Positions 1 through 64,000 of a stretch of DNA of 64,000 bases are shown piece after piece. The notes under the pieces were generated by a model that made no database searches, had not been told where the DNA came from, and saw nothing but the letters and a program-made list of their open reading frames with translations. Position numbers and translations under genes: made by a program. Position 1 is the stretch's first letter; every line of letters begins with the position of its first letter. The DNA comes from Alicyclobacillus sacchari (GTDB taxonomy: Bacteria > Bacillota > Bacilli > Alicyclobacillales > Alicyclobacillaceae), in assembly GCF_004366795.1 (NCBI RefSeq), contig NZ_SORF01000007.1, positions 62,001-126,000 of the forward strand. The letters are read 5' to 3'.

Positions 1-537
1 GGGGGGCCAGGGGCGGCCAACGAAGAGGGCGCCTAAGGCAATAGTCGGATCGAGCGCACGTACATCGGCGAGCGCGGCGTGATCGAACGATGACAGAAGG
101 ACGCGTCCTGCTGCGCCGTGACGGTAGATGCAGCCCAATACGCGGCGGACGAGGGCTTGGGCGCGAGCGGTCGAATCGGTTTTCAGTTCGATGTTTAAGC
201 ATGTGTTGGGGAGGGCCGCGAGCACTTCGTCCAGCGTCGGGACGAGCGTCCCTTGAAAGCGTAGGTCAAACCATGCGCCGGCGTCGTATTGGCGGATTTG
301 TGCGAGCGTCATGTCGCTGACAGCACCTTTGCCGTTGGTCGTCCGGTTCAGGGTTGGATCGTGGAGAATGACGAGCGAGCCGTCGCCGGCCAAGCGCACG
401 TCGAGCTCGATCATATCGGCCCCCATCTCCACAGCTCGTATGAAGGCAGGTAAGGTATTTTCGGGACACTCCGACTTTGCCCCGCGATGTGCGATCCACA
501 GCATGTCGTCCGCTTGAAGCAATGCCTCTATGTTCAT
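1..537 (-). CDS. ugpQ: Glycerophosphodiester phosphodiesterase, partial (C-terminus beyond left edge)
   Basis: Cytosolic enzyme that cleaves glycerophosphodiesters to sn-glycerol-3-phosphate and an alcohol. The 179 visible codons start at ATG 537 after a GGAGG ribosome site. They carry the family signatures in order: HRG (residues 17-19), ENTLP (26-30), the metal-binding IELDV (43-47) and HDPTLNRTT (59-67). The usual length is about 240 residues, so roughly the last quarter is missing off the window. It lies 31 bases after the ABC substrate-binding protein gene on the same strand, so it is probably the last known gene of a Ugp operon: import followed by hydrolysis. Family identity is clear; the exact substrate range is inferred. 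Confidence 0.93.
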   Translation of the reverse strand, partial: MNIEALLQADDMLWIAHRGAKSECPENTLPAFIRAVEMGADMIELDVRLAGDGSLVILHDPTLNRTTNGKGAVSDMTLAQIRQYDAGAWFDLRFQGTLVPTLDEVLAALPNTCLNIELKTDSTARAQALVRRVLGCIYRHGAAGRVLLSSFDHAALADVRALDPTIALGALFVGRPWPP

Positions 538-568
538 CGTCCATCCTCCATAGGCTGACAACGTTTCG

Positions 569-1918
569 TCAGCGCAAGTTTTGGTCCACTTGTTCCGCCG
601 TTTGCTCCATGGTTTGAGCGACAGGTTTCCCCTCGTCAAAGATGCCTTCCAGTGCTTGCTGTACTTGTTCCAGCACCGCGAGGTACGCTGGCGATGCAGG
701 CGAGGGTTGCTCGTATTTCAATTCATCGATCGCCGTTCTGTATTGCGGGTGATTGGCGATGAACGACTCATACGTTTGGTTCGACAAGTCAGCTTTCTGC
801 ACAGGCAGGTACCCTGTTTCCATCGACCACTTGACGGACTGTGCCGGAGCCGTCCACCATTGGATAAACGTCCAGGCGGCTTGTAGTTGGGCCGGGGAAA
901 CGCCCTTGAGAATGGCGAGATCGCCACCTCCGGGAGGCACAGCGAGGGTCTTTCCACGTGGCAGCAACGCCGTTCCCCATGTGAATTTCGATCCGACGCC
1001 CGACGCAACCTTGCCAGCACTTCCAATCGAATCAATATCCATAGCTACTTCGCCATTGATAAAATCCTGCGTCATGAGATCCCATGTATTTGGGCCGGTC
1101 TCGACCTTGGCATCCCCATCCTTGACCAACTGGGCTTGTGCATTCAGGATGGTCAACGCATTGGGTTTGGCAAATGTCGCTTTCGTCAAGTTCGTCGAGA
1201 GCACGGATCCGCCGCTTGACCCGACCGCATATTCCCAGGACCACCAGTCGACCAGTGGTGAAAAACCGTATATCTTGTGATTGCCTGTGCCCTTCGTCAG
1301 CGCTTTGGCGTCTGATATTAGTTGCGACCAGTTCGTCGGTGGGTGGGCGATGCCTGCTTGCCGAAACAGCGTCTCGTTGTAATACAGCACGGGTACGCTG
1401 CGATTAAATGGCACGCCAAAATATCGGCCTTGGTACTGTGTTGAGACGAGAATGCCGTCAAGGAAGTTGCTGGGCTTGTCGATAGGACTCGTCTGCAATC
1501 GCGAAGTGAGATCCAGCAGCTGACCGCTCGCAGCAAACAAAGGCATGGCATGAACTTCGATTTGTGCGATGGCAGGCGGGTCGCCCGCTTTGATGGCCGC
1601 GAGAAGTTTTTGCTGTTCCTCACCACCTCCTGAATAACTACCTTCATACGTGGCGACGACTCGAATGTTTGGATGTGTGCGGTTGAATTCGGCAACCATT
1701 TGTTGAATGTCGTTGCTCAGATTGTTGCTGACGCCGTACCAGAAGGCGATGGTGATGGGGGTCTGACTCGCCGCTCCCGTGGCAGATTGGTCCGATTTAT
1801 GCGCTGCGGATCGCGTAATCGTTGAAGGCGTTGAGTTCGTTGCACCACAACCCGTGGCCAGGATTCCCGCTGTGCATGTCACTCCCAAATAGACGAGGGG
1901 ACGTCGTAAGTTGTTCAT
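569..1918 (-). CDS. ugpB: ABC transporter substrate-binding lipoprotein, UgpB-like
   Basis: Extracellular solute receptor of 449 residues. A basic, hydrophobic signal peptide ends in a lipobox ILATGC with Cys24 as the lipidation site, so the protein should be anchored on the outer face of the membrane. The next region (FWYGVSNN, then a segment rich in QQKLLAAIKAGDPP) matches family 1 solute-binding proteins for glycerol-3-phosphate or sugars. It is followed by a phosphodiesterase and preceded by two permeases, which points to glycerol-3-phosphate or glycerophosphodiesters as ligand. A sugar ligand remains possible. The start ATG 1918 has a GGAG site. Confidence 0.85.
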   Translation of the reverse strand: MNNLRRPLVYLGVTCTAGILATGCGATNSTPSTITRSAAHKSDQSATGAASQTPITIAFWYGVSNNLSNDIQQMVAEFNRTHPNIRVVATYEGSYSGGGEEQQKLLAAIKAGDPPAIAQIEVHAMPLFAASGQLLDLTSRLQTSPIDKPSNFLDGILVSTQYQGRYFGVPFNRSVPVLYYNETLFRQAGIAHPPTNWSQLISDAKALTKGTGNHKIYGFSPLVDWWSWEYAVGSSGGSVLSTNLTKATFAKPNALTILNAQAQLVKDGDAKVETGPNTWDLMTQDFINGEVAMDIDSIGSAGKVASGVGSKFTWGTALLPRGKTLAVPPGGGDLAILKGVSPAQLQAAWTFIQWWTAPAQSVKWSMETGYLPVQKADLSNQTYESFIANHPQYRTAIDELKYEQPSPASPAYLAVLEQVQQALEGIFDEGKPVAQTMEQTAEQVDQNLR

Positions 1919-1970
1919 TTACCAATACACTCCTTATTCTATGTGTTCATATGCGGGCGTGTCGTTTTCT

Positions 1971-2810
1971 TCAGCCCTTCAGGGAAACGCCTGCCACGCC
2001 TTGCACGAAATAACGTTGGCCAAGCAGGAATAGGATGACGACAGGGACGATCGCAAATACGTCAAACGCCATGGCGAGGTTCCATTGCAGAGTTTGGCCC
2101 GCGTCCTGTGTCAGGAAGTACGACAATGCGACTGGAACGACCCGCATGTTGTTTGTGTTGGTCGCGATGAGCGGCCAAAACAGGCTGTTGTAGTGGTACA
2201 CGAAATCAAGCAGCACGAGGGTTGCGATGGTGGGTTTGGCATGCGGTAGGACAATGTTTACGAGGATCCGCCATTCGTTTGCACCGTCGACGCGCGCCGC
2301 TTGCACCATATCCTTCGGGATTGACAGAAACCCTTGACGCATGAGAAAGACGCCGAATGCAGAACCGGCGAAGGGAAGGATCAGCGCGCCGTACGTATTG
2401 ATGAGATGGAATGCCGAAAGCATGCTGTAGATGGGGACGAAGGTCGCCTGCATGGGCACCATCATGGCGAGCAGAATGCCGAAAAAGAGCAGTCGCTTGC
2501 CCCGATAGGGAATGAAGACGAGCGAATAGGCCGCGAGGGCTGATGTCCCAAGTTGACAAGCCACAATCACCAGGTTGGTGATCAGGCTGTTGCATAAAAA
2601 CAAGAGGAACGGTTGCGCGTGCCACGCTGTGGCGAAGTTGCCTAAGACCAGGTGCTTTGGCCACAAACGTGCCGAGAGGATGTCGGCGTTCGGTGCGAGC
2701 GCCGTGCGAATCATCCAGAACAACGGGGTTGCACACATCACGCAGAGGATGATCAATACGATGTGCGCTCCGCCACGAGCCATTGTGCTACGCAGGCGTT
2801 TGGTGTGCAT
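1971..2810 (-). CDS. ugpE: ABC transporter permease, UgpE/MalG type
   Basis: Inner membrane subunit of the import system, about 279 residues with six hydrophobic segments. The cytoplasmic EAA loop that docks the ATPase is visible near residues 172-186 (SIPKDMVQAARVDG, followed by W and VLP). The ATG at 2810 overlaps the stop of the upstream permease by one base and has a GGGAGGA site at suitable distance; a GTG at 2813 is the alternative. The two permeases are translationally coupled. No ATP-binding subunit is seen beside them, so the complex may use a shared ATPase of the MsmX kind, as many Firmicute sugar importers do. Confidence 0.88.
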   Translation of the reverse strand: MHTKRLRSTMARGGAHIVLIILCVMCATPLFWMIRTALAPNADILSARLWPKHLVLGNFATAWHAQPFLLFLCNSLITNLVIVACQLGTSALAAYSLVFIPYRGKRLLFFGILLAMMVPMQATFVPIYSMLSAFHLINTYGALILPFAGSAFGVFLMRQGFLSIPKDMVQAARVDGANEWRILVNIVLPHAKPTIATLVLLDFVYHYNSLFWPLIATNTNNMRVVPVALSYFLTQDAGQTLQWNLAMAFDVFAIVPVVILFLLGQRYFVQGVAGVSLKG

Positions 2811-3745
2811 CACGATTCCTCCCCCACCCAGCGATAGCGCATGTAGACTTGCAGCCAGGTTAAGAGTGCCAGCATGGCAAGTAGGACGACAGAAGCAGCA
2901 GAAGAAGTGCCGATGTCGTACATTTGAAATCCCTTCTCGAAGATGTAATAGGCAAGCGTGGTGGAGGCACCATCGGGGCCGCCGGCGGTCATGACGTAGA
3001 CTTGGTCAAACGTCTGAAAGGTCTGAATGAGGCAGATGACGATGGCAAAGAACACAGTTGGGGCCATTGCGGGAAGTGTCACATGGCGCAATGTCGACCA
3101 GCGGCCACCTCCGTCGACCTGGCAGGATTCCCGCAGGTGTTGTGGCACATTTTGCAGACCCGCAAGAAAGACGAGCATGTAGTATCCCGTGTACTGCCAA
3201 ACTGAGAGGATGAGAACCGCCGCGAGTGCGGATCGGCGGCCACCAAGCCAATCGATGGGTTGTCCCCCAAATATCTCGACGATCCGGTTGACAAGCCCAC
3301 CGTCCGTATTGAACAGCAAGGTGAACATGAGACCCGAGCCGACCAATGGAATGACATACGGGCCGAAGAGGACGGTGCGGTAGACTCTTGTTCCCCAAAG
3401 TCGCATGTTCACCAACATGGCCAGGATGAGTGCAAGGGGCAACGACAACAGCAACATGCCCGCGGCGAGCACTGCGGTGTTTGTCAGCGCTTGGGCAAAA
3501 TCGGGTGCGGTCAGCAGGTGAATGTAGTTCTCCCAGCCGACAAACCTTGGCTTTGGAGTGAGAAGATTTGATTGAAACATGCTCAGATAGACCACATACG
3601 CCATGGGGATGAACACGAACAGTGTCAAGAACGCGAGAGCGGGCAACATCATGAACCAGCCCTGAGTCGAAGACTGGATTTGCCGCGCAATCTGCCGGCG
3701 CACTCGCGGCTGACTGGCAAGGACGCCTGTGAGAGCTCTGCTCAA
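2810..3745 (-). CDS. ugpA: ABC transporter permease, UgpA/MalF type
   Basis: Second membrane subunit of the importer, 311 residues, first gene of the operon. It has an N-terminal cytoplasmic stretch, six membrane segments and the EAA loop in the C-terminal third (LRESCQVDGGGRWSTLRHV, then LP). The start is TTG at 3745, preceded by a strong AAAGGAGGGG site eight bases upstream. The gene order permease, permease, binding protein, phosphodiesterase resembles ugp operons with a missing ATPase. The upstream region holds a repeated motif that could control the operon. Confidence 0.88.
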   Translation of the reverse strand: MSRALTGVLASQPRVRRQIARQIQSSTQGWFMMLPALAFLTLFVFIPMAYVVYLSMFQSNLLTPKPRFVGWENYIHLLTAPDFAQALTNTAVLAAGMLLLSLPLALILAMLVNMRLWGTRVYRTVLFGPYVIPLVGSGLMFTLLFNTDGGLVNRIVEIFGGQPIDWLGGRRSALAAVLILSVWQYTGYYMLVFLAGLQNVPQHLRESCQVDGGGRWSTLRHVTLPAMAPTVFFAIVICLIQTFQTFDQVYVMTAGGPDGASTTLAYYIFEKGFQMYDIGTSSAASVVLLAMLALLTWLQVYMRYRWVGEES

Positions 3746-3775
3746 CCCGATACCCCTCCTTTAGGCATAGCAAGA

Positions 3776-3837
3776 GAAATGGTTATCAAGACCGATCCGG
3801 CCTTGAGTGTACGCGTTGTTTTTGAAATGGTTATCAA
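3776..3837. promoter_or_regulatory. Two copies of a 14-bp operator-like repeat between ugpA and the M29 peptidase
   Basis: GAAATGGTTATCAA occurs at 3776-3789 and again at 3824-3837, 48 bases apart. The second copy continues to form TGGTT-ATC-AACCA, an inverted repeat with 5-base arms; the first has one extra base (TGGTTATCAAGACC). The spacing is close to whole helical turns and the sites lie just upstream of the ugpA start. They look like binding sites for a repressor or activator of the ugp operon. The protein that binds is unknown. Confidence 0.5.
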
Positions 3838-3949
3838 CCATCGATTGCGTTTCAGTAAAGGTCTCGTAAAATAGGCGAATTTGTTATAGTGAGTGCAGGG
3901 CGTTCTTGAAATGTAGCATTTCAGCATCGGTAAAAGGGGCGGACACATC

Positions 3950-5194
3950 TTGACAGACTTACAGCGGAAGTACGCCGATCTCATCGTTCGCATCGGTGTG
4001 AATTTGCAGCCGGGGCAGCCCTTGGTCATTGGCTTTGGACGTAGGCAGGTGTACCCGGAACACATTGAGTTTGCGCGCAAGCTGGTTGCGGCGGCTTACG
4101 ATGCCGGTGCCAGCTTCGTCCAGGTCGATTGGGGAGACGAATGGTGGCAGCGTGAAACGGTGGCACGGGGCGATCTCAGTCTCTTGCGCGAGCGTGCGAA
4201 GTGGCAGTTGGCCTGGGTCGAGAAGCTCGCCAAACTCGGTGCCGCGTATATCGCCATTCCGGCAAGCGATCCGAACTTGTACAACGGTGTACCTGCGGAT
4301 CGCGTGGAAACGGCGGAACGAGCGATTCGTGAAACCTTCCGTGCATTTGACAACGAGCGCACGAGTGACATTCATCGTTGGACATTGGCATCGGCGCCGA
4401 CGACTGCATGGGCGGATGCCGTGCACGGTGAACTGCCGAAGACAGAGCGGCTAAACGCTTTATGGCAAGACATTCTAAAAGCGGCGCGGGCCACTGGTGA
4501 TGACCCGATTGCCGATTGGGAGAACCATATTCAGAATTTGCAGCGCCGCGCGCAATGGTTGAATGGTTTGCGCATTCGGACATTGCGTTATCGTGCACCG
4601 GGTACGGATTTGGCCATTGAGCTTGCGGAAGGCCATTACTTTGCGGCGGCCGGACATCCGGATCGAAAGGGTGTACGTTTTGTCGCCAACATCCCAACGG
4701 AAGAAGTCTACACCGCACCGAAGAAGACCGGTGTTCATGGTACGGTGACCAGCACGATGCCGTTGAACCATAATGGATCGCTCATCGAGGGAATTCGCCT
4801 GCGTTTTGAGCGGGGGCGTATTGTCGAGTACAGTGCGGAAAAGGGACAGGATGCGCTGCAGGGCATCATCGAGGCGGACGAAGGCAGTCACTATCTTGGG
4901 GAGGTTGCCTTGGTGCCAATTGATTCCCCCATCGCTGAGATGAATCAAATCTTCTACAACACGCTGTTCGATGAGAATGCGTCCTGCCACCTTGCGATTG
5001 GCCGCGCGTATCCGCTCGTCGCAGGTGGTCACGATCTGGCCGCAAACGAATGGGAAGGCCGAGGACTTAACGATAGTCTCATGCACGTCGATTTCATGAT
5101 TGGCTCAGCCGATCTCGATATCGATGCGGAGTTGTTCGATGGCAGCACGGTACCCGTCTTTCGCAAGGGGCGTTGGGCAAACGGGGCCGTCTGA
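3950..5194 (+). CDS. M29 family aminopeptidase (AmpS/PepS-like)
   Basis: Metal-dependent cytosolic aminopeptidase of 414 residues, the usual length for family M29. Typical features are the C-terminal half with EGHYFAAAG, FVANIPTEEVYTAP, an ADEGSHYLGEVALVP segment, the LFDENASCHLAIG block and HVDFMIGSADLDI. The Glu, His and Asp residues in these blocks are the expected cobalt or zinc ligands. Translation starts at TTG 3950 after AAAGGGGCGG. It is divergent from the ugp operon and followed 9 to 27 bases later by a gamma-glutamyltransferase gene, so the two may form a peptide-use operon. Confidence 0.92.
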   Translation: MTDLQRKYADLIVRIGVNLQPGQPLVIGFGRRQVYPEHIEFARKLVAAAYDAGASFVQVDWGDEWWQRETVARGDLSLLRERAKWQLAWVEKLAKLGAAYIAIPASDPNLYNGVPADRVETAERAIRETFRAFDNERTSDIHRWTLASAPTTAWADAVHGELPKTERLNALWQDILKAARATGDDPIADWENHIQNLQRRAQWLNGLRIRTLRYRAPGTDLAIELAEGHYFAAAGHPDRKGVRFVANIPTEEVYTAPKKTGVHGTVTSTMPLNHNGSLIEGIRLRFERGRIVEYSAEKGQDALQGIIEADEGSHYLGEVALVPIDSPIAEMNQIFYNTLFDENASCHLAIGRAYPLVAGGHDLAANEWEGRGLNDSLMHVDFMIGSADLDIDAELFDGSTVPVFRKGRWANGAV

Positions 5195-5221
5195 AAGACC
5201 GTTTTGTCGGGAGGCATAGGG

Positions 5222-6838
5222 ATGGGGAGTCTTTCTTTTGATAGCACACAGTATCCATATCCGTCGCGGCGTACGGTCGTCTATGCGCGCGGCGGCATGA
5301 TCGCGACGTCACAGCCACTGGCATCTGCAGCCGGTGTGGAGGTGTTGCGCCGTGGTGGCAACGCCGTGGATGCGGCGGTTGCCGCCGCGGCTGCGCTGGC
5401 CATTGTCGAGCCGACGTCGAACGGCATTGGCAGCGATGCCTTCGCCATCGTCTGGCACGAGGGGAAAATGTACGGTTTAAATAGCAGTGGTAGGTCGCCG
5501 CGGCGGCTATCGTTTGATGCACTTGCGGAGCGGGGGCTCCACGAACTGCCGATGCATGGTTGGTTGCCGGTCACTGTGCCAGGTGCCCCCGGCGCTTGGG
5601 CGGCACTGTCTGAACGTTTTGGCCGAGTGCCCTTGCAGGAAGCGCTTGCACCAGCCATTGGGTATGCTGAAGACGGATTTCCTGTGGCCCCTGTCACGTC
5701 GGCCAACTGGCGTCGTGCGATGGAACTTTACAAGAACCATCTCTCTGGCACTGAACATGATCCATTTTTTAAACTTTTTGCCCCCAATGGGGAGTCGCCG
5801 CAAGCCGGTGCGTGTTTTCGCAATCCTGATGCAGCACAAACGCTAAAGGCCATTGCGGAGAGCGGGGCGCGAGCGTTTTACGAAGGCGAGATTGCCGAGC
5901 GGATCGACCAGTTTGCAAAGGATACAGGTGGATTGTTGCGCGCCTCTGATCTTGCGGCGTTCGCACCGGAATGGGTCGAGCCGCTCTCTGTTCGCTATCG
6001 AGGCTATGACGTTTGGGAGCTTCCGCCCAATGGCCAGGGGATTGTTGCCCTCATGGCCTTCGCGATTCTGGAGGGACTCGATGTCGCCGGCATGTCGCCG
6101 GAGACTCGCACCCATGTGCAGATCGAAGCTGTGAAACTCGCTTTTTCAGTAGGCCTTACGGAGATTGCCGATCCGGCAGCGATGCGCCGCCCGCCAAGCG
6201 AGTTGTTGGCAGATGATTTCATCGCCGGCTTGCGCTCACGCATCGGCGACGAGGCCTTGATTCTGCCGCCTTCGCGGCCACAGCCAGGTGGCACCGTGTA
6301 TCTGTGCACGGCAGATGGCGAGGGTAACATGGTGTCCTTCATCCAAAGCAACTACATGGGCTTTGGATCCGGTATCGTCGTACCGGGTACGGGCGTGTCG
6401 CTGCAGAACCGAGGTCACAACTTCGCGATGGATCCAAACCATCCAAACGCTCTTGCACCTCAAAGGCGCCCTTATCACACCATCATTCCTGGCTTCTTGA
6501 CGCAAGGGGGTCAGGCAGTCGGCCCGTTTGGCGTCATGGGTGGGTTTATGCAACCACAGGGGCATGTTCAGGTTGTAAGCCAAGCCCTCGATCTCTGCCG
6601 CAATCCCCAAGCCGCTCTCGATGCGCCGCGCTGGCAGTGGCTGACCGGGAAGCGCGTGCTGGTGGAGCGGGCAGTGGGAATTGAGGCGATTCAGGCGCTT
6701 GTGGATCGAGGGCACGATGTTGAAGTGACCGATGATCCCACGCCCTTTGGACGCGGTCAAATCATTTGGCGCGACACACAGGGTGTGCTGGCAGGCGGGA
6801 CGGAGCCGCGTACGGACGGTGCCATTTCCATTTTATAA
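5222..6838 (+). CDS. Gamma-glutamyltransferase family protein (YwrD-like)
   Basis: N-terminal nucleophile hydrolase that transfers or hydrolyses gamma-glutamyl groups. The proenzyme (538 residues) should cleave itself before the Thr of a GGT motif, about Thr358, to give large and small subunits. The large subunit has GGNAVDAAVA and GIGSDAF blocks near the N-terminus; the small subunit has the substrate-binding NYMGFGSGIVVPGTG block. The ATG at 5222 is chosen because GGGAGG lies seven bases before it; an upstream TTG at 5204 would place that site inside the gene. No export signal is evident, so it resembles cytosolic YwrD more than secreted Ggt. Confidence 0.9.
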   Translation: MGSLSFDSTQYPYPSRRTVVYARGGMIATSQPLASAAGVEVLRRGGNAVDAAVAAAAALAIVEPTSNGIGSDAFAIVWHEGKMYGLNSSGRSPRRLSFDALAERGLHELPMHGWLPVTVPGAPGAWAALSERFGRVPLQEALAPAIGYAEDGFPVAPVTSANWRRAMELYKNHLSGTEHDPFFKLFAPNGESPQAGACFRNPDAAQTLKAIAESGARAFYEGEIAERIDQFAKDTGGLLRASDLAAFAPEWVEPLSVRYRGYDVWELPPNGQGIVALMAFAILEGLDVAGMSPETRTHVQIEAVKLAFSVGLTEIADPAAMRRPPSELLADDFIAGLRSRIGDEALILPPSRPQPGGTVYLCTADGEGNMVSFIQSNYMGFGSGIVVPGTGVSLQNRGHNFAMDPNHPNALAPQRRPYHTIIPGFLTQGGQAVGPFGVMGGFMQPQGHVQVVSQALDLCRNPQAALDAPRWQWLTGKRVLVERAVGIEAIQALVDRGHDVEVTDDPTPFGRGQIIWRDTQGVLAGGTEPRTDGAISIL

Positions 6839-6856
6839 GCAAACTTCAACCAACCC

Positions 6857-7495
6857 TTAACACATCAAAGTCGGGCGCTCGGGAAAACTCTGCACGACGG
6901 CTTCGACGGCGGCACGCACGCCTTTCGCCATCAAGTCAAGCGGCAGGCCGGGCGCCTTTTTCATGAGCACTTGCTCCGTCATGTAGGGCACATGCAGAAA
7001 CCCCCCGGTGATGGGCAAGTTGTACGTGTGAATGTGATGCAACAACTTGTAAAACACATAATTGCACACAAACGTTCCGGCTGTATCGGAAATCTCGGCT
7101 GGAGCGCCTGCAGCCCGGATCGCATCGACCATAGACCGAAGCGGGAGCAAAGAGAAGTATCCGACAGGTCCGTCATGCGCAATCGGTTCGTCCTGAGGCT
7201 GTGCGCCCGCGTTGTCCGGAATTCGCGCGTCAATGATGTTTACCGCGACACGCTCTGGCGTAAGTTGTGTCCGGCCGCCGGCTTCGCCGAGGCAGATAAT
7301 GGCACGTGGGCGAGCGTTTTCGATCGCGCTGTACAGTTCGTCAGCCGCCGTGGAAAATGCCGTCGGCAGGCGTTTGGCTACAATGCGGAAACGGTTTGCG
7401 ACCGTTTCGCCGCTAAGCGTGCGGGCAATTTCCCACGAGGGATTGAGGGCCTCTCCCTGAAACGGTTCAAATCCTGTCAATAAAACGGTTTCCAT
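6857..7495 (-). CDS. pcp: Pyrrolidone-carboxylate peptidase (pyroglutamyl peptidase I)
   Basis: Cysteine peptidase (family C15) that removes N-terminal pyroglutamate from peptides in the cytosol. The N-terminus has the signature LLTGFEPF; the catalytic Cys lies in GTFVCNYVFYKLLHH and the catalytic His in GGFLHVPY. About 212 residues, the normal size. Two ATGs lie close together (7501, 7495); the second is preferred because GAGGAGG ends seven bases before it. The gene converges with the gamma-glutamyltransferase gene with only 18 bases between stops. It fits the peptide-use theme of this end of the window. Confidence 0.95.
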   Translation of the reverse strand: METVLLTGFEPFQGEALNPSWEIARTLSGETVANRFRIVAKRLPTAFSTAADELYSAIENARPRAIICLGEAGGRTQLTPERVAVNIIDARIPDNAGAQPQDEPIAHDGPVGYFSLLPLRSMVDAIRAAGAPAEISDTAGTFVCNYVFYKLLHHIHTYNLPITGGFLHVPYMTEQVLMKKAPGLPLDLMAKGVRAAVEAVVQSFPERPTLMC

Positions 7496-7593
7496 CCGCA
7501 TCCCTCCTCATGACTATATTCCTTGAATCAGGCTGTAATCCCTTTTTGGGCAACCGCGCTTTACCTTATCCATGTCCCGTCGTATACTTTTTC

Positions 7594-7608
7594 TGACTGG
7601 TTGACTGA
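7594..7608. promoter_or_regulatory. Possible TetR-type operator before the TetR/YhgE pair
   Basis: TGACTGGTTGACTGA lies about 40 bases upstream of the TetR gene, just after a TATACTTTT stretch. It contains TGACTGGTTG, the reverse complement of CAACCAGTCA found at 49149-49158 before another gene set with its own TetR regulator. The site is only partly palindromic. Autoregulation by the adjacent TetR protein is a reasonable inference, not shown. Confidence 0.35.
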
Positions 7609-7650
7609 ATTGGAATTTTGGTCATTGCGAAGCATAAAGGAGTGAACTTG

Positions 7651-8241
7651 GTGGAGTTGCGCGAGAAAATTGAGGCGGCCGCAACACATGCATTTTCCGA
7701 ATTCGGGTATAAAGCGACGACAATGGAACAAGTGGCCCGTCTTGCGGGTATCAGCAAAGGGGCTATTTACATCCACTTCCCAAGCAAAGAAGCGTTATTT
7801 GGGAACATGTTGCAACAATTAATCGTGCGCCTGCGCGAGGCCGTAGAAGCCGAGTTGCGGGAAGACGCCGATTTTTTCGATAACCTGGAGCGCGGTTTAC
7901 GCCGTGTGGTCGCCTTTCGCAAGGAACATGCCGTATTTGCGAAACTTGCGCAGGAGGTGCGCCAGTTCGGCACGGAGCCGGCTCGTTCTGGGTTGCGACA
8001 GGTCGAGCGGTCGATCGTCGACTATTTGAAAGGGTATTTGGAACGAGGCATCGCAGAAGGGGATGTCAGGACGTGTGATCCGGAGGTCGTTGCGTTCGTG
8101 CTTTTGCGGACGTATACGGCGTTGGTCAACGATTGGGCTGATGCGCACGAACCGTTGTCCAACGAGAGCCTTATTGCCCTGTTCCATCAACTTTTTGCCG
8201 ACGGTCTGCGCAATCCATCCAAAATGGCGAAGATTCGATGA
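7651..8241 (+). CDS. TetR/AcrR family regulator
   Basis: DNA-binding repressor of about 196 residues. The N-terminal helix-turn-helix is typical: AFSEFGYKATTMEQVA, then LAGISKGAIYIHFPSKE. The C-terminal ligand domain is not specific. Start choice: AAAGGAG at 7636-7642 serves either TTG 7648 or GTG 7651; the latter has the better spacing. It lies 22 bases before a YhgE-type membrane protein gene. The same pairing (yhgD-yhgE) is known in Bacillus, so it probably controls that gene and itself. Confidence 0.9.
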   Translation: MELREKIEAAATHAFSEFGYKATTMEQVARLAGISKGAIYIHFPSKEALFGNMLQQLIVRLREAVEAELREDADFFDNLERGLRRVVAFRKEHAVFAKLAQEVRQFGTEPARSGLRQVERSIVDYLKGYLERGIAEGDVRTCDPEVVAFVLLRTYTALVNDWADAHEPLSNESLIALFHQLFADGLRNPSKMAKIR

Positions 8242-8263
8242 CGAGGAACGGGGGAGGGCGAGC

Positions 8264-10303
8264 ATGGAAACGGAAGGATTCGGTTTCTGGTCCACCATCG
8301 GACGAGAGCTATCGTGGAACCTTGCAAGTTGGCGCAATCGAATTCAAGTTGTCGGGATTCTCTTGATCCCTGTACTATATGCCGCCACATTTTTATGGGC
8401 GTTTTGGAATCCATACGGGCACCTGGAACGATTGCCTGTAGCGGTTGTGAATGAAGACCGCGGCGCGACGTTCAATGGACATCGTATTGACGCCGGTGCA
8501 CAAATGGTGAATCGTCTTCAAACCGATCATAACTTAGGTTGGCGGATCGTCGATGCAAAGCAGGCACAACAAGGTATGTTGAACGGTACCTATATCATGG
8601 CGATCACGATTCCACCCGATTTCTCGCAGGACGCAGCAAATGCTGCAACGACGCCGGGCGCGCCACAGCCGACCATCGAAAGCGTCACCAATGACAGGCA
8701 CAACTATATTGCGGGCATTGTTGGGCGTAACGCGATGGTGAAGCTGGAAGAACAAACGGCCAGCCAACTGGCACGATCGTATGCAGAGAATGTGGTGAGT
8801 GGTCTCGTTTCGGCGCAGTCGGGGCTTCGCGCCGCGAGCACGGGGGCTTCCCAGGTTGCCGCTGGAGCCGGCAAGCTTCAGGCGGCGGGGGGATCGCTTG
8901 TACGTGGTGCCAAGCAGGTGGCCAGTGGGGGCGTTACACTTGCTAACAAGTTGCAAACCGCAACCACGGCCGCAGGTCAGTTGGCATCAGGGGTCGCTCA
9001 AACGCAGCATGCGGCGGCACAGTTAGCAGATTCCATGGTGCAGTTGTCACGAGGTGCAGCCCAGGTTCAGACGGGAGTCGGGCAGTTGCAATCAGGATCG
9101 ACAGCCTTGGCGTCCGGTGCAAATCGCGCGGCGACGGGAGCCAACCAAGTTGCTGGAGGCGCCAAACAGGTTGCGGACGGCCTTGCGGAACTGGCCAAGG
9201 CAAATCCAGCATTGGCCTCGTCTCCTCAGTTTCAGACGTTGCTCACAGCAAGCCAGCAAGTTGCAGCCGGATCTGCCCAAGTGGCGGCGGCAAACCAGTC
9301 GCTTGCCACGAGTGCCCAAAAGTTGGCTGGCGGCGCGGAACAAGTGGCGCAGGGAAGCGAGGCGTTGAGCGCGGGTACCGCCAAGGCAGCTTCTGGCGCA
9401 CAACAACTTGCATTGGGTGAGCAGCGGATCGCCATTGGTGCAAACCAGCTTGCCGCTGGCATCAGCAGTTTACAGCGCGGAGCGGTGCAGTTGGCTGCTG
9501 GCACTCAGGGTCTGCAACAGGGCGTTGGGCGCTATACGAGTGGCGTTGCGTCGGTGGCATCCGGTGCCGAAACACTTGCTTCACGTTTGCACACGGCTGC
9601 ACAGTCGATGCCTGCCATACACCATACACAGCTCGTCAATGCAATTGCCAATCCGGTGGGCGTACATCAGGTCGAGGCGGGCAACATCAACACGTATGGG
9701 AATGGATTTGCGCCATATTTCTTGTCACTGGGGCTCTATGTCGGCGTCTTGCTGATGAGCGTGATCATATCGTTTCGCGATCCGCCGGCAATCCCGTCGT
9801 CCGGTCTCTCGTGGTTTTCCTCAAAGTGGCTCATGATTGGCGGCATGGCGATTGTGCAAGCTGGTATTGCCGATTTCGTGCTGTTGGCAGGCTTAGGCGT
9901 GCATACGAGTCATCCCCTTTGGTTCGTGTTGTTCTCGCTCTTGACGAGTTTGGTGTTTGCTGCGATCCTGTTGTTCTTTGTCGCAGCCATGCAAAATCCG
10001 GGCCGATTTGTCGGAGTGGTTCTGTTGATTTTGCAGTTGACGAGCAGTTCCGGAACCTATCCGGTCGTTCTGTCGCCAACGTTCTTTCAAAAATTGGGGC
10101 CCTGGCTGCCCATGCATTACACAGTGGATGGTTTCCGATATATCATCGGCGGCGGCAATTCTGCGGCCATGACGACAGACATCTGGCGTTTGACGGCCTA
10201 CGGAGTTGTGTTTTTGGTCCTTTCGTTTGCCTTTTTTGCTGTCATGTATCGCAGGCAGTACAAAGGGACGACGACAGGCAAAGCAGCCGCTTTGGAAGCG
10301 TGA
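8264..10303 (+). CDS. YhgE/Pip domain membrane protein
   Basis: Large membrane protein of 679 residues. It has one N-terminal membrane segment (VGILLIPVLYAATFLWAF), a YhgE/Pip domain with the PVAVVNEDRGA signature, then a long Ala/Gly/Gln-rich middle and five to six C-terminal membrane segments. The middle, roughly residues 190-440, is built of heptad-like units such as xxLxxGAxQV repeated some thirty times and probably forms an extended extracytoplasmic helical rod. The ATG at 8264 follows GGGGGAGGG. Relatives include phage infection protein and ESX/type VII-associated proteins and drug-export components. The exact role is unknown. Confidence 0.88.
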   Translation: METEGFGFWSTIGRELSWNLASWRNRIQVVGILLIPVLYAATFLWAFWNPYGHLERLPVAVVNEDRGATFNGHRIDAGAQMVNRLQTDHNLGWRIVDAKQAQQGMLNGTYIMAITIPPDFSQDAANAATTPGAPQPTIESVTNDRHNYIAGIVGRNAMVKLEEQTASQLARSYAENVVSGLVSAQSGLRAASTGASQVAAGAGKLQAAGGSLVRGAKQVASGGVTLANKLQTATTAAGQLASGVAQTQHAAAQLADSMVQLSRGAAQVQTGVGQLQSGSTALASGANRAATGANQVAGGAKQVADGLAELAKANPALASSPQFQTLLTASQQVAAGSAQVAAANQSLATSAQKLAGGAEQVAQGSEALSAGTAKAASGAQQLALGEQRIAIGANQLAAGISSLQRGAVQLAAGTQGLQQGVGRYTSGVASVASGAETLASRLHTAAQSMPAIHHTQLVNAIANPVGVHQVEAGNINTYGNGFAPYFLSLGLYVGVLLMSVIISFRDPPAIPSSGLSWFSSKWLMIGGMAIVQAGIADFVLLAGLGVHTSHPLWFVLFSLLTSLVFAAILLFFVAAMQNPGRFVGVVLLILQLTSSSGTYPVVLSPTFFQKLGPWLPMHYTVDGFRYIIGGGNSAAMTTDIWRLTAYGVVFLVLSFAFFAVMYRRQYKGTTTGKAAALEA

Positions 10304-10320
10304 TCGCACAGGAAGTTGTT

Positions 10321-10354
10321 CAACCGTCTCTTGGCATCGTCGAGGAGACGGTTG
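10321..10354 (+). terminator. Perfect 10-bp hairpin between yhgE-like gene and helD
   Basis: CAACCGTCTC (10321-10330) pairs with GAGACGGTTG (10345-10354) across a 14-base loop. There is no clear T-run after it, so it may be a weak terminator or a processing/attenuation hairpin in the leader of helD. Confidence 0.4.
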
Positions 10355-10383
10355 ATGTTCATTTGCAGAAGGAGGCATATCCG

Positions 10384-12741
10384 ATGCAAGACAACAACCA
10401 AGAAAACCGTCATCCGGAGTGGGAGCGCGAACAGGCGTATGTCGACCGGGTTGTACAGAAGATGGAAGCGAAGCTGATTCAGATGCAGGCTGACGTATCT
10501 CTGGTCCGTGGCGAAGTCGTCGACATTCGTCGGCATTTCTGGGACGATGTGACGGTGAACGTCAGCAATCCGGACGATTTGGTCGAAACCCATTTTGCGA
10601 TCCGTCAGCAAGCCGAGATCTTGGCGGAACGTGAGCGGCGATGGCATCGCGCAGCGGAGGCGGCGCAGGTTCTTGAAAAACAAAAATCCACGCCGTTTTT
10701 TGCCCGGATCGATTTTCGGGAGCAAGGTGAGGCGGATACCGAGCGCGTGTACATCGGCATTGCGTCTTTCCGCGACGAAGAGACGGACGACTTTTTGGTG
10801 TACGACTGGCGTGCTCCGATTGCAAGTGTGTACTACGATCATACGCCTGGGCCAGTCTCGTTTGCAGCCCCGCGAGGGGAGATTCGCGGGGAGATGACGC
10901 TGAAGCGTCAATTTGTCATTCGCGGCGGCAACATTTTCGCCATGTTCGATGCGGGGATTACCATCGGCGACGAATTGCTGATGTATGCCCTGTCCGGACG
11001 TGCCGACGCAAAGATGAAGAACATTGTGGCGACGATTCAACGTGAACAGAATCGCGTCATTCGCGACGACACGAGTCCAGTCTTGGTGGTGCGCGGTGCC
11101 GCTGGCAGCGGCAAAACGTCGGCCGCGCTGCAACGGGCGGCATATCTGCTCTACAAGCACAGGGGGCGCTTGCAGGCCAGCCAAATGCTCCTGTTTTCGC
11201 CGAATCCCCTGTTCAGCTCGTACGTGGCCAACGTGTTACCTGAACTTGGTGAGCAAAGCATCGAGCAGACGACGTTTTACGAGTATCTCGCACGGAGGCT
11301 ACAGGGCGAATTTGTTGTGGAGGATGGATTTGACCAATTGGAACGTCTCTTGAACCTTGAGGACGGGACACAAGCGGACATCCAGATGTTCTCCGCCTCG
11401 TGGAAGGCATCGTCAGCCTTCGCGGACGCCATCCATGAATATGTGTCACAACTGGCTCCATCCGGTATGCGATTCTTGCCGATCCGCTTCATGGACCGGA
11501 CCATCATGACTGCGAATGAAGTGGCGGCCATTTTTGCACAGACGGAGGCGCACTGGCGCATGCCGCTTCGCATCGAGGCGGTGCAAAAAGAGTTGCTGGC
11601 GCGTGTTGATGCGTTTGCACAGGAGGAGTTGAGCGCCGCATGGGTCGAAGACGAGTTGGAGTTGATGTCTGACGAGGATTATCAACGGGTACATCAAAAG
11701 GTGGAAAAGAGGCGGCGGCATGCCAAGCATTTATTCGACGATGCTCAAGCGGAGCGCAACGAACTTGCCCAGTTGCTGCTGAATCGCCGCCTGAAGCCTG
11801 TGCGCCGCTTCATCCAACGCCTCGCGTTTGTCGACGTACCAGCCATCTACCAACAATGGTTTGAGCAAGCACTGGCTGGCAACGTCCCGACTCCGTCCGG
11901 GGTGGACATCAATCTTTGGCGATCCGTATGCGCGAACACCATTCGCGCGCTCGAGGCACAGCGATTGCCTTACGAAGACGCCACGCCTTATTTGTATATG
12001 AAAGAGTTGTTGCTCGGTCAGGCAGTCAACACGGCGATGCGCCACGTGTTCATCGACGAGGCGCAGGACTACTCATCGCTGCAATTGCATGTGATCCGGC
12101 GTTTGTTTCCACGCAGTCGCCTGACGCTGCTTGGCGATCCAAACCAGGCGATCTACGCGCATGATCCAGGGATGGCTGTGATCAGTGAATTGCGGCACAG
12201 CTTTCCGGGTTTTACATCCATCGAATTGACCCAAAGTTACCGCTCGACGGCGCCCATCGTTCGCTTCACACGCGGTATGGCAAGGGAAGGGGCGGCCATC
12301 GTGGCGTTCGATCGCGAAGGGCCTTTACCCCTGGTGCAACAGGTCGCATCTGATGGGCAGGTGCAGCTCATTCGCACCTGGATTGGGGACTATCAATCTG
12401 CGGGGTATCAGTCGATCGCGGTCATATGCAGGACCCAGCAGGAGACGAATCGATTGGCTGAACAATTGAACCGCGCCGGTTGTGATGTCCGGTGCATGGA
12501 TAAAACGACAGGGACATTTGCTGCAGGAGTTGTCGCCGTTCCGGCGTATCTAGCTAAAGGTGTGGAATTTGACGGTGTGATTGTTGCCGACGGATCCGCG
12601 TCGGCGTATCGACGCGAGTTTGAGCGGCAGTTGTTTTACACGGCGTGTACGCGCGCGATGCACGAATTGCGAATTGCCTGCGTGGGGAATCCGAATCGGT
12701 GGATTGCCGAGCAGCCGGCGGACACCTATGCACGGGTGTAA
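10384..12741 (+). CDS. helD: HelD-like RNA polymerase recycling helicase (UvrD/Rep superfamily 1)
   Basis: Superfamily 1 ATPase of 785 residues. HelD proteins pry stalled RNA polymerase from nucleic acid. The N-terminal part is a coiled-coil arm (EREQAYVDRVVQKMEAK) that in HelD enters the polymerase secondary channel, followed by FLVYDWRAPIAS, a hallmark of the family. The Walker A motif GAAGSGKT is near residue 240, Walker B IDEAQDYSS near 557, and helicase motif IV-like TQSYRST near 617. The start ATG 10384 has an AAGGAGG site. It stands 80 bases after the yhgE-like gene and 13 bases before a phosphatase gene. Confidence 0.92.
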   Translation: MQDNNQENRHPEWEREQAYVDRVVQKMEAKLIQMQADVSLVRGEVVDIRRHFWDDVTVNVSNPDDLVETHFAIRQQAEILAERERRWHRAAEAAQVLEKQKSTPFFARIDFREQGEADTERVYIGIASFRDEETDDFLVYDWRAPIASVYYDHTPGPVSFAAPRGEIRGEMTLKRQFVIRGGNIFAMFDAGITIGDELLMYALSGRADAKMKNIVATIQREQNRVIRDDTSPVLVVRGAAGSGKTSAALQRAAYLLYKHRGRLQASQMLLFSPNPLFSSYVANVLPELGEQSIEQTTFYEYLARRLQGEFVVEDGFDQLERLLNLEDGTQADIQMFSASWKASSAFADAIHEYVSQLAPSGMRFLPIRFMDRTIMTANEVAAIFAQTEAHWRMPLRIEAVQKELLARVDAFAQEELSAAWVEDELELMSDEDYQRVHQKVEKRRRHAKHLFDDAQAERNELAQLLLNRRLKPVRRFIQRLAFVDVPAIYQQWFEQALAGNVPTPSGVDINLWRSVCANTIRALEAQRLPYEDATPYLYMKELLLGQAVNTAMRHVFIDEAQDYSSLQLHVIRRLFPRSRLTLLGDPNQAIYAHDPGMAVISELRHSFPGFTSIELTQSYRSTAPIVRFTRGMAREGAAIVAFDREGPLPLVQQVASDGQVQLIRTWIGDYQSAGYQSIAVICRTQQETNRLAEQLNRAGCDVRCMDKTTGTFAAGVVAVPAYLAKGVEFDGVIVADGSASAYRREFERQLFYTACTRAMHELRIACVGNPNRWIAEQPADTYARV

Positions 12742-12754
12742 GGAGGATTTGGGC

Positions 12755-13369
12755 ATGATGATTTACCTGTTTCGCCATGGCCAAACGGTTTATAACGCCG
12801 ATGGCGAACGGTTTTGTGGAACGTCCGACGTCGGCCTGACTGCACTAGGCTGGCAACAGGCGCGCCGTGCCGCACAAATGCTGTCGGGGGTGCGTTTGCA
12901 TGCATTTGTGCACTCGGGCCTACGCCGAGCGGCCGAGACGGCGAAGGCCATTCAAGAGTCGCAACCGCAGTTGGCCGGTGCGAGGTTACATGTCGAACCC
13001 GCCTTTCGCGAGGTGGGGTTTGGTTCCTGGGAGGGACTGACGCGCGCTGAAGTGAACAAGCGTTATCCAGACATGTACGCGCAATGGCTTGCCGATCCGG
13101 CACATGTCAGTATTCCGGGCGGGGACGACGTCACGCAGCGTCAGCAGGAGGTATTGTCGGCGTTTTCTCGGCTGCTGGTGCGGTTCGCGGATTGCGACAT
13201 CGCGGTGGTTGCCCACAATACCATCAATCGTCTGCTGCTGGTTGGCCTGCTTGGCAGCGAGGCGCGGCACTATCGGCGGATCGTCCAAGAGAACGCGTGC
13301 ATGAACATCATTGAATATTCGGAAGCATCCGGTGTGCGTATCCATGCGGTGAATCGCCTTGCAATCTAA
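12755..13369 (+). CDS. Histidine phosphatase family protein (phosphoglycerate mutase-like)
   Basis: Cytosolic phosphatase of 204 residues with the phospho-accepting RHGQT motif at residues 7-11 (LFRHGQT) and a second His in VVAHNTINR. The family includes broad phosphatases, CobC and cofactor-dependent mutases; the substrate cannot be read from the sequence. Start ATG 12755 (or 12758) follows AAGGAGG. It sits between helD and pgi and may be cotranscribed with both. Confidence 0.88.
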   Translation: MMIYLFRHGQTVYNADGERFCGTSDVGLTALGWQQARRAAQMLSGVRLHAFVHSGLRRAAETAKAIQESQPQLAGARLHVEPAFREVGFGSWEGLTRAEVNKRYPDMYAQWLADPAHVSIPGGDDVTQRQQEVLSAFSRLLVRFADCDIAVVAHNTINRLLLVGLLGSEARHYRRIVQENACMNIIEYSEASGVRIHAVNRLAI

Positions 13370-13431
13370 TGGATAGGTGTCGACTGTGGTAAGATACTGA
13401 GGGAGATTCGTTAGGTCTAGGAGGGACAGAT

Positions 13432-14706
13432 ATGATTCAACTGCATTTAGAAAAGGCGAGAAAGTGGTTTACGGAAGAACATGAAAAGCGTCTGGCTCCA
13501 CTTGCGGAGTTTGCGTACGGGGAGTTGCAAAACCGCGAGCGCGACGCATTCGGCAAAGGCTGGATGTCGTGGCCCGTCGATAACCACGAATCGCTGTATG
13601 CCGGTATCGATAAAATTGCTGCCGATTTCCGTTCGAAGTCGAACGTGACCGTGGTGATTGGCATCGGCGGATCGTATCTCGGGGCTCGCTCTGTTTTGTC
13701 GATGGTGCAGCCTGAGTTTACGAAAGAAGGCAAGCACGAGGTTATCTTCGCAGGACAACAACTCAGCCCTACATACCATGCTCATCTGTTGAAGTACCTC
13801 GACAGCCGCGAGGTTACTTTGGTGGTTGTTTCAAAGTCCGGTACGACCCTCGAGCCTTCGGCGGTGTTCCATACATTCCGCGACTATTTGGAGAAGCGCT
13901 ACGGGGAGGCGGAAGCATCCTCTCGCATTTGCGCCATCACGGACGCACAAAAGGGCAGCCTGCGTGCGTACTCGGACGAGAAGAAGTACGTGACGTTGCC
14001 CATTCCGGACGATATCGGCGGGCGCTATTCCGTTTTGTCGGCTGTAGGATTGTTGCCGATGGCCCTCGCCGGCGTCGACTACCGCAAGGTTATGCAGGGA
14101 GCTGCCAATATGCGGGATCAGCTTGGGAAAGTAGCGATCACCGCCAATCCAGCGGTACAATACGCGTTGGCACGCCATGTGTTGTATCAACAAGGTTTTG
14201 TCGCCGAAGCCCTGGTCACCTATGAGCCGCGCGTGGCGGATTTTGCCGGCTGGTGGCAACAGTTGTTCGGCGAAAGCCAAGGCAAAGATGGCATCGGGCT
14301 GTATCCGACGATGCTGCAATATACGACAGATTTACACTCCATGGGTCAATACGTTCAAGACTCGCGCAAGGTGCTCGTCGAGACAGTACTGGATGCATTC
14401 ATTGATGATGCGCCGGAATTACAGGTGCCAGTGGGCCTGGATGAAAAGAACCGCTACTTGGAGAACGTATCATTCCACAAGCTGCAGGAAGTTGCCGTTG
14501 AGTCGGTCATGATCGCTCACAGTGAAGCGGGCGTCCCGAACATCCGGATTGAAGCTCGCGGTGATGCGGAATCGCTCTATGGGGAACTGGTATACTTCTT
14601 TGAAGTTGCTTGTGCGTTTGGCGGTTACCTGCTCGGTATCAATGCGTTTGACCAGCCTGGCGTGGAAGCATACAAGAGCGAAATGAGGGCTCGCTTGCAG
14701 AAGTGA
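13432..14706 (+). CDS. pgi: Glucose-6-phosphate isomerase
   Basis: Glycolytic enzyme that interconverts glucose-6-phosphate and fructose-6-phosphate. The 424 residues include GIGGSYLGARSV and SKSGTTLEPSAVF (phosphate binding) and the C-terminal block with IRIEARGDAESLYGEL. Length and motifs fit the short Firmicute type. The ATG follows AGGAGGG. Glucokinase follows 26 bases later, so the two first steps of glucose use are encoded together. Confidence 0.96.
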   Translation: MIQLHLEKARKWFTEEHEKRLAPLAEFAYGELQNRERDAFGKGWMSWPVDNHESLYAGIDKIAADFRSKSNVTVVIGIGGSYLGARSVLSMVQPEFTKEGKHEVIFAGQQLSPTYHAHLLKYLDSREVTLVVVSKSGTTLEPSAVFHTFRDYLEKRYGEAEASSRICAITDAQKGSLRAYSDEKKYVTLPIPDDIGGRYSVLSAVGLLPMALAGVDYRKVMQGAANMRDQLGKVAITANPAVQYALARHVLYQQGFVAEALVTYEPRVADFAGWWQQLFGESQGKDGIGLYPTMLQYTTDLHSMGQYVQDSRKVLVETVLDAFIDDAPELQVPVGLDEKNRYLENVSFHKLQEVAVESVMIAHSEAGVPNIRIEARGDAESLYGELVYFFEVACAFGGYLLGINAFDQPGVEAYKSEMRARLQK

Positions 14707-14732
14707 CGAACTAAGGGAGAAGGGGCAACGGG

Positions 14733-15674
14733 ATGAGTGGAAAGTTGGCTTTAGGCATCGACATCGGCGGCACGAACGTCAAGTTGGCGCTCGTCAACGA
14801 AGCTGGTGAGGTCATCGCCAGCGAATCCGTACCGACGGAGCCAGAGCGGGGAGCGGAGGCGTTCTGTCGAGAAGTTGCTGCGACGGCCAAGAAGATGACT
14901 GCCCAGGCGGGAATCGCCTGGGAGGCAGTCATCGGTGTTGGCGTTGGCATGGCGGCCTTTCTTGATGTCGAACGAGGATGGATTGAAGAGTCCGTCAATC
15001 TCCATTGGCGGGACGTTCCGTTAGGAGAGATGCTCACCAGGGAACTGGGCAAGCCGGTCCGCGTGGACAACGACGCCAATGTCGCCGCGCTTGGTGAAGT
15101 ATGGTTAGGCGCTGGTCGCAATGCGAATACGGCCCTGTGTGTGACACTGGGTACGGGCGTCGGCGGCGGGATTGTCATCAATGGCCGCATTCATCGAGGC
15201 GTAACCAATATGGCGGGTGAAATTGGCCATATCATGGTTAAGAACGACGGTGAGTTGTGCAATTGCGGGCATCATGGCTGTTTGGAGACCCTCGCGTCGG
15301 CGACGGCATTGTCCCGTCACGCTGAGCAAGCCGGACTCGTCGGTAAAGAGGGCCGTGAATTGACCTCGAAAGAGATCTTTGAGATGGCAGAAGCGGGCAA
15401 CGCGAAGGCGAAAGCGGTTGTGGATGACATGATTCACTGGCTTGCCGTCGGGTTGTCGATCGGAGCCAACATCCTGAATCCGGACGTCATTGTGATCGCA
15501 GGCGGCGTTGTCAATGCCGGTGATGCACTGATTCAGCCCTTACGGAAAGAGTTCAATCACGAGGCTTTGGCCCGCGTGGCGCGAGCCTGTACGATTGTTC
15601 CAGCCAAACTCGGTTCCCAGGCGGGCGTTCTTGGGGCAGCGCGCCTCGTTCTTCAGGAAATCGAGACAGTGTAA
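14733..15674 (+). CDS. glcK: ROK family glucokinase
   Basis: Phosphorylates glucose with ATP to feed Pgi. The 313 residues show the ATP phosphate motif GIDIGGTNVK at residues 8-17, the sugar-binding VDNDANVAALGE and GTGVGGGIV blocks, and the ROK zinc motif CNCGHHGCLE. No N-terminal helix-turn-helix is present, so it is an enzyme, not a ROK repressor. It lies in tandem with pgi, and a strong hairpin follows the stop. Confidence 0.95.
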   Translation: MSGKLALGIDIGGTNVKLALVNEAGEVIASESVPTEPERGAEAFCREVAATAKKMTAQAGIAWEAVIGVGVGMAAFLDVERGWIEESVNLHWRDVPLGEMLTRELGKPVRVDNDANVAALGEVWLGAGRNANTALCVTLGTGVGGGIVINGRIHRGVTNMAGEIGHIMVKNDGELCNCGHHGCLETLASATALSRHAEQAGLVGKEGRELTSKEIFEMAEAGNAKAKAVVDDMIHWLAVGLSIGANILNPDVIVIAGGVVNAGDALIQPLRKEFNHEALARVARACTIVPAKLGSQAGVLGAARLVLQEIETV

Positions 15675-15679
15675 GGTGA

Positions 15680-15703
15680 GCGACAGGCGGTTTCGCCTGT
15701 CGC
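15680..15703. terminator. Symmetrical hairpin between glcK and the convergent ykuS-like gene
   Basis: GCGACAGGCG and CGCCTGTCGC form a perfect 10-bp stem with a GTTT loop. It lies between two convergent genes and may end transcription from both sides, although neither side has a long T-run. Confidence 0.55.
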
Positions 15704-15711
15704 CCGCCGCG

Positions 15712-15954
15712 TCAGTGGATGTACTCTTTAACGCGTTGGTATACGTCCTCGGGGGACAAGCCGTCGGCTGAAATGACCGGGACGTTGTTGACAACGGTCT
15801 GGATGCCCATGATGTTTTTATCCGATCCGGTGATGACGACCGCACAAACGCCGGGCTCTTGTCGTTCACCCGTCATATCGACCACTTGACACCCTTGTTG
15901 CCGCAGGTATTCTTTCACAGGTGTCAGACCTTGTTCCACTGCCACCGACTTCAT
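15712..15954 (-). CDS. YkuS family small protein (UPF0180)
   Basis: An 80-residue soluble protein. It begins MKSVAVEQGLTPVKEYL and contains AVVITGSDKNIMGI, features of the YkuS/UPF0180 family of Bacilli, whose function is not known. Two ATGs are available; 15954 is chosen because TGGAGGG lies seven bases before it, while 15960 abuts the site. The gene converges with glcK. Confidence 0.8.
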   Translation of the reverse strand: MKSVAVEQGLTPVKEYLRQQGCQVVDMTGERQEPGVCAVVITGSDKNIMGIQTVVNNVPVISADGLSPEDVYQRVKEYIH

Positions 15955-16045
15955 CGTCATCCCTCCAGGGTTTTGATCATGCATCAGGTAGTGTTTGAGT
16001 GTTGCGCGAAAATATGCAGTTGATGTGCGAAAAGGAGGGGAAGAC

Positions 16046-16375
16046 ATGGGGCACGTACACATGATTTACGGAGTCATCTTGATTCTGCTCGCCATTGTCG
16101 CGACAGCATGGGAAATTGCGAGCAAATCCGGACTGCCAAAACCGTTTCGCGGGATTGTCATCGGTTTGTTCGACTTACAGGTGATTTTGGGAATCATCAC
16201 TTGGATTGTGCGGCGTCCGCATTGGCAATTCATTGGACATCCGATTCTGATGATTGTTGCAGTGATCATCCTGCATGTGATGACATCACTTCGGTACGCG
16301 CGATCGCGCCGGATTGCCGGTTGGATTATCGCTCTTGTGCTGCTGATCATCGGTGCGGGGGCATATCACGCGTGA
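16046..16375 (+). CDS. Small four-helix membrane protein of unknown function
   Basis: A 109-residue protein with four predicted membrane segments separated by short basic loops (WIVRRPHW, RYARSRR). Several His residues lie near segment ends (GHVHMIYG, PHW, GHPI, ILHVM), a layout also seen in heme-binding four-helix proteins, but this is only suggestive. ATG 16046 follows AAAGGAGGGG. It is divergent from the ykuS-like gene. No family is recognised with certainty. Confidence 0.7.
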   Translation: MGHVHMIYGVILILLAIVATAWEIASKSGLPKPFRGIVIGLFDLQVILGIITWIVRRPHWQFIGHPILMIVAVIILHVMTSLRYARSRRIAGWIIALVLLIIGAGAYHA

Positions 16376-16439
16376 CGCGGCTGCGCAGTGTGATCGGCCA
16401 ATGGCAACCAAACAGCGCTTGCCCTAGCAACACTCTCCA

Positions 16440-16468
16440 ACGACAATTGAACTTTTCGCATGTACAAT
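16440..16468 (+). promoter_or_regulatory. Possible sigma-A promoter
   Basis: ACGACA (16440-16445), 17-base spacer, TACAAT (16463-16468) with TG one base before it (extended -10). It lies 45 bases upstream of the small gene at 16513. Confidence 0.4.
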
Positions 16469-16512
16469 AGGGACGAATGAAGAGTCGATTGTCGGCTGCT
16501 CGAGGGGCATAG

Positions 16513-16833
16513 TTGCGTATGGCCGATCTATTGCAAATTCAAGTGAAGCATCCTGGAATCGCTTTAACGGAGAAGGAACAAAAGCTGATCGCGTGTTTGG
16601 TACAGCGAATCTGCGTGCACCATCTTCATCGCCGGCTCGGTCGGAGGTTTCGGATTCGGCCAGCCAATGTCGATTCCATCCATCTCGTCGTGCATCAGAC
16701 CGTGGCGGTTGAGGACGGCATATCCAACGAAGAATTGAGCGATATTGTCCCGGATCTTGTGCGCGATATTCGTGATACGCTGGCATGGTGCGATGTTGTG
16801 GCAGAGGATATTGTGCTTGTCGCAAAGGCGTGA
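16513..16833 (+). CDS. Hypothetical protein, 106 residues
   Basis: No family recognised. The frame starts at TTG 16513 (GAGGG site, spacing 6) or ATG 16519. The protein is soluble and rich in His, Arg and Asp, with LTEKEQKLIACLVQRI near the N-terminus and an acidic C-terminal half (SNEELSDIVPDLVRDIRDT). Coding is supported by a promoter-like sequence upstream and by the ribosome site. It lies just before a HicB-like gene and a tRNA operon. Confidence 0.55.
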   Translation: MRMADLLQIQVKHPGIALTEKEQKLIACLVQRICVHHLHRRLGRRFRIRPANVDSIHLVVHQTVAVEDGISNEELSDIVPDLVRDIRDTLAWCDVVAEDIVLVAKA

Positions 16834-16889
16834 TCGTCCGTTTTGTGAACAGCGTTTGGCGTATTACAATGGAATTGGGAGGAATACTG

Positions 16890-17108
16890 ATGAAGCTGCA
16901 TATTTCCTTGTTCCAGTTGCCAGACGGCATGTACGTTGCGACCTGCGCAGAAATTCCAATGTGTCAGGTGTTACGCAAAAATAAAGGTCATGCCATGCAG
17001 GATGTCAAAAAGCTTATTCGTAGGTTTCTTGAGGAACGAAGGGCTGAAAATCGCCCGTTTGTCCCGGAACTTCACGAATTTGAAGTCGAAGATGCAAGTT
17101 CTGTTTGA
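16890..17108 (+). CDS. Small HicB-like protein, 72 residues
   Basis: Starts at ATG 16890 after GGGAGGA. The fold-like pattern (LFQLPDGMYVATCAEIPMC, then a basic helix DVKKLIRRFLEERR) recalls the HicB antitoxin domain, where a short beta sheet precedes a helix. No HicA toxin partner is next to it, and no DNA-binding extension is present, so a free-standing or degenerate HicB-like role is only inferred. Its stop codon overlaps the -35 box of the tRNA promoter. Confidence 0.6.
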   Translation: MKLHISLFQLPDGMYVATCAEIPMCQVLRKNKGHAMQDVKKLIRRFLEERRAENRPFVPELHEFEVEDASSV

Positions 17109-17133
17109 CAAGGGCAAGTCCGTGTGTTATATT
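17105..17133 (+). promoter_or_regulatory. Sigma-A promoter of the tRNA operon
   Basis: TTGACA at 17105-17110, a 17-base spacer and TATATT at 17128-17133 with TG one base upstream of the -10. This near-consensus promoter starts transcription about 20 bases before tRNA-Lys. Confidence 0.85.
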
Positions 17134-17155
17134 TATAAGCGTTCGCCGGGCACTT

Positions 17156-17231
17156 GGGTCATTAGCTCAATTGGTAGAGCATCCGACTCTTAATCGGCAG
17201 GTTGAAGGTTCGAGTCCTTCATGACCCACCA
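17156..17231 (+). tRNA. tRNA-Lys (anticodon CTT)
   Basis: 76-base cloverleaf with acceptor stem GGGTCAT/ATGACCC, anticodon loop CTCTTAA giving CTT, T-loop GGTTCGAGTCC and an encoded CCA end. It reads AAG codons. First gene of a three-tRNA operon. Confidence 0.97.
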
Positions 17232-17240
17232 GTTGAATAA

Positions 17241-17316
17241 CGCGGGGTGGAGCAGTTGGCAGCTCGTCGGGCTCATAACCCGAAGGTCGCAGGTTCAAGT
17301 CCTGCCCCCGCAACCA
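17241..17316 (+). tRNA. Initiator tRNA-fMet (anticodon CAT)
   Basis: 76 bases with the initiator hallmarks: unpaired C1 against A72 at the acceptor end and three G-C pairs closing the anticodon loop (GGGCTCATAACCC). CCA is encoded. Only nine bases separate it from tRNA-Lys. Confidence 0.97.
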
Positions 17317-17319
17317 CAT

Positions 17320-17396
17320 GGAGCCGTGGTGTAGAGGCCTAACATGCCTGCCTGTCACGCAGGAGATCGCGGGTTCGAATCCCGTCGGCTCCGCCA
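17320..17396 (+). tRNA. tRNA-Asp (anticodon GTC)
   Basis: 77-base cloverleaf with acceptor GGAGCCG/CGGCTCC, anticodon loop CTGTCAC giving GTC, and encoded CCA. Last tRNA of the operon; a strong terminator follows. Confidence 0.97.
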
Positions 17397-17404
17397 AGAA
17401 GATG

Positions 17405-17446
17405 AAACCGCCGTTTCAGAACATCTGAAGCGGCGGTTTTTATTTT
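17405..17446 (+). terminator. Intrinsic terminator of the tRNA operon
   Basis: AAACCGCCGTTTCAG and CTGAAGCGGCGGTTT form a long stem with a short loop, followed by TTTTTATTTT. Confidence 0.92.
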
Positions 17447-17554
17447 ACGCAAAGGTGCAAAACCAAGTGTAGCGTTGTGCTCGAATGGTCGCCCCCTTAT
17501 ACGCACAACAAGACCCGTCGGCGAGAAAGTTCGCCGTCATCCTCGCCATCACCA

Positions 17555-19765
17555 TCACTTCTCAACAGCCATGGATGGGCGCGATGGCCAATAAGCAAAA
17601 CGTCCACAAAGCGACGTGATCGCAGGAACGATAAACGGTCGGACGATAAATGTATCCAAGAGCACGCCGATGGCGGATACGATACCGAATTGAACCAGCA
17701 CCTGAATCGGTAGACTTGCCAAAACTGCGAAGGTGCCAGCCAGAATGAGCCCAGCCGACGTAATGACGCCGCTTGTCGACGCCACTGCCTGTGCAACGGA
17801 TTCCTTATGGGACAAACGTCCTTTTGTTTGCCATATGCGCGACACGACGAATATGTTGTAGTCTTCGCCGAGTGCGACCAGGAACACAAATGCGTAGAGA
17901 GGTATAGCTCCTTGCATGGCTGCGGAGCCGAGTACGTAGTGAATGATCAGCCATCCTGCCCCAAGCGCGCCTAGATACGATAGGATGACGGTGGCGATAA
18001 GGTACAGCGCCGCCACGATCGAGCGTAAATACAACAGTAGTACAAGTGCAATGATCGCGATCACAACCGGTACCACGACGTGTGTATCACGGCTTGTGAG
18101 GGCTGCGGTGTCGGCTTCAGTGGCTGTTGGCCCGCTGATCCACACCTGGCCATGTTGCAGGCCGGGCCGCTGCGAGTCCACTGCCTTTTCCGCGGCGTCT
18201 TTCACTTTGGCGAGATCGGCAATGGCTGTGTTGCTGTATGGATCGGTCGCCAACGTGACGTCGACAAGTGCTAAGTGGGTGTGCCCGTTGGTTTGAACGA
18301 CGTACGCCGTATCGACGCAGGGCTCGTCCTTGAGTGCATGGGTTACCGATTGTGCAGCCTGGTTTGGTACGAGTAACTCCACGGGAGCAAGTTCGCCTGG
18401 CTCGAAATGCTTGGACAGAATCGCATAACCTTCGCGAGAGGGCATGGATGTTGGGAACGAGGAAATCAGGCTGTAGGTCGTTCGAATTTGGAACGTAAAT
18501 AATCCCAAACAAATCAATATGAGGATGCCGATGGTCGTGACCATGACGGATCGCGAAGTGGCAGTGCGTGCAATCCAGTTGCTTAGAGCGCCAGGTTCGC
18601 CGCGACGACTGCGACGACGCGCGGATGTCGCACCAGCACTCGCTTCTGGACGCGGTATGAATGGAAAGAAGGCGACGCGCCCGAGGATGGCAAGCAGAGC
18701 CGGCAATAGTGTTACGCCGGCCAGCGCCATGATCACGATGGCCAAGCAAAATGGAATGGCAAACTCGTGGTACGACTCGTACTGTGCCAGCAGCAACGAT
18801 ACAAGTGCAAGTGCGACGGTGAGCCCACTCAAGGCGATGGCTCCAGCGGCTCCTCCAACGGCTTCACGAATGGCGCTGTCCTTACTTTGAAATCGATACA
18901 GTTGTTCCCGGTAGCGAGCGACCATGAGCAAGCAATAGTCGGTGCCGGCACCGAACAACAGTACGGTCATGATGGACGTTGTTTGCGCGTCAAAGGTGAC
19001 CAAGTGTTGTGCAGACAATTCACCGAGGATTGGGCTGATGAGTCCGTATGCGATCCCGACGGTGACGAGTGGTACGAATGCCAGAATTGGTGAACGATAG
19101 AGGATAATCAGAAGCGCCAGGACGAGCAAGGTGGTTGCCATAAGTAAGGTGAAGTCGGCGTGCTGAAATAAGCTTACGGCGTCGACCGCGATACCAGCAG
19201 GGCCTGTAATTCGTACATGGAGCCCGTGGGTGTTAAGTGACCCAGTGATGGCCTGAGGGCCCGCTTGGGCTTCCACAATGCGCTTTATCTGCGCGATTGC
19301 GCGGTTTAATTGCGCTTGAGTGGCGTTGCTTTTCAGTGTGACGGGTAGCACCAGTGTCGTTTTATCCTTCGACATCAACGATGAGAGTGCTGTTGCAGGC
19401 ATGGACGCGAGCGGTGGTACTGCGACTTGAGATGTAACTGGGTGAACGAGGAGTGTCTGAGAGACGCTTGTGATGATCTTTACATCTTTGCTTGTGATTC
19501 CTTGACTGTTGTACCACACCACGAGCGCGGGTGTCCCAGTTGCCGACGGAAAGCTTTGTTCAATGTTTCGTTGCGCCTGCACACTGGGAGCTGAATGCGG
19601 CAGATAGGAGGAACTGTCACGGTCCATACGATTTGCCGCTGGCCATGCTAAAGATGCAATGATTGTGCAGGCGATCCATATGAAAAGCGTAACCCACTTG
19701 CTTCGTGGACCGGTGGTCCATTTGGAAAGTACACTCAGGTAACCTGCGTATTCAGTACGTTCCAC
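17555..19765 (-). CDS. MMPL/RND family membrane transporter
   Basis: Integral membrane protein of 736 residues with two MMPL halves. Each half has a first membrane segment, a large outside loop, then a cluster of five or six membrane segments. The central GAGTDYCLLMVARY and the matching ALGEDYNIFVVSRIW carry the Asp residues expected for proton relay. Related YdfJ-type proteins move lipids or hydrophobic drugs. GTG 19765 is preceded by AAGGAG at spacing nine. The divergent TetR gene 163 bases away probably represses it. Confidence 0.92.
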   Translation of the reverse strand: MERTEYAGYLSVLSKWTTGPRSKWVTLFIWIACTIIASLAWPAANRMDRDSSSYLPHSAPSVQAQRNIEQSFPSATGTPALVVWYNSQGITSKDVKIITSVSQTLLVHPVTSQVAVPPLASMPATALSSLMSKDKTTLVLPVTLKSNATQAQLNRAIAQIKRIVEAQAGPQAITGSLNTHGLHVRITGPAGIAVDAVSLFQHADFTLLMATTLLVLALLIILYRSPILAFVPLVTVGIAYGLISPILGELSAQHLVTFDAQTTSIMTVLLFGAGTDYCLLMVARYREQLYRFQSKDSAIREAVGGAAGAIALSGLTVALALVSLLLAQYESYHEFAIPFCLAIVIMALAGVTLLPALLAILGRVAFFPFIPRPEASAGATSARRRSRRGEPGALSNWIARTATSRSVMVTTIGILILICLGLFTFQIRTTYSLISSFPTSMPSREGYAILSKHFEPGELAPVELLVPNQAAQSVTHALKDEPCVDTAYVVQTNGHTHLALVDVTLATDPYSNTAIADLAKVKDAAEKAVDSQRPGLQHGQVWISGPTATEADTAALTSRDTHVVVPVVIAIIALVLLLYLRSIVAALYLIATVILSYLGALGAGWLIIHYVLGSAAMQGAIPLYAFVFLVALGEDYNIFVVSRIWQTKGRLSHKESVAQAVASTSGVITSAGLILAGTFAVLASLPIQVLVQFGIVSAIGVLLDTFIVRPFIVPAITSLCGRFAYWPSRPSMAVEK

Positions 19766-19868
19766 ACGTAGACACTCCTTATGGCGGATATTGTTGGTGC
19801 AAAATTAAATATACCGGATAGTTAATTAATGTGTCTACACAGTCATGAGGACTCAAGCGTTCGGGCGA

Positions 19869-19887
19869 ACATGCTATACTGACATGT
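19869..19887. promoter_or_regulatory. Inverted repeat over a -10 box, likely TetR operator
   Basis: ACATG-N9-CATGT at 19869-19887 encloses TATACT (19875-19880), a good -10 for the TetR gene. Its position means bound regulator would block RNA polymerase. Autoregulation by the adjacent TetR protein is inferred. Confidence 0.45.
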
Positions 19888-19928
19888 ATCTTGTGCACTG
19901 AACGGGTTCCAGAAAGGGGGGCTGTGGC

Positions 19929-20555
19929 GTGCGAAAAGGGCCATCACCGTCACGGCGTCCTGGGCGACCGCCGGCAGATTCCGTGGAGGTGCCGACCGCG
20001 GATCGCATTCTGCAGGTGGCCGCAAGGTGTTTTATAAAGTCGGGGTTTGACAGTGTGAGCATGAGTGACGTTGCGGATCAAGCTGGCGTCACGAAAGCCG
20101 TTTTGTATTATTACTACGCATCCAAAGCGGAGCTGTTTCTGCGCTCGTTATTGTATGTCATGGAGATTGCCAGGCAGCGGACTGTTGCCATCCTTGAGAG
20201 CTCAGAGCCATTGCTCAGCCGTCTTGAAAAGCTTACACGAACGCGACTGAGTATTGATGTCACCCTCGATATGAACGTCATCATGCGCGGTAGCGAAGAG
20301 ATTTTATCGCCAGAGCAATTGGGAGAGCTGCGTTCGGCCGAGGAGCGTTTGGTTGAGGTCTTGGCGAATGCATTTGAAGAAGAGATGCGTGCAGGCAGTA
20401 TTCGCAAAGCATCGCCAGAGTTCATTGCGCGTGCCTTTTTGTCCCTGTTGGTTATCGGGAGGGGTGAAATGGAGCGCTTGGGTGCGACTGCCGACGTACA
20501 GGCTATCACGGACGAGGTGGTCTCATTGCTTTGGTATGGCCTCCGCGATCACTGA
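19929..20555 (+). CDS. TetR/AcrR family regulator
   Basis: 208-residue repressor. A basic N-terminal tail (RRPGRPPADS) precedes the helix-turn-helix (ARCFIKSGFDSVSMSDVA, then QAGVTKAVLYYYYASK). It starts at GTG 19929 after a GGGGG-rich site. Divergent arrangement with the MMPL transporter points to control of export by a small hydrophobic ligand, as with other TetR/RND pairs. Confidence 0.9.
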   Translation: MRKGPSPSRRPGRPPADSVEVPTADRILQVAARCFIKSGFDSVSMSDVADQAGVTKAVLYYYYASKAELFLRSLLYVMEIARQRTVAILESSEPLLSRLEKLTRTRLSIDVTLDMNVIMRGSEEILSPEQLGELRSAEERLVEVLANAFEEEMRAGSIRKASPEFIARAFLSLLVIGRGEMERLGATADVQAITDEVVSLLWYGLRDH

Positions 20556-20686
20556 AATGACACAGGATCTTCGGTGCGGAGTATGAATCGCCCAAAATGC
20601 GGGCTCCCGGGCGGATGTCCTTGGCACCGCCCAGCGGGCGACATATCGTATATCGAATCCACCATCATAAAGGAGGATGACGATAC

Positions 20687-20797
20687 ATGTACGGTGTCTT
20701 CGGTGGGTATACGCGTTGGGCGGTTGTGTTCCTCATTATCTTCGTGTTATTCTTCCTGTTCGTTCCGGCAGCTCCGGTTGCGACGACAACCTGCTGA
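20687..20797 (+). CDS. Small hydrophobic protein, 36 residues (YjcZ/sporulation-like)
   Basis: Starts at ATG 20687 with a strong AAAGGAGG site ten bases upstream. A Tyr/Gly-rich N-terminus (MYGVFGGYTRW) leads into one membrane helix (AVVFLIIFVLFFLFV) and a short polar tail ending in Cys. This layout is that of YjcZ-type small proteins of spore formers, although the match is by shape, not close identity. A perfect terminator follows the stop, so the unit stands alone. Confidence 0.72.
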   Translation: MYGVFGGYTRWAVVFLIIFVLFFLFVPAAPVATTTC

Positions 20798-20805
20798 TCG
20801 AAAAA

Positions 20806-20845
20806 CAAAAAGCGGCGGCCCGAAGTGGCCGTCGCTTTTTGTTTC
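20806..20845 (+). terminator. Intrinsic terminator after the small hydrophobic gene
   Basis: AAAAAGCGGCGGCC pairs with GGCCGTCGCTTTTT around a six-base loop, followed by GTTT. The A-run on the other side allows it to work also for the convergent mtnD gene. Confidence 0.9.
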
Positions 20846-20865
20846 GTGAGGAGTGAGCGGCTGGA

Positions 20866-21405
20866 TTAAGCTTGCTGAAAGGCGGGATCGGCGTAAGGGT
20901 GTGCGACCCAACCTGCTGGATCGATGAAGAGGCGAACCGCGACAACTTTGCGCTCGTCCGTCAAGGTGAAGAAGTGCGGGTTGCCTTCCGGCACGGAAAT
21001 CACGTCGCCCGCTTGGAGGACGACGTCAAAGTAGCCATCCTTGCCCTTGATCACAAAAATGCCGCTGCCGGCCGCGATGGCACGAACTTCGTCCTCCGTG
21101 TGCGTATGCACTTGTTCAAACTTCTTGAGCATCTCTTCAATATTGGGCGTGCTGTCCGACAGGGCGATCACGTCCCATTTCACGTATCCTCGCTTCTGAC
21201 TGAGATCTTGAATATCCTCGTTGAGAGCTGCGAGAATCTCGTCCTTTTCGCTGTCGCTCAAGGTGAACTTGTTTTGTAAGTGCACGGGCATCTTTGCTTG
21301 CACGTCCCAGTGATCATAGTACACGTCGTTCTCGGTGAGAAATGCGCGGACCTCGGCTTCGCCGCGGATTTCTTCGCCGGTGTCGCGAACGCGAATGACA
21401 GCCAT
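20866..21405 (-). CDS. mtnD: Acireductone dioxygenase
   Basis: Methionine salvage enzyme (179 residues) that oxidises acireductone to the keto acid precursor of methionine and formate. It is a cupin: the metal motif HTHTEDEVR near residues 97-105 supplies His, His and Glu, and the fourth ligand is His in GNPHFF. ATG 21405 follows AAGGAGG. In Bacillus the gene order is mtnWXBD; here mtnD is about 2.1 kb from mtnW, on the other strand. Confidence 0.95.
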   Translation of the reverse strand: MAVIRVRDTGEEIRGEAEVRAFLTENDVYYDHWDVQAKMPVHLQNKFTLSDSEKDEILAALNEDIQDLSQKRGYVKWDVIALSDSTPNIEEMLKKFEQVHTHTEDEVRAIAAGSGIFVIKGKDGYFDVVLQAGDVISVPEGNPHFFTLTDERKVVAVRLFIDPAGWVAHPYADPAFQQA

Positions 21406-21500
21406 TGACGATTCCTCCTTTACGCTAGCAAGGGCGGCCGATGGGCCACCCATACCTAACGCTATCTTAAAATTGGCGTCAACGTTTGTCTATTCGTACA

Positions 21501-22907
21501 TCATCGTGAGACGTGGTGAATGGATCGGGATCGACTGGTCCCTGCAGTAGGATGGCGATGCGATCTCGCTTGTGGAGCAACGCTGGCTTCGTTGAGCGTT
21601 TGTTGTGTGGTTTCTGGCGCAAGGAGGACACAGACGACGAGACCTCCCAAGGTCACGAGCGCACCGACGAGCATGGTGGGTCCAATGCCAAAGCGTGACA
21701 AGCCCCATGGGAACAAGTAGGTTCCGAACACCGCCCCGAAGCGGCTGATGCACGTCGTGATGCCGACGGCTGTACCACGCACTTCGGTTGGGAACAACTC
21801 GTTTGGCGCCAGCCACTCCATCACGTTGGGGCCGCCCGAGAACAGTGCGTACAAGATAAAGCCAAGCAAGATGACGGCAAGCGGTCCGCTCGGGAAGAAT
21901 CCTAGCAAGGCAATCCCGACCGTCATACCGGCGAAAGCGATGATGATCAATCGCCGCCGTCCCCAGCGATTGACAAGAAAGAGGGCTGGAATACAACCAA
22001 TCAGAAACAGCGCGCTGATGATGGCCGCACCATATCCCGATGCACCTGTGAAGAGGTGATAGGATGTCAGCATTTCCGGCCCGAACGTGAGCATGGCGAA
22101 CAGCGGGGCGACGGCCGCCATGTAAAACAGGCCGACGTACAATGTGCGTTTGACGTAGGCGCGCGAGAACAGCTTTAGATAACTGGTTCTACCCTGGCTT
22201 TCGGTTGGTACCTCGATATCTTCGAGGGAAGCCTCCGGGCCATAGACCGCCTGCAGAACCTTCAGTGCTTCTTGTTTACGCCCCTGTTGTAACAACCAAC
22301 GAGGGGATTCCGGCGTGCCCATGCGTAAAAGTACCAAGATGACCGCCGGCACTGCACTGCTGGCCAAGATCCAGCGCCAAGCCTCCGGGCCGATGGCGAG
22401 CATCCATTGGCCGACCAGATAGGCGACGGTCGATCCGACATAATACGCGACTAATGTCACGCCGAGCATCATTCCGCGATGCCGACGCGGCGCAAACTCG
22501 GTTAGCAGCGATGTGGCAATTGGGTAATCCGCACCGACGGAAATCCCCAGAATGATGCGTAGGGCAAACAACTCCCACGCATTGTGGACGAAGAACTGGA
22601 GAACGGAAGCGACGATGAGCAAGATGAAGTCGATGGTGTACATCAGTTGGCGGCCAAATTTGTCGGTTATATAGCCGAGAAATCCGCCTATGAAGATCCC
22701 AATCAATGCAGACGCGCCAATCAAGCCGCTCCAAGTTGCGTTCAACTGCAATTGGGGCGTGATTTGCGTGAGCGCGATCGCGATGATGCTGAGAATGTAT
22801 CCGTCGAGAAAGGGACCGCCCGACGAATAGACGGTGAGTTTTAGGTGAAACGGACTAAAGCTCGCGTCCTCCACCACATTGGTGGTTTTTGCAGACAAAC
22901 TTGCCAT
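21501..22907 (-). CDS. MFS transporter, sugar-porter-like
   Basis: Twelve-helix secondary transporter of 468 residues. Signatures include GYITDKFGRQ between helices 2 and 3, the RIILGISVGADYPIATSLLTE-type block (shown here by LGISVGADYPI) and PRRHRGMMLG, with RWGRRR in the second half. The substrate is not known; relatives carry sugars, aromatic acids or phosphate. ATG 22907 abuts an AAAGGGG site, so TTG 22898 (spacing eight) may be the real start. It is the first full-length gene downstream of the c-di-AMP riboswitch on this strand, about 290 bases away. Confidence 0.88.
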   Translation of the reverse strand: MASLSAKTTNVVEDASFSPFHLKLTVYSSGGPFLDGYILSIIAIALTQITPQLQLNATWSGLIGASALIGIFIGGFLGYITDKFGRQLMYTIDFILLIVASVLQFFVHNAWELFALRIILGISVGADYPIATSLLTEFAPRRHRGMMLGVTLVAYYVGSTVAYLVGQWMLAIGPEAWRWILASSAVPAVILVLLRMGTPESPRWLLQQGRKQEALKVLQAVYGPEASLEDIEVPTESQGRTSYLKLFSRAYVKRTLYVGLFYMAAVAPLFAMLTFGPEMLTSYHLFTGASGYGAAIISALFLIGCIPALFLVNRWGRRRLIIIAFAGMTVGIALLGFFPSGPLAVILLGFILYALFSGGPNVMEWLAPNELFPTEVRGTAVGITTCISRFGAVFGTYLFPWGLSRFGIGPTMLVGALVTLGGLVVCVLLAPETTQQTLNEASVAPQARSHRHPTAGTSRSRSIHHVSR

Positions 22908-23092
22908 CCCCTTTCGTCAATCGGCAACCGGACGTCGACGGGAGGCCCAAACATGTGCAGACACAGTTCGCCTGGAGTTGGATTTTGATGCGAAATTTTC
23001 GTTTGGCGAAATATAGGAGTATACATTTTTCCAGGCGCCTGTGCGCCCAAACGTGAATGCTGGCGGTTTGTGCACGGTGCTTGGTCTCTGGG

Positions 23093-23179
23093 TTAGGGGT
23101 TGGACGGTGGATCTGCAGATGACGTTTCGTAAGAAGGTTTTTGCAGGGCAGCACGGAAGGCAAACGCGGTATACAACAT
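23093..23179 (-). CDS. Short open frame behind the riboswitch (28 residues)
   Basis: ATG 23179 follows a strong AAAGGAG site only 22 bases after the riboswitch aptamer. The frame gives a 28-residue peptide (MLYTAFAFRAALQKP and onward) and then stops. No family is recognised. It may be a leader peptide or the remnant of a longer riboswitch-controlled gene; the other frames to 22908 also show no convincing protein. The 22908-23200 stretch otherwise holds no gene. Confidence 0.35.
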   Translation of the reverse strand: MLYTAFAFRAALQKPSYETSSADPPSNP

Positions 23180-23200
23180 GGGTATAACACTCCTTTCATG

Positions 23201-23307
23201 ACGCTTGCGAGGTTAGCTGACGGGTTAGGGCTGAAAGGCGCCCCACGCGATACATGCGTTTCACCCCAGGTATGGGTCCCCCGCTTCCCTGGACGGGAAT
23301 TCAGCGT
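23201..23307 (-). promoter_or_regulatory. c-di-AMP riboswitch (ydaO/yuaA type)
   Basis: Read on the minus strand, the segment begins ACGCTGAATTCCC and ends CAGCTAACCTCGCAAGCGT; ACGCT and AGCGT pair as the closing P1 stem. Internal conserved blocks of the class are present: GCGGGGGACCCA, TGGGGTGAA, then CCTAACCCGTCAGC. This class binds cyclic di-AMP and normally turns off genes for potassium and osmolyte transport or wall hydrolases. Here a 28-codon frame follows at once, and an MFS transporter lies about 290 bases on. No clear terminator is seen, so control could be translational. Confidence 0.9.
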
Positions 23308-23328
23308 TGCAACGTGACGTTACACTCA

Positions 23329-23342
23329 TTACGTTAACGTAA
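23329..23342. repeat. Perfect 14-bp palindrome TTACGTTAACGTAA
   Basis: TTACGTTAACGTAA reads the same on both strands. It lies just upstream of the riboswitch on the minus strand, where its promoter should be, and could be an operator or protein-binding site. Confidence 0.5.
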
Positions 23343-23365
23343 ATCGGTCCGTGTTGCAAATCAAC

Positions 23366-23519
23366 TTGTCCACAAGGCTAGTCTAACTTGTCCACAGCTT
23401 ATCCCCATTTATCCACAACAAACTGTGGAGAACTGCAGTGCTGCTGAAACTTGGCTTGTGTATAATGTCGATTGAGTCATCAACAGGCTTGTGGATAAGC
23501 TGGTTGGCGATGTGGATTG
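23366..23519. promoter_or_regulatory. DnaA-box cluster upstream of mtnW
   Basis: Eight sites resembling the DnaA box TTATCCACA fall in 154 bases. Perfect boxes: 23409-23417 (plus) and 23490-23498 (minus). One-mismatch boxes: 23366-23374, 23388-23396, 23399-23407, 23424-23432 (minus) and 23457-23465 (minus, TTATACACA). A two-mismatch box is at 23511-23519 (minus). The 23457 box overlaps the -10 of the mtnW promoter. DnaA binding here is a strong inference; a role in replication control or in transcription of mtnW are both possible. Confidence 0.8.
23439..23466 (+). promoter_or_regulatory. Probable mtnW promoter
   Basis: A perfect TATAAT at 23461-23466 lies about 70 bases upstream of mtnW. The -35 (TGCTGA, 23439-23444, spacer 16) is weak, as expected for a promoter that needs an activator or is modulated. 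DnaA boxes overlap and flank it. Confidence 0.5.
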
Positions 23520-23537
23520 CACAAGGGGTGTACATAG

Positions 23538-24785
23538 ATGGACGATACCATTCATGCGGGTACTGATACCGATTCACGGTATGTGGTAGCCACATATCGG
23601 TTGCGCGATCGCGCCGATACATTGGAAGCTCGTGCCGAAGGGATTGCCATCGGGCTCACCATCGGCACGTGGACAGATTTGCCGAACGCCCGCAAAGCGC
23701 AGGTGGCAGCACATTGCGGTCGCGTGGAAGGGATTCGCGTCATCGACGAAGCGGCGCCAGGAGGCGTGATCGCGGAAATTGACATCGCGTATCCTGTGGC
23801 GAATCTGGACACCACCTTCGCGTCATTGCTGACGACTGTCTTTGGCAAGTTGTCGATGGACGGCGAAATTCGTTTACAGCGTTTGCATCTGCCGGAAGAC
23901 TTGGAGCGTGCATATCCAGGGCCCAAGTTTGGCGTCAGTGGCGTTCGCGAACGCTTTGGCGTATACGGCCGGCCGCTGGTGATGAGTATTTTCAAGGCCT
24001 GTGCGGGCCTCACGTTGGATGAGCTGGTGGATCAATTTGGAGAACAGGCGGCTGGTGGGGTCGATCTGGTCAAAGACGATGAGATTTTCTTTAGCGAGGT
24101 ACATGCCTCTGCCGCTGAGCGCGTTGTGGCGTATCGGGAAAAGGCGCGCGAGGTGGCGGCGCAAACAGGGCGTGAGACAGCATATGCCGTCAATCTGACG
24201 GGGCCTGTTCACCAATTGCGCGATAAGGCCAAGCGCCTTGCCGAACTTGGCGCCGGTGCCCTCCTGGTTAACGTCGTTGCCTACGGATTTGACGTCCTTG
24301 CCGATCTCGCACGCGATCCCGACATCTCCGTGCCGATATTGGCGCATCCTGCGGTATCCGGGGCTTTGTACGGTTCGCCGAACTACGGCATCGCCGCTGA
24401 TATCGTTCTGGGTCAACTCATGCGCTTGGCGGGGGCTGACATGGGCATTTTCCCGTCGATGTACGGCAGCGTCACATTGGGAGGCGAGGCGACGGAGCAA
24501 TTGCTTGCCCATTTGCGTAAGGATGGCGTCCATCGCAAGGTCTTACCCGCACCCTCGGCAGGCATTTACCCGGGGCTCGTTCCGCAGCTGTACCGGGACT
24601 TCGGCATCGATTTGATTCTGAACGCAGGCGGTGGTATCCACGGTCACCCGGGTGGTGCAAGTATGGGGGGACAGGCGTTTTTCGATGCCATTTCGGCAGT
24701 TCAACAAGGGCAATCACTCCAAGCCGCGGCTGTGGATAAACCGGCTCTTGCCGCCGCCATCGCGAAATGGGGGGCACGGGCGTGA
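23538..24785 (+). CDS. mtnW: 2,3-diketo-5-methylthiopentyl-1-phosphate enolase (RuBisCO-like)
   Basis: Methionine salvage enolase of 415 residues, a RuBisCO-like protein. The metal site is in GGVDLVKDDE, where Lys179 would be carbamylated and Asp181 and Glu182 bind magnesium. Other RuBisCO-fold blocks (GPKFGVSGVRE, FPSMYGSVTLGG, GGGIHGHPGG) are present, while loop residues needed for carboxylation are not expected in this class. Starts at ATG 23538 after AAGGGG. It overlaps mtnX by four bases (GTGA). Confidence 0.95.
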   Translation: MDDTIHAGTDTDSRYVVATYRLRDRADTLEARAEGIAIGLTIGTWTDLPNARKAQVAAHCGRVEGIRVIDEAAPGGVIAEIDIAYPVANLDTTFASLLTTVFGKLSMDGEIRLQRLHLPEDLERAYPGPKFGVSGVRERFGVYGRPLVMSIFKACAGLTLDELVDQFGEQAAGGVDLVKDDEIFFSEVHASAAERVVAYREKAREVAAQTGRETAYAVNLTGPVHQLRDKAKRLAELGAGALLVNVVAYGFDVLADLARDPDISVPILAHPAVSGALYGSPNYGIAADIVLGQLMRLAGADMGIFPSMYGSVTLGGEATEQLLAHLRKDGVHRKVLPAPSAGIYPGLVPQLYRDFGIDLILNAGGGIHGHPGGASMGGQAFFDAISAVQQGQSLQAAAVDKPALAAAIAKWGARA

Positions 24786-25131
24786 CGGTTCATGTCATTT
24801 GCGATTTCGACGGCACGATTTCTCAACGCGACATGATCACAGCGATTATGGAGCGATTCGTGCCGAAGGAAAGCCGGCCGATCATCGACGCAGTCAAGGC
24901 GGGCCGACAAACGGTCAAGGAAGGCGTCGAAGCGATGTTTGAACTGATCCCGTCAAATCATTACGACGAGGTCGCTCGTTATGCACAGGAGCACACACAA
25001 GTTCGGCGAGGTTTTCCACAATTCATCCACACCTGTGTACAACTTGGGTGGAAATTGTCCGTAGTCAGCGGTGGATTCGACTTTTTTGTGATGCCGGTTA
25101 TCCACAAGTTCTCCACAGATGCTGTGGACAT
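24731..25131. other. Further DnaA-box-like sites within mtnW-mtnX
   Basis: Perfect boxes occur at 24731-24739 (minus) and 25098-25106 (plus). One-mismatch boxes occur at 25012-25020, 25023-25031 and 25109-25117, and a weaker one at 25123-25131 (minus). They lie inside coding sequence, 1.2 to 1.6 kb from the main cluster. Confidence 0.6.
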
Positions 25132-25456
25132 CTATTGTAACCATCTTGATACGAGCGGCCCACGCCTGCGTGTGCAGTGGTCACATCCTTGTGATCAGGC
25201 GTGTGAAGGTGGTTGTGGACTTTGTAAACCGAGCGTCATTCGGCAACGAGTTCATTCAGGGGACGGCGTGATCGTCATCGGCGATGGTGTAACGGATTTT
25301 AAAGCCGCAAAGATGGCAGATTTCGTGTTTGCGCGGGCTCAACTCTTGAAGCTTGTCGAGGAGCGCAGGATCCCACATCTGCCGTTCGCAACGTTTGACG
25401 ATATCATAGCTGCTATCGACGACAAGGAGGGGCCACTTCATGCCCACATACAATGA
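24782..25456 (+). CDS. mtnX: 2-hydroxy-3-keto-5-methylthiopentenyl-1-phosphate phosphatase
   Basis: HAD-family phosphatase of 224 residues for the step after MtnW. The catalytic DFDGT lies at residues 8-12, motif II Ser in VVSGGFDFF, and the motif III/IV block is IGDGVTDFKAAKMAD. GTG 24782 overlaps the mtnW stop. Two Cys pairs (CDQACEGGCGLC) are typical of MtnX. DnaA-box-like sequences fall within this gene. Confidence 0.94.
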   Translation: MTVHVICDFDGTISQRDMITAIMERFVPKESRPIIDAVKAGRQTVKEGVEAMFELIPSNHYDEVARYAQEHTQVRRGFPQFIHTCVQLGWKLSVVSGGFDFFVMPVIHKFSTDAVDIYCNHLDTSGPRLRVQWSHPCDQACEGGCGLCKPSVIRQRVHSGDGVIVIGDGVTDFKAAKMADFVFARAQLLKLVEERRIPHLPFATFDDIIAAIDDKEGPLHAHIQ

Positions 25457-26072
25457 ACAGGCGGAGGGCGTGATCGAACTCGCACGCTTTGCGTCGGAAA
25501 AAGGTTGGTTGCCTGCAACCAGCGGAAATCTCTCAGTCTTGGTCGAGCGCGATCCCCTTTTATTTGCGATCACGCGCAGCGGTGCGGACAAGCAGCGCTT
25601 GACCGATCAGGACGTGTTGCTCGTTGACGCTCACATGCAGGTACAAGGCGATACGCCATATCGACCATCTGCTGAGACGACCGTCCATGTGGCGCTGTAT
25701 CACAAACTGCCGTGCGGCAGCATCCTGCACGTACACACGGTGTATAATAATTTGGTTAGCGAGCTGTTCGCTCGCCAGGGATATGTCGAGATTGCACATC
25801 ACGAATTGCTCAAGGCACTTGGCCATTGGGAGGAGAACGCATCTGTAAGAATCCCAATCGTTCCGAATTGGTCGGATTTAAACCAACTCGGTCAAGCTGT
25901 GGCGGATGTTGCCCAAGCTGACGTGCCGGCTGTGCTGGTGCGGGCGCATGGCGTGTACGCATTTGGCGAAACGCCGGATGCTGCACGTCGCCACTTGGAG
26001 GCTGTGGAGTTCCTTTGTGAGTATGTATATAGGCTGGAGTTGATCCGTGCAGCCGGCTTTGTAGCTCCATAA
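25440..26072 (+). CDS. mtnB: Methylthioribulose-1-phosphate dehydratase
   Basis: Class II aldolase-type zinc enzyme of 210 residues. The metal-binding HVHTVYN is near residue 97 and the third His in RAHGVYAFG near 160; ATSGNLSV at the N-terminus binds phosphate. It overlaps mtnX by 17 bases, with an AAGGAGG site inside mtnX. Substrate flow is MtnB, then MtnW, MtnX and MtnD, so the window holds four steps; mtnA, mtnK and the final transaminase lie elsewhere. Confidence 0.94.
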   Translation: MPTYNEQAEGVIELARFASEKGWLPATSGNLSVLVERDPLLFAITRSGADKQRLTDQDVLLVDAHMQVQGDTPYRPSAETTVHVALYHKLPCGSILHVHTVYNNLVSELFARQGYVEIAHHELLKALGHWEENASVRIPIVPNWSDLNQLGQAVADVAQADVPAVLVRAHGVYAFGETPDAARRHLEAVEFLCEYVYRLELIRAAGFVAP

Positions 26073-26137
26073 AACGCCGTATTTGATCCGCCCGCCTCGG
26101 CAGATACTAACGCCAAAAGCCGAAGGGCGGTGTGCAC

Positions 26138-26314
26138 ATGGGTGCGGAGATGGCGTCTTGGTTTCAGGATGTGGATACGGACACGGTTATATGGATGATC
26201 ATTTCGTTTTTCATCGTGGTCGCGACAGGTGCTGCCATGATTTATTGGGATCACTTCATGCGGGGACGGGAAAAGGTGTTGCAAGAGGCTCGCATCGACG
26301 ATCCGCGCTTGTAA
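26138..26314 (+). CDS. Small single-pass membrane protein, 58 residues
   Basis: Starts at ATG 26138 (AAGGGCGG site) or GTG 26132. One membrane helix (WMIISFFIVVATGAAMIYW) is followed by a charged tail (RGREKVLQEARIDDPRL). No family recognised. It lies 65 bases after mtnB and ends just before a strong terminator, so it may belong to the mtn transcript. Confidence 0.65.
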   Translation: MGAEMASWFQDVDTDTVIWMIISFFIVVATGAAMIYWDHFMRGREKVLQEARIDDPRL

Positions 26315-26316
26315 GC

Positions 26317-26369
26317 AAAAAGGCTGCCCCAATCAACGGTATACGTTGGCTTTGGGGCAGCCTTTTTTG
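26317..26369. terminator. Bidirectional intrinsic terminator
   Basis: AAAAAGGCTGCCCCAA and TTGGGGCAGCCTTTTT form a perfect 16-bp stem with a T-run on both strands. It ends the mtn/small-protein unit on the plus strand and the asnO/micro-protein unit on the minus strand. Confidence 0.93.
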
Positions 26370-26388
26370 CCGCCAGGCACCAAAACAG

Positions 26389-26481
26389 TTAGTCTTGGCG
26401 GCGGAAGCGAAGGTCGACATACGCCCACACGGCGCCAACTCCAACGAGAAATGCAACACCCCAAACCCAGTCGTGGATCAC
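26389..26481 (-). CDS. Membrane micro-protein, 30 residues
   Basis: GTG 26481 has a strong GAAGGGGG site nine bases upstream. The product has one short membrane helix (WVWGVAFLVGVGAVWAYV) and a basic end (DLRFRRQD). It lies 58 bases downstream of asnO and 20 bases before a bidirectional terminator. The compact placement between ribosome site and terminator supports a real gene. Function unknown. Confidence 0.55.
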   Translation of the reverse strand: MIHDWVWGVAFLVGVGAVWAYVDLRFRRQD

Positions 26482-26538
26482 GGCAGTCAACCCCCTTCAA
26501 ACATAGTTTTCGCTGAATGTAAGGGGGTATGCGATCCG

Positions 26539-28386
26539 TCATTTGACACGTACGTTGTACCTGCGAAGCCACTCGTTGACTTCATACAGATAGTGGAACA
26601 TCTGTGCCGTGCCCATGATTTGCCCAAACCAGGGGCGGTGTTCCGACGGCTGTTCACTCATGCGGGCCAATGCGCGTATGGCATTCGCATCGATAAACGG
26701 CAGGATGGGGGACGATGAATCGCCTAACATGTCGAGCGCCTTACTGCGAACGAGAGCCAAGTAAGCTGGATTTGGCGTCGAGGGATATGGACTCTTTTTG
26801 CGATACAGCGCCTCGTGTGGCAGAAAGTCGGCCATCGCTTGGCGCAACACGCCCTTGACTTCGTTACCGGCCGTTTTCAAGGCCCACGGTATGTTGAATA
26901 CGTATTCGACGAGGCGATGATCGCAAAACGGTACTCGCACCTCAAGTCCGGAGCCCATGCTCATACGATCCTTGCGATCGAGCAGTGTCGGCATAAACCG
27001 CGTGATCGAAAGGTATCCAATCTCGCGTACACGAGCTTCACGCCCCGATTCCCCGGGGAGTCTTGGCACTTCCGACAAGGCTTCAAGATACCTTTCTTGC
27101 ACGTACTCCTGCGGGCGGATCGCCTGCTTTAACGCGTCGGACATCACGCCCATGCGCTCGTGCAGGCGCAATGACCATGGGAAGGTGTCTGCTGCCAGCG
27201 CGTCCTCCCGATGAAACCAAGGATACCCGCCAAACACTTCATCCGCTGCCTCGCCGGACAGGGCGACCGTGACATCTTCTTTGATCCGTCGGCAAAACAG
27301 AAAGAGCGATGTGTCAATGTCAGCCATTCCAGGCAAATCCCTGGCCAACAGCGGATCGAGCAAATGCCGTTCAAGATCCGGGGTGTCAAACACGATCCGG
27401 TGATGGACGCTCCCGATGTGTTCGGAGATCATCTGCGCCCATGGTCCATCGAGGCTCTTTTGAAACGCGTTCGCCGTAAAGTGCTTCTCCATGTCCTGAA
27501 ACTCAATGGCGTACGTATGCAAAGGCGGCCTGCCCTTTTTCCGATAGTAGCGTGCGGCAATGGCTGACACCACGCTCGAATCGAGGCCCCCGGACAAGAA
27601 TGTGGCCAGGGGGACGTCGGATACGAGCTGACGCTCAACTGTGTCGATCATCAGATCTCGCACCGTTTCTACTGTTTTTTCCAACGAGTCGCTGTGCTCG
27701 ATACTCTGCAATTGCCAATAGCGCTTGGTTTGAATGCCATTCGGAGTACCAATGAGAATATGACCAGGGCGCACTTCCTCGATGCCAACAAAGACCCCGA
27801 CACCAGGCGTTCGGGCGGGACCGATGGCGAAAATTTCGGCCAGGCCCTGCTCGTCGATCACCGGTTCAATCTCCGGATGACGAAGCAGTGCCTTGAGCTC
27901 AGATCCAAAGACGATACCTTGGCCGACACGGCTAATGAAGAGCGGTTTGACACCAAGGCGATCGCGTCCCATGAACAGTCGTTGATTTGCGGCGTCCCAA
28001 ATGGCGAAAGCAAAGATGCCGTTGAATTTCGATACGCAATCCTCACCCCATGCCACATAGGACACGAGCAGCACTTCTGTGTCGGAATAACCGTGAAATG
28101 TGAATCCCTCTGCCAATAACTGTTGCCTGAGATCTTCGGTATTGTACAATTCGCCGTTATAGGCGATGGTGTAGGCGCGTTCTCCAAATCGACGCGTCAA
28201 CGGTTGTTTACCGCCTTCGGGATCGACGACGACAAGTCGGCGGTGCGCAAAGAGCGCGTGTGGATCTACGAATAGTCCGTCGGCGTCCGGCCCGCGGGCA
28301 ACAAGTGTGTCACCCATGGCTTTGATGGTTTGCGTTTCCGATGTGAGGTCGCGGTACCAGTCGACCCAACCAGTGAAACCGCACAT
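26539..28386 (-). CDS. asnO: Glutamine-hydrolysing asparagine synthetase, AsnO-like
   Basis: Makes asparagine from aspartate, glutamine and ATP. The mature N-terminus is Cys2 (MCGFTGW), the glutaminase nucleophile; glutamine-binding blocks such as RLVVVD and YNGELYN follow. The synthetase domain has the pyrophosphate loop SGGLDSS near residue 265. The 615 residues match Bacillus AsnO (YisO), which acts in sporulation, better than AsnB or AsnH in length. ATG 28386 follows AAGGAGG. It lies 88 bases after a YheC/D gene on the same strand, another spore-related function. Confidence 0.93.
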   Translation of the reverse strand: MCGFTGWVDWYRDLTSETQTIKAMGDTLVARGPDADGLFVDPHALFAHRRLVVVDPEGGKQPLTRRFGERAYTIAYNGELYNTEDLRQQLLAEGFTFHGYSDTEVLLVSYVAWGEDCVSKFNGIFAFAIWDAANQRLFMGRDRLGVKPLFISRVGQGIVFGSELKALLRHPEIEPVIDEQGLAEIFAIGPARTPGVGVFVGIEEVRPGHILIGTPNGIQTKRYWQLQSIEHSDSLEKTVETVRDLMIDTVERQLVSDVPLATFLSGGLDSSVVSAIAARYYRKKGRPPLHTYAIEFQDMEKHFTANAFQKSLDGPWAQMISEHIGSVHHRIVFDTPDLERHLLDPLLARDLPGMADIDTSLFLFCRRIKEDVTVALSGEAADEVFGGYPWFHREDALAADTFPWSLRLHERMGVMSDALKQAIRPQEYVQERYLEALSEVPRLPGESGREARVREIGYLSITRFMPTLLDRKDRMSMGSGLEVRVPFCDHRLVEYVFNIPWALKTAGNEVKGVLRQAMADFLPHEALYRKKSPYPSTPNPAYLALVRSKALDMLGDSSSPILPFIDANAIRALARMSEQPSEHRPWFGQIMGTAQMFHYLYEVNEWLRRYNVRVK

Positions 28387-28474
28387 GCGCTCATCCTCCT
28401 TCAGGGAACTGCCCGCCCATGGCGAGGCGAGGCAAAATCTCCATACCTTATGCGTGAAATAGGCGAATGGTGCC

Positions 28475-29302
28475 TTATGACGGGTGAAATCGCCCAACAT
28501 CTCGCAAGAGGCGGCGGAACCAGCGTTCCTGGCGGCGTTTGGCACGCTCTTCGATCGCGTCATACAGTCTTCGATCTGGCAGTTGTAAAAACAATTCGTG
28601 GCTCGGTTTGCCGAGGCGATCGTTGGTATTGACCTCGAACAGCCAGATGCGTCCATGGCGGTCAAGTCCAAAGTCGATACCGACTTCGTCGAACTCGGCA
28701 TATGTGTCGAGGACACGGCAGATATCGAGGCTGACACGCCGTAAACGACGCAATACACGGCCGGACAAATCGCGATTTTGATATACTTGTCGGAGAAGCT
28801 GTATTGTAGGTAACACTTCGCCGTGACCTGTACCGATATTGGAGACGATACTGTTGACACTGCCAACCCGTGCCAAGTGTCCGGCTACTATCCAAGCGTC
28901 GAGATGATCTCGTTGACAGAGTGTCCGAATATCGAACGGACGCCCCGACAAGGTGAGTACAGGCGCTGTCTGCTGAACGATGGTTCGTTCGGGCACGTAC
29001 ATGGTCAATAAAACTGAAAGTAAATCTACAGGATGCGAGAATGCGCGTGATTCACCGTCGCTTGATTCGAATCGCCACAGACCTGAGGCATGCCTGGTGA
29101 CGCGAGCGATTTGGTTGCCGCCCCACGTCTCAACAGGTTTGATGTACCAACTTGAAAATTGCTCCAAAAGTTGAATGGAGATTTGGGGAAGAAGATAGGT
29201 GTTCGGCAAATGAAGGCCATTAAGATGTGCCTCTTGCATAGCCAGGTACATTTGCCATTTGTCCAAAAAGTACCGCTGTTCATCTAGCGTTGGCCTTGGC
29301 AC
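28475..29302 (-). CDS. YheC/YheD family protein (endospore coat-associated, ATP-grasp-like)
   Basis: 275-residue protein. Blocks typical of YheC/D are WYIKPVETWGGNQI, FDIRTLCQR, a GEVLP segment and the C-terminal EVGIDFGLDRHGRIWLFEVN, which is the metal-binding end of an ATP-grasp fold. Family members are made in sporulating cells, but their reaction is not known. GTG 29302 has an AGAGGTGA site. It is divergent from the ComFB-like gene. Confidence 0.88.
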   Translation of the reverse strand: MPRPTLDEQRYFLDKWQMYLAMQEAHLNGLHLPNTYLLPQISIQLLEQFSSWYIKPVETWGGNQIARVTRHASGLWRFESSDGESRAFSHPVDLLSVLLTMYVPERTIVQQTAPVLTLSGRPFDIRTLCQRDHLDAWIVAGHLARVGSVNSIVSNIGTGHGEVLPTIQLLRQVYQNRDLSGRVLRRLRRVSLDICRVLDTYAEFDEVGIDFGLDRHGRIWLFEVNTNDRLGKPSHELFLQLPDRRLYDAIEERAKRRQERWFRRLLRDVGRFHPS

Positions 29303-29370
29303 CCAGATTCACCTCTCACTTTGCCAACGTATGCTACCGTGCCGAACGATGACCTTGTGGAGGACTGTTC

Positions 29371-29667
29371 ATGCCGATTGTCAATGTCACTGAGCAACTG
29401 GCGATGCAAATACTGCAGGACTCAGAGATTTACGATCTGCTCAAGTGCAAATGTGAGCAGTGCATCAGTGATGTACTTGCGATGACGCTCAATCGATTGC
29501 CGGCTCGGTACGTGACCACAGACGCGGGACGTGTGTTTGTCAACGTGAACTATTACTTACAACCGCAGTTGCAGTCAGATATTGTGACAGAGTTGACGCG
29601 CTCAGCCTTGCAAGTGGCAAACCACCCTCATCACGCACAGACGTCAAAGGCGGCTGATACGCAGTGA
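29371..29667 (+). CDS. Late competence ComFB family protein
   Basis: 98-residue protein starting MPIVNVTEQLAM, with the conserved zinc-binding CKCEQCISDVLAMTLNRL followed by PARYV. This is the ComFB domain. In Bacillus comFB sits in the competence operon comF; here it stands alone ahead of tadA, with which it overlaps by four bases. A regulatory or nucleotide-binding role is possible, since similar domains bind cyclic dinucleotides in other bacteria; that is only inference. Confidence 0.85.
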   Translation: MPIVNVTEQLAMQILQDSEIYDLLKCKCEQCISDVLAMTLNRLPARYVTTDAGRVFVNVNYYLQPQLQSDIVTELTRSALQVANHPHHAQTSKAADTQ

Positions 29668-30131
29668 CGGCGGACGTTGAGTTGCGTCATCGACGTTGGA
29701 TGCAGGAAGCCTTGGACATGGCGAAGTTGGCGGCAGAGCTCGGTGAGGTGCCGATTGGCGCGATCGTCGTTCGTGACGATACGGTCGTGGGCCGAGGCTT
29801 CAACCGCCGGGAAATTTGGCGGGATGGTACGGCGCATGCAGAGATCATTGCACTTCGCGAGGCGAGCCGACGCCTCGGTGGCTGGCGCTTGACAGAATGC
29901 GATTTATATGTAACACTAGAGCCCTGTCCCATGTGCGCGGGGGCCATTGTGTTGTCGCGCGTTCGCCACGTGATTTATGGTGCAACCGACCCTAAAGGCG
30001 GCGCCATGGAATCGAAAATTCGCCTGTGCGAGCCGGGCTTGTGGAATCATACTCCACAAATTACCTCTGGCGTTTTGCGGGATGAGTGTGCTAATATATT
30101 AAGGGATTTCTTCCGGGCTTTGCGCTCGTGA
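29664..30131 (+). CDS. tadA: tRNA-specific adenosine deaminase
   Basis: Converts A34 to inosine in tRNA-Arg(ACG). The 155 residues contain the zinc and catalytic motif HAEII and the PCPMCAGAI cysteine pair. GTG 29664 overlaps the stop of the preceding gene. Its place before tRNA-Ser, SRP RNA and dnaX is the same as in Bacillus. Confidence 0.96.
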   Translation: MTADVELRHRRWMQEALDMAKLAAELGEVPIGAIVVRDDTVVGRGFNRREIWRDGTAHAEIIALREASRRLGGWRLTECDLYVTLEPCPMCAGAIVLSRVRHVIYGATDPKGGAMESKIRLCEPGLWNHTPQITSGVLRDECANILRDFFRALRS

Positions 30132-30151
30132 GCATTCCAGAATTCGACCGC

Positions 30152-30241
30152 GGAGAGATGTCTGAGTGGTCGAAAGAGCTCGCCTCGAAAGCGAGTAGCT
30201 CCGCAAGGGGCTCGTGGGTTCGAATCCCACTCTCTCCGCCA
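30152..30241 (+). tRNA. tRNA-Ser (anticodon CGA)
   Basis: 90-base class II tRNA with acceptor GGAGAGA/TCTCTCC, long variable arm (TAGCTCCGCAAGGGGCT) and anticodon loop CTCGAAA giving CGA. CCA is encoded. It reads UCG codons. Confidence 0.97.
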
Positions 30242-30246
30242 TGTTT

Positions 30247-30290
30247 GCGATGTCCGATGGGGCGTAGGTCTTGTCGGACATCGCTATTTC
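30247..30290 (+). terminator. Hairpin after tRNA-Ser
   Basis: GCGATGTCCGA (30247-30257) pairs perfectly with TCGGACATCGC (30274-30284); a weak TATTTC tail follows. Likely ends the tadA/tRNA-Ser transcript. Confidence 0.65.
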
Positions 30291-30320
30291 CCTGAGCATA
30301 CACCTGTTTGAGCGTGGTTT

Positions 30321-30443
30321 TTGACCAAGCCCTGACTGGGTCCCATGCGGCGAAAACTCCCGAACCGTGTCAGGTCCTGACGGAAGCAGCACTAAGGGAG
30401 ACCTTTCGGGCGACGTGGGGGTGCCTGGTCGGGGTTTGGTCAA
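30321..30443 (+). ncRNA. ffs: Signal recognition particle RNA, small type
   Basis: The domain IV core GTCAGGTCCTGACGGAAGCA with GCACTAAG following is the Ffh-binding hairpin tip. The ends TTGACCAAGCCC and GGGTTTGGTCAA close a single long hairpin of about 123 bases. Bacillus SRP RNA is longer and has an Alu domain; here the distance to the flanking hairpin and gene leaves no room for one. Position before dnaX is conserved. Exact ends are estimated from the pairing. Confidence 0.92.
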
Positions 30444-30614
30444 AGATCGCGCTTTTTGCATCTCAGGGCATTGGTGAATCCTCATCAAGTTTGCGCATGG
30501 GTGCTCAGTGTCGGCTTCTGTCGAGCGAATGGAAGTTTTGTCGGGCGTGCAGGATTCTCGCTTTCACGTGCGAATAATCCCAGGACAACACTGCACATAG
30601 GACAGGTGATTCTG

Positions 30615-31718
30615 GTGAAAACCCTGCGGAAACCACACAACGCCCGTCGCCACCCCAAGCATACGTTTGACGCGCAATTGCTCAATGCGGGGATCTTCTA
30701 CCTCTCCAAAGGGCAGGAGCTGTCAGTTCAAAATGATATGGCGAGCGATCTCCTTGGTGTTCCTCGTGGTACCAACCAGGCATTTCCGCTGTCTGAAGCG
30801 TTTGACGTCAATTCAGAAGAATACCAGTTTATGGTCCATGTCGTCGAAAATGAATACGAGTATCGAGACGCCATCCTCAAGTGGGAAGTTGGCGGTCTGG
30901 TTCGCCACGTGCTGGTCGATACGTTCCACGATGAGGACGAAGACGGTGCTGGCGGCATGTACATTGTGATGAAAGACATGGGGAATTTTGCGCTGCTGAA
31001 TCAAAACACGCAGCGGGCGGAACGGATCGCGACCGTAGGTCGGCTTGCAGCCGGAATTGCACACGAAATCCGCAATCCGTTAACGACGGTCAAAGGTTTT
31101 CTACAGCTGCTTGAACAGCGTCTCAACAGCGGGATGATGGATGAAGAAATCCGCTATGTGCAGGTGATGATGGGGGAAATTGAACGCGTCAACGCGCTTG
31201 TCACAGAGCTGCTGTTATTGTCCAAACCGCAGGACATGGAATGGTCGACCTTTGATCTCCAAGGGCTGTTTAGCGAAATTTTGCCGTGGGCCGAGGCTGT
31301 CGCTGACGACGCAGGGATTCAGGCGGAGTGTCGGATTGCGGACGGCGTTGCCTTACAGGCGGATCGCAACATGATCCGACAGTTGCTCTTACATTTGGTG
31401 AAGAACGCCATTGAGGCGATGGATAAAGGTGGGAAACTGCGCATCGATGCCCGGGAGATCGATGGCAGAGTCGAAATCGAAGTTGCGGATACGGGTCCTG
31501 GGATTCCATATTATTTATTTGATCGCATTTTTGATGTATTCTACACGACCAAGGAAAAGGGAACGGGTCTGGGATTGGCCATATGTCAGCGAATTGTTGC
31601 CGATCACGGTGGGCAAATCCGGGTGTCATCAAAAGGGTTTGGCACCACGTTCACCGTGTCGTTGCCACTTAAACGTGCGTCATCGTTACATCATTTGGCC
31701 GTACGGCGCAGCTGCTGA
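30615..31718 (+). CDS. PAS-type sensor histidine kinase
   Basis: Soluble kinase of 367 residues starting at GTG 30615 (AGGTGA site). The N-terminal 130 residues resemble a PAS sensor. The dimerisation box is AAGIAHEIRNPLTTVKGF with the phospho-accepting His, and the ATPase domain has KNAIEAM (N box), DTGPGIP (G1) and KGTGLGLAI near the G2 position. No membrane segment is seen. The NtrB/Kin-like architecture resembles sporulation kinases, and no response regulator is adjacent, so it may feed the Spo0 phosphorelay; this is inference. Confidence 0.9.
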   Translation: MKTLRKPHNARRHPKHTFDAQLLNAGIFYLSKGQELSVQNDMASDLLGVPRGTNQAFPLSEAFDVNSEEYQFMVHVVENEYEYRDAILKWEVGGLVRHVLVDTFHDEDEDGAGGMYIVMKDMGNFALLNQNTQRAERIATVGRLAAGIAHEIRNPLTTVKGFLQLLEQRLNSGMMDEEIRYVQVMMGEIERVNALVTELLLLSKPQDMEWSTFDLQGLFSEILPWAEAVADDAGIQAECRIADGVALQADRNMIRQLLLHLVKNAIEAMDKGGKLRIDAREIDGRVEIEVADTGPGIPYYLFDRIFDVFYTTKEKGTGLGLAICQRIVADHGGQIRVSSKGFGTTFTVSLPLKRASSLHHLAVRRSC

Positions 31719-31774
31719 CAGGCCGTGAAAAGGGCTCCCTTCTGTGGTAGTGTAAAACAGAGAGGGGGCCTCGC

Positions 31775-33514
31775 ATGTCGTACCAGGCTTTGTATCGCAC
31801 CTGGAGGCCGCAAACGTTTGCGGATTTCATCGGTCAGCCGCATGTGCGGCAAACGTTGATGAACGCCTTGCAAAGCGGTAAGATCGCGCACGCGTATCTG
31901 TTCTGTGGGCCGCGTGGTACGGGTAAGACAAGCGCGGCAAAATTGTTTGCCAAGGCCGTCAACTGTCTCGCGCCGCGCGGAGTTGAGCCGTGCAACGAAT
32001 GTACGGCTTGTATCTCCATCACTCGTGGCAACAATGTCGATGTCGAGGAAATCGACGCGGCATCCAACCGCGGTGTGGATGAAATTCGCGAACTGCGTGA
32101 CAAGGTTCACTACCTGCCTACAAGCGTTCGGAAAAAAGTGTACATTGTCGACGAAGTCCACATGTTGACGACTGAGGCGTTCAATGCGTTGCTAAAAACG
32201 CTGGAAGAGCCACCGGCGCATGTGTTGTTTTTGCTCGCAACGACAGAGCCGCACCGGCTTCCCCATACCATCATATCTCGCTGTCAGCGGTTCGACTTTC
32301 ACCGCATCGCGACAGAGGCCATCGTGAAGCGGCTGCAGGAGGTCGTCTGCCATCAAGATTGGACTGCACAGGACAGTGCACTGTGGAAGTTGGCCGAAGC
32401 CGCCGATGGCGGTTTGCGCGATGCACTTGGCCTCTTGGAACAGGCAGCCGCCTTTGGCCAAGGTGAGATCGACGACGAGGTGGTGGCGAACGTCGTCGGT
32501 GGGGTCGATACGGCAGGGCTTCTCGCGTTGGTTTCTGATCTTGCCGGACAACAGCACCTTGATGCTCTGCGCCGCCTGGGCGCCTGGTATGCAGCGGGGA
32601 AGGATGCGACCCGCATTGTTCACGACTTGTTGCAAGTCCTTCGCGATTTGTTTATCGTCAAGCTGTCGCCGACGGACGATGCGCTGGGCGGGAAGCCGAC
32701 AGCGCCATACCGAGCGGTGACCGAGAGCAACCGCGTGACGAGCGAGTGGTTGCTTGGAGCTGTGCACAAGCTTGGTGAACTCTATACGCAGTTGCGCTAT
32801 CTTGACCAACCTCGGCTTGCGCTTGAAGCTGCATTGCTGAGCATGGTCTTGCCGAGTGCGGCAGCGGTGACACCGCAAACGCCTGTTCAAGCTTCTGCGC
32901 AAGTGGCGTCGCAAGCGCCGATGAGTTCAACGGCATCGCAGTTTGCAGCGCAGACGGCCACCACTGGGGTGCAGATGGCTTCCGTCAACGAAACGTCACT
33001 CCAGCCTGGGGCGCGCAACCGGGGCCAGCAGACACAGACGGCTCGTGCCACAAGGCGCGCAGCGGGGCCGGATCGGAAACGGGAGACGCTGGCACGCCTG
33101 TATGCCGAACGCAGCCCCGACGTCGAGGCGATGGTTCGCGAGCGTTGGCCGGACGTACTGCATAAGGTCAAGGCGGATCGGATTCAGACGCATGCTTGGC
33201 TGGCCCATGGCGACGTCGCATTTGTGACGGAACGCGCCGTTGTCATGTCGTTTCTCAGTCGGATCCACCGTGAAGCCGTGATGAAGCCTGCGGATAGGCA
33301 GACGATTGAAGCGGCGTTTCAGGTGATTTTAGAGCGGGATATGCAGTTGTTTGCCTTGTTGAAGGCAGATTGGGACGAGTATCTGGCATCGTTGACGGAC
33401 GCGGCTCCCCCTGAACCTGGCACAGCCGAAGAGCCGAATTTGGTCGAACTGGCCGTACGGCTATTTGGACCTGATAAAGTAGTGACTACGGAAGATGAGG
33501 GATCGACGGAATGA
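31775..33514 (+). CDS. dnaX: DNA polymerase III subunits gamma and tau
   Basis: Clamp-loader ATPase of 579 residues. Walker A GPRGTGKTS is near residues 45-53, the zinc module has C-x8-CNECTAC spacing, Walker B/DEVH is VDEVHMLT, and sensor 1 lies in LLATTEPHRLP. An Ala/Gln/Thr-rich linker (about residues 370-425) leads to the tau-like C-terminal domain. ATG 31775 follows a GAGGGGG site. It overlaps ebfC by four bases and forms the dnaX-ebfC-recR operon. Confidence 0.96.
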   Translation: MSYQALYRTWRPQTFADFIGQPHVRQTLMNALQSGKIAHAYLFCGPRGTGKTSAAKLFAKAVNCLAPRGVEPCNECTACISITRGNNVDVEEIDAASNRGVDEIRELRDKVHYLPTSVRKKVYIVDEVHMLTTEAFNALLKTLEEPPAHVLFLLATTEPHRLPHTIISRCQRFDFHRIATEAIVKRLQEVVCHQDWTAQDSALWKLAEAADGGLRDALGLLEQAAAFGQGEIDDEVVANVVGGVDTAGLLALVSDLAGQQHLDALRRLGAWYAAGKDATRIVHDLLQVLRDLFIVKLSPTDDALGGKPTAPYRAVTESNRVTSEWLLGAVHKLGELYTQLRYLDQPRLALEAALLSMVLPSAAAVTPQTPVQASAQVASQAPMSSTASQFAAQTATTGVQMASVNETSLQPGARNRGQQTQTARATRRAAGPDRKRETLARLYAERSPDVEAMVRERWPDVLHKVKADRIQTHAWLAHGDVAFVTERAVVMSFLSRIHREAVMKPADRQTIEAAFQVILERDMQLFALLKADWDEYLASLTDAAPPEPGTAEEPNLVELAVRLFGPDKVVTTEDEGSTE

Positions 33515-33822
33515 AAAATATGAATCAATTGATGCGGCAAGCGAAAAAGATGCAAGAGGAGCTGCTCAAGGCGCAAGAGGCCTTGGGTGAGCAGATTGTC
33601 GAAGGCACGGCGGGAGGCGGTGCGGTGAAAATCGCCATGAATGGGCATAAGGAGATTACGGGCGTTTCCATCAGCCCTGACGTGGTGACGCCGGAGGATG
33701 TCGACATGTTGCAAGACCTCATTATGGCGGCGTTCCAGGATGCATCGACGAAGGTGAACGAACTCACGGAACAAACGATGGGCAAGTATACCAAGGGAAT
33801 GAACATCCCGGGGTTGTTCTGA
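33511..33822 (+). CDS. ebfC: YbaB/EbfC nucleoid-associated protein
   Basis: 103-residue DNA-binding protein with the N-terminal helix [19 protein letters not shown] and the conserved [18 protein letters not shown] core. It binds DNA as a dimer and is usually encoded between dnaX and recR, as here; its start overlaps the dnaX stop and recR begins one base after its stop. Confidence 0.95.
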
Positions 33823-33823
33823 G

Positions 33824-34423
33824 ATGTGGGGTTACCCGGAACCGCTGGCAAGGGTCATTGAGCAGTTCATGAAGCTTCCCGGTATCGGCCCCAAGACCGC
33901 AGCCAGGCTGGCATTTCACGTGATGACTATGGAGGAGACGGACGTGCTCGCATTCGCCAAGGCCCTGCAGGACGTGAAGACCCAGCTCACCGAGTGTGCC
34001 ATATGCTGCAACATCACGGAGTCGTCCCCGTGCTCCATCTGTCAGGATCCGCGCCGGGACAAGCTCGTCATTTGTGTCGTCCAAGAGCCGAAAGATGTCA
34101 TGGCCATGGAGAGGACACACGAGTACAATGGCACGTATCACGTTCTGCACGGTGCCATCTCGCCGATGGAGGGCATCGGTCCGCAGGACATTCGCATCAA
34201 GGAGCTGGTTGTGCGCGTGGGCGAAGGAGACATCGACGAGGTCATTTTGGCGACCAACCCGAATGTCGAGGGCGAGGCCACGGCGATGTATATCTCGCGC
34301 CTGCTCAAGCCGTTTCATGTCAAGATCACGCGTATTGCGCATGGCTTGCCAGTTGGCGGCGATTTGGAGTATGCGGACGAGGTCACCCTCGCCAAGGCGC
34401 TCGAGGGCCGGCGAGCTTTGTGA
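33824..34423 (+). CDS. recR: Recombination mediator RecR
   Basis: 199-residue RecFOR-pathway protein. The N-terminal helix-hairpin-helix ([14 protein letters not shown]), the zinc finger [16 protein letters not shown] and the Toprim domain beginning with [14 protein letters not shown] are in order. Helps load RecA at gaps. Last gene of the dnaX operon; a terminator follows 40 bases on. Confidence 0.97.
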
Positions 34424-34464
34424 GCAATCGGGTACAAAAAGACAAACTGTATCAAACGGAATCC

Positions 34465-34488
34465 AGGCGGCCGCTGGCCGCCTTTTTT
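34465..34488 (+). terminator. Intrinsic terminator after recR
   Basis: AGGCGGCC-GCT-GGCCGCCT stem-loop followed by six T. Confidence 0.93.
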
Positions 34489-34583
34489 GCGTTCCCGGCG
34501 TCCAGATGTTTATAACCATCCAGTCATATTCGCCGTTTCTCCCGCCTATGATGTACTAACTTGGACAAGGGAGGGACTGGACC

Positions 34584-34955
34584 GTGACGCACTCGGAAAC
34601 CAGACCAGTCGCCGTGGACGGTGCGACAAGGACACCCATGTTGCCCGTGGCAGCGAAAGCAAATCACGCCCCGCACGCCGATCACGATGCCGTCCTTAGC
34701 AGACACGACCTCGATATTGATCCTATCAATCCTGAGAAATTTCTGCGTGAAATCCTGAAGAGCCATCGCGAGTTGGAAATTGCCCGCAGGCAATTTGAAT
34801 ACGTCTCTGATCCGCTCTTGATTGATCACATTGTGTTCCGCATCGGGGCCGCCGAGCGCCAGTTGAACTACTTGTTTCGACTTGCGCGGGAACATGGGAT
34901 CTCATTTGACGGACAGCAATGGGACTGGACGTCGGACGAATGGCGGATCGATTAG
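34584..34955 (+). CDS. YaaL-like protein (DUF2508)
   Basis: 123-residue protein. The C-terminal part (FEYVSDPLLIDHIVFRIG, then LNYLFRLAREHGI) matches the YaaL family found between recR and bofA in Bacilli. The N-terminal 45 residues are an unusual His/Ala/Pro-rich extension (HAPHADHD). GTG 34584 follows GGGAGGGA. Function unknown. Confidence 0.82.
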   Translation: MTHSETRPVAVDGATRTPMLPVAAKANHAPHADHDAVLSRHDLDIDPINPEKFLREILKSHRELEIARRQFEYVSDPLLIDHIVFRIGAAERQLNYLFRLAREHGISFDGQQWDWTSDEWRID

Positions 34956-35010
34956 CGGATGGCTTGGACGACGCCAAGGGATCCTGCACTGGTGCGGGGA
35001 GGTGATGCAA

Positions 35011-35280
35011 GTGCACATTTCATCGGTATGGCTTTGGGGTGGAGCTATTGTACTTGGGGTGCTCATCGTCAGTCAATTCTTTCAGCAGCCGGGCAGGGCG
35101 GCGTGGCGTATCGTTCGCAACGTCGCCCTTGGTTGCTTGTTTGTCTTCGCCGTCGATTGGATTGGCAGCTACCTGCACTTCCACGTTCCATTTAACCCTG
35201 TCACAGCTTTGACCGCAGGTATTCTCGGTGTACCTGGTGTGGCTGCGTTGGTTGCGATGAAATTATGGATATTTGCGTGA
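35011..35280 (+). CDS. bofA: Sigma-K processing inhibitor BofA
   Basis: Small membrane protein of 89 residues that, with SpoIVFA, holds the SpoIVFB protease inactive until the forespore signal. Two or three hydrophobic stretches and the conserved end NPVTALTAGILGVPGVAAL are visible. GTG 35011 is chosen over ATG 35005 because GGGGAGG lies eight bases before it. Placement after yaaL is conserved. It overlaps the convergent flippase gene by 18 bases at the 3' end. Confidence 0.9.
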   Translation: MHISSVWLWGGAIVLGVLIVSQFFQQPGRAAWRIVRNVALGCLFVFAVDWIGSYLHFHVPFNPVTALTAGILGVPGVAALVAMKLWIFA

Positions 35281-36951
35281 GCGAATGGTGCCGCTGCGGC
35301 GGGGTTTCCGAAAGCGCCGACCAAATCGGGCCAGGTAGCGACCAACGCCAGGAACGCTCCGCAGTTCATCGTCGCCGAGAGCGCCGGATCGAACAATGAG
35401 CAGGAGATAGAGGAGCGCGCCGACGCCGCCTGCTACGAGCAGCTGCACAATGGCGCAAAGCCGCCAAGGCGCTGTCGGCAAAACGGTCGTATATGCCCAG
35501 TGAATGAACCGGTTGACCCCAAACATGATTGCGGCGACAACGAGCGATGCCCGGAAAAACGGGCTCATCAATCGTCTCACCGAAAAGTATACCTGGCTGT
35601 ATTTGCGGACAGCCGCGATGTTCAACAGCGATGAGAACAGATAGCCAATGGTGGTGGCGAGTGCAGCGCCAATCACCGAGTGTGTACCCAGGATGAGTAT
35701 AAAGTTGAGGGCCGTCTTGATGGCCACGCCGATGAACATGTTGCGTACCGGCCGGTACATTTTGCCGAGACCCTGTAAGATGTACGTGGATATGAGCTCC
35801 ATGCTCGCAAAGATGCTCATAAACGACACCGTCGAGATAATGGCCGATCCCGCCGTTGTTCCGAACAGTGCCTCGTTAATCGGTCGGCTTAACACGAGCA
35901 ATGCCGCAGACGTCGGGAAGCTCATGAGAAACATACTGCGCAGCGTGAACACAATACTGCCCTGTAATTCTTGATGACTGCGCTTGGCTCTGGCAGCCGA
36001 TACTGCGGGCAGCACAGAGACGCCGATGGCGTAGGCGAACGCCATCGGCAACATGACTAAATACATAGCTTGCCGCGTTAGAATGCCGTAATTGGCCACT
36101 GCTTGCAAATAACTTTGCCCAGTTGCCTGAAGTAGGTTGGTAACAGTCCAAGAGTCTACGAGATTCGCGATTGGCACGACCAGGCCACCAAGGCTGACCG
36201 GCAGCGCCAGTCGATACACCATGCGCAGAATTTGCCCGTCGCGAAACGGGCTGTCCTCATATCCATAGGCGCGTTCCTTGCGCCGCAACTTCCAAGCAAA
36301 GCCAATGAGCAACAGAAGTCCTGCGACGCCCCCCACAAATCCACCGAACGTGGCTGCCGCAGCCCCATCCACGGCGCGATCGCGATGCCAGACGTCGACA
36401 ACCAGATAGGCTCCGACCACCATCGCAATGACGCGAAAGAGTTGTTCAAAAGTCTGCGAGTACGCGGGGCCCTCCAGCTTCTGAAAGCCTTGCAAGTAGC
36501 CTCGCAAACCGCTCATTGCGGGCACGACGAGGAGCATCAAGGATACGGCTCGAATGGACGGCACGTTTTGCGCCATCGACGCCTGTCCGCTTTTGAGCGA
36601 AATGACGTGGGCGAACATGGGTGCGCCAAACCACATGATGAGAAACGCGCAGATGCTAAAGACCAACAGCGATCTCATCGTCACGCGGTAGATGTGTTCG
36701 ACAACCGGCCGTTCGCCGTTGGCACGTCGTTCACTGATCAATTTCCCCATGGCCAGCGGAAAGCCGGCTGTCGCCAACTGCTGAAGGATATTGTAAATGG
36801 CGTACGCATTTCCGTAGATGCCGTTTCCGGTCTGACCAATGATGGCAGTTACCGGAATGATCCAAACAAGCCCTAAAACTTTGGCGAGGGCGACACAAAT
36901 CACATAGAGAGAGGCTCCGCGGGCGAGGCTGGACGTTCCCGGTCGACTCAC
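35263..36951 (-). CDS. SpoVB/MurJ-type lipid flippase
   Basis: 562-residue MOP-superfamily protein with about 14 membrane helices. Typical blocks are LGLVWIIPVTAIIGQTGNG at the N-terminus, ATAGFPLAMGKLISE and RGYLQGFQ. Relatives flip lipid-linked cell wall or polysaccharide precursors; SpoVB acts in spore cortex synthesis and YtgP is a MurJ counterpart. The sporulation neighbours favour a SpoVB-like role, but MurJ function cannot be excluded. GTG 36951 follows GGAGG at spacing seven. Confidence 0.88.
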   Translation of the reverse strand: MSRPGTSSLARGASLYVICVALAKVLGLVWIIPVTAIIGQTGNGIYGNAYAIYNILQQLATAGFPLAMGKLISERRANGERPVVEHIYRVTMRSLLVFSICAFLIMWFGAPMFAHVISLKSGQASMAQNVPSIRAVSLMLLVVPAMSGLRGYLQGFQKLEGPAYSQTFEQLFRVIAMVVGAYLVVDVWHRDRAVDGAAAATFGGFVGGVAGLLLLIGFAWKLRRKERAYGYEDSPFRDGQILRMVYRLALPVSLGGLVVPIANLVDSWTVTNLLQATGQSYLQAVANYGILTRQAMYLVMLPMAFAYAIGVSVLPAVSAARAKRSHQELQGSIVFTLRSMFLMSFPTSAALLVLSRPINEALFGTTAGSAIISTVSFMSIFASMELISTYILQGLGKMYRPVRNMFIGVAIKTALNFILILGTHSVIGAALATTIGYLFSSLLNIAAVRKYSQVYFSVRRLMSPFFRASLVVAAIMFGVNRFIHWAYTTVLPTAPWRLCAIVQLLVAGGVGALLYLLLIVRSGALGDDELRSVPGVGRYLARFGRRFRKPRRSGTIRSRKYP

Positions 36952-37078
36952 CTCTCCACCTCCATTTCGATGAGATTATAGCACAGCCCGAAAATCACCG
37001 CGGAAAGCCACCATTCGGTGCAGAAACAAGGACTGGCCATGCACATAAGGTGTCTGAGAAGACCGGGGGTGGCGACGT

Positions 37079-37687
37079 GTGACAATCGCAACGATATTGA
37101 CGCTACTAGGGCTTGGTATTGCGGCAAACTTGGATAATGCGGGCGTCGGTATTGCATACGGCGTGCGGCGAATTCAAATTTCCACAATCGCAAATCTGCT
37201 TATCGCGGCCATCAGCGGCGTCGCGACACTTTTATCTGGTTGGGTGGGCAATACCGTGAGCCGTTATGTTCACCCACAGATTTCAAACTGGTTAGGCGCC
37301 GTCGTCATTATGGCGGTGGGTATTTGGGTCATCACAGAGCCCATCCGCTCGCGGCGCAAGCGGCGCCGCCGAAATAGCGGCGTGATTGGGCGGATTCTGG
37401 ACGATCCTGCTGCGGCTGACTTCGACAATTCGCAATCGATCAGTTTGACAGAAGCGTCGATCCTTGGTGTTGCGCTTGCGTTGAATGCATTTGCAGGTGG
37501 TTTTGACGCAGGCGTGACGCATTTGAGCATTTGGGCAACGGTCGCATCGGTGACGGTGTTTTCCTTTATCCTACTGGGTCTCGCCGCTTATCTCGGCCGC
37601 CGTTACGCAGCACAGGCTTTGGGTGATAAGGCGACGTACATTGCGGGAGTCTTGCTGATTCTGATTGGCATCCACCAGGTGTGGTAG
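37079..37687 (+). CDS. ytaF: Sporulation membrane protein YtaF
   Basis: Six-helix membrane protein of 202 residues, related to MntP-type exporters. Two repeated halves each carry an Asn/Asp motif: GIAANLDNAGVGIAYG and ALALNAFAGGFDAGV. A basic loop (RSRRKRRRRN) separates them. GTG 37079 start. Divergent from the flippase gene. A role in sporulation follows the family name; possible metal transport is inferred from the MntP-like fold. Confidence 0.88.
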   Translation: MTIATILTLLGLGIAANLDNAGVGIAYGVRRIQISTIANLLIAAISGVATLLSGWVGNTVSRYVHPQISNWLGAVVIMAVGIWVITEPIRSRRKRRRRNSGVIGRILDDPAAADFDNSQSISLTEASILGVALALNAFAGGFDAGVTHLSIWATVASVTVFSFILLGLAAYLGRRYAAQALGDKATYIAGVLLILIGIHQVW

Positions 37688-37767
37688 GTATGGGCAAGAG
37701 CAAATTGAGACAAACTAGAACAAGGGACATTCACCGTGTTGTCGGTATAGAGCGAAGAAGGTGATGT

Positions 37768-37977
37768 ATGATGATGGATCCAGTGGAAAGTATGCAGCCG
37801 CCGCTGGCGGAATGCATCATCTGTCACAAATCAAAGTTGTATGGCATACACGTTTGTGGCCAATTAATCTGTCTTGATTGTGAGCGCGCGATTGTCCATT
37901 CCAACGTCGAGGACGAGGCGTATGCGCACTATGTCGAGGGAATGAAACGTATTTGGTTGTCTGCGTTGTCGTTATAG
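37768..37977 (+). CDS. gin: Anti-sigma-G factor Gin
   Basis: 69-residue zinc protein. The two Cys pairs, CIIC near the N-terminus and CLDCER further on, match Gin (CsfB), which inhibits sigma-G (and sigma-E) to time forespore gene expression. ATG 37768 follows GAAGGTG. Location between bofA and the yaaO/tmk region is as in Bacillus. A hairpin terminator follows. Confidence 0.9.
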   Translation: MMMDPVESMQPPLAECIICHKSKLYGIHVCGQLICLDCERAIVHSNVEDEAYAHYVEGMKRIWLSALSL

Positions 37978-38009
37978 CATGCGAGATTTCCAAACATAAT
38001 CATGGAGGG

Positions 38010-38064
38010 CGCACGTCGGAAAACGGTGGAGAAAACGAATCTCGCCGCTTCGAGGTGCGTTTTT
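38010..38064 (+). terminator. Probable terminator after gin
   Basis: CGCACGTCG (38010-38018) pairs with CGAGGTGCG (38051-38059) with one mismatch; an inner imperfect stem fills the loop, and five T follow. The 37978-38207 gap holds no other recognisable gene. Confidence 0.5.
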
Positions 38065-38207
38065 CGCGTAAATATGGTGGGCATGCGCTTTGATACATAT
38101 ATGGTGTACCCTTGTAACTTGCCATGCATCGCTTCGGACGATGTCGCTTTTCTTCATATGCTACTATATGGGCAGATGTTTTCTGCGTTAAGAAGGAGAG
38201 ATTCGGC

Positions 38208-38309
38208 GTGACGAAAGTCATTTGGCCGTTATGGGGCGTCGTCTATGCTTTGGCAAGCGTCGTCACCTTTGTGGCGCTCGTGCGGTATGAGTGGAAAAAA
38301 AGGCGTTGA
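38208..38309 (+). CDS. Small membrane protein, 33 residues
   Basis: GTG 38208 has a strong AGAAGGAGAG site at spacing seven. One membrane helix (LWGVVYALASVVTFVALV) ends in a basic tail (RYEWKKRR). No family recognised. It lies directly before the decarboxylase-like gene and may be cotranscribed. Confidence 0.6.
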   Translation: MTKVIWPLWGVVYALASVVTFVALVRYEWKKRR

Positions 38310-38401
38310 TTCATGGCGTGGGTTCTGGAAGAGCGGTGGCTCCATCATTCGTACAGGAGCGTGCAAGGCCTGCGCTGATCGTGGAGAGGAGAACGAGTGC
38401 G

Positions 38402-39823
38402 TTGCTGGATCACATTTGGGGGTACGGCGGTCGCCTGGGTCATACTCCAATTCTCGATGCGTTGGAGAGGCATGCTAAGGTCGAACGGACGTCGCTGCAT
38501 GTACCGGGTCATCACAGTGGTCGCCTGTTTTACGACGGTTTGTCCCCCTGGCTTGGCCAAGCATTGCGCATCGATCTGACGGAACTACCCGGATTGGACA
38601 ACCTGCATGCGGCAGAGGGCTGCATTCTCGAGTCCGAGCGGTTGACCGCGACCCATTATGGCGCTGACGCCACTTACTTTAGCGTCAACGGCGCGACAGC
38701 ATGTATGATGGCCGCGATTCGAGCGTGTGTGACGCCGAAGCGGAGGCGGGTTATCCTGCTGGGCCCCTGTCATGTCAGTGTTTGGCGCGGCCTTGTGCAT
38801 GCGGACGCAGAACCGGTGTGGCTGCCATCTCCTTGGCGATCGGACTTGCAGGCTTTTGAGTGCCCGCATCCAGATGCGCTGTACACGGCCCTAAAGAAGC
38901 ATTCCCATGTCGCCTGTGTCGTGGTCACATCGCCGACATACCAAGGCTTTGTCGCAGACGTCGCGGGCCTTGCTGCCGCTTGTCACGACGCAGGTGTACC
39001 GCTTGTTGTAGATGAAGCGCACGGGGCTCACTTTGGACTTCACCCGATGCTTCCACCGCATAGCGTTTCGCAGGGAGCAGATATCGTCATTCAGAGTCCA
39101 CACAAGACGTTGCCCTGTTTGACACAGGCGGCATGGGTACATGTGACAGGTGATGCGGCACGGTGTCGCGCGGTTCGCGATGCGCTCAGCTTCTTGCAAA
39201 CCACCAGTCCGTCCTATCTGTTGCTTGCCTCGCTCGACGCGGCTCAGGCCTGGTTGACTTCCGGACGCGATACGGTGGAGGCCACGCTAGCGACACTTGC
39301 AAAGTTCCGGGAACTCGAGCCAAATCGGGATCCGATGCGCGTTTGGATACCTACGGGCGATTTTGCGGCCAGCCAGCGGTTGGCGGATGGGCTGACTAGA
39401 CATGGGATGTTTCTCGAATACGCTGATGCGGCGGGGGCCCTCGCCATTTTCGGCTTTGGTCAACACGAGCGCGAATTGGCCAAGTTCTTTGCCGTCTTGC
39501 GCAATTGGCAGGAATCTGAAGCATGGCCGATGGTGCGTCGTCATACGGATAGTCTCGAGGCCTTGTACGAACTCGGTACGAGCGAGCATGCGCTGTGCCC
39601 GCGCCAGGTTGACGAGACGACGGGTCGGATGGTGCCACTTGCACAGGCGGCAGGTCGCGTGCTCAAGCGCGCGATCGCGCCCTATCCACCGGGCGTTCCG
39701 GCGCTTTGGCCGGGGCAGACCTTGAGTGGGGATGCGGTCGCCATCCTTATGCGTTTGCGGGCGACAGGACAGACGCTGATTGGCCTCGAACTGGAGGATC
39801 AGATTGAGGTGTGCGATGACTGA
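38402..39823 (+). CDS. Orn/Lys/Arg decarboxylase family protein (YaaO-like)
   Basis: PLP-dependent enzyme of about 473 residues. It begins with TPILDALERHAK and SLHVPGHHSG, typical for the family; the PLP lysine is in SPHKTLPCLTQ, and VDEAHGAHFG binds the cofactor ring. Bacillus has yaaO at the same place before tmk. Which basic amino acid is used is not evident. Start is uncertain: TTG 38402 (GAGGAG site) is preferred; a longer frame from GTG 38291 would run into the upstream small gene. It overlaps tmk by eight bases. Confidence 0.88.
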   Translation: MLDHIWGYGGRLGHTPILDALERHAKVERTSLHVPGHHSGRLFYDGLSPWLGQALRIDLTELPGLDNLHAAEGCILESERLTATHYGADATYFSVNGATACMMAAIRACVTPKRRRVILLGPCHVSVWRGLVHADAEPVWLPSPWRSDLQAFECPHPDALYTALKKHSHVACVVVTSPTYQGFVADVAGLAAACHDAGVPLVVDEAHGAHFGLHPMLPPHSVSQGADIVIQSPHKTLPCLTQAAWVHVTGDAARCRAVRDALSFLQTTSPSYLLLASLDAAQAWLTSGRDTVEATLATLAKFRELEPNRDPMRVWIPTGDFAASQRLADGLTRHGMFLEYADAAGALAIFGFGQHERELAKFFAVLRNWQESEAWPMVRRHTDSLEALYELGTSEHALCPRQVDETTGRMVPLAQAAGRVLKRAIAPYPPGVPALWPGQTLSGDAVAILMRLRATGQTLIGLELEDQIEVCDD

Positions 39824-40466
39824 CAGACGAGGGAGATTCATCACGTTCGAGGGCATCGACGGGGCTGGCAAGACGACGCAGATTGAGCGGCTGGCCGGGT
39901 GGCTGGAGGAACAGGGACGGCGGGTCGTCTGCACGCGCGAGCCTGGAGGGACGCGCATCGGCGACGCGGTCCGGGCAGTGCTGCTCAACCCCGAACATAC
40001 TGAGATGACGGCACGGACCGAGGTACTCTTGTACGCGGCTTCGCGAGCGCAACTAGTTGACCAAATCATTCGGCCGGCGATAGAGGATGGGGCCGTTGTG
40101 CTGTGTGATCGGTTCGTCGATGCCTCGGTCGCATACCAAGGGGCTGGGCTTCGGATTGGCGAACAGGCTGTGCGTGAGGTGAACACGTTTGCGCTGGGAA
40201 ATCTGATGCCCGACTTAACCTTGTGGTTTGATATCGACTGGGCGCAGGCAAGTGAACGCCTCTTGGCAAGGCGCGGGGCGGGAAGACTGGATCGGATTGA
40301 GCAACGTGGCAGGGATTTTTTCGATCGCGTCGCAAACGCCTTTCGTGTACTGCAGACCACGGAACCTCGGCGTATCCAGCGGATCGACGCGCGTCGCGAT
40401 GTCGAAACGATTCAGCAGGAAATCCGGCGGATCGTATGGAATCACATCAACAACGACTTGGAATAG
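39816..40466 (+). CDS. tmk: Thymidylate kinase
   Basis: 216-residue kinase that makes dTDP from dTMP. P-loop GIDGAGKTTQ lies near residues 12-21, the DRF motif in VVLCDRFVDASVAYQG, and the LID region is Arg-rich (ARRGAGRLDRIEQRGRDFF in part). ATG 39816 overlaps the preceding stop. Located before darA and holB, the conserved order. Confidence 0.96.
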   Translation: MTDRRGRFITFEGIDGAGKTTQIERLAGWLEEQGRRVVCTREPGGTRIGDAVRAVLLNPEHTEMTARTEVLLYAASRAQLVDQIIRPAIEDGAVVLCDRFVDASVAYQGAGLRIGEQAVREVNTFALGNLMPDLTLWFDIDWAQASERLLARRGAGRLDRIEQRGRDFFDRVANAFRVLQTTEPRRIQRIDARRDVETIQQEIRRIVWNHINNDLE

Positions 40467-40479
40467 GCGGGTGACCCCC

Positions 40480-40809
40480 ATGAAGTTGATGATCGCAGTC
40501 GTACAGGACAAGGACAGTGCAAAGTTGGCACAAAACTTGGTAAAAGAAAATATCAGGGCGACCAAACTGGCTTCGACAGGCGGATTCCTTCACGCGGGCA
40601 ACACCACGTTCTTGATTGGTATCGAGGATCACATGGTGGATCGCGTCAAGAGCATTATTCAGCAGTCCTGTAAGGCGCGGGAACAGGTCGTGGCCCCGAT
40701 GTCGCCGATGGGCGCCAGCATGGAGTCGTACATTCCCTACCCGGTCAATGTCCAGGTTGGTGGTGCGACGGTATTTGTTCTTGACATCGAGCAGTTTGAC
40801 CAGTTTTGA
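40480..40809 (+). CDS. darA: c-di-AMP receptor DarA (PII-like, YaaQ)
   Basis: 109-residue PII-like signalling protein. MKLMIAVVQDKD begins the ferredoxin-like fold, LASTGGFLHAGNTTFLIG is the conserved nucleotide-binding block and GATVFVLDIEQF the C-terminal strand. DarA trimers bind cyclic di-AMP; the downstream partners are not fully known. With the riboswitch at 23201 the window contains two c-di-AMP sensors. Confidence 0.94.
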   Translation: MKLMIAVVQDKDSAKLAQNLVKENIRATKLASTGGFLHAGNTTFLIGIEDHMVDRVKSIIQQSCKAREQVVAPMSPMGASMESYIPYPVNVQVGGATVFVLDIEQFDQF

Positions 40810-40844
40810 CGGACCGCCAAAGAAAGTTGGACGGAGGAATGCAT

Positions 40845-41774
40845 GTGGCTGCAGCGGAGGACATGGCGAATGGATCACTCATCGGTCTGCCGCAGCCGCT
40901 GATCACATCATTGCGAGGCAAGAGCCTGTTACATGCGGTGCTACTTGTCGGCACGCCGACGGATACGGCGCGAGCGGCTATGATGGTTGCGCGCTATTTG
41001 CTGTGTGAACGGCCTGCCGACACACCTTGTGGGACGTGTCGTGCCTGCGTGCAAATGGCGGCGGGGGTGCATCCCGACTTTCTTGAGGCAGGTACTGAAG
41101 GGTTAAAGACGGCCGACGTCGAGATGGTACAGGACTGGCTAGGGACGAAGGCACACGGCGGATGCAAGGTCTATGTACTTCACGGCGTGGATCACATGAC
41201 CGGCGTAGCGGCCAATCGCATGTTAAAGACGCTGGAAGAGCCAGAGCCTAATGTATATGCCATTATGACGGCCAAGAATCGCCATAACGTGCTATCGACC
41301 ATTCGTTCGCGTGCATTTGCGTATGATCTCGCTCCAGCAGATCCCTACACCGCCACCGATCCGGGGGCAGCAGAACAGCTTCGCCGCCTGCTGAATACGA
41401 CGGAAGATCCTTCGTTTGATGGCTTCGTCGATCAAGTGATAAAATGGACGGAGATGTGGCTCGTCGAACGCGCGCCAGCATGGACGCTGGCGGCAGCGTG
41501 GCAGTCGTTATCTGAACAAATACCCGCAGAGGACAGCCTGTTGCTACTCGCAGAGTGGTTGCGCGAAGTCCTGAATGCCCGGGCGAAAATGCCGTGTGGG
41601 CGGTTTCGGGACTGGGAACAGGCCATTTTGCGCATCGCTCCCATCCTCGAGATTCATCAGTGGGCCGAAGCGATAGAGATTGTGCTGGACAGCCGTCTCC
41701 GGTTGCAGTCACACGTCGCAGCTCTGTTGAACTTCGAGCAGATGTGCATCCGTTTGCGGGAGGTTTCATCCTAA
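40845..41774 (+). CDS. holB: DNA polymerase III subunit delta prime
   Basis: Clamp-loader stator of about 309 residues. The zinc block CGTCRACVQMAAGVHPD and the KTLEEPEPNVYAIMTA segment with an SRC-like region (TIRSRAF) are typical. GTG 40845 is chosen because GGAGG lies seven bases before it; ATG 40839 abuts that site. It overlaps ricT by one base at ATG. Confidence 0.93.
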   Translation: MAAAEDMANGSLIGLPQPLITSLRGKSLLHAVLLVGTPTDTARAAMMVARYLLCERPADTPCGTCRACVQMAAGVHPDFLEAGTEGLKTADVEMVQDWLGTKAHGGCKVYVLHGVDHMTGVAANRMLKTLEEPEPNVYAIMTAKNRHNVLSTIRSRAFAYDLAPADPYTATDPGAAEQLRRLLNTTEDPSFDGFVDQVIKWTEMWLVERAPAWTLAAAWQSLSEQIPAEDSLLLLAEWLREVLNARAKMPCGRFRDWEQAILRIAPILEIHQWAEAIEIVLDSRLRLQSHVAALLNFEQMCIRLREVSS

Positions 41775-42433
41775 TGTACGACATTGTCGGCGTTCGCTTT
41801 AAGCCAGCCGGGAAAATTTATTATTTTGACCCCGGCGATCTCCCGATTCACAAGGATTCGCGCGTCATTGTCGAAACAGCGCGCGGAATTGAATATGGCC
41901 GTGTGGTCGTCGATCATCGCCAGGTGACTGAGGATTCGGTCGTGTTGCCGTTGAAACAAGTGATGCGCTTGGCAACGCCGGAAGACGAGATGACCGTTGA
42001 GGAAAACCGTGTACGTGCACGACAAGCCATGGTGACGTTTCGCGAAAAAGTCGCGAAACATCGGCTGCAAATGAAGTTGGTCGACGCTGAATATACATTT
42101 GATCGAAACAAGCTGATTTTTTACTTTACGGCGGATGGGCGCGTCGATTTTCGCGAACTCGTGAAGGATTTGGCGAGCGTATTCCGCGTTCGCATCGAGC
42201 TTCGGCAAATTGGTGTCCGTGACGAGGCGAAAATCCTTGGCGGCATTGGGCCGTGTGGCCGTCTGCTGTGTTGTTCGACGTGGATGGGGGAATTTGACCC
42301 CGTATCCATTCGGATGGCCAAGGATCAAAGTTTATCGCTTAACCCGTCCAAAATTTCGGGTTTGTGCGGCCGTTTGATGTGTTGTTTGAAATTTGAGAAC
42401 GATTCGTACCAAGACCAAGACGCGATGGCGTAA
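41774..42433 (+). CDS. ricT: RicT/YaaT PSP1-domain protein, short C-terminus
   Basis: Subunit of the RicAFT iron-sulfur complex that supports RNase Y-dependent mRNA maturation, competence and sporulation. The PSP1 domain (VRFKPAGKIYYF to LRQIGVRDEAKILGG) and both Cys clusters GPCGRLLCC and GLCGRLMCCLKFE are intact. The protein has 219 residues, but the usual length is about 275: it ends right after the second Cys cluster, and yabA begins 20 bases later, so the C-terminal ~55 residues seem to be absent rather than frameshifted. Confidence 0.92.
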   Translation: MYDIVGVRFKPAGKIYYFDPGDLPIHKDSRVIVETARGIEYGRVVVDHRQVTEDSVVLPLKQVMRLATPEDEMTVEENRVRARQAMVTFREKVAKHRLQMKLVDAEYTFDRNKLIFYFTADGRVDFRELVKDLASVFRVRIELRQIGVRDEAKILGGIGPCGRLLCCSTWMGEFDPVSIRMAKDQSLSLNPSKISGLCGRLMCCLKFENDSYQDQDAMA

Positions 42434-42452
42434 AAGAGGTTGGTGTCCGCAC

Positions 42453-42761
42453 ATGGACAAGCAATCTTTGTTCGTACAAGTTGCGAATTTGGAAGAGCGG
42501 ATTGGCGAGTTGTACGAGGAATTGGGATCGCTCAAGCACAAGATCCAGGAACTCATCGAGGAAAACCAGCGATTGCAACGGGAGAATGAGCATTACCAGG
42601 CTGAGTCGCTGGGTAAGGTGGTCAACCCGGAGTCCAGTTCTGCGCAGGAGAATTTGCGCCGTATTTATCGAGAAGGATTCCACATCTGCAACGTCAAGTA
42701 TGGGAGCTTGCGCACAGAGGGAGAATGTCTGTTTTGCCTTTCGTTCATCGATCGCGCCTGA
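42453..42761 (+). CDS. yabA: Replication initiation control protein YabA
   Basis: 102-residue protein that binds DnaA and the sliding clamp and limits initiation. N-terminal coiled coil (leucine-rich, about residues 5-50: LEERIGELYEELGSLKHKI) forms the tetramer; the C-terminal zinc motif is FHICN and CLFCL. ATG 42453 has a distant AAGAGG site. Its presence is relevant to the DnaA-box cluster at 23366. Confidence 0.93.
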   Translation: MDKQSLFVQVANLEERIGELYEELGSLKHKIQELIEENQRLQRENEHYQAESLGKVVNPESSSAQENLRRIYREGFHICNVKYGSLRTEGECLFCLSFIDRA

Positions 42762-42876
42762 AATTGCAGGCGGGCTGTGCCTTTGCGATAGAAAACCAGG
42801 GGTCTGTCGGTGTAAAGCCGTCCGTCTTGGAAGATGGATTGTGGCTTGGCGGCAGACCCTTTTTCGGCAGGTGAGC

Positions 42877-43767
42877 ATGGTGGTGTTGGAAAGTACCGTA
42901 TCGCCGTCAGCATGTTTATACGTGTGTAGCACCCCAATCGGCAACCTTTCAGATGTCAGCTTGCGGCTTCTCGAGGTGTTGCGCGAGGTGGATCTTGTGC
43001 TGTGCGAAGACACGCGTCAAACCCGTAAGTTATTCAGCCGCTTTAAGATACCTGCGGATCGACTGCGCAGCTATCATCAGCATAACGAGAGGGCAAGCCA
43101 GGCTTGGCTGCGCGAACAGTTTGCCGCAGGGAGGCGCATCGCGCTCGTATCCGACGCTGGTACACCGCTGGTTTCTGATCCTGGTGCGGTCGTGGTCGAG
43201 ACGGCCATCGCGATGGAGGTGCCAGTTGTCCCCATTCCTGGACCGAGCGCCGTGCTTGCGGGCTTGGTGGGCAGTGGACTCACCATGACACCGTTTGTCT
43301 ACCTGGGATTTCCACCGCGATCGCAGTCTGAGCGTTTGCTTTGGCTGGAACCGTTTCGCAGTGCACCAGCGACGCTCGTGCTCTACGAGGCACCGCATCG
43401 CCTCGAGGCGACGCTCGCGTTTTTACGTGATACTCTCGGCGACAAGCCAGCGGTTCTGGCGAAAGAATTGACCAAGCTACATGAGTCGTTTGCGCGGGGA
43501 ACGCTGTCGGCATTATGCGAACGAGTGGCTGCCGAACACCCGCGCGGCGAGTACGTCGTGTTAATTGACAATCGGCTGACCGCCGAGGACGCAGAGCGCG
43601 TTCGTGAAGAGGAGACAGAATGTGCCTGGCAGCGTGCGCTCGAAGAAGTCCGGCATGCCATGGAACAGGGGATGTCCCACAAACAAGCGGTGGCCGAGGC
43701 GAGCGAGCGGTTTGGCGTGAAACGCCGAGAACTCTACAATGCCACTTTGGCACAGGAGCAAAGCTGA
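42877..43767 (+). CDS. rsmI: 16S rRNA (cytidine1402-2'-O)-methyltransferase
   Basis: 296-residue tetrapyrrole methylase-fold enzyme. Blocks LYVCSTPIGNLSDVSLR, CEDTRQTRKL, SDAGTPLVSDPG and PIPGPSAVLAGL are diagnostic for RsmI. ATG 42877 follows GCAGGTG. The C-terminal ~60 residues contain a charged helical part. Located between yabA and abrB as in Bacillus. Confidence 0.95.
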   Translation: MVVLESTVSPSACLYVCSTPIGNLSDVSLRLLEVLREVDLVLCEDTRQTRKLFSRFKIPADRLRSYHQHNERASQAWLREQFAAGRRIALVSDAGTPLVSDPGAVVVETAIAMEVPVVPIPGPSAVLAGLVGSGLTMTPFVYLGFPPRSQSERLLWLEPFRSAPATLVLYEAPHRLEATLAFLRDTLGDKPAVLAKELTKLHESFARGTLSALCERVAAEHPRGEYVVLIDNRLTAEDAERVREEETECAWQRALEEVRHAMEQGMSHKQAVAEASERFGVKRRELYNATLAQEQS

Positions 43768-43789
43768 ATATCAGAACGTCAATGGCGCG

Positions 43790-43828
43790 AAAAAGGCCGC
43801 AGCAGGACGTTGCCTGCGTCGGCCTTGG
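43790..43828 (-). terminator. Intrinsic terminator of abrB
   Basis: On the minus strand AAGGCCGACGCAGG pairs with CCTGCTGCGGCCTT around a six-base loop, followed by TTT. It lies between the convergent rsmI and abrB genes. Confidence 0.85.
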
Positions 43829-43845
43829 GCTATCCTCGTCTCACA

Positions 43846-44088
43846 TTACGCGTGTTGCATTTCAGAGATGCAGGACGGGCAGATGTTCTTGCCCTTGAAG
43901 TGGATAATCTCGTCCGCTTGTCCGCAGAAGATACAAGCTGGTTCATACTTCTTCAAAATGATGCGATCCCCATCGACATAGATTTCAAGAGCATCTTTTT
44001 CGCCAATGCCGAGCGTACGGCGCAGCTCGATAGGAATCACGACACGACCCAACTCGTCAACCTTGCGCACGATACCTGTAGACTTCAC
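43846..44088 (-). CDS. abrB: AbrB-family transition-state regulator with zinc-binding C-terminus
   Basis: 80-residue regulator. The N-terminal swapped-hairpin DNA-binding domain is nearly that of AbrB (KSTGIVRKVDELGRVVIP and LGIGEKDALEIYVDGD). The C-terminal 30 residues differ from Bacillus AbrB: two Cys pairs, CIFC and CPSC, likely bind zinc. GTG 44088 is preferred; TTG 44106 would add six residues. AbrB represses post-exponential functions until Spo0A rises. Confidence 0.9.
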   Translation of the reverse strand: MKSTGIVRKVDELGRVVIPIELRRTLGIGEKDALEIYVDGDRIILKKYEPACIFCGQADEIIHFKGKNICPSCISEMQHA

Positions 44089-44378
44089 TGTACCATCCCC
44101 GTTCAATCAAAATATGTTTGTCTTTTTGAAATATCGCACAGCTTGGCAGTGACCGTATACCATCACTATCACGCCATGCAAATACTTCTATAGTCTTACT
44201 ATACTGGATATCAGGGTTTTTGCAAGACCTTACATTTCTGAAGGTAGCTGTTCGGATGATTCAGATTTCCGTGTGCTTGCAGGATGAAAGTTTTCTGCAC
44301 ATTTCACGACACACGCCACGCTTCCGCCTACAATCCACGCGCCAGCGGGAAAACGTGTGCCGGGCAGTTACAGGCAAG

Positions 44379-44407
44379 TTGCGATCGCCAGACGGATCGC
44401 GTATGAT
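44379..44407 (+). promoter_or_regulatory. Sigma-A promoter of the metG T-box leader
   Basis: TTGCGA (44379-44384), 17-base spacer, TATGAT (44402-44407). Transcription should begin near 44414, just before the T-box leader. Confidence 0.65.
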
Positions 44408-44439
44408 GATTGGCAAATCAAGTCACAACTACACATTGT

Positions 44440-44710
44440 GATTCGGTGAAAGAATGGTACCCAAAAGTGCGGTTGACAGCGAGCCGGGATGGTGGAAGCC
44501 GGTAACGAGCGGTTGGGGAGTATGGTTCTGGAGAATCGCTCGGTGAGGCTCACAGTTGGGCTAAGCCGGGCGCGGTCGTTCCCGTTAGCGAACAGGGCGC
44601 TTTGCCGAGCGTCCGCAACAAGGCCTGTAAACTCGAATGGAGTTTGCGGGCGAAGTTGGGTGGTACCACGAGCCGAGCCTCGTCCCAATCTGGGGACGAG
44701 GCTTTTTCGC
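44440..44710 (+). promoter_or_regulatory. T-box leader upstream of metG
   Basis: The T-box sequence GAAGTTGGGTGGTACCACG lies at 44652-44670, followed by the terminator GCCTCGTCCC-AATCT-GGGGACGAGGC and TTTTT (44677-44707). Stem I with its conserved purine-rich turns fills the upstream part; an ATG at 44521-44523 is a good candidate for the Met specifier codon. Uncharged tRNA-Met would stabilise the antiterminator and allow metG expression. Confidence 0.92.
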
Positions 44711-44758
44711 GGTGTTTATGAAATCGCGATGGTCCAGTATGCAAAGGGGGAAGAAGAG

Positions 44759-46717
44759 TTGGCAAAACCGACGTTTTACATCACGACACCGATTTATTAT
44801 CCGAATGACAAGCTGCACATTGGCCACGCCTACACCACTGTCGCGGCGGACGCGATGGCGCGCTACAAGCGGCTGCGTGGTTATGACGTATACTTCTTGA
44901 CTGGCACAGATGAGCATGGTCAGAAGATCCAGACGCGGGCTGCACAGGCCGGACTGCCACCAAAACAGTTCCTCGATCCCATCATCGACTGGATTCAGTC
45001 GCTGTGGAAGAAACTCGACATCTCATATGACGACTTCATTCGGACGACAGAGGATCGGCATACCAAGGTGGTCGCCGACATTTTTGAACGCCTGCTGAAG
45101 CAGGGCGACATTTACCTGTCTGAGTACGAAGGATGGTACTGTACACCCGACGAGTCGTTCTGGACCGAGCGGGAGCTGAAGGACGGCAAATGCCCAGAAT
45201 GCGGCCGCGAAGTGCAATATGTTCGCGAAGCGTCGTATTTCTTCCGGATGAGCAAGTATGTGGACAAATTGGTGCAATACTACGACGAGAATCCAGAGTT
45301 TATTGAACCCATTGGCCGCAAGACCGAGATGCTGAAGAACTTCATCGAGCCAGGGTTGCAGGATCTGTGCGTGTCACGCACCTCGTTCGATTGGGGCGTT
45401 CATGTCAAGAGCGATCCGAAGCATGTTGTTTACGTTTGGCTCGATGCCCTGACAAACTATATCACCGCCATTGGCTATGGCTCCGACAAGGTGGAGGAGC
45501 GGGCGAAGTTTGAGAAGTACTGGCCGGCCGATGTCCACGTCGTAGGTAAGGACATCGTCCGCTTCCACACGATTTACTGGCCCATCATTCTCATGGCATT
45601 GGGGTTGCCGCTGCCGAAGAAAGTGTTCGGTCACGGCTTCTTCTTGGCCAAGGGCGGAAAGATGAGTAAATCGAAGGGCAATGTGATTGATCCGCTGCGC
45701 TTGATTGATCGCTATGGTCGTGACGCGTTTCGCTATTTCTTGTTGCGCGAGATCCCGTTTGGCCAAGACGGCGTCTTCACGCCGGAAGCGATGGTCGAGC
45801 GGCTCAATTACGATCTCGCCAACGACTTCGGCAACCTAGTGCATCGCACGGCAGCGATGCTGGGGCGGTTCACGGACGGGATCGTGCCGGAGCCAGGCGC
45901 ACGCGCGGAACAGGATGAGGCTTTGGCCGAATTGGCCGAGTCGACACGGGCGAAAGTCGAAGAACACATGGACAAGATGCAGTTTTCACTTGCGCTGACA
46001 GAGATTTGGAATCTTGTGCGAGCCGCGAATAAGTACATCGACGACTGTCAGCCGTGGCGCCTTTACAAAGAGGGACACAAGGAGCGCCTGCAGACGGTGC
46101 TGTATCACATGGTCGAAGCCATTCGCGTCTCGACCATTCTGGTACAGCCGTTTATGACGGACGCACCACAGGCCATCCGGCAGCAGTTTGGTTGGACGGC
46201 GGACGAATTCGCTTGGACGGCCGCTGTCATCGGCATGGGCGGTGCTGGCAAGCAGGTTGCCGAAGTGGCACCACTTTTTCCGCGACTTGATGTAGAGAAG
46301 GAGATTGAAGCGTTGACTGAAATGACGACCAACCAGAATACGACGGCGAAGGCAGAACAGCAGAAAGCAGCAAAGGCTGCACCAAGTGGCAAGCCGCAAA
46401 TCGGCATCGACGCGTTCGATCAGGTCGAACTTCGCGTAGGCCAAGTTTTGACCGCAAAAAAAGTGGAGGGAGCAGACAAACTCCTCCAATTCGACATCGA
46501 TCTCGGCGCCGAGAAGCGGCAGATTGTCTCTGGTATCGCGAAATACTATCAGCCGGAGGAGCTCGTCGGTAAAAAGGTCGTTGTCGTATCCAACCTGAAG
46601 CCTGCGAAGCTGCGTGGTGTCGAATCACAGGGCATGATTCTCTGTGCCTCAGAGGGCGACAAGCTCTCCATCGTCTCCGTACCCGAATCCATGCCAAACG
46701 GAGCGATTGTCAAGTGA
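44759..46717 (+). CDS. metG: Methionyl-tRNA synthetase
   Basis: 652-residue class I synthetase. HIGHAYTT is the HIGH motif and KMSKSKGN the KMSKS motif; a zinc knuckle region includes CPECGR. The C-terminal ~110 residues (QIGIDAFDQVELRVGQVL onward) are the tRNA-binding OB-fold domain. Translation starts at TTG 44759 with AAAGGGGG eight bases upstream. Controlled by the T-box leader. It overlaps tatD by four bases. Confidence 0.96.
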   Translation: MAKPTFYITTPIYYPNDKLHIGHAYTTVAADAMARYKRLRGYDVYFLTGTDEHGQKIQTRAAQAGLPPKQFLDPIIDWIQSLWKKLDISYDDFIRTTEDRHTKVVADIFERLLKQGDIYLSEYEGWYCTPDESFWTERELKDGKCPECGREVQYVREASYFFRMSKYVDKLVQYYDENPEFIEPIGRKTEMLKNFIEPGLQDLCVSRTSFDWGVHVKSDPKHVVYVWLDALTNYITAIGYGSDKVEERAKFEKYWPADVHVVGKDIVRFHTIYWPIILMALGLPLPKKVFGHGFFLAKGGKMSKSKGNVIDPLRLIDRYGRDAFRYFLLREIPFGQDGVFTPEAMVERLNYDLANDFGNLVHRTAAMLGRFTDGIVPEPGARAEQDEALAELAESTRAKVEEHMDKMQFSLALTEIWNLVRAANKYIDDCQPWRLYKEGHKERLQTVLYHMVEAIRVSTILVQPFMTDAPQAIRQQFGWTADEFAWTAAVIGMGGAGKQVAEVAPLFPRLDVEKEIEALTEMTTNQNTTAKAEQQKAAKAAPSGKPQIGIDAFDQVELRVGQVLTAKKVEGADKLLQFDIDLGAEKRQIVSGIAKYYQPEELVGKKVVVVSNLKPAKLRGVESQGMILCASEGDKLSIVSVPESMPNGAIVK

Positions 46718-47493
46718 GGTTGTTTGATACGCACTGCCACTTGATGGATGGGCAGTTTGGCGACGATCTCGACAGCGTGATCGCCCGTGCTCGTGCGGAG
46801 GGGGTCGATCGCATGGTCATTCCGGCGGTCGATCTCGCCACGGCCCGTGCAGCCATTCACATTGCCGAGGCGCATGAAGGCGTGTATGCGGCGGTCGGCA
46901 TTCATCCAGAGTCTGCCGCGAGCGCGAGGATCGAGGACTATGACGAAATGGAGCGCCTGGCCGGGCATGAAAAGGTCGTCGCGATTGGCGAGATTGGCCT
47001 CGACTACTACTGGGATAGCGCACCGCGGTCTGTCCAGCAGGAGGTCATGGAGCGGCAGATCGAGCTCGCAAAGCGAGTGGGGTTGCCCATTATCGTGCAC
47101 AACCGGGAGTCGACGGAAGACGTCATCGCGTTGCTTGCGAAAACTCAGGTCGGGACGAGCGTCGGCGGCGTGATGCACTGTTTCAACGAACGCGAAGAGG
47201 CGCTCCGGCGGTGTCTGGAGCTCGGTATGTACATTTCGTTTGCGGGGCCTGTCACATTTAAGAAGTCGGATGACCTCCGTGCACTTGCGGCCAAGGTGCC
47301 GTCTGACAGGCTGCTTATCGAAACGGACAGTCCGTATTTGTCGCCACACCCGTTTCGCGGCAAGCGTAACGAGCCCGCACGTGTGAAGTTGGTCGCCGAT
47401 ACGGTCGCCTATGCACGCGGCGAGTCGGTGCAAGCGTGCGCCGAGCAGACCCGGGAGAACGCTCATCGGCTGTTCTGGAAGGTGAAGCCATAG
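46714..47493 (+). CDS. tatD: TatD family metal-dependent hydrolase (YabD)
   Basis: 259-residue TIM-barrel nuclease-like enzyme. FDTHCHL gives the first two metal His, EIGLDYYW the bridging Glu, VHNRES and MHCFNE further His, and ETDSPYL the catalytic Asp. GTG 46714 overlaps the metG stop. Members act as 3'-5' DNA exonucleases; the role here is not established. Confidence 0.94.
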   Translation: MRLFDTHCHLMDGQFGDDLDSVIARARAEGVDRMVIPAVDLATARAAIHIAEAHEGVYAAVGIHPESAASARIEDYDEMERLAGHEKVVAIGEIGLDYYWDSAPRSVQQEVMERQIELAKRVGLPIIVHNRESTEDVIALLAKTQVGTSVGGVMHCFNEREEALRRCLELGMYISFAGPVTFKKSDDLRALAAKVPSDRLLIETDSPYLSPHPFRGKRNEPARVKLVADTVAYARGESVQACAEQTRENAHRLFWKVKP

Positions 47494-48060
47494 ATGACTT
47501 GGGAACGGCCGAAACTGTCGGAAGTGGTCGTGGTCGAGGGCATCCACGATAAGCAGCGTGTCGATGAGGCTGTTGAAGCAGATGTCATTGTCCTGGGTGG
47601 GGACAGGTTGAGCAAACGGGTGCTCGCACTTTTGCGCCGCGCGATCGCGGTACGAGGCGCAATTTTGCTCACAGATCCAGATGGAGCTGGCGAGCGGATC
47701 AGGCGCCGCATCGACAGCCTGGCACCTGGATGCAAACATGCTTATCTGCCGCGCGGGAAGGCCATTGCCGACGGAGGGCTCGGCGTTGAACACGCCCGAG
47801 CCGAAGATGTAGGACGGGCATTGTTGGCGGCAAGGTCGACGGATGTGGCACCGTGCATGGGTACATCGGACGCCTTCACGTACGATGATTTGTTGCGGCA
47901 CGGCTTGACAGGCCACCCGCAAGCGGCGCTACGAAGGCAGCGCGTTGGCGATGCACTGGGCATTGGTTACGGCAACGGGAAGGCATTTTTGCACAAGCTC
48001 AACGCCTATGGTGTCACGCGCGACGAATTCGAACGAGCGGTGGAAAGGTTGACGGATTAA
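47494..48060 (+). CDS. rnmV: Ribonuclease M5
   Basis: 188-residue Toprim nuclease that finishes 5S rRNA. VVVVEGIHDKQRV carries the conserved Glu, and LLTDPDGAGERIRR the DxD motif. Starts directly at the tatD stop; its stop shares a base with the rsmA start (TAATG). Confidence 0.95.
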   Translation: MTWERPKLSEVVVVEGIHDKQRVDEAVEADVIVLGGDRLSKRVLALLRRAIAVRGAILLTDPDGAGERIRRRIDSLAPGCKHAYLPRGKAIADGGLGVEHARAEDVGRALLAARSTDVAPCMGTSDAFTYDDLLRHGLTGHPQAALRRQRVGDALGIGYGNGKAFLHKLNAYGVTRDEFERAVERLTD

Positions 48061-48920
48061 TGGCTGGGGGCGATTTTGGGCCGCGGGCGACGAAAGAGCT
48101 TCTGCGGCAGTACGGCGTGATCGCAAAGAAGCAATTCGGGCAGAACTTTCTGATCGATGCACGGGTGCTGGAGGGCATCGTCGACGCTGTCAACGCCGAT
48201 GATCGCACGGTGGCACTCGAGGTGGGGCCTGGGCTTGGGGCACTCACAATACAATTGGCGAATCGGGCGCGGCAAGTCATCGCCATCGAGAAAGACGAGA
48301 CATTGCGGCCGGTGCTCGGTGGCGTGCTGGCTGGCCGTGAGAATGTAGAACTCGTCTTTGCCGACTGTTTGAAGGTCGATATTGAGGCTCTGGTGTCTCC
48401 CTTTTTGCAACCGGTTGACGATTTCGTTTTTGCCGCCAACCTGCCGTACTACGTCACGACGCCGATTCTCTTTGCCGTGCTCGAATCCAAGTTGCCGCTC
48501 CGCCGTGCCGTCGTCATGGTACAGCGCGAGGTAGCGGACAGGATGGTGGCTGAGCCGGGAGGAAAGGACTACGGCGTTCTGTCTGTCGGCGTGCAGTATC
48601 GGGGTGCCGTGAAACGCTTGTTTGTTGTGCCGCCAAGCGCTTTTCTTCCTCAGCCAGGAGTTGAGTCGGCTGTCGTGCTCATCGACTGTGAGCGACGCCC
48701 AGATGACCGAGCAACCGATGAGGAGAAGTTCTTTCAGGTCGTACGCGCGGCATTTTCCACGCGTCGAAAAACACTCGAAAACGCGCTGGCGAGCGGCCTT
48801 GGCGTGCCAAAGTCGGAATCTGCCGATTTGATTCGAAGAGCAGGCCTCAACCCCTCTGTACGCGCGGAAGCCTTATCTATCGCGGATTTTGTACGCTTGG
48901 CAGAGCAGATGGGGACCTAG
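48060..48920 (+). CDS. rsmA: 16S rRNA dimethyladenosine transferase
   Basis: Methylates A1518 and A1519 of 16S rRNA (KsgA). The 286 residues include KKQFGQNFLID, the SAM-binding EVGPGLGALT and catalytic motif NLPYYVTTPI. Last gene of the metG-tatD-rnmV-rsmA run. In Bacillus yabG follows; here a 12-kb island intervenes. Confidence 0.96.
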   Translation: MAGGDFGPRATKELLRQYGVIAKKQFGQNFLIDARVLEGIVDAVNADDRTVALEVGPGLGALTIQLANRARQVIAIEKDETLRPVLGGVLAGRENVELVFADCLKVDIEALVSPFLQPVDDFVFAANLPYYVTTPILFAVLESKLPLRRAVVMVQREVADRMVAEPGGKDYGVLSVGVQYRGAVKRLFVVPPSAFLPQPGVESAVVLIDCERRPDDRATDEEKFFQVVRAAFSTRRKTLENALASGLGVPKSESADLIRRAGLNPSVRAEALSIADFVRLAEQMGT

Positions 48921-48949
48921 GGTGAAGTGCCATTTCATTTCACCGGTTT

Positions 48950-48998
48950 CTGCAGCAACATCGACGATCAAAAACATCCTGATGTTGCTGCAGCTCTT
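48950..48998 (+). terminator. Hairpin terminator after rsmA
   Basis: CTGCAGCAACATC (48950-48962) pairs perfectly with GATGTTGCTGCAG (48981-48993), then CTCTTT. A smaller GGTGAA/TTCACC hairpin precedes it (48921-48944). Confidence 0.65.
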
Positions 48999-49127
48999 TG
49001 CGTCTACCTGCATCCGCCAAGGGAGTCAGACGTTTGTGGCCAGATCCAAGTGCCTTGCACGGCGGCAGTGGTCATAAGCAGCGCAAAAAAAGCCACTCAG
49101 ACGTAGCCTGAACAGGTACCATTGCGT

Positions 49128-49158
49128 TATAATAGTCCTGTAACATACCAACCAGTCA
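49128..49158 (+). promoter_or_regulatory. Promoter and TetR-like operator of the catabolic island
   Basis: A perfect TATAAT at 49128-49133 is followed by TACCAACCAGTCAGTA (49147-49160), a quasi-palindrome of the kind bound by TetR-family regulators. It lies over the start of transcription, 16 bases before the first island gene. The TetR protein encoded at 52863 is the obvious candidate. The -35 is weak. Confidence 0.5.
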
Positions 49159-49175
49159 GTACACAGGAGGGACTC

Positions 49176-50402
49176 ATGGACTTCTCCTATTCAGAAAAGG
49201 TTGTTCGGTTACAGGAAAGGCTCACGGAGTTTATGGAGACGTACGTGTATCCGAACGAGGCTGTTTACGCCGCTCAACTGAAAGCGCTTACCGACGAATC
49301 CAGGCGCTGGTCGAGTATTCCGCCTATCGTGGAAGAGCTGAAGGCGAAGGCGAAAGAGCAAGGACTATGGAATCTGTTTCTTCCAGACAGTGAATATGGG
49401 GCGGGGCTGACAAACCTCGAGTATGCGCCGCTTTGTGAAACGATGGGCAGATCTATCATCGCTCCTGAAATTTTCAATTGCAATGCACCTGATACTGGGA
49501 ACATCGAGGTTCTCGCTCGTTACGGATCGGATGAGCAGAAAGAGAAATGGCTTCATCCGTTGCTCGCTGGCGACATTCGCTCTTGTTTCGCGATGACTGA
49601 GCCCGATGTCGCTTCGAGCGACGCCACGAACATCAGGGCGAGCATTGTTCGCGATGGTGACGAATATATCGTCAACGGACGCAAATGGTGGTCAACCGGG
49701 GCTGGCGATCCGCGTTGCAAAGTCGCCATCGTCATGGGGCGCACAAACCCGGAAGCACCGCGCCACGAGCAGCAATCCATGATTCTCGTGCCCCTTGACA
49801 CGCCAGGTGTGCGAGTGACACGGATGCTCTCCGTCTTCGGGTACGATCACGCTCCACATGGACATGGCGAAATCGCGTTTGACAACGTGCGCGTGCCAGC
49901 GAGCCATATCATCTGGGGCGAAGGAAAAGGGTTCGCGATCGCGCAGGGGCGTTTGGGGCCTGGTCGCATCCATCACTGTATGCGTCTCTTGGGCGCGGCG
50001 GAACGAGCGCTGGAACTCCTTTGTAAGCGCGTACAATCGCGCTTGGCATTTGGCCATCCCCTTGCCAGCCAAGGGGTCATTCAGGACTGGATTGCCCAGT
50101 CGCGTATCGACATAGAGCAAGCGCGGCTGTTGACGCTCAAGGCTGCATACCTGATGGACACGGTGGGCAACCGGGCAGCTCGCACCGAAATCGCGATGAT
50201 CAAGGCTGTTGCGCCAACCATTGCGCTTCGCGTGATCGACCGCGCAATTCAAGCCCATGGCGCAGCCGGGGTGAGCGACGATTATCCGCTTGCCGCGTTC
50301 TGGGCGAACGCCCGCACTCTGCGCATTGCGGACGGCCCAGATGAAGTGCACCGTATGCAAATTGCGCGCGACGAATTGCGGAAATATCGCGAGGCGCCAT
50401 AA
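49176..50402 (+). CDS. Acyl-CoA dehydrogenase, ACAD10/11-like
   Basis: FAD enzyme of 408 residues that forms an alpha,beta double bond in acyl-CoA. FAD-binding blocks [16 protein letters not shown] and the [11 protein letters not shown] segment are typical of the ACAD10/11 branch, as is the end [11 protein letters not shown]: where ordinary members have the catalytic Glu in YEGTSE, this has Asp (about residue 386) in ADGPDE. ATG 49176 follows AGGAGGG. ACAD10/11 enzymes process 4-hydroxyacyl-CoA after phosphorylation by a kinase domain; a matching kinase gene lies at 59944. Confidence 0.92.
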
Positions 50403-50417
50403 GCGAGGGGGAACTCC

Positions 50418-51197
50418 ATGCATATTCGGGACTTATTTGACCTTCATGGGAAGGTAGCGATTGTCACAGGGGGTGGGCGTGGACTTGGCGAACAGTTGGC
50501 CGAGGCGCTCGCGGAAGCGGGCGCAGATCTGCTTTTGTGTTCGCGCAAGGTGGAGGCTTGCGCCGAGGTGGCGGATCGTATCACCGCTGCGACCGGCGTC
50601 AAGGCTGTCGCCATGTCGTGTGATATTGTGCAACCGGACGACGTGGCGCGGGTCGTCGATCGGGCCATGGCGGAGTTTGGCCGGATCGACATCTTGGTGA
50701 ATAACAGTGGGGCGACTTGGGGAGCTCCGGCTGTTGACATGCCACTTGAAGCATGGCGAAAGGTTATCGACACCAATGTCACAGGCACATTCCTGATGAG
50801 TCAGGCGGTCGGGCGCGTCATGATTCAGCAAGGCGGCGGGAAAATCATCAATATTGCTTCGACCGCCGGTTTTGGCGGTGTCGATCCCCGGCTCATGGAT
50901 GCTATTGGCTACAACACGAGCAAAGGTGCCATTTTGACATTCACCAAAGATCTCGCAGTCAAATGGGGACGACACGGAGTCACAGTCAATGCTATCGCGC
51001 CGGGCTTTTTTCCGACCAAGATGTCGAGGGGCGTTCTCGCCCAAGCTGGTGAGGCGCTCCTGGCACAGACGCCGTTGGGGCGCTTCGGAGGCGACTCTGA
51101 CTTAAAGGGGGCCGCTGTGTTTCTGGCTTCTGCCGCATCCGATTACATGACGGGAGCCGTACTGACGATCGACGGCGGCGTTTCGGCCCACCACTGA
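50418..51197 (+). CDS. SDR family oxidoreductase
   Basis: NAD(P)-dependent dehydrogenase of 259 residues. Cofactor motif TGGGRGLGEQLA, NNSG segment, catalytic Ser in IASTAGF and YNTSK with Tyr and Lys are all present. The start MHIRDLFDLHGKVAIV resembles gluconate 5-dehydrogenase-like SDRs. In this operon it probably oxidises a hydroxyacyl-CoA or a related alcohol. It starts 15 bases after the dehydrogenase gene. Confidence 0.92.
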   Translation: MHIRDLFDLHGKVAIVTGGGRGLGEQLAEALAEAGADLLLCSRKVEACAEVADRITAATGVKAVAMSCDIVQPDDVARVVDRAMAEFGRIDILVNNSGATWGAPAVDMPLEAWRKVIDTNVTGTFLMSQAVGRVMIQQGGGKIINIASTAGFGGVDPRLMDAIGYNTSKGAILTFTKDLAVKWGRHGVTVNAIAPGFFPTKMSRGVLAQAGEALLAQTPLGRFGGDSDLKGAAVFLASAASDYMTGAVLTIDGGVSAHH

Positions 51198-51240
51198 CTT
51201 GCGGCTCGCGTCGCCGCGCCATTGTGAAGGAGGTTGCGTG

Positions 51241-52866
51241 ATGTTACAAGGGTATGGGTTTCAGCATTACCCCGCTCACATTCCTACGAGCATTGATGTA
51301 CCGGAGATTTCGATGCGCGATGTATTGTTACAATCGGTGGAGACCTATCGAGATTGCGTTGCCACTTGGTTTTACGGTCAACAGATGACCTACGGTGAGT
51401 TACGGCAGGCGGTGGACGCATTTGCCGCGGGTCTCCAAGGCATGGGTGTCGGCAAGGGAGACCGCGTTGCCATCATGTTGCCGAATTGTCCGCAATACGT
51501 GATTGCGTATTACGGAATTCTGTCGGCCGGTGCCATTGTCGCGCAGATGAACCCCATGTCGATGCCCCGTGAACTTCAGCACATTCTTGCCGACTCTGGG
51601 GCAAAGGTCATTGTGACGCTTGATGCGCTGGTACCCCGCGTACAGGGCGTGCAGGGCCAAACCGATTTGGAACACACAATCAGTGTGTCGTTGCAGGCGC
51701 AAGATAGCACACCGCCCGGCGCGATTCCGTTTGCGAACGTGATACAAAGCGGTTTGGCTAGGGCTTTAAACGAAGTTGCGATACATCCGGCAGAGGATGT
51801 CGCTGTGCTCCAATATACCGGTGGCACAACAGGTCTTTCAAAGGGAGCCATGCTCACGCACCGCAACCTCGTCGCAAACACCTTGCAATGCTATTATTTC
51901 TTTCGCGACAGCTATAACCCTGGCCACGACACGTGTCTAACCGTCCTCCCGCTGTTCCACGTCTTTGGCATGACCGTTTGTATGAACGTCTCCATTTACA
52001 ATGGTGCACGCCTACTTCTTATACCGCGTTTCGATCCGGTAGAGGTGGCGCAGATCATCAAGGCGGAGCAGCCGACGATGTTTCCCGGGGTACCGACAAT
52101 GTACACTGCGCTCTTGCACTTGCCGAATATCGAAGACTATGGATTGCGCAGCATTCGCGTTTGCAACAGTGGCGGCGCCCCGATGCCAGTCGAGCTGATG
52201 CGTGAATTTGAAGCGAAAACGGGCAGCGTCGTGTACGAAGGCTTTGGTCTGTCGGAGGCTTCACCGGTGACTCATTGCAACTCGACATTTGCGCCGCGCA
52301 AGCCGGGGACAATTGGACTGCCGTATCCGTCCACCGAATACAAAATCGTCGATCTCGAAGATGGGGTGACGGAAGTGCCCGTTGGTCAACTCGGCGAATT
52401 GGTCATACGTGGCCCGCAGGTGATGAAGGGGTATTGGAACATGCCCGAGGAGACTGCGCGAGCACTGCGTGACGGATGGCTGTACACTGGCGATATTGCG
52501 ACCGTCGACGAAGACGGTTACGTATCGATTGTGGATCGCAAAAAGGACATGATTATCGCAAGTGGTTACAATATCTATCCGCGCGAGGTCGAGGAGGTTC
52601 TCTACGAACATCCAGCAGTTCAGGAGGCCATTGTCGTCGGTGTTCCGGATGCGTACCGCGGAGAAACGGTAAAGGCGTTCATTGTGCGAAGGGCAGGTGC
52701 CCAGGTGACGGAAGACGAAATCATCGCGCACTGCAAAGCCGGGTTGTCGGCTTATAAGGTGCCGAAGCTGATTGAGTTCCGCAATGAGCTTCCCAAGAGC
52801 AGCGTCGGCAAGCTGTTGCGGCGTGCGCTGCGCGAAGAATCTACAGTGAAAGTGGACGGTGCATGA
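51241..52866 (+). CDS. Long-chain fatty acid-CoA ligase (AMP-forming)
   Basis: 541-residue acyl-activating enzyme. The P-loop YTGGTTGLSKGAML, the YEGFGLSEASPVTH block, DGWLYTGDIA and the hinge/lysine block DRKKDMIIASGYNIYPRE and SSVGKLLRR are in order. ATG 51241 follows AAGGAGG at spacing seven. Activates a carboxylic acid for entry into the island pathway. It overlaps the TetR gene by four bases. Confidence 0.94.
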   Translation: MLQGYGFQHYPAHIPTSIDVPEISMRDVLLQSVETYRDCVATWFYGQQMTYGELRQAVDAFAAGLQGMGVGKGDRVAIMLPNCPQYVIAYYGILSAGAIVAQMNPMSMPRELQHILADSGAKVIVTLDALVPRVQGVQGQTDLEHTISVSLQAQDSTPPGAIPFANVIQSGLARALNEVAIHPAEDVAVLQYTGGTTGLSKGAMLTHRNLVANTLQCYYFFRDSYNPGHDTCLTVLPLFHVFGMTVCMNVSIYNGARLLLIPRFDPVEVAQIIKAEQPTMFPGVPTMYTALLHLPNIEDYGLRSIRVCNSGGAPMPVELMREFEAKTGSVVYEGFGLSEASPVTHCNSTFAPRKPGTIGLPYPSTEYKIVDLEDGVTEVPVGQLGELVIRGPQVMKGYWNMPEETARALRDGWLYTGDIATVDEDGYVSIVDRKKDMIIASGYNIYPREVEEVLYEHPAVQEAIVVGVPDAYRGETVKAFIVRRAGAQVTEDEIIAHCKAGLSAYKVPKLIEFRNELPKSSVGKLLRRALREESTVKVDGA

Positions 52867-53462
52867 ACGAAGAGAAACCAGGCATGAAAACACTTATCGC
52901 GGAGGCAAGCCTTGCTCTCTTTGAGCAGCGGGGGTTCACAGAGACGTCCGTCCAGGATATCTGCAATGAACTGGGTGTCACAAAGGGAACGTTTTATTAC
53001 TACTTCGACAGCAAAGAAACGCTGCTCATGGATATCCACGAGCAGTACATCGTGACACTGCTCGAGGAGCAAAAGGGAATTTTGGAAGACGACAATTTGA
53101 CCTACCGGGAAAAGGTACGTGCCGTCATCTATATGCTCATTCGCGACATCGAGAAACGCGGTGCCCGCGGGCGTGTGTTCTTCCGCGAGATGCGCCACCT
53201 CAACGACGGGCGAAAAGCCAAAATCGTGCCCTTGCGCAACCAATTTCGCCTGAACATTGAGCAGTTGGTGCGTGCTGGAGTGGAGGCAGGCGCTTTTCGA
53301 TCCGAAATCAATCCCAAGCTTGCAGCGTTTGCACTGCTTGGCATTGCCAATTGGAGTTACCAATGGTTTCATCCCGATGGCGAATTATCGGATCGAGAAG
53401 TTGCGGATGCGTTCGCAACCATACTGTTGGAAGGTATCGAACCAGATCCGCGAGATCGATGA
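52863..53462 (+). CDS. TetR family regulator of the lipid catabolic island
   Basis: 199-residue repressor with a standard helix-turn-helix (FEQRGFTETSVQDICNELG and VTKGTFYYYFDSKE). Its start overlaps the ligase stop, so it is translated with the enzymes. FadR- and PaaR-like TetR proteins release DNA when they bind acyl-CoA; this is the likely mode here. The site at 49147-49160 is a plausible target. Confidence 0.92.
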   Translation: MNEEKPGMKTLIAEASLALFEQRGFTETSVQDICNELGVTKGTFYYYFDSKETLLMDIHEQYIVTLLEEQKGILEDDNLTYREKVRAVIYMLIRDIEKRGARGRVFFREMRHLNDGRKAKIVPLRNQFRLNIEQLVRAGVEAGAFRSEINPKLAAFALLGIANWSYQWFHPDGELSDREVADAFATILLEGIEPDPRDR

Positions 53463-53526
53463 AGATTGTGGAGATCCTCGATGCTGTTATGAACTCGGTG
53501 TCTTGCAGGAATGGAGAGGTGAGCCG

Positions 53527-54690
53527 ATGGACTTTGTGCTTACGCCTGAACTCGATATGTTGCGGCGGGCAATTCGGGAGTTTGTCGAGGGCGTGATCGA
53601 ACCGCGGGCGATGCAAATTGAGGATGAGGATCAGGTTCCCGACGACATCATGGAAGCGTCGAAAAGGCTTGGTTTGTTTGGGCTCAGCATTCCTGAGGAA
53701 TTCGGCGGACTAGGACTTGATATGGTCGGTAAATGCACGCTCTTTGCCGAGTTGGGAAAGACCATCAACGGATACACATCCATCATCGGAGCCCACAATG
53801 GCATTGGCTCCGTCGGAATTGTTTCGTTTGGCACAAAGGAACAAAAGACGAGATACCTTCCCAAGATGGCCAGCGGTGAGTGGATTGGAGCCTTCGCATT
53901 GACCGAACCGCAGGCGGGATCGAATGCGGCGGCATTAAAAACGACGGCCGTGAAAAAAGGGGATCGCTATGTGCTGAACGGGCAGAAGATTTACATCACC
54001 AATGCGCCTTTGGCACACGTGTTCACCGTGATGGCCGTAACGGAACCAGAGAAAGGCGCAAAGGGGATTACCTCGTTCATCGTCGAACGTGATTTTCCAG
54101 GTTTTCGCGTTGGGCACATCGAAAGGAAGATGGGTCTGCATGGATCGCACACAGCCCAGTTGTTCTTTGACGACATGGAGGTTCCGGAAGAGAACGTGCT
54201 GGGTAGTGTCGGGGATGGGTATGTGAACGCTTTGAAAATCCTGGCCAATGGTCGTGCAGGTTTAGCCGCCAGGTGTTTGGGTTCCTGTGAATATCTGCTC
54301 GAGAAATCTGTCCAATATGCACACGAGAGGGTGCAATTCGGGAAACCCATTTTTGAACAACAGATTATCCAGCATTATCTCGCGGATATGGCGACCGAGA
54401 TCGAGCTGTTGCGAAGTTTCGTGCATCGTGTGGCATGGATGACCGATCAGGGCATGAATGTGGTGAAAGAGGCCGCGATGATCAAGTTATATGGATCTGA
54501 GGTGTACAACCGAATTGCCGACAAGGCGGTACAGATCCACGGTGGGCTCGGTTATATCGCGGAATATCCAATCGAGAGATTTTATCGAGACGCGCGCATC
54601 ACACGCATTTATGAAGGAACCTCCGAGATTCAAAAGAACATTATCGCCGCACAGTTACACAAGGAGTATCTGCGCAGTCGCATTGAGTAG
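53527..54690 (+). CDS. Acyl-CoA dehydrogenase
   Basis: Ordinary ACAD of 387 residues. FAD blocks FALTEPQAGSNAAALKT and YITNAPLA, and the end RIYEGTSEIQKNI with catalytic Glu363, are standard. ATG 53527 has GAGAGGTGA nearby. It probably handles linear or branched acyl-CoA, while the first dehydrogenase (49176) has a different active-site residue. Confidence 0.95.
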   Translation: MDFVLTPELDMLRRAIREFVEGVIEPRAMQIEDEDQVPDDIMEASKRLGLFGLSIPEEFGGLGLDMVGKCTLFAELGKTINGYTSIIGAHNGIGSVGIVSFGTKEQKTRYLPKMASGEWIGAFALTEPQAGSNAAALKTTAVKKGDRYVLNGQKIYITNAPLAHVFTVMAVTEPEKGAKGITSFIVERDFPGFRVGHIERKMGLHGSHTAQLFFDDMEVPEENVLGSVGDGYVNALKILANGRAGLAARCLGSCEYLLEKSVQYAHERVQFGKPIFEQQIIQHYLADMATEIELLRSFVHRVAWMTDQGMNVVKEAAMIKLYGSEVYNRIADKAVQIHGGLGYIAEYPIERFYRDARITRIYEGTSEIQKNIIAAQLHKEYLRSRIE

Positions 54691-54799
54691 CGTTGGCGAT
54701 AGCTGTTGCGATGTTTGTTGACTTATGAAATCTGATGGTTGTTTCGCAATGAAGTGGGATGATTACAGCGATTGCGGAACGGAGTTCGATTCATCCGGC

Positions 54800-54813
54800 T
54801 GAAAACGCTTGCC
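54800..54813 (+). promoter_or_regulatory. Candidate cre site (CcpA) in the middle of the island
   Basis: TGAAAACGCTTGCC matches the catabolite-responsive element consensus TGWAANCGNTNWCA at all but two positions. It lies 47 bases upstream of the second SDR gene in the 169-base gap 54691-54859. Repression in the presence of sugars would suit a fatty-acid pathway. Confidence 0.45.
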
Positions 54814-54859
54814 GATGAATGCTAATCAAATTTGAAAAGAACAGAAGGGAGTCGTTTGT

Positions 54860-55621
54860 ATGGCTCGTTTAACGGGGCAAGTGGCAGTGGTGACAGGCGC
54901 GGCGCGAGGGATTGGTGCAGCGACAGCCAAACGGTTGGCGGCGGACGGTGCCAAGGTGGCTGTGTTTGATCTGAAAGAAGAGTGGATCGCGGAAACGGTG
55001 AAAGCCATACAAGCTGATGGCGGCGAGGCCATTGGGATCGGTTGTGACGTGACAGATACGACAGCAGTAGAAACCGCCATGCAGTCGGTTGTCGAGCGGT
55101 TTGGCCGGCTCGACATCCTTGTCAACAACGCGGGTGTGATTCGCGATAACCTGCTGTTCAAGATGTCGGAGGACGACTGGGACACCGTGATGAACGTGCA
55201 CCTCAAAGGCGCCTTTCTGTGTAGTAAAGCGGCTCAGACGTACATGGTTCAGCAACGTTCCGGGAAGATCGTGAACACGTCGAGCACCTCGGCACTGGGC
55301 AATCGGGGGCAGGCAAATTACGCAGCGGCGAAGGCGGGAATTCAGGGATTCACGCGTACGCTCGCACTAGAACTTGGGCCGTTTGGCATTCGCGTCAACG
55401 CGGTGGCACCTGGATTTATCGAGACAGACATGACGAAGCAAACGGCGGATCGCGTTGGCGTGGACTTCGCGCAGTTTAAGGAGATGGCCGTCCAATCGAT
55501 CGCGCTGCGCCGGGTCGGCAAACCAGAGGACGTGGCGAATGTGGTCGCGTTTCTTGTGAGCGATGATGCAGCTTATGTCTCGGGTCAAGTGATCTACATC
55601 GACGGCTGCAGAATGCGCTAG
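54860..55621 (+). CDS. SDR family dehydrogenase, FabG-like
   Basis: 253-residue Rossmann enzyme: TGAARGIGAATA cofactor motif, NNAGV, catalytic Ser in TSSTSAL and YAAAKAG, and VNAVAPGFIETDM. Similar to 3-oxoacyl-ACP/CoA reductases. In catabolic context it would act as 3-hydroxyacyl-CoA dehydrogenase. The C-terminal IDGCRMR departs slightly from the usual DGGMR. ATG 54860 follows GAAGGGAG. Confidence 0.92.
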   Translation: MARLTGQVAVVTGAARGIGAATAKRLAADGAKVAVFDLKEEWIAETVKAIQADGGEAIGIGCDVTDTTAVETAMQSVVERFGRLDILVNNAGVIRDNLLFKMSEDDWDTVMNVHLKGAFLCSKAAQTYMVQQRSGKIVNTSSTSALGNRGQANYAAAKAGIQGFTRTLALELGPFGIRVNAVAPGFIETDMTKQTADRVGVDFAQFKEMAVQSIALRRVGKPEDVANVVAFLVSDDAAYVSGQVIYIDGCRMR

Positions 55622-55633
55622 GGGGGTGTTGCC

Positions 55634-56779
55634 ATGAGGCGAGATCGCATCGCGGCGATTGTCGGTATCGCGGAGTCGGATATCGGCGCGACGCCGGATA
55701 AAACCGTCCTGCAACTGCAAGCACAAGCGGCTGTGCGAGCATTGGCTGATGCCGGATTGCACACGCGCGACGTGCAGGCTTTGTTTTGCGCGGGGGCGTG
55801 GACCACGTGGACCAACCTGATGCTCGCAGAGTATCTAGGCATACAACCCATCTATACCGATTCAACGAACATTGGCGGTTCTTCGTTTGAGGCGCACGTT
55901 GGGCATGCTGTCGCCGGGATTCAAGCCGGGTTATTCGAGGTTGCCCTGATCGTCTACGGCAGTACCCAGCGTTCGCAGCGATTGCGCGGCAAGGTCCCGG
56001 TGGAAGTGGGTCTCACCGACCAGTACGAGGCTCCGTTTGGATTGCCCACGCCCGTAGGCGCGTACGCGATGGCGGCGATGCGTCACATGTACGAATACGG
56101 AACGCGATCCGAACAACTGGCCGAAGTGGCGGTTGCGGCGCGCCAGTGGGCGATGCGGAATCCCCGTGCCTTTGTGCGCGATCCGCTTTCCGTCGACGAT
56201 GTCCTCGCCTCGCGCATGATTTGCGAGCCGCTCCACCTGTATGACTGCTGCCTGGTCACAGACGGCGGCGGCGCCATGGTCGTCGTATCCGAACGCGTTG
56301 CCCGACAGTGTCGGCAGAAGCCGGTTTGGGTGCTCGGTCAGGCTGAGACGCACACGCATCACACGCTGCTCTCGATGCCGGATGTGACGTCCACCGGTGC
56401 CGCCATTTCTGGCCCTCGCGCCATGGCTATGGCTGGCATTCGCCACGACGACGTCGATGTCGCCCAGATTTACGATTCGTTTACGATCACGGTGATTCTG
56501 ACGCTCGAAGATCTGGGCTTTTGTCGACGCGGGGAAGGCGGGGAGTTTGTAAGTGGCGGGCGGATCGCGCCAGGTGGCGATTTCCCGATGAACACGAACG
56601 GGGGCGGCTTGTCCCATTGTCATCCAGGCATGTACGGTATCTTCCTGCTGATTGAGGCGGTACTGCAATTGCGTGGCGACGGTGGCGATCGCCAGGTGCC
56701 AGACGCGCGGATTGCACTCGTACATGGGATGGGAGTCCAGTTATCCTCGAGTGCAACCGTCGTTTTGGGGAGGGACTAG
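55634..56779 (+). CDS. Thiolase-like (SCP2-type) protein lacking the nucleophilic Cys
   Basis: 381 residues of thiolase fold. Where classic thiolases have a CaSG-type nucleophile, this has NIGGSSFEAHVGHA, with Ser83/Ser84 in place of Cys. The C-terminal His region is GGGLSHCHPGMYG, with tyrosines at about 280 (IYDSF) and 334. It is followed two bases later by a DUF35 gene. Such pairs form acyl-CoA:lipid-transfer complexes; in steroid degradation (Ltp2-ChsH2) the pair is a retro-aldolase. Thiolysis by this protein is therefore doubtful, and aldol cleavage more likely; this is inference. Confidence 0.88.
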   Translation: MRRDRIAAIVGIAESDIGATPDKTVLQLQAQAAVRALADAGLHTRDVQALFCAGAWTTWTNLMLAEYLGIQPIYTDSTNIGGSSFEAHVGHAVAGIQAGLFEVALIVYGSTQRSQRLRGKVPVEVGLTDQYEAPFGLPTPVGAYAMAAMRHMYEYGTRSEQLAEVAVAARQWAMRNPRAFVRDPLSVDDVLASRMICEPLHLYDCCLVTDGGGAMVVVSERVARQCRQKPVWVLGQAETHTHHTLLSMPDVTSTGAAISGPRAMAMAGIRHDDVDVAQIYDSFTITVILTLEDLGFCRRGEGGEFVSGGRIAPGGDFPMNTNGGGLSHCHPGMYGIFLLIEAVLQLRGDGGDRQVPDARIALVHGMGVQLSSSATVVLGRD

Positions 56780-56781
56780 AC

Positions 56782-57204
56782 ATGGCCATGCAACCAAAGC
56801 CGATTCCAATTCAGGACACTGATTCAAGCCCTTTTTGGAAGGGGTGCCGTCAAGGTGTTCTGCGCATTCAGTTGTGCGAAGGCTGTGGACGGCACGTGTT
56901 CTACCCACGCTCCGTTTGTCCGCACTGCATGTCTGAAAGTCTCGTCTGGATCAACGCCAAGGGAGTCGGCACGGTGTATACCTATACGGTTGTACATCGC
57001 GGCTTCGGGCCGTTTCAAGACGAAGTTCCGTTCACCATGGCGCTTGTCGATCTCGACGAAGGCGTCCGCATGATGACGCGCATCGTTGACGCTGGCGACG
57101 GCATCCACATTGGAGATAGGGTCGAAGTGGTGTTTTGCGAACGTGACGACGGGGTGGTACTTCCATATTTTCGGCCGGTTTTGATCGAGGCCAATGGTCG
57201 TTGA
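56782..57204 (+). CDS. Zn-ribbon/OB-fold (DUF35) acyl-CoA-associated protein
   Basis: 140 residues. Two Cys pairs (CEGCGRHVFYPRSVCPHC) form a rubredoxin-like zinc ribbon, followed by an OB fold (GTVYTYTVVHRGFGPF onward). This is the ChsH2/DUF35 family, which binds and stabilises thiolase-like partners and acyl-CoA. It starts two bases after the thiolase-like gene, consistent with a stable complex. Confidence 0.93.
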   Translation: MAMQPKPIPIQDTDSSPFWKGCRQGVLRIQLCEGCGRHVFYPRSVCPHCMSESLVWINAKGVGTVYTYTVVHRGFGPFQDEVPFTMALVDLDEGVRMMTRIVDAGDGIHIGDRVEVVFCERDDGVVLPYFRPVLIEANGR

Positions 57205-57261
57205 GCGATGGACGATGCGACGCATCCATGCTGGTATCTCTTGCTGAGAGGTTGATGAAAC

Positions 57262-58893
57262 ATGATGGATTATCCGCTTTTATTAAAGTCTGTGTTGTAT
57301 CGCGCGAACACGGTATTCCCCGAACAAGAAATTGTCTCGCGCGGGTCTCACGGCGTCTTTCGGTATACCTACCGTGACATGTACAAGCGGGTCTGTCGGC
57401 TCGCTCACGCCCTTGAGCAAGTGCTCGATGTCAAGCCTGGCGAGCATGTCGGATCGTTTGCGTGGAATCACCATCGCCATTTGGAATTGTACTTTGCGGT
57501 ACCGTGTGCACAGCGGGTACTGCATACCATCAATATCCGTCTGTTTCAAGAGCAAATTGTGTATACCATCAATCACGCAGAAGACAAGGTTTTGTTCATC
57601 GACGAAGATTTGTTGCCCCTGATTGAAAGCATTGCGCCTGAACTGACCACGGTCAAGGCGTACGTGATCATGACGGACGCTCAGACCTTGCCCAAGACCA
57701 CGCTCGCTCCTGTCTACTCGTACGAGGAACTGTTGGTGCAGGCTCACGATGACTATGAATTTCCGACGTTCGATGAACATACCACGGCCATCATTGGCTA
57801 TACATCCGCTACGACTGGAAATCCCAAAGGCGTCCTCTATAGCCATCGCGGGCTGTACCTACACTGTCTGACGTCGCTGATTGGGGAACTTGGCGTGGAC
57901 GACGCGGATGTGACGATGCCTGTGGTTCCGATGTTCCACGTCAACGCCTGGGGCCGACCCTATTCAGACACGTGGATCGGAGCCAAACAGGTCTATCCGG
58001 GACCGCGTCCGCAAGCACAAGATCTTTGCGAATTGATTCACAACGAGCGCGTCACGTTTAGTGCTGGTGTGCCGACCATTTGGATGGCCGTGCTCAACCA
58101 CATGCGCGAGCATCCTGGGACGTACGACTTTTCTTGCGTTCGCCTGCTGATGTCGGGTGGATCCGCGTTATCGCCGACGTTGACCCAGGCGTATGAAAAG
58201 GAACTCGGCGTCAAGCTGTATCAGGGTTATGGACAGACAGAAACTAGCCCCATTACGTTTGTCAACTTCCCCAAGTCGTCGCTAAAGAACCTTCCCGAGC
58301 CGGCCAAGTATCAGCTACGGGCAAAAACGGGATTGCTCGTGCCTGGGCTTGAGATGCGCATTGTCAATGCGGAGGGCAACGATGTTGCACATGATGGCAA
58401 GGAGATGGGGGAGTTGTGGCTGCGAGGTCCTTGGATCATCGATTCGTATTACCGAGATGCCGAAAAGACGCGCGAGGCGTTTACGGATGGTTGGTTTCGA
58501 ACAGGCGATATCGCAACCATAGACCAGCATGGCTACTTGCAAATTGTCGATCGTGTCAAAGATTTGATCAAGAGTGGAGGCGAGTGGATTTCGTCTGTCG
58601 ATTTGGAGAATGCGCTGATGGGCCATCCTGATGTGCTCGAAGCGGCGCTGATTGCCATTCCACATGAAAAGTGGCAGGAGCGACCGCTCGCCTGTGTCGT
58701 GCTGCGCGCTGAGGCCCGCGGCAAGGTGACGAAAGAAGATCTCCTTTCCTACCTGTCCGGGCGCGTGGCGAAGTGGTGGCTTCCGGACGAAGTGGTGTTC
58801 TTGGAGGAGATCCCGAAGACGAGTGTTGGGAAGTTTTCAAAAAAGACGCTTCGCGAATGGTGGGAACAAGGCAATTTAGTGTCCGCGTATTGA
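57262..58893 (+). CDS. Long-chain fatty acid-CoA ligase (second)
   Basis: 543-residue acyl-CoA synthetase of the medium/long-chain AlkK/FadD3-like type. P-loop [27 protein letters not shown] and [13 protein letters not shown], and the C-terminal SGGEWISS and [13 protein letters not shown] 57262 or 57265. It differs clearly from the first ligase (51241), so the island probably activates two kinds of acid, or one acid and a later intermediate. Confidence 0.94.
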
Positions 58894-58911
58894 TTCTGAA
58901 GGGAGCGAGCT

Positions 58912-59376
58912 ATGGACGTGGATATGGGCGATTTTTTGCCACTGGTTGGCGTCTGGTCGAAACCGGTGAAAAACGAGGTGGAAAAAGGCGCGATCCGGAA
59001 GTTTGCACAAGCGATTGGAGATGGCAATCCACTCTATCATGACGAGGAGGCGGCAACGAAAAGCCGTTACGGGCGTCTCGTGGCGCCGCCAACCTTCAGC
59101 CGTACCTTTGATTATGGCCAAATTCCGCATTTGGTTTTGCCGGTGGCAGGACTCATTCACGGTGAGCAGTCGTATGTGTTCCACCGTCCCATCTTAGCGG
59201 GCGATGTACTTTATGCCAGTCAGGGCTTGGTGGATGTCAAGGAGCGCTCTGGGAAGCTTGGCCGCATGATTATACTCGTCTTTTCCTACAAGGTGGAGAA
59301 TGAGGCGGGAGATTTGGTTCAGACGTCGACGTCAACAGTGATTTATCGGCCGGAAGGAGACAACAGACATGACTGA
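58912..59376 (+). CDS. MaoC-like dehydratase, N-terminal (FAS1-type) subunit
   Basis: 154-residue single hot-dog protein beginning MDVDMGDFLPLVGVWS. It has KFAQAIGDGNPLYHDEEAA and the LVAPPTFSRTF block, typical of the non-catalytic-looking half of two-subunit enoyl-CoA hydratases (MaoC N). It overlaps the next gene by eight bases, so the two are coupled and likely form a heterodimer. Confidence 0.9.
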   Translation: MDVDMGDFLPLVGVWSKPVKNEVEKGAIRKFAQAIGDGNPLYHDEEAATKSRYGRLVAPPTFSRTFDYGQIPHLVLPVAGLIHGEQSYVFHRPILAGDVLYASQGLVDVKERSGKLGRMIILVFSYKVENEAGDLVQTSTSTVIYRPEGDNRHD

Positions 59377-59791
59377 AGGCATGCGTTTTGCGGTTGGCGA
59401 CAGGCTGGCGCCGCTCACCAAACCTCCGGTTACGCGCACGCAGTTAGTGATGTACTCAGGGGCATCCGGCGACTTTAATCCGATACACACAGTCGAGTCG
59501 TTCGCCCAGGAAGCGGGGCTTGGCGGCGTGATCGCTCATGGGATGCTGACGATGGCGTTTGTCGGGCAGATGCTGACCGATTTACTTGGCGAATGCGGGG
59601 AATTGGAGACTTTCGGCATCCGCTTCATCGATATGGTCAGACCAGACGATATCATCACGTGTGAGGGCATCGTCACCGAAGTCGAGGAAGATGCGGACGG
59701 ACAAATCGTAGCCTGCGATATTTGGGCGAAAAAAACGCCCAGCGGCGAGAAAGTCGTTCAGGGTACCGCGCGTTTTCGCACGTTTCGTTAG
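59369..59791 (+). CDS. MaoC family (R)-enoyl-CoA hydratase, catalytic subunit
   Basis: 140-residue hot-dog enzyme. The hydratase motif SGDFNPIHTVE near residues 32-42 supplies the catalytic Asp and His; GVIAHGMLTMAFVG follows. Together with the partner at 58912 it resembles HadAB- or ChsH1-type split hydratases, which act on CoA thioesters. Last gene of the plus-strand island operon. Confidence 0.93.
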   Translation: MTEGMRFAVGDRLAPLTKPPVTRTQLVMYSGASGDFNPIHTVESFAQEAGLGGVIAHGMLTMAFVGQMLTDLLGECGELETFGIRFIDMVRPDDIITCEGIVTEVEEDADGQIVACDIWAKKTPSGEKVVQGTARFRTFR

Positions 59792-59904
59792 GAGGACTTG
59801 ACTCGCGTCGGGGCCATTTCGCGTATAACGATGTATCCGAGGAACGGCCTGAACACGATCTACGCCAAGTTATTCCCTGATGAAACTGACGGTCCATCGC
59901 AGCA

Positions 59905-59938
59905 GGCGTCACACCGCGCACGTGTGACGCCTTGTTTT
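59905..59938 (+). terminator. Terminator of the island operon
   Basis: GCGTCACAC (59906-59914) pairs with GTGTGACGC (59922-59930), followed by CTTGTTTT. It lies between the convergent MaoC and phosphotransferase genes. No gene is seen in 59792-59904. Confidence 0.85.
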
Positions 59939-59943
59939 GATGC

Positions 59944-61020
59944 CTATAAACCCGCGGTGTGTACGGCGTGGTCCATCAGTGTGCGTATGGCATCTCCGAA
60001 CTGAGCGAACCGCGGATCGGTGGTCTTACCCATTTTGTAACGAACATAAATCTGTTGGATGATTACGGCCAACTTGAACGTACCGAGCACCTGGTAAAAC
60101 ACCAGATGATCGACAGGGCGGCCGCTTGTACGAGCATATAACTGAACGATTTCGTCGCGCCGTAGAAAACCAGGCAGGACGGTGGCCGAGGGCAGAAGGC
60201 TGCGTAACGGTTCCGGATCCGAGGCCTCTACCCAATAGCTGAGCATGACGCCGAGATCGAACAGTGGATCGCCTATGGTCGCCATTTCCCAATCGACGAT
60301 CCCGACGATTTCCGTAAGTGAGTTTGGATCGAAGAGCAAGTTATTCAGCTTAAAGTCATTGTGGATGACGGTGTAGCTGTGGGTGTCTGGAATCTTGCGC
60401 GTAAGCCACGCCATTAGGGCGTCGGCTCCTGGCACGGGCTCGCCGATGTCCGACCGTCGAAAGCGTTCTATCCAACCGTCGACTTGGCGCTGCAGAAATC
60501 CCTCAGGATGCCCGAAGGAAGTCAACTCTGTCGCCGCGACGTCGACACTGTGCAAATCGACGAGCGCGAGCACGGCTTGTTCCGAAACAGCTTTCGCCTT
60601 CGCTGGCGTATAGGGCACGTGCGGCGGAAAAGCCATATCGATGCAAATGCCGGGGCGATATTCCATAAGGAAAAAGGGCACTCCAATGACGCTTGTGTCT
60701 TCGCAGAATGAGTACGGTTGCGGTGCTTTGGGGAAGTGTGGGTGCAGTTTCGCGAGAAAGGCGGCTTCTCGCTTCATATCGTGGGCGCGCGGCGGCAGTG
60801 GCCCGTGTGGGGGTCGACGCAGTACGGCCACCCACGATCCGCACTGCAGCAGGTAGGTCAAATTGGAAGCGCCCGTTGGAAACTGTACGACCTCCAGATT
60901 CGCGCTTGCGTCAGCTGGTACGAGTTGTTGTTGAACGAGGTAGGCCAAAACCGCCTTTGTGTCGAATGCGTCTTCGGATCGTACAGCCATGGTGCCAGGA
61001 ATGTCATGTATATTCATCAT
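59944..61020 (-). CDS. APH-family phosphotransferase, ACAD10/11 kinase-like
   Basis: 358-residue kinase fold. TGASNLTYLL binds the nucleotide, HNDFKLNNLLFD (His220, Asp222) is the catalytic loop and GIVDWEMATIGDPLFDLG the metal-binding segment. These blocks match the N-terminal kinase half of ACAD10/11 and bacterial LvaA-type 4-hydroxyacyl-CoA kinases. Starts at ATG 61020 (or 61017), GAGGGG upstream. Encoded convergently with the operon that carries the ACAD10/11-like dehydrogenase. Confidence 0.9.
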   Translation of the reverse strand: MMNIHDIPGTMAVRSEDAFDTKAVLAYLVQQQLVPADASANLEVVQFPTGASNLTYLLQCGSWVAVLRRPPHGPLPPRAHDMKREAAFLAKLHPHFPKAPQPYSFCEDTSVIGVPFFLMEYRPGICIDMAFPPHVPYTPAKAKAVSEQAVLALVDLHSVDVAATELTSFGHPEGFLQRQVDGWIERFRRSDIGEPVPGADALMAWLTRKIPDTHSYTVIHNDFKLNNLLFDPNSLTEIVGIVDWEMATIGDPLFDLGVMLSYWVEASDPEPLRSLLPSATVLPGFLRRDEIVQLYARTSGRPVDHLVFYQVLGTFKLAVIIQQIYVRYKMGKTTDPRFAQFGDAIRTLMDHAVHTAGL

Positions 61021-61209
61021 GGAGGACCCCTCAGGATATTGTGTGATCTGGGAAATACGGTTTCTATTATGCGAAACGAGAGTTTTGTATGCAAGCGCTT
61101 TCGATGGCGACGCGCGTTTGCACAACCTTGGCCGCTGCGCGTTGGCCTTTATACGTGACCATCGCTTTTGCGAAGAATATACTAGTTCATAGCATAGGGG
61201 GCGATGGGC

Positions 61210-61692
61210 ATGATGATGTTCCGAAGTCCGACGCTAGGTACGTTGACGTTGGCGCAAGTCGCGGACGACATCATCCGCGAACGGCGGTTACACGCAGCCG
61301 ACAGATATCGCTTGATCATCGGCACGGATTCGCAGCCGCGAGAGCGGCTGCATGAGGCGACGTTTGTCACCGCAGTGATCTTGCATCGCGTGGGACATGG
61401 CGCACGATATTACATCCACAAGGAACACCACGACAACATGCGTGCGCTCCGGCAGCGCATGTTCACCGAAGCATCCCTCTCCATTCAAACAGGCGGCCTT
61501 CTTAGCGAACATCTCCAGCGGGACAGAAATGATTGGCATATTGAAGTGCACCTCGATATCGGCGAAGCTGGCGAAACCAAGCAGTGGATTCGCGAAATTG
61601 TCGCCTGGATTGAGGCCAACGGCTACGAAGCGCACATCAAGCCGGATTCGTTTGGCGCGAGCAAGGTGGCGGATCGTTACACAAAGTCATAG
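61210..61692 (+). CDS. YkuK family RNase H-like protein (DUF458)
   Basis: 160-residue protein with RLIIGTDSQPRERL near the N-terminus (an Asp in a strand, as in RNase H folds), HKEHHDNMRALRQRM and KPDSFGASKVAD at the end. Matches the YkuK family of Bacilli, function unknown. Four ATGs lie close; 61210 is chosen for AGGGGG eight bases upstream. It overlaps the convergent glycosyltransferase-like gene by six bases. Confidence 0.85.
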   Translation: MMMFRSPTLGTLTLAQVADDIIRERRLHAADRYRLIIGTDSQPRERLHEATFVTAVILHRVGHGARYYIHKEHHDNMRALRQRMFTEASLSIQTGGLLSEHLQRDRNDWHIEVHLDIGEAGETKQWIREIVAWIEANGYEAHIKPDSFGASKVADRYTKS

Positions 61693-62493
61693 CCAGTCTC
61701 CCAACTGAAACGAGCTTGCATAATCGATGAGCACAGCCCACTCGCGTTCGGGAAAGGCTTTCATGACAGAAACGCGCTCGTCTGTGAGGCCAAGGTGGGC
61801 TGCCGCGATGCGGGCGTCCGCGCGAATCAAGTTGGCAAGTCGCCGATGATGAGATGCGGAGCGGGAGCGGTTGCCGACAAGTCCGATGTTCCAGCCGCGA
61901 ACTCCCCGCCACGCCCAGCCGGCTTCTACGGTCGTAGCAAACCAGGTACCGGGCGAAGCCAGCCAGATGGGAGACACGGCCTGGAAGACAGCGCGTGGAA
62001 CGTATTGGGGCAAGAGGCACGGTATCGGCTTATCACATGTACCAACGCCTTCTAACACCGGAATCCAAGCGGATCGAATGGCTTGTGCGAGGGGGCCGTT
62101 GCGCAGGTTATCCGCATCGACACCCACAATCGAATCCGATCCCGTTTGCGCTTCGTCGATGAATGTCTGCAGCATCGGCCCGAATGATCCTCCCCAGTCT
62201 CCATCGACAAATAAAAGCGCATCCAGTCCCCCTTTTTGCCATGCACGCAAAGCCGCTACGGCGCCAATGGCGCGCGGGACATCGTGCCCGAGTGGACGGT
62301 CAAACCCGACGATGCGCACGTCGATGCCGTGGACCGCCAAGGCCTTCTCGCTCGTTGCGTCATGACTCCCGTTATCGACGATCACGACTTTATGCACGCC
62401 TGCACGCAGCAACTGGCGCATCACGTTGCCAATCGTCTTCGCTTCGTTGCACGCCGCGATGATTGCCGCGGTTTGTCTTGATTCTCTGCTCAT
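61687..62493 (-). CDS. Family 2 glycosyltransferase-like protein
   Basis: 268 residues beginning TAAIIAACNEAKTIGNVM and VVIVDNGSHDAT, the nucleotide-sugar binding start of GT-A folds; ALLFVDGDWGG holds an Asp pair in the place of the DxD metal motif. No membrane segment. Sugar donor and acceptor cannot be told. It lies between the ykuK-like gene and yabG. Confidence 0.82.
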   Translation of the reverse strand: MSRESRQTAAIIAACNEAKTIGNVMRQLLRAGVHKVVIVDNGSHDATSEKALAVHGIDVRIVGFDRPLGHDVPRAIGAVAALRAWQKGGLDALLFVDGDWGGSFGPMLQTFIDEAQTGSDSIVGVDADNLRNGPLAQAIRSAWIPVLEGVGTCDKPIPCLLPQYVPRAVFQAVSPIWLASPGTWFATTVEAGWAWRGVRGWNIGLVGNRSRSASHHRRLANLIRADARIAAAHLGLTDERVSVMKAFPEREWAVLIDYASSFQLGDWL

Positions 62494-62568
62494 CTGCGGC
62501 CTCCGCGTCTGTCACACTGAACTGACCTTGCATATCGTATGGCAGAGTCGTTCGTGAGGGGTGGTTGC

Positions 62569-63429
62569 ATGTGGAAAGCGGGCGAAATGGTCACGCGTAA
62601 GTCCTATGGCAAAGACGTCTGCTTTGTCGTCGTCGAGGTGGATCATGACACGGAAACGGCGATTCTGAAGGGGATCGACGTACGGCTGATGGCAGACGCA
62701 CCTTTTGACGATTTGGAGCGCGTTAGCGAAGATGAACTTCGCCAATTTGAAGCGGCCCGGAATCAGGTTGAGGGCGAGTGTTTACGCCTGATTCAGTCGA
62801 GGCGCGCACACGAATATGAAAAGCGAGCGTTGCGGCGCGAGAGCCGATTCCAAAGCAACCCGGATTTTTTTGAGCGGCCCGGCCGGGTTCTGCACTTGGA
62901 CGGCGATGGATCGTATTTGCAAAAGTGCATGGCCATGTATCGGGAACTCGGGATCCGGGCGGTTGGCCAACACGTCGCGGAATCACAGATGCCGGATAAG
63001 ATCATCGGCTTGCTGGAACAGTATGAGCCGGATATCTTGATTATTACTGGTCACGACGGCGTCATCAAAAAGGGCAAGGACTGGTCGGATATACGCAATT
63101 ACCGCAACTCGCAAAACTTCGTGAGGACGGTTTCCAACGCACGCAAACACGTTCGCAACATGGACGATCTCGTCATTATCGCGGGCGCCTGCCAGTCTCA
63201 CTTTGAGGGCATCCTCGATGCCGGGGCCAATTTTGCGTCTTCTCCGCAGCGAATCATGATTCACGCGCTCGATCCGGTGTTCATCGCGGAGAAAATCGCC
63301 TTCACGCCCATCCATGAAACGGTCAACTTGTACGATGTGGTCAAATCCACCTACACAGGAACCGATGGTATAGGGGGATTGGAGTCGAGAGGAAAATATA
63401 GGTTAGGGTTGCCTAGATCAGCGTACTGA
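62569..63429 (+). CDS. yabG: Sporulation-specific protease YabG
   Basis: 286-residue cysteine-type protease that trims spore coat proteins, made under sigma-K in Bacillus. Characteristic blocks are MVTRKSYGKDVCF, the RVLHLDGDGSYLQKCM segment, ITGHDGVIKKG and IAGACQSHFEGI. The ATG at 62569 follows GAGGGG; 62539 would add ten residues. Bacillus yabG directly follows rsmA; here 13.6 kb separate them. Confidence 0.95.
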   Translation: MWKAGEMVTRKSYGKDVCFVVVEVDHDTETAILKGIDVRLMADAPFDDLERVSEDELRQFEAARNQVEGECLRLIQSRRAHEYEKRALRRESRFQSNPDFFERPGRVLHLDGDGSYLQKCMAMYRELGIRAVGQHVAESQMPDKIIGLLEQYEPDILIITGHDGVIKKGKDWSDIRNYRNSQNFVRTVSNARKHVRNMDDLVIIAGACQSHFEGILDAGANFASSPQRIMIHALDPVFIAEKIAFTPIHETVNLYDVVKSTYTGTDGIGGLESRGKYRLGLPRSAY

Positions 63430-63455
63430 CGGGCGTCAACGTCGTAAATTACCCA

Positions 63456-63485
63456 TTGACAACGAAAAACATACGCTGATATAAT
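63456..63485 (+). promoter_or_regulatory. Upstream veg promoter (consensus sigma-A)
   Basis: TTGACA (63456-63461), 18-base spacer, TATAAT (63480-63485). Both boxes are perfect matches. Confidence 0.85.
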
Positions 63486-63497
63486 GTTTGAATTTTG

Positions 63498-63526
63498 TTG
63501 ACACAACCTCTTACCCGTGCTATAAT
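63498..63526 (+). promoter_or_regulatory. Proximal veg promoter (consensus, extended -10)
   Basis: TTGACA (63498-63503), 17-base spacer, TATAAT (63521-63526) preceded by TGC. A perfect sigma-A promoter; veg of Bacillus is a classical strong promoter. Confidence 0.95.
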
Positions 63527-63551
63527 CAAGCGCGGAAAGAGGTGGTGTGTG

Positions 63552-63827
63552 TTGGCCAAAAATGCGCTCCACGAAATTAAAAAGAGTCTGGATGGACTCA
63601 TCGGCGAACGTGTTCTCCTTCGTGCAAACGGAGGGCGTCGTAAGACGGTTGAGCGCTTCGGGGTTTTGGAAGAAACGTATCCGTCTGTCTTTGTGGTTAA
63701 GCTTGACCCACCTGACGGATCGTTTGAGCGCGTTTCGTATAGCTACGCTGACGTGCTGACGGAAACCGTCGAGCTCATGCTGTGCACAGAGGACGGCAAC
63801 ACCGCAAAGTTCGCTGTTGAACAATGA
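63552..63827 (+). CDS. veg: Biofilm-formation stimulator Veg
   Basis: 91-residue protein. [20 protein letters not shown] and [19 protein letters not shown] match Veg closely, as does the [18 protein letters not shown] block. TTG 63552 is the start, with AAAGAGGTGG upstream. In Bacillus it stimulates biofilm genes by acting against SinR; the molecular role is not fully known. Expression here should be very high given two consensus promoters. Confidence 0.95.
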
Positions 63828-63851
63828 GATATTACGATGTGACATCGTTGT

Positions 63852-63880
63852 AAGCGAGGCGTGAGCCTCGCTTTTGTTTT
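63852..63880 (+). terminator. Intrinsic terminator after veg
   Basis: AAGCGAGGC-GTGA-GCCTCGCTT stem-loop followed by TTGTTTT. Confidence 0.93.
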
Positions 63881-63997
63881 GGTTTCGATTGTCATGTCGA
63901 TTGTGGATTTTTATGTCACCCGTACCGCGTTGGGATAAACGAAACGCAAATGCGACATATTAGCACTGTCGTCCTCTGACTCAGGGAGGGATTTGGC

Positions 63998-64000
63998 ATG
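63998..64000 (+). CDS. Start codon of a gene running off the right edge
   Basis: ATG at the very end has a GGGAGGGA site seven bases upstream. In Bacillus the next genes are sspF and ispE; nothing of the product is visible, so identity is not claimed. Confidence 0.45.

Follow-up and report, generated by a model that had tools for sequence, protein, structure and literature searches.

A conserved two-part DnaA-box locus at mtnW and mtnX in Alicyclobacillus, with a predicted role in replication control

What is a dense set of DnaA boxes doing at a pair of methionine-salvage genes? The question is raised by the window, that is, the whole stretch of 64,000 nucleotides analysed here, which lies on contig 7 of the Alicyclobacillus sacchari draft assembly (2.95 Mb, 66 contigs). 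A scan of this stretch revealed seven 9-mers with at most one mismatch to TTATCCACA in 133 bases upstream of mtnW (cluster A; Table 1). An earlier note, made from the sequence alone, had counted two perfect boxes, five with one mismatch and an eighth, and had placed one box over the TATAAT of mtnW; these readings are borne out, the eighth box carrying two mismatches. A promoter scan of the window called no promoter at this TATAAT. Absent from that note is a second box cluster (B), located about 1.7 kb downstream of cluster A within the coding sequence of mtnX. The interior of mtnX holds five boxes of at most one mismatch (24979-25117), and relatives show extra cluster B matches at about 25034 and 25120, positions at each of which the window has two mismatches.

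The genes follow the order mtnW, mtnX and mtnB-like, with names assigned from family membership and gene order, and MtnW shares 87% protein identity with A. tengchongensis and A. hesperidum. Upstream of mtnW and divergent from it lie a sugar-porter-type MFS gene and an ARD-family (mtnD-like) gene. The former is preceded by a c-di-AMP riboswitch that is shared with L001 and L002 and absent from L003-L008 and L014. A link between riboswitch and clusters was considered and rejected, since L003-L008 carry clusters without the riboswitch and L014 has neither.

Table 1. Coordinates of genes and DnaA boxes around mtnW and mtnX (window positions)
Feature	Position	Strand	Basis or remark
Sugar-porter-type MFS gene	21501..22907	-	divergent from mtnW
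c-di-AMP riboswitch	23188..23316	-	ahead of the MFS gene
Cluster A, seven DnaA boxes (at most one mismatch)	23366..23498	23366+, 23388+, 23399+, 23409+, 23424-, 23457-, 23490-	9-mer scan; 23409(+) and 23490(-) perfect, the other five with one mismatch
Convergent box pair, core of cluster A, starts 15 bp apart	23409..23432	both	pair and spacing identical in 15/15 genus genomes
Box TTATACACA (23457-23465) overlapping TATAAT (23461-23466)	23457..23466	-	sequence reading
Weak box CAATCCACA, two mismatches	23511..23519	-	sequence reading
mtnW (RuBisCO-like protein)	23538..24785	+	Pfam PF00016
Perfect box near mtnW 3' end	24731..24739	-	among 60 relatives scanned, same place only in L001 and L002
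mtnX (HAD-type phosphatase), the gene that contains cluster B	24767..25456	+	Pfam PF12710
Box TTATGCACA in mtnX	24979..24987	+	window's own genome only among 15 genus genomes; not conserved
Cluster B, boxes 25012, 25023 and 25098, 25109 (two tandem pairs, 11 bp apart)	25012..25117	+	inside mtnX; 9-mer scan
mtnB-like gene (class II aldolase family)	25440..26072	+	ORF list, Pfam

Within the window, 24 one-mismatch 9-mers were found against 9.5 from dinucleotide shuffles, and none of 100 shuffles reached 24. The draft genome contains 576 9-mers within one mismatch. Perfect 9-mers number 25 in 2.95 Mb, or one per 118 kb, which agrees well with the chance rate of about one per 130 kb put forward earlier; seven of the 25 sit at oriC around dnaA (C15) and four at the mtnW/X locus. 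With a uniform rate assumed, Poisson expectations per genome are 1.6e-10 for cluster A and 9.8e-6 for cluster B, or 6.5e-4 when B is reduced to its four conserved boxes.

Clustering across the genome was judged from the full list of TTATNCACA matches together with two pair patterns. TTATNCACA occurs at 74 places, and at least three matches fall within about 150 bp at oriC, at the mtnW/X locus and at C3:29941-30048. Counting overlapping matches, the mtnW/X locus holds five of the 10 direct-pair and six of the 11 convergent-pair matches in its own genome; oriC has one direct and three convergent, gcp one and none, and the reversed-pattern controls for the two patterns gave two matches each. By these pattern scans, which follow up a genome-wide search proposed in the earlier note, comparable clusters exist in the same genome only at oriC and gcp/ydiF. 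Five contiguous relatives have 14-19 direct-pair matches per genome, two or three of these at mtnW/X, and contain further box groups without counterpart in the window's genome.

Other, unconserved box groups occur in G009 and G010 (L169:2566-2597, L170:2467-2498, L174:2506-2537, L175:2492-2520), those of L169 and L170 near ORFs that by eye resemble ParA-type ATPases. In G009, G010 and G014, perfect DnaA boxes lie near both ends of a repeated transposase gene (L164:2414-4206, also L163, L165 and L167), the tested copy of which is a DDE_Tnp_1. An origin of the clusters from such a box-bearing transposon was rejected, as their spacing is conserved and none of the ORFs listed near the clusters looks like a transposase gene (ORFs judged by eye, five of them by Pfam).

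The conservation check suggested in the earlier note gave a clear result: clusters A and B, together with mtnX, are present in all 15 genomes of the genus, the window's own included. In each of them, cluster A contains the convergent 15-bp pair and cluster B one or more 11-bp tandem pairs, and the distance between A and B stays within 1676-1724 bp, with MtnX identity to the window going down to 59% in these cluster-bearing genomes. The box columns of cluster A form islands of conservation in the upstream alignment, with 0.773 identity in the other 14 genus genomes versus 0.450 in other columns, the boxes being defined from the window alone (54 box and 162 other columns, at most three gaps each). 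Choosing instead the columns that lie in a box in at least eight of 15 rows gives 0.825 versus 0.447, a partly circular selection, so that the window-only test is the fairer one. TGTGTATAATG, which sets a box over TATAAT, is found upstream of mtnW in 10 of the 15 genomes; five have an upstream stretch without TATAAT and nonetheless keep upstream boxes. In the fastidiosus group (L079-L083), mtnW itself carries additional boxes, TTGTCCACA(-) in five of five loci and, 74 bp further, TTATCCACA(+) in four of five.

Outside the genus the picture is different. The family list includes 26 other-genus genomes, seven without an mtnX match and 19 with mtnX, and none of these 19 has a cluster at mtnW or mtnX, mtnWXB without clusters being the usual state there. 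From this absence, the genus seems to have gained its clusters at mtnW/X. Three of the 19 have a box group within 10 kb, which in G034 and G033 (genus g6) lies 3.6-4.6 kb upstream of mtnW, beyond a glpD-like gene, and in G042 (g12) 3 kb upstream. A scan of 60 of 61 loci, the fragment L061 being excluded, found at least three boxes upstream of mtnW in eight (L001-L008, all Alicyclobacillus) and at most two in the other 52, among them A. montanus (L009), Alicyclobacillus sp. SP_1 (L011) and A. mengziensis (L014). A. montanus and sp. SP_1, which the genome table places in a different genus, have a box group at the 3' end of a glpD-like gene that lies upstream of mtnW, at a distance of about 4 kb (L009:1931-2491, L011:1398-1589).

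The position of cluster B inside a gene allows selection on DNA to be separated from selection on protein. Synonymous-codon conservation, measured as the share of same-residue genome pairs with an identical codon relative to expectation, is 0.457 over expectation in 23 box codons versus 0.121 in the 571 others of mtnW and mtnX (p 2e-10). This six-box set includes two sites recognised from relatives; a four-box set of 15 codons defined from the window only still gives p 1e-6. The best 35-codon stretch across both genes spans 25025-25130 (0.354), the best one clear of cluster B reaching 0.208; the first 12 mtnX codons, which overlap the end of mtnW, are also high (ratio 1.73). In G015 (L080), an in-frame TAG interrupts mtnX ahead of cluster B, whose boxes are still present; the G015 row of the alignment ends at this codon, which leaves 14 genomes for the comparison of cluster B codons. 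As a control, 15 mtnX loci from other genera gave no synonymous signal (0.027 vs 0.038, p 0.51). Codons placed in the boxes are uncommon elsewhere in mtnW and mtnX (Leu TTA 20/784, Val GTT 87/861, Thr ACA 62/359). At the protein level, [VI]-I-H-x-x-S-T is read over cluster B in all 14 genus proteins compared, and the same place of MtnX in other genera has residues such as A-L-A-P-F-R. Judged from these codon patterns, cluster B is under selection as DNA. Since synonymous codon choice is frozen where the boxes lie, and other genera lack the signal and have a different protein there, the gain of boxes appears to have altered MtnX, so that the enzyme seems to bear the imprint of the DNA sites. 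These species retained the sites with almost constant spacing, synonymous positions in an enzyme gene included, while MtnX identity to the window dropped to 59%. The locus also suggests that DNA sites tied to replication are able to constrain a metabolic protein and to remodel it.

In six contiguous genus genomes mtnX and dnaA share a strand and lie 118-334 kb apart, a distance of 3.9-7.2% of the chromosome. Among genomes of other genera without clusters, the distance is 142-191 kb in G031, G037 and G039 and 726-874 kb in G024 and G026. An initial idea, that oriC-proximity and clusters arose jointly, was rejected, since mtnX is near oriC in three genomes without clusters. The box group at C3:29941-30048 (L063:7942-8049, contig 3 of G000) lies between tsaD (gcp) and an ABC-transporter-type gene, which are convergent with one small ORF between them (genes by Pfam), a setting that matches the B. 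subtilis gcp/ydiF DnaA region as described in the available part of PMC4447404. In a scan of 30 of 41 family genomes, at least two boxes within 1.5 kb downstream of tsaD were found in 26 of the 30, comprising 15/15 in the genus and 11/15 outside. At this site in A. acidiphilus (L136), eight TCATCCACA repeats in steps of 16-17 bp, 929-1053 bases past the tsaD match, precede the usual 21-bp box pair.

This is a real, strongly conserved, two-part DnaA-box locus with one half in coding sequence, and with a function that is predicted. The literature searched (titles and abstract beginnings) describes no DnaA-box cluster at mtnW or mtnX. A dense box set kept throughout the genus, half of it inside coding sequence, probably helps to time chromosome copying. 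With moderate confidence, and by analogy with better-known clusters, we propose that A and B act as one oriC-proximal bipartite locus, to which DnaA binds and which holds back initiation; mtnWX transcription is perhaps dampened as well. DnaA would bind cooperatively to A, through the convergent pair and its neighbours, and to B, through the tandem pairs. Every round of replication copies the locus early, so its duplication could soak up DnaA, or oligomerise and inactivate it, and re-initiation would be restrained as in B. subtilis clusters and E. coli datA. At high DnaA levels, occupancy of A may also reduce mtnWX transcription, possibly together with a loop that joins A and B across mtnW.

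An effect on transcription is plausible because a box overlaps TATAAT in 10 of the 15 genomes, and the main rival explanation makes it the whole function: DnaA would switch methionine salvage, with A over TATAAT and B as a roadblock or loop tuning mtnWX by the ATP-DnaA level or replication stress, and replication effects would be incidental. The earlier note had offered a replication-control locus or such a switch as alternatives. We lean to the former because cluster B sits in mtnX, the five TATAAT-less species keep their upstream boxes and the gcp/ydiF cluster is away from mtn genes; we retain the switch, as a possible but less probable reading, because the genus clusters stay with mtnWX and most genomes keep the box over TATAAT. 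In its favour, both clusters lie within the mtnWX unit in all 15 genomes, and several B. subtilis clusters are places where DnaA activates or represses, according to the part of PMC4447404 consulted. Against it, cluster B is some 1.6 kb into the operon, the gcp cluster sits between convergent gene ends, and mtnWXB as a rule has no clusters in other genera. The place of B and the persistence of boxes without TATAAT speak against transcription as the sole reason for the boxes. Replication control faces contrary evidence of its own: oriC-proximity is no predictor of clusters (G031, G037 and G039 are near oriC and cluster-free), the genus clusters are always at mtnWX, which is equally expected for a transcription role, and relatives carry other, unconserved box groups. 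The 9-mers might also be sites of another regulator, such as a dimeric methionine-related repressor reading the convergent pair, an inverted repeat at the core of A in 15 of 15 genomes. We consider this improbable, given that the identical 9-mer in perfect form composes oriC around dnaA in the same genome and that B is mostly tandem rather than inverted.

More speculatively, the locus could be a bipartite mimic of the origin, in which two arrays at oriC-like spacing, free of an unwinding element, compete with oriC through a DnaA loop across mtnW and tie initiation to the methionine-salvage operon, one array being overprinted on mtnX and forcing amino-acid changes; we regard this as rather unlikely. 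A second or former replication origin is very improbable. Two box clusters do flank one gene, and their inner gap of about 1.5 kb resembles that of oriC, whose clusters lie around dnaA, but the best 50 bp have an A+T content of 62% in cluster A and of 60% in cluster B, compared with 74% between dnaA and dnaN, and GC skew keeps one sign in all 16 window blocks. Hardly any credence is left for a chance cluster of 9-mers that are individually common, an idea already contradicted by conservation in all 15 genomes and by the minute expected numbers of clusters.

The preferred reading, a DnaA-binding locus that restrains initiation, touches on a point on which reviews differ, namely the importance of DnaA-box clusters beyond oriC in Firmicutes, and the locus offers a natural test. 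In the sections consulted, PMC5742627 has clusters repressing untimely initiation in B. subtilis and Streptomyces; PMC5295017 judges B. subtilis clusters not significant for control and reports early initiation upon loss of six clusters; PMC13220808 reports no over-initiation when DnaA is overproduced 10-fold in B. subtilis. The available text of PMC4447404 does not contain the term 'mtn' and so names no such site among the B. subtilis DnaA regions.

How does the locus compare with known systems? Like the bipartite oriC around dnaA, it consists of two box clusters with one gene between and inner gaps of about 1.5 kb, a spacing that may be coincidental; unlike oriC, it has no AT-rich unwinding stretch beside A or B. 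With E. coli datA (and DARS1/2) it shares conserved boxes away from oriC, and negative control of initiation would be a further likeness. In contrast to datA, which is non-coding and needs an IHF site according to the consulted parts of PMC5742627 and PMC4585315, cluster B lies inside mtnX; B. subtilis, in the corresponding portion of PMC13220808, has neither IHF nor datA-type control. The eight strongest B. subtilis DnaA regions lie between or upstream of genes and weaker ones inside genes such as codV and rplB, as far as the consulted text of PMC4447404 goes; unlike those strongest regions, half of the conserved mtnW/X cluster is intragenic and under synonymous selection. The nearest likeness is to the B. 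subtilis clusters outside oriC, in the gcp/ydiF, yqeG/sda, ywlC, ywcI/vpr, yydA and trmE regions. Here too several near-consensus boxes stand away from oriC in a span of about 150 bp, some of them by a candidate promoter, close to oriC in the six contiguous genus genomes, and gcp/ydiF is a cluster site common to Alicyclobacillus and Bacillus.
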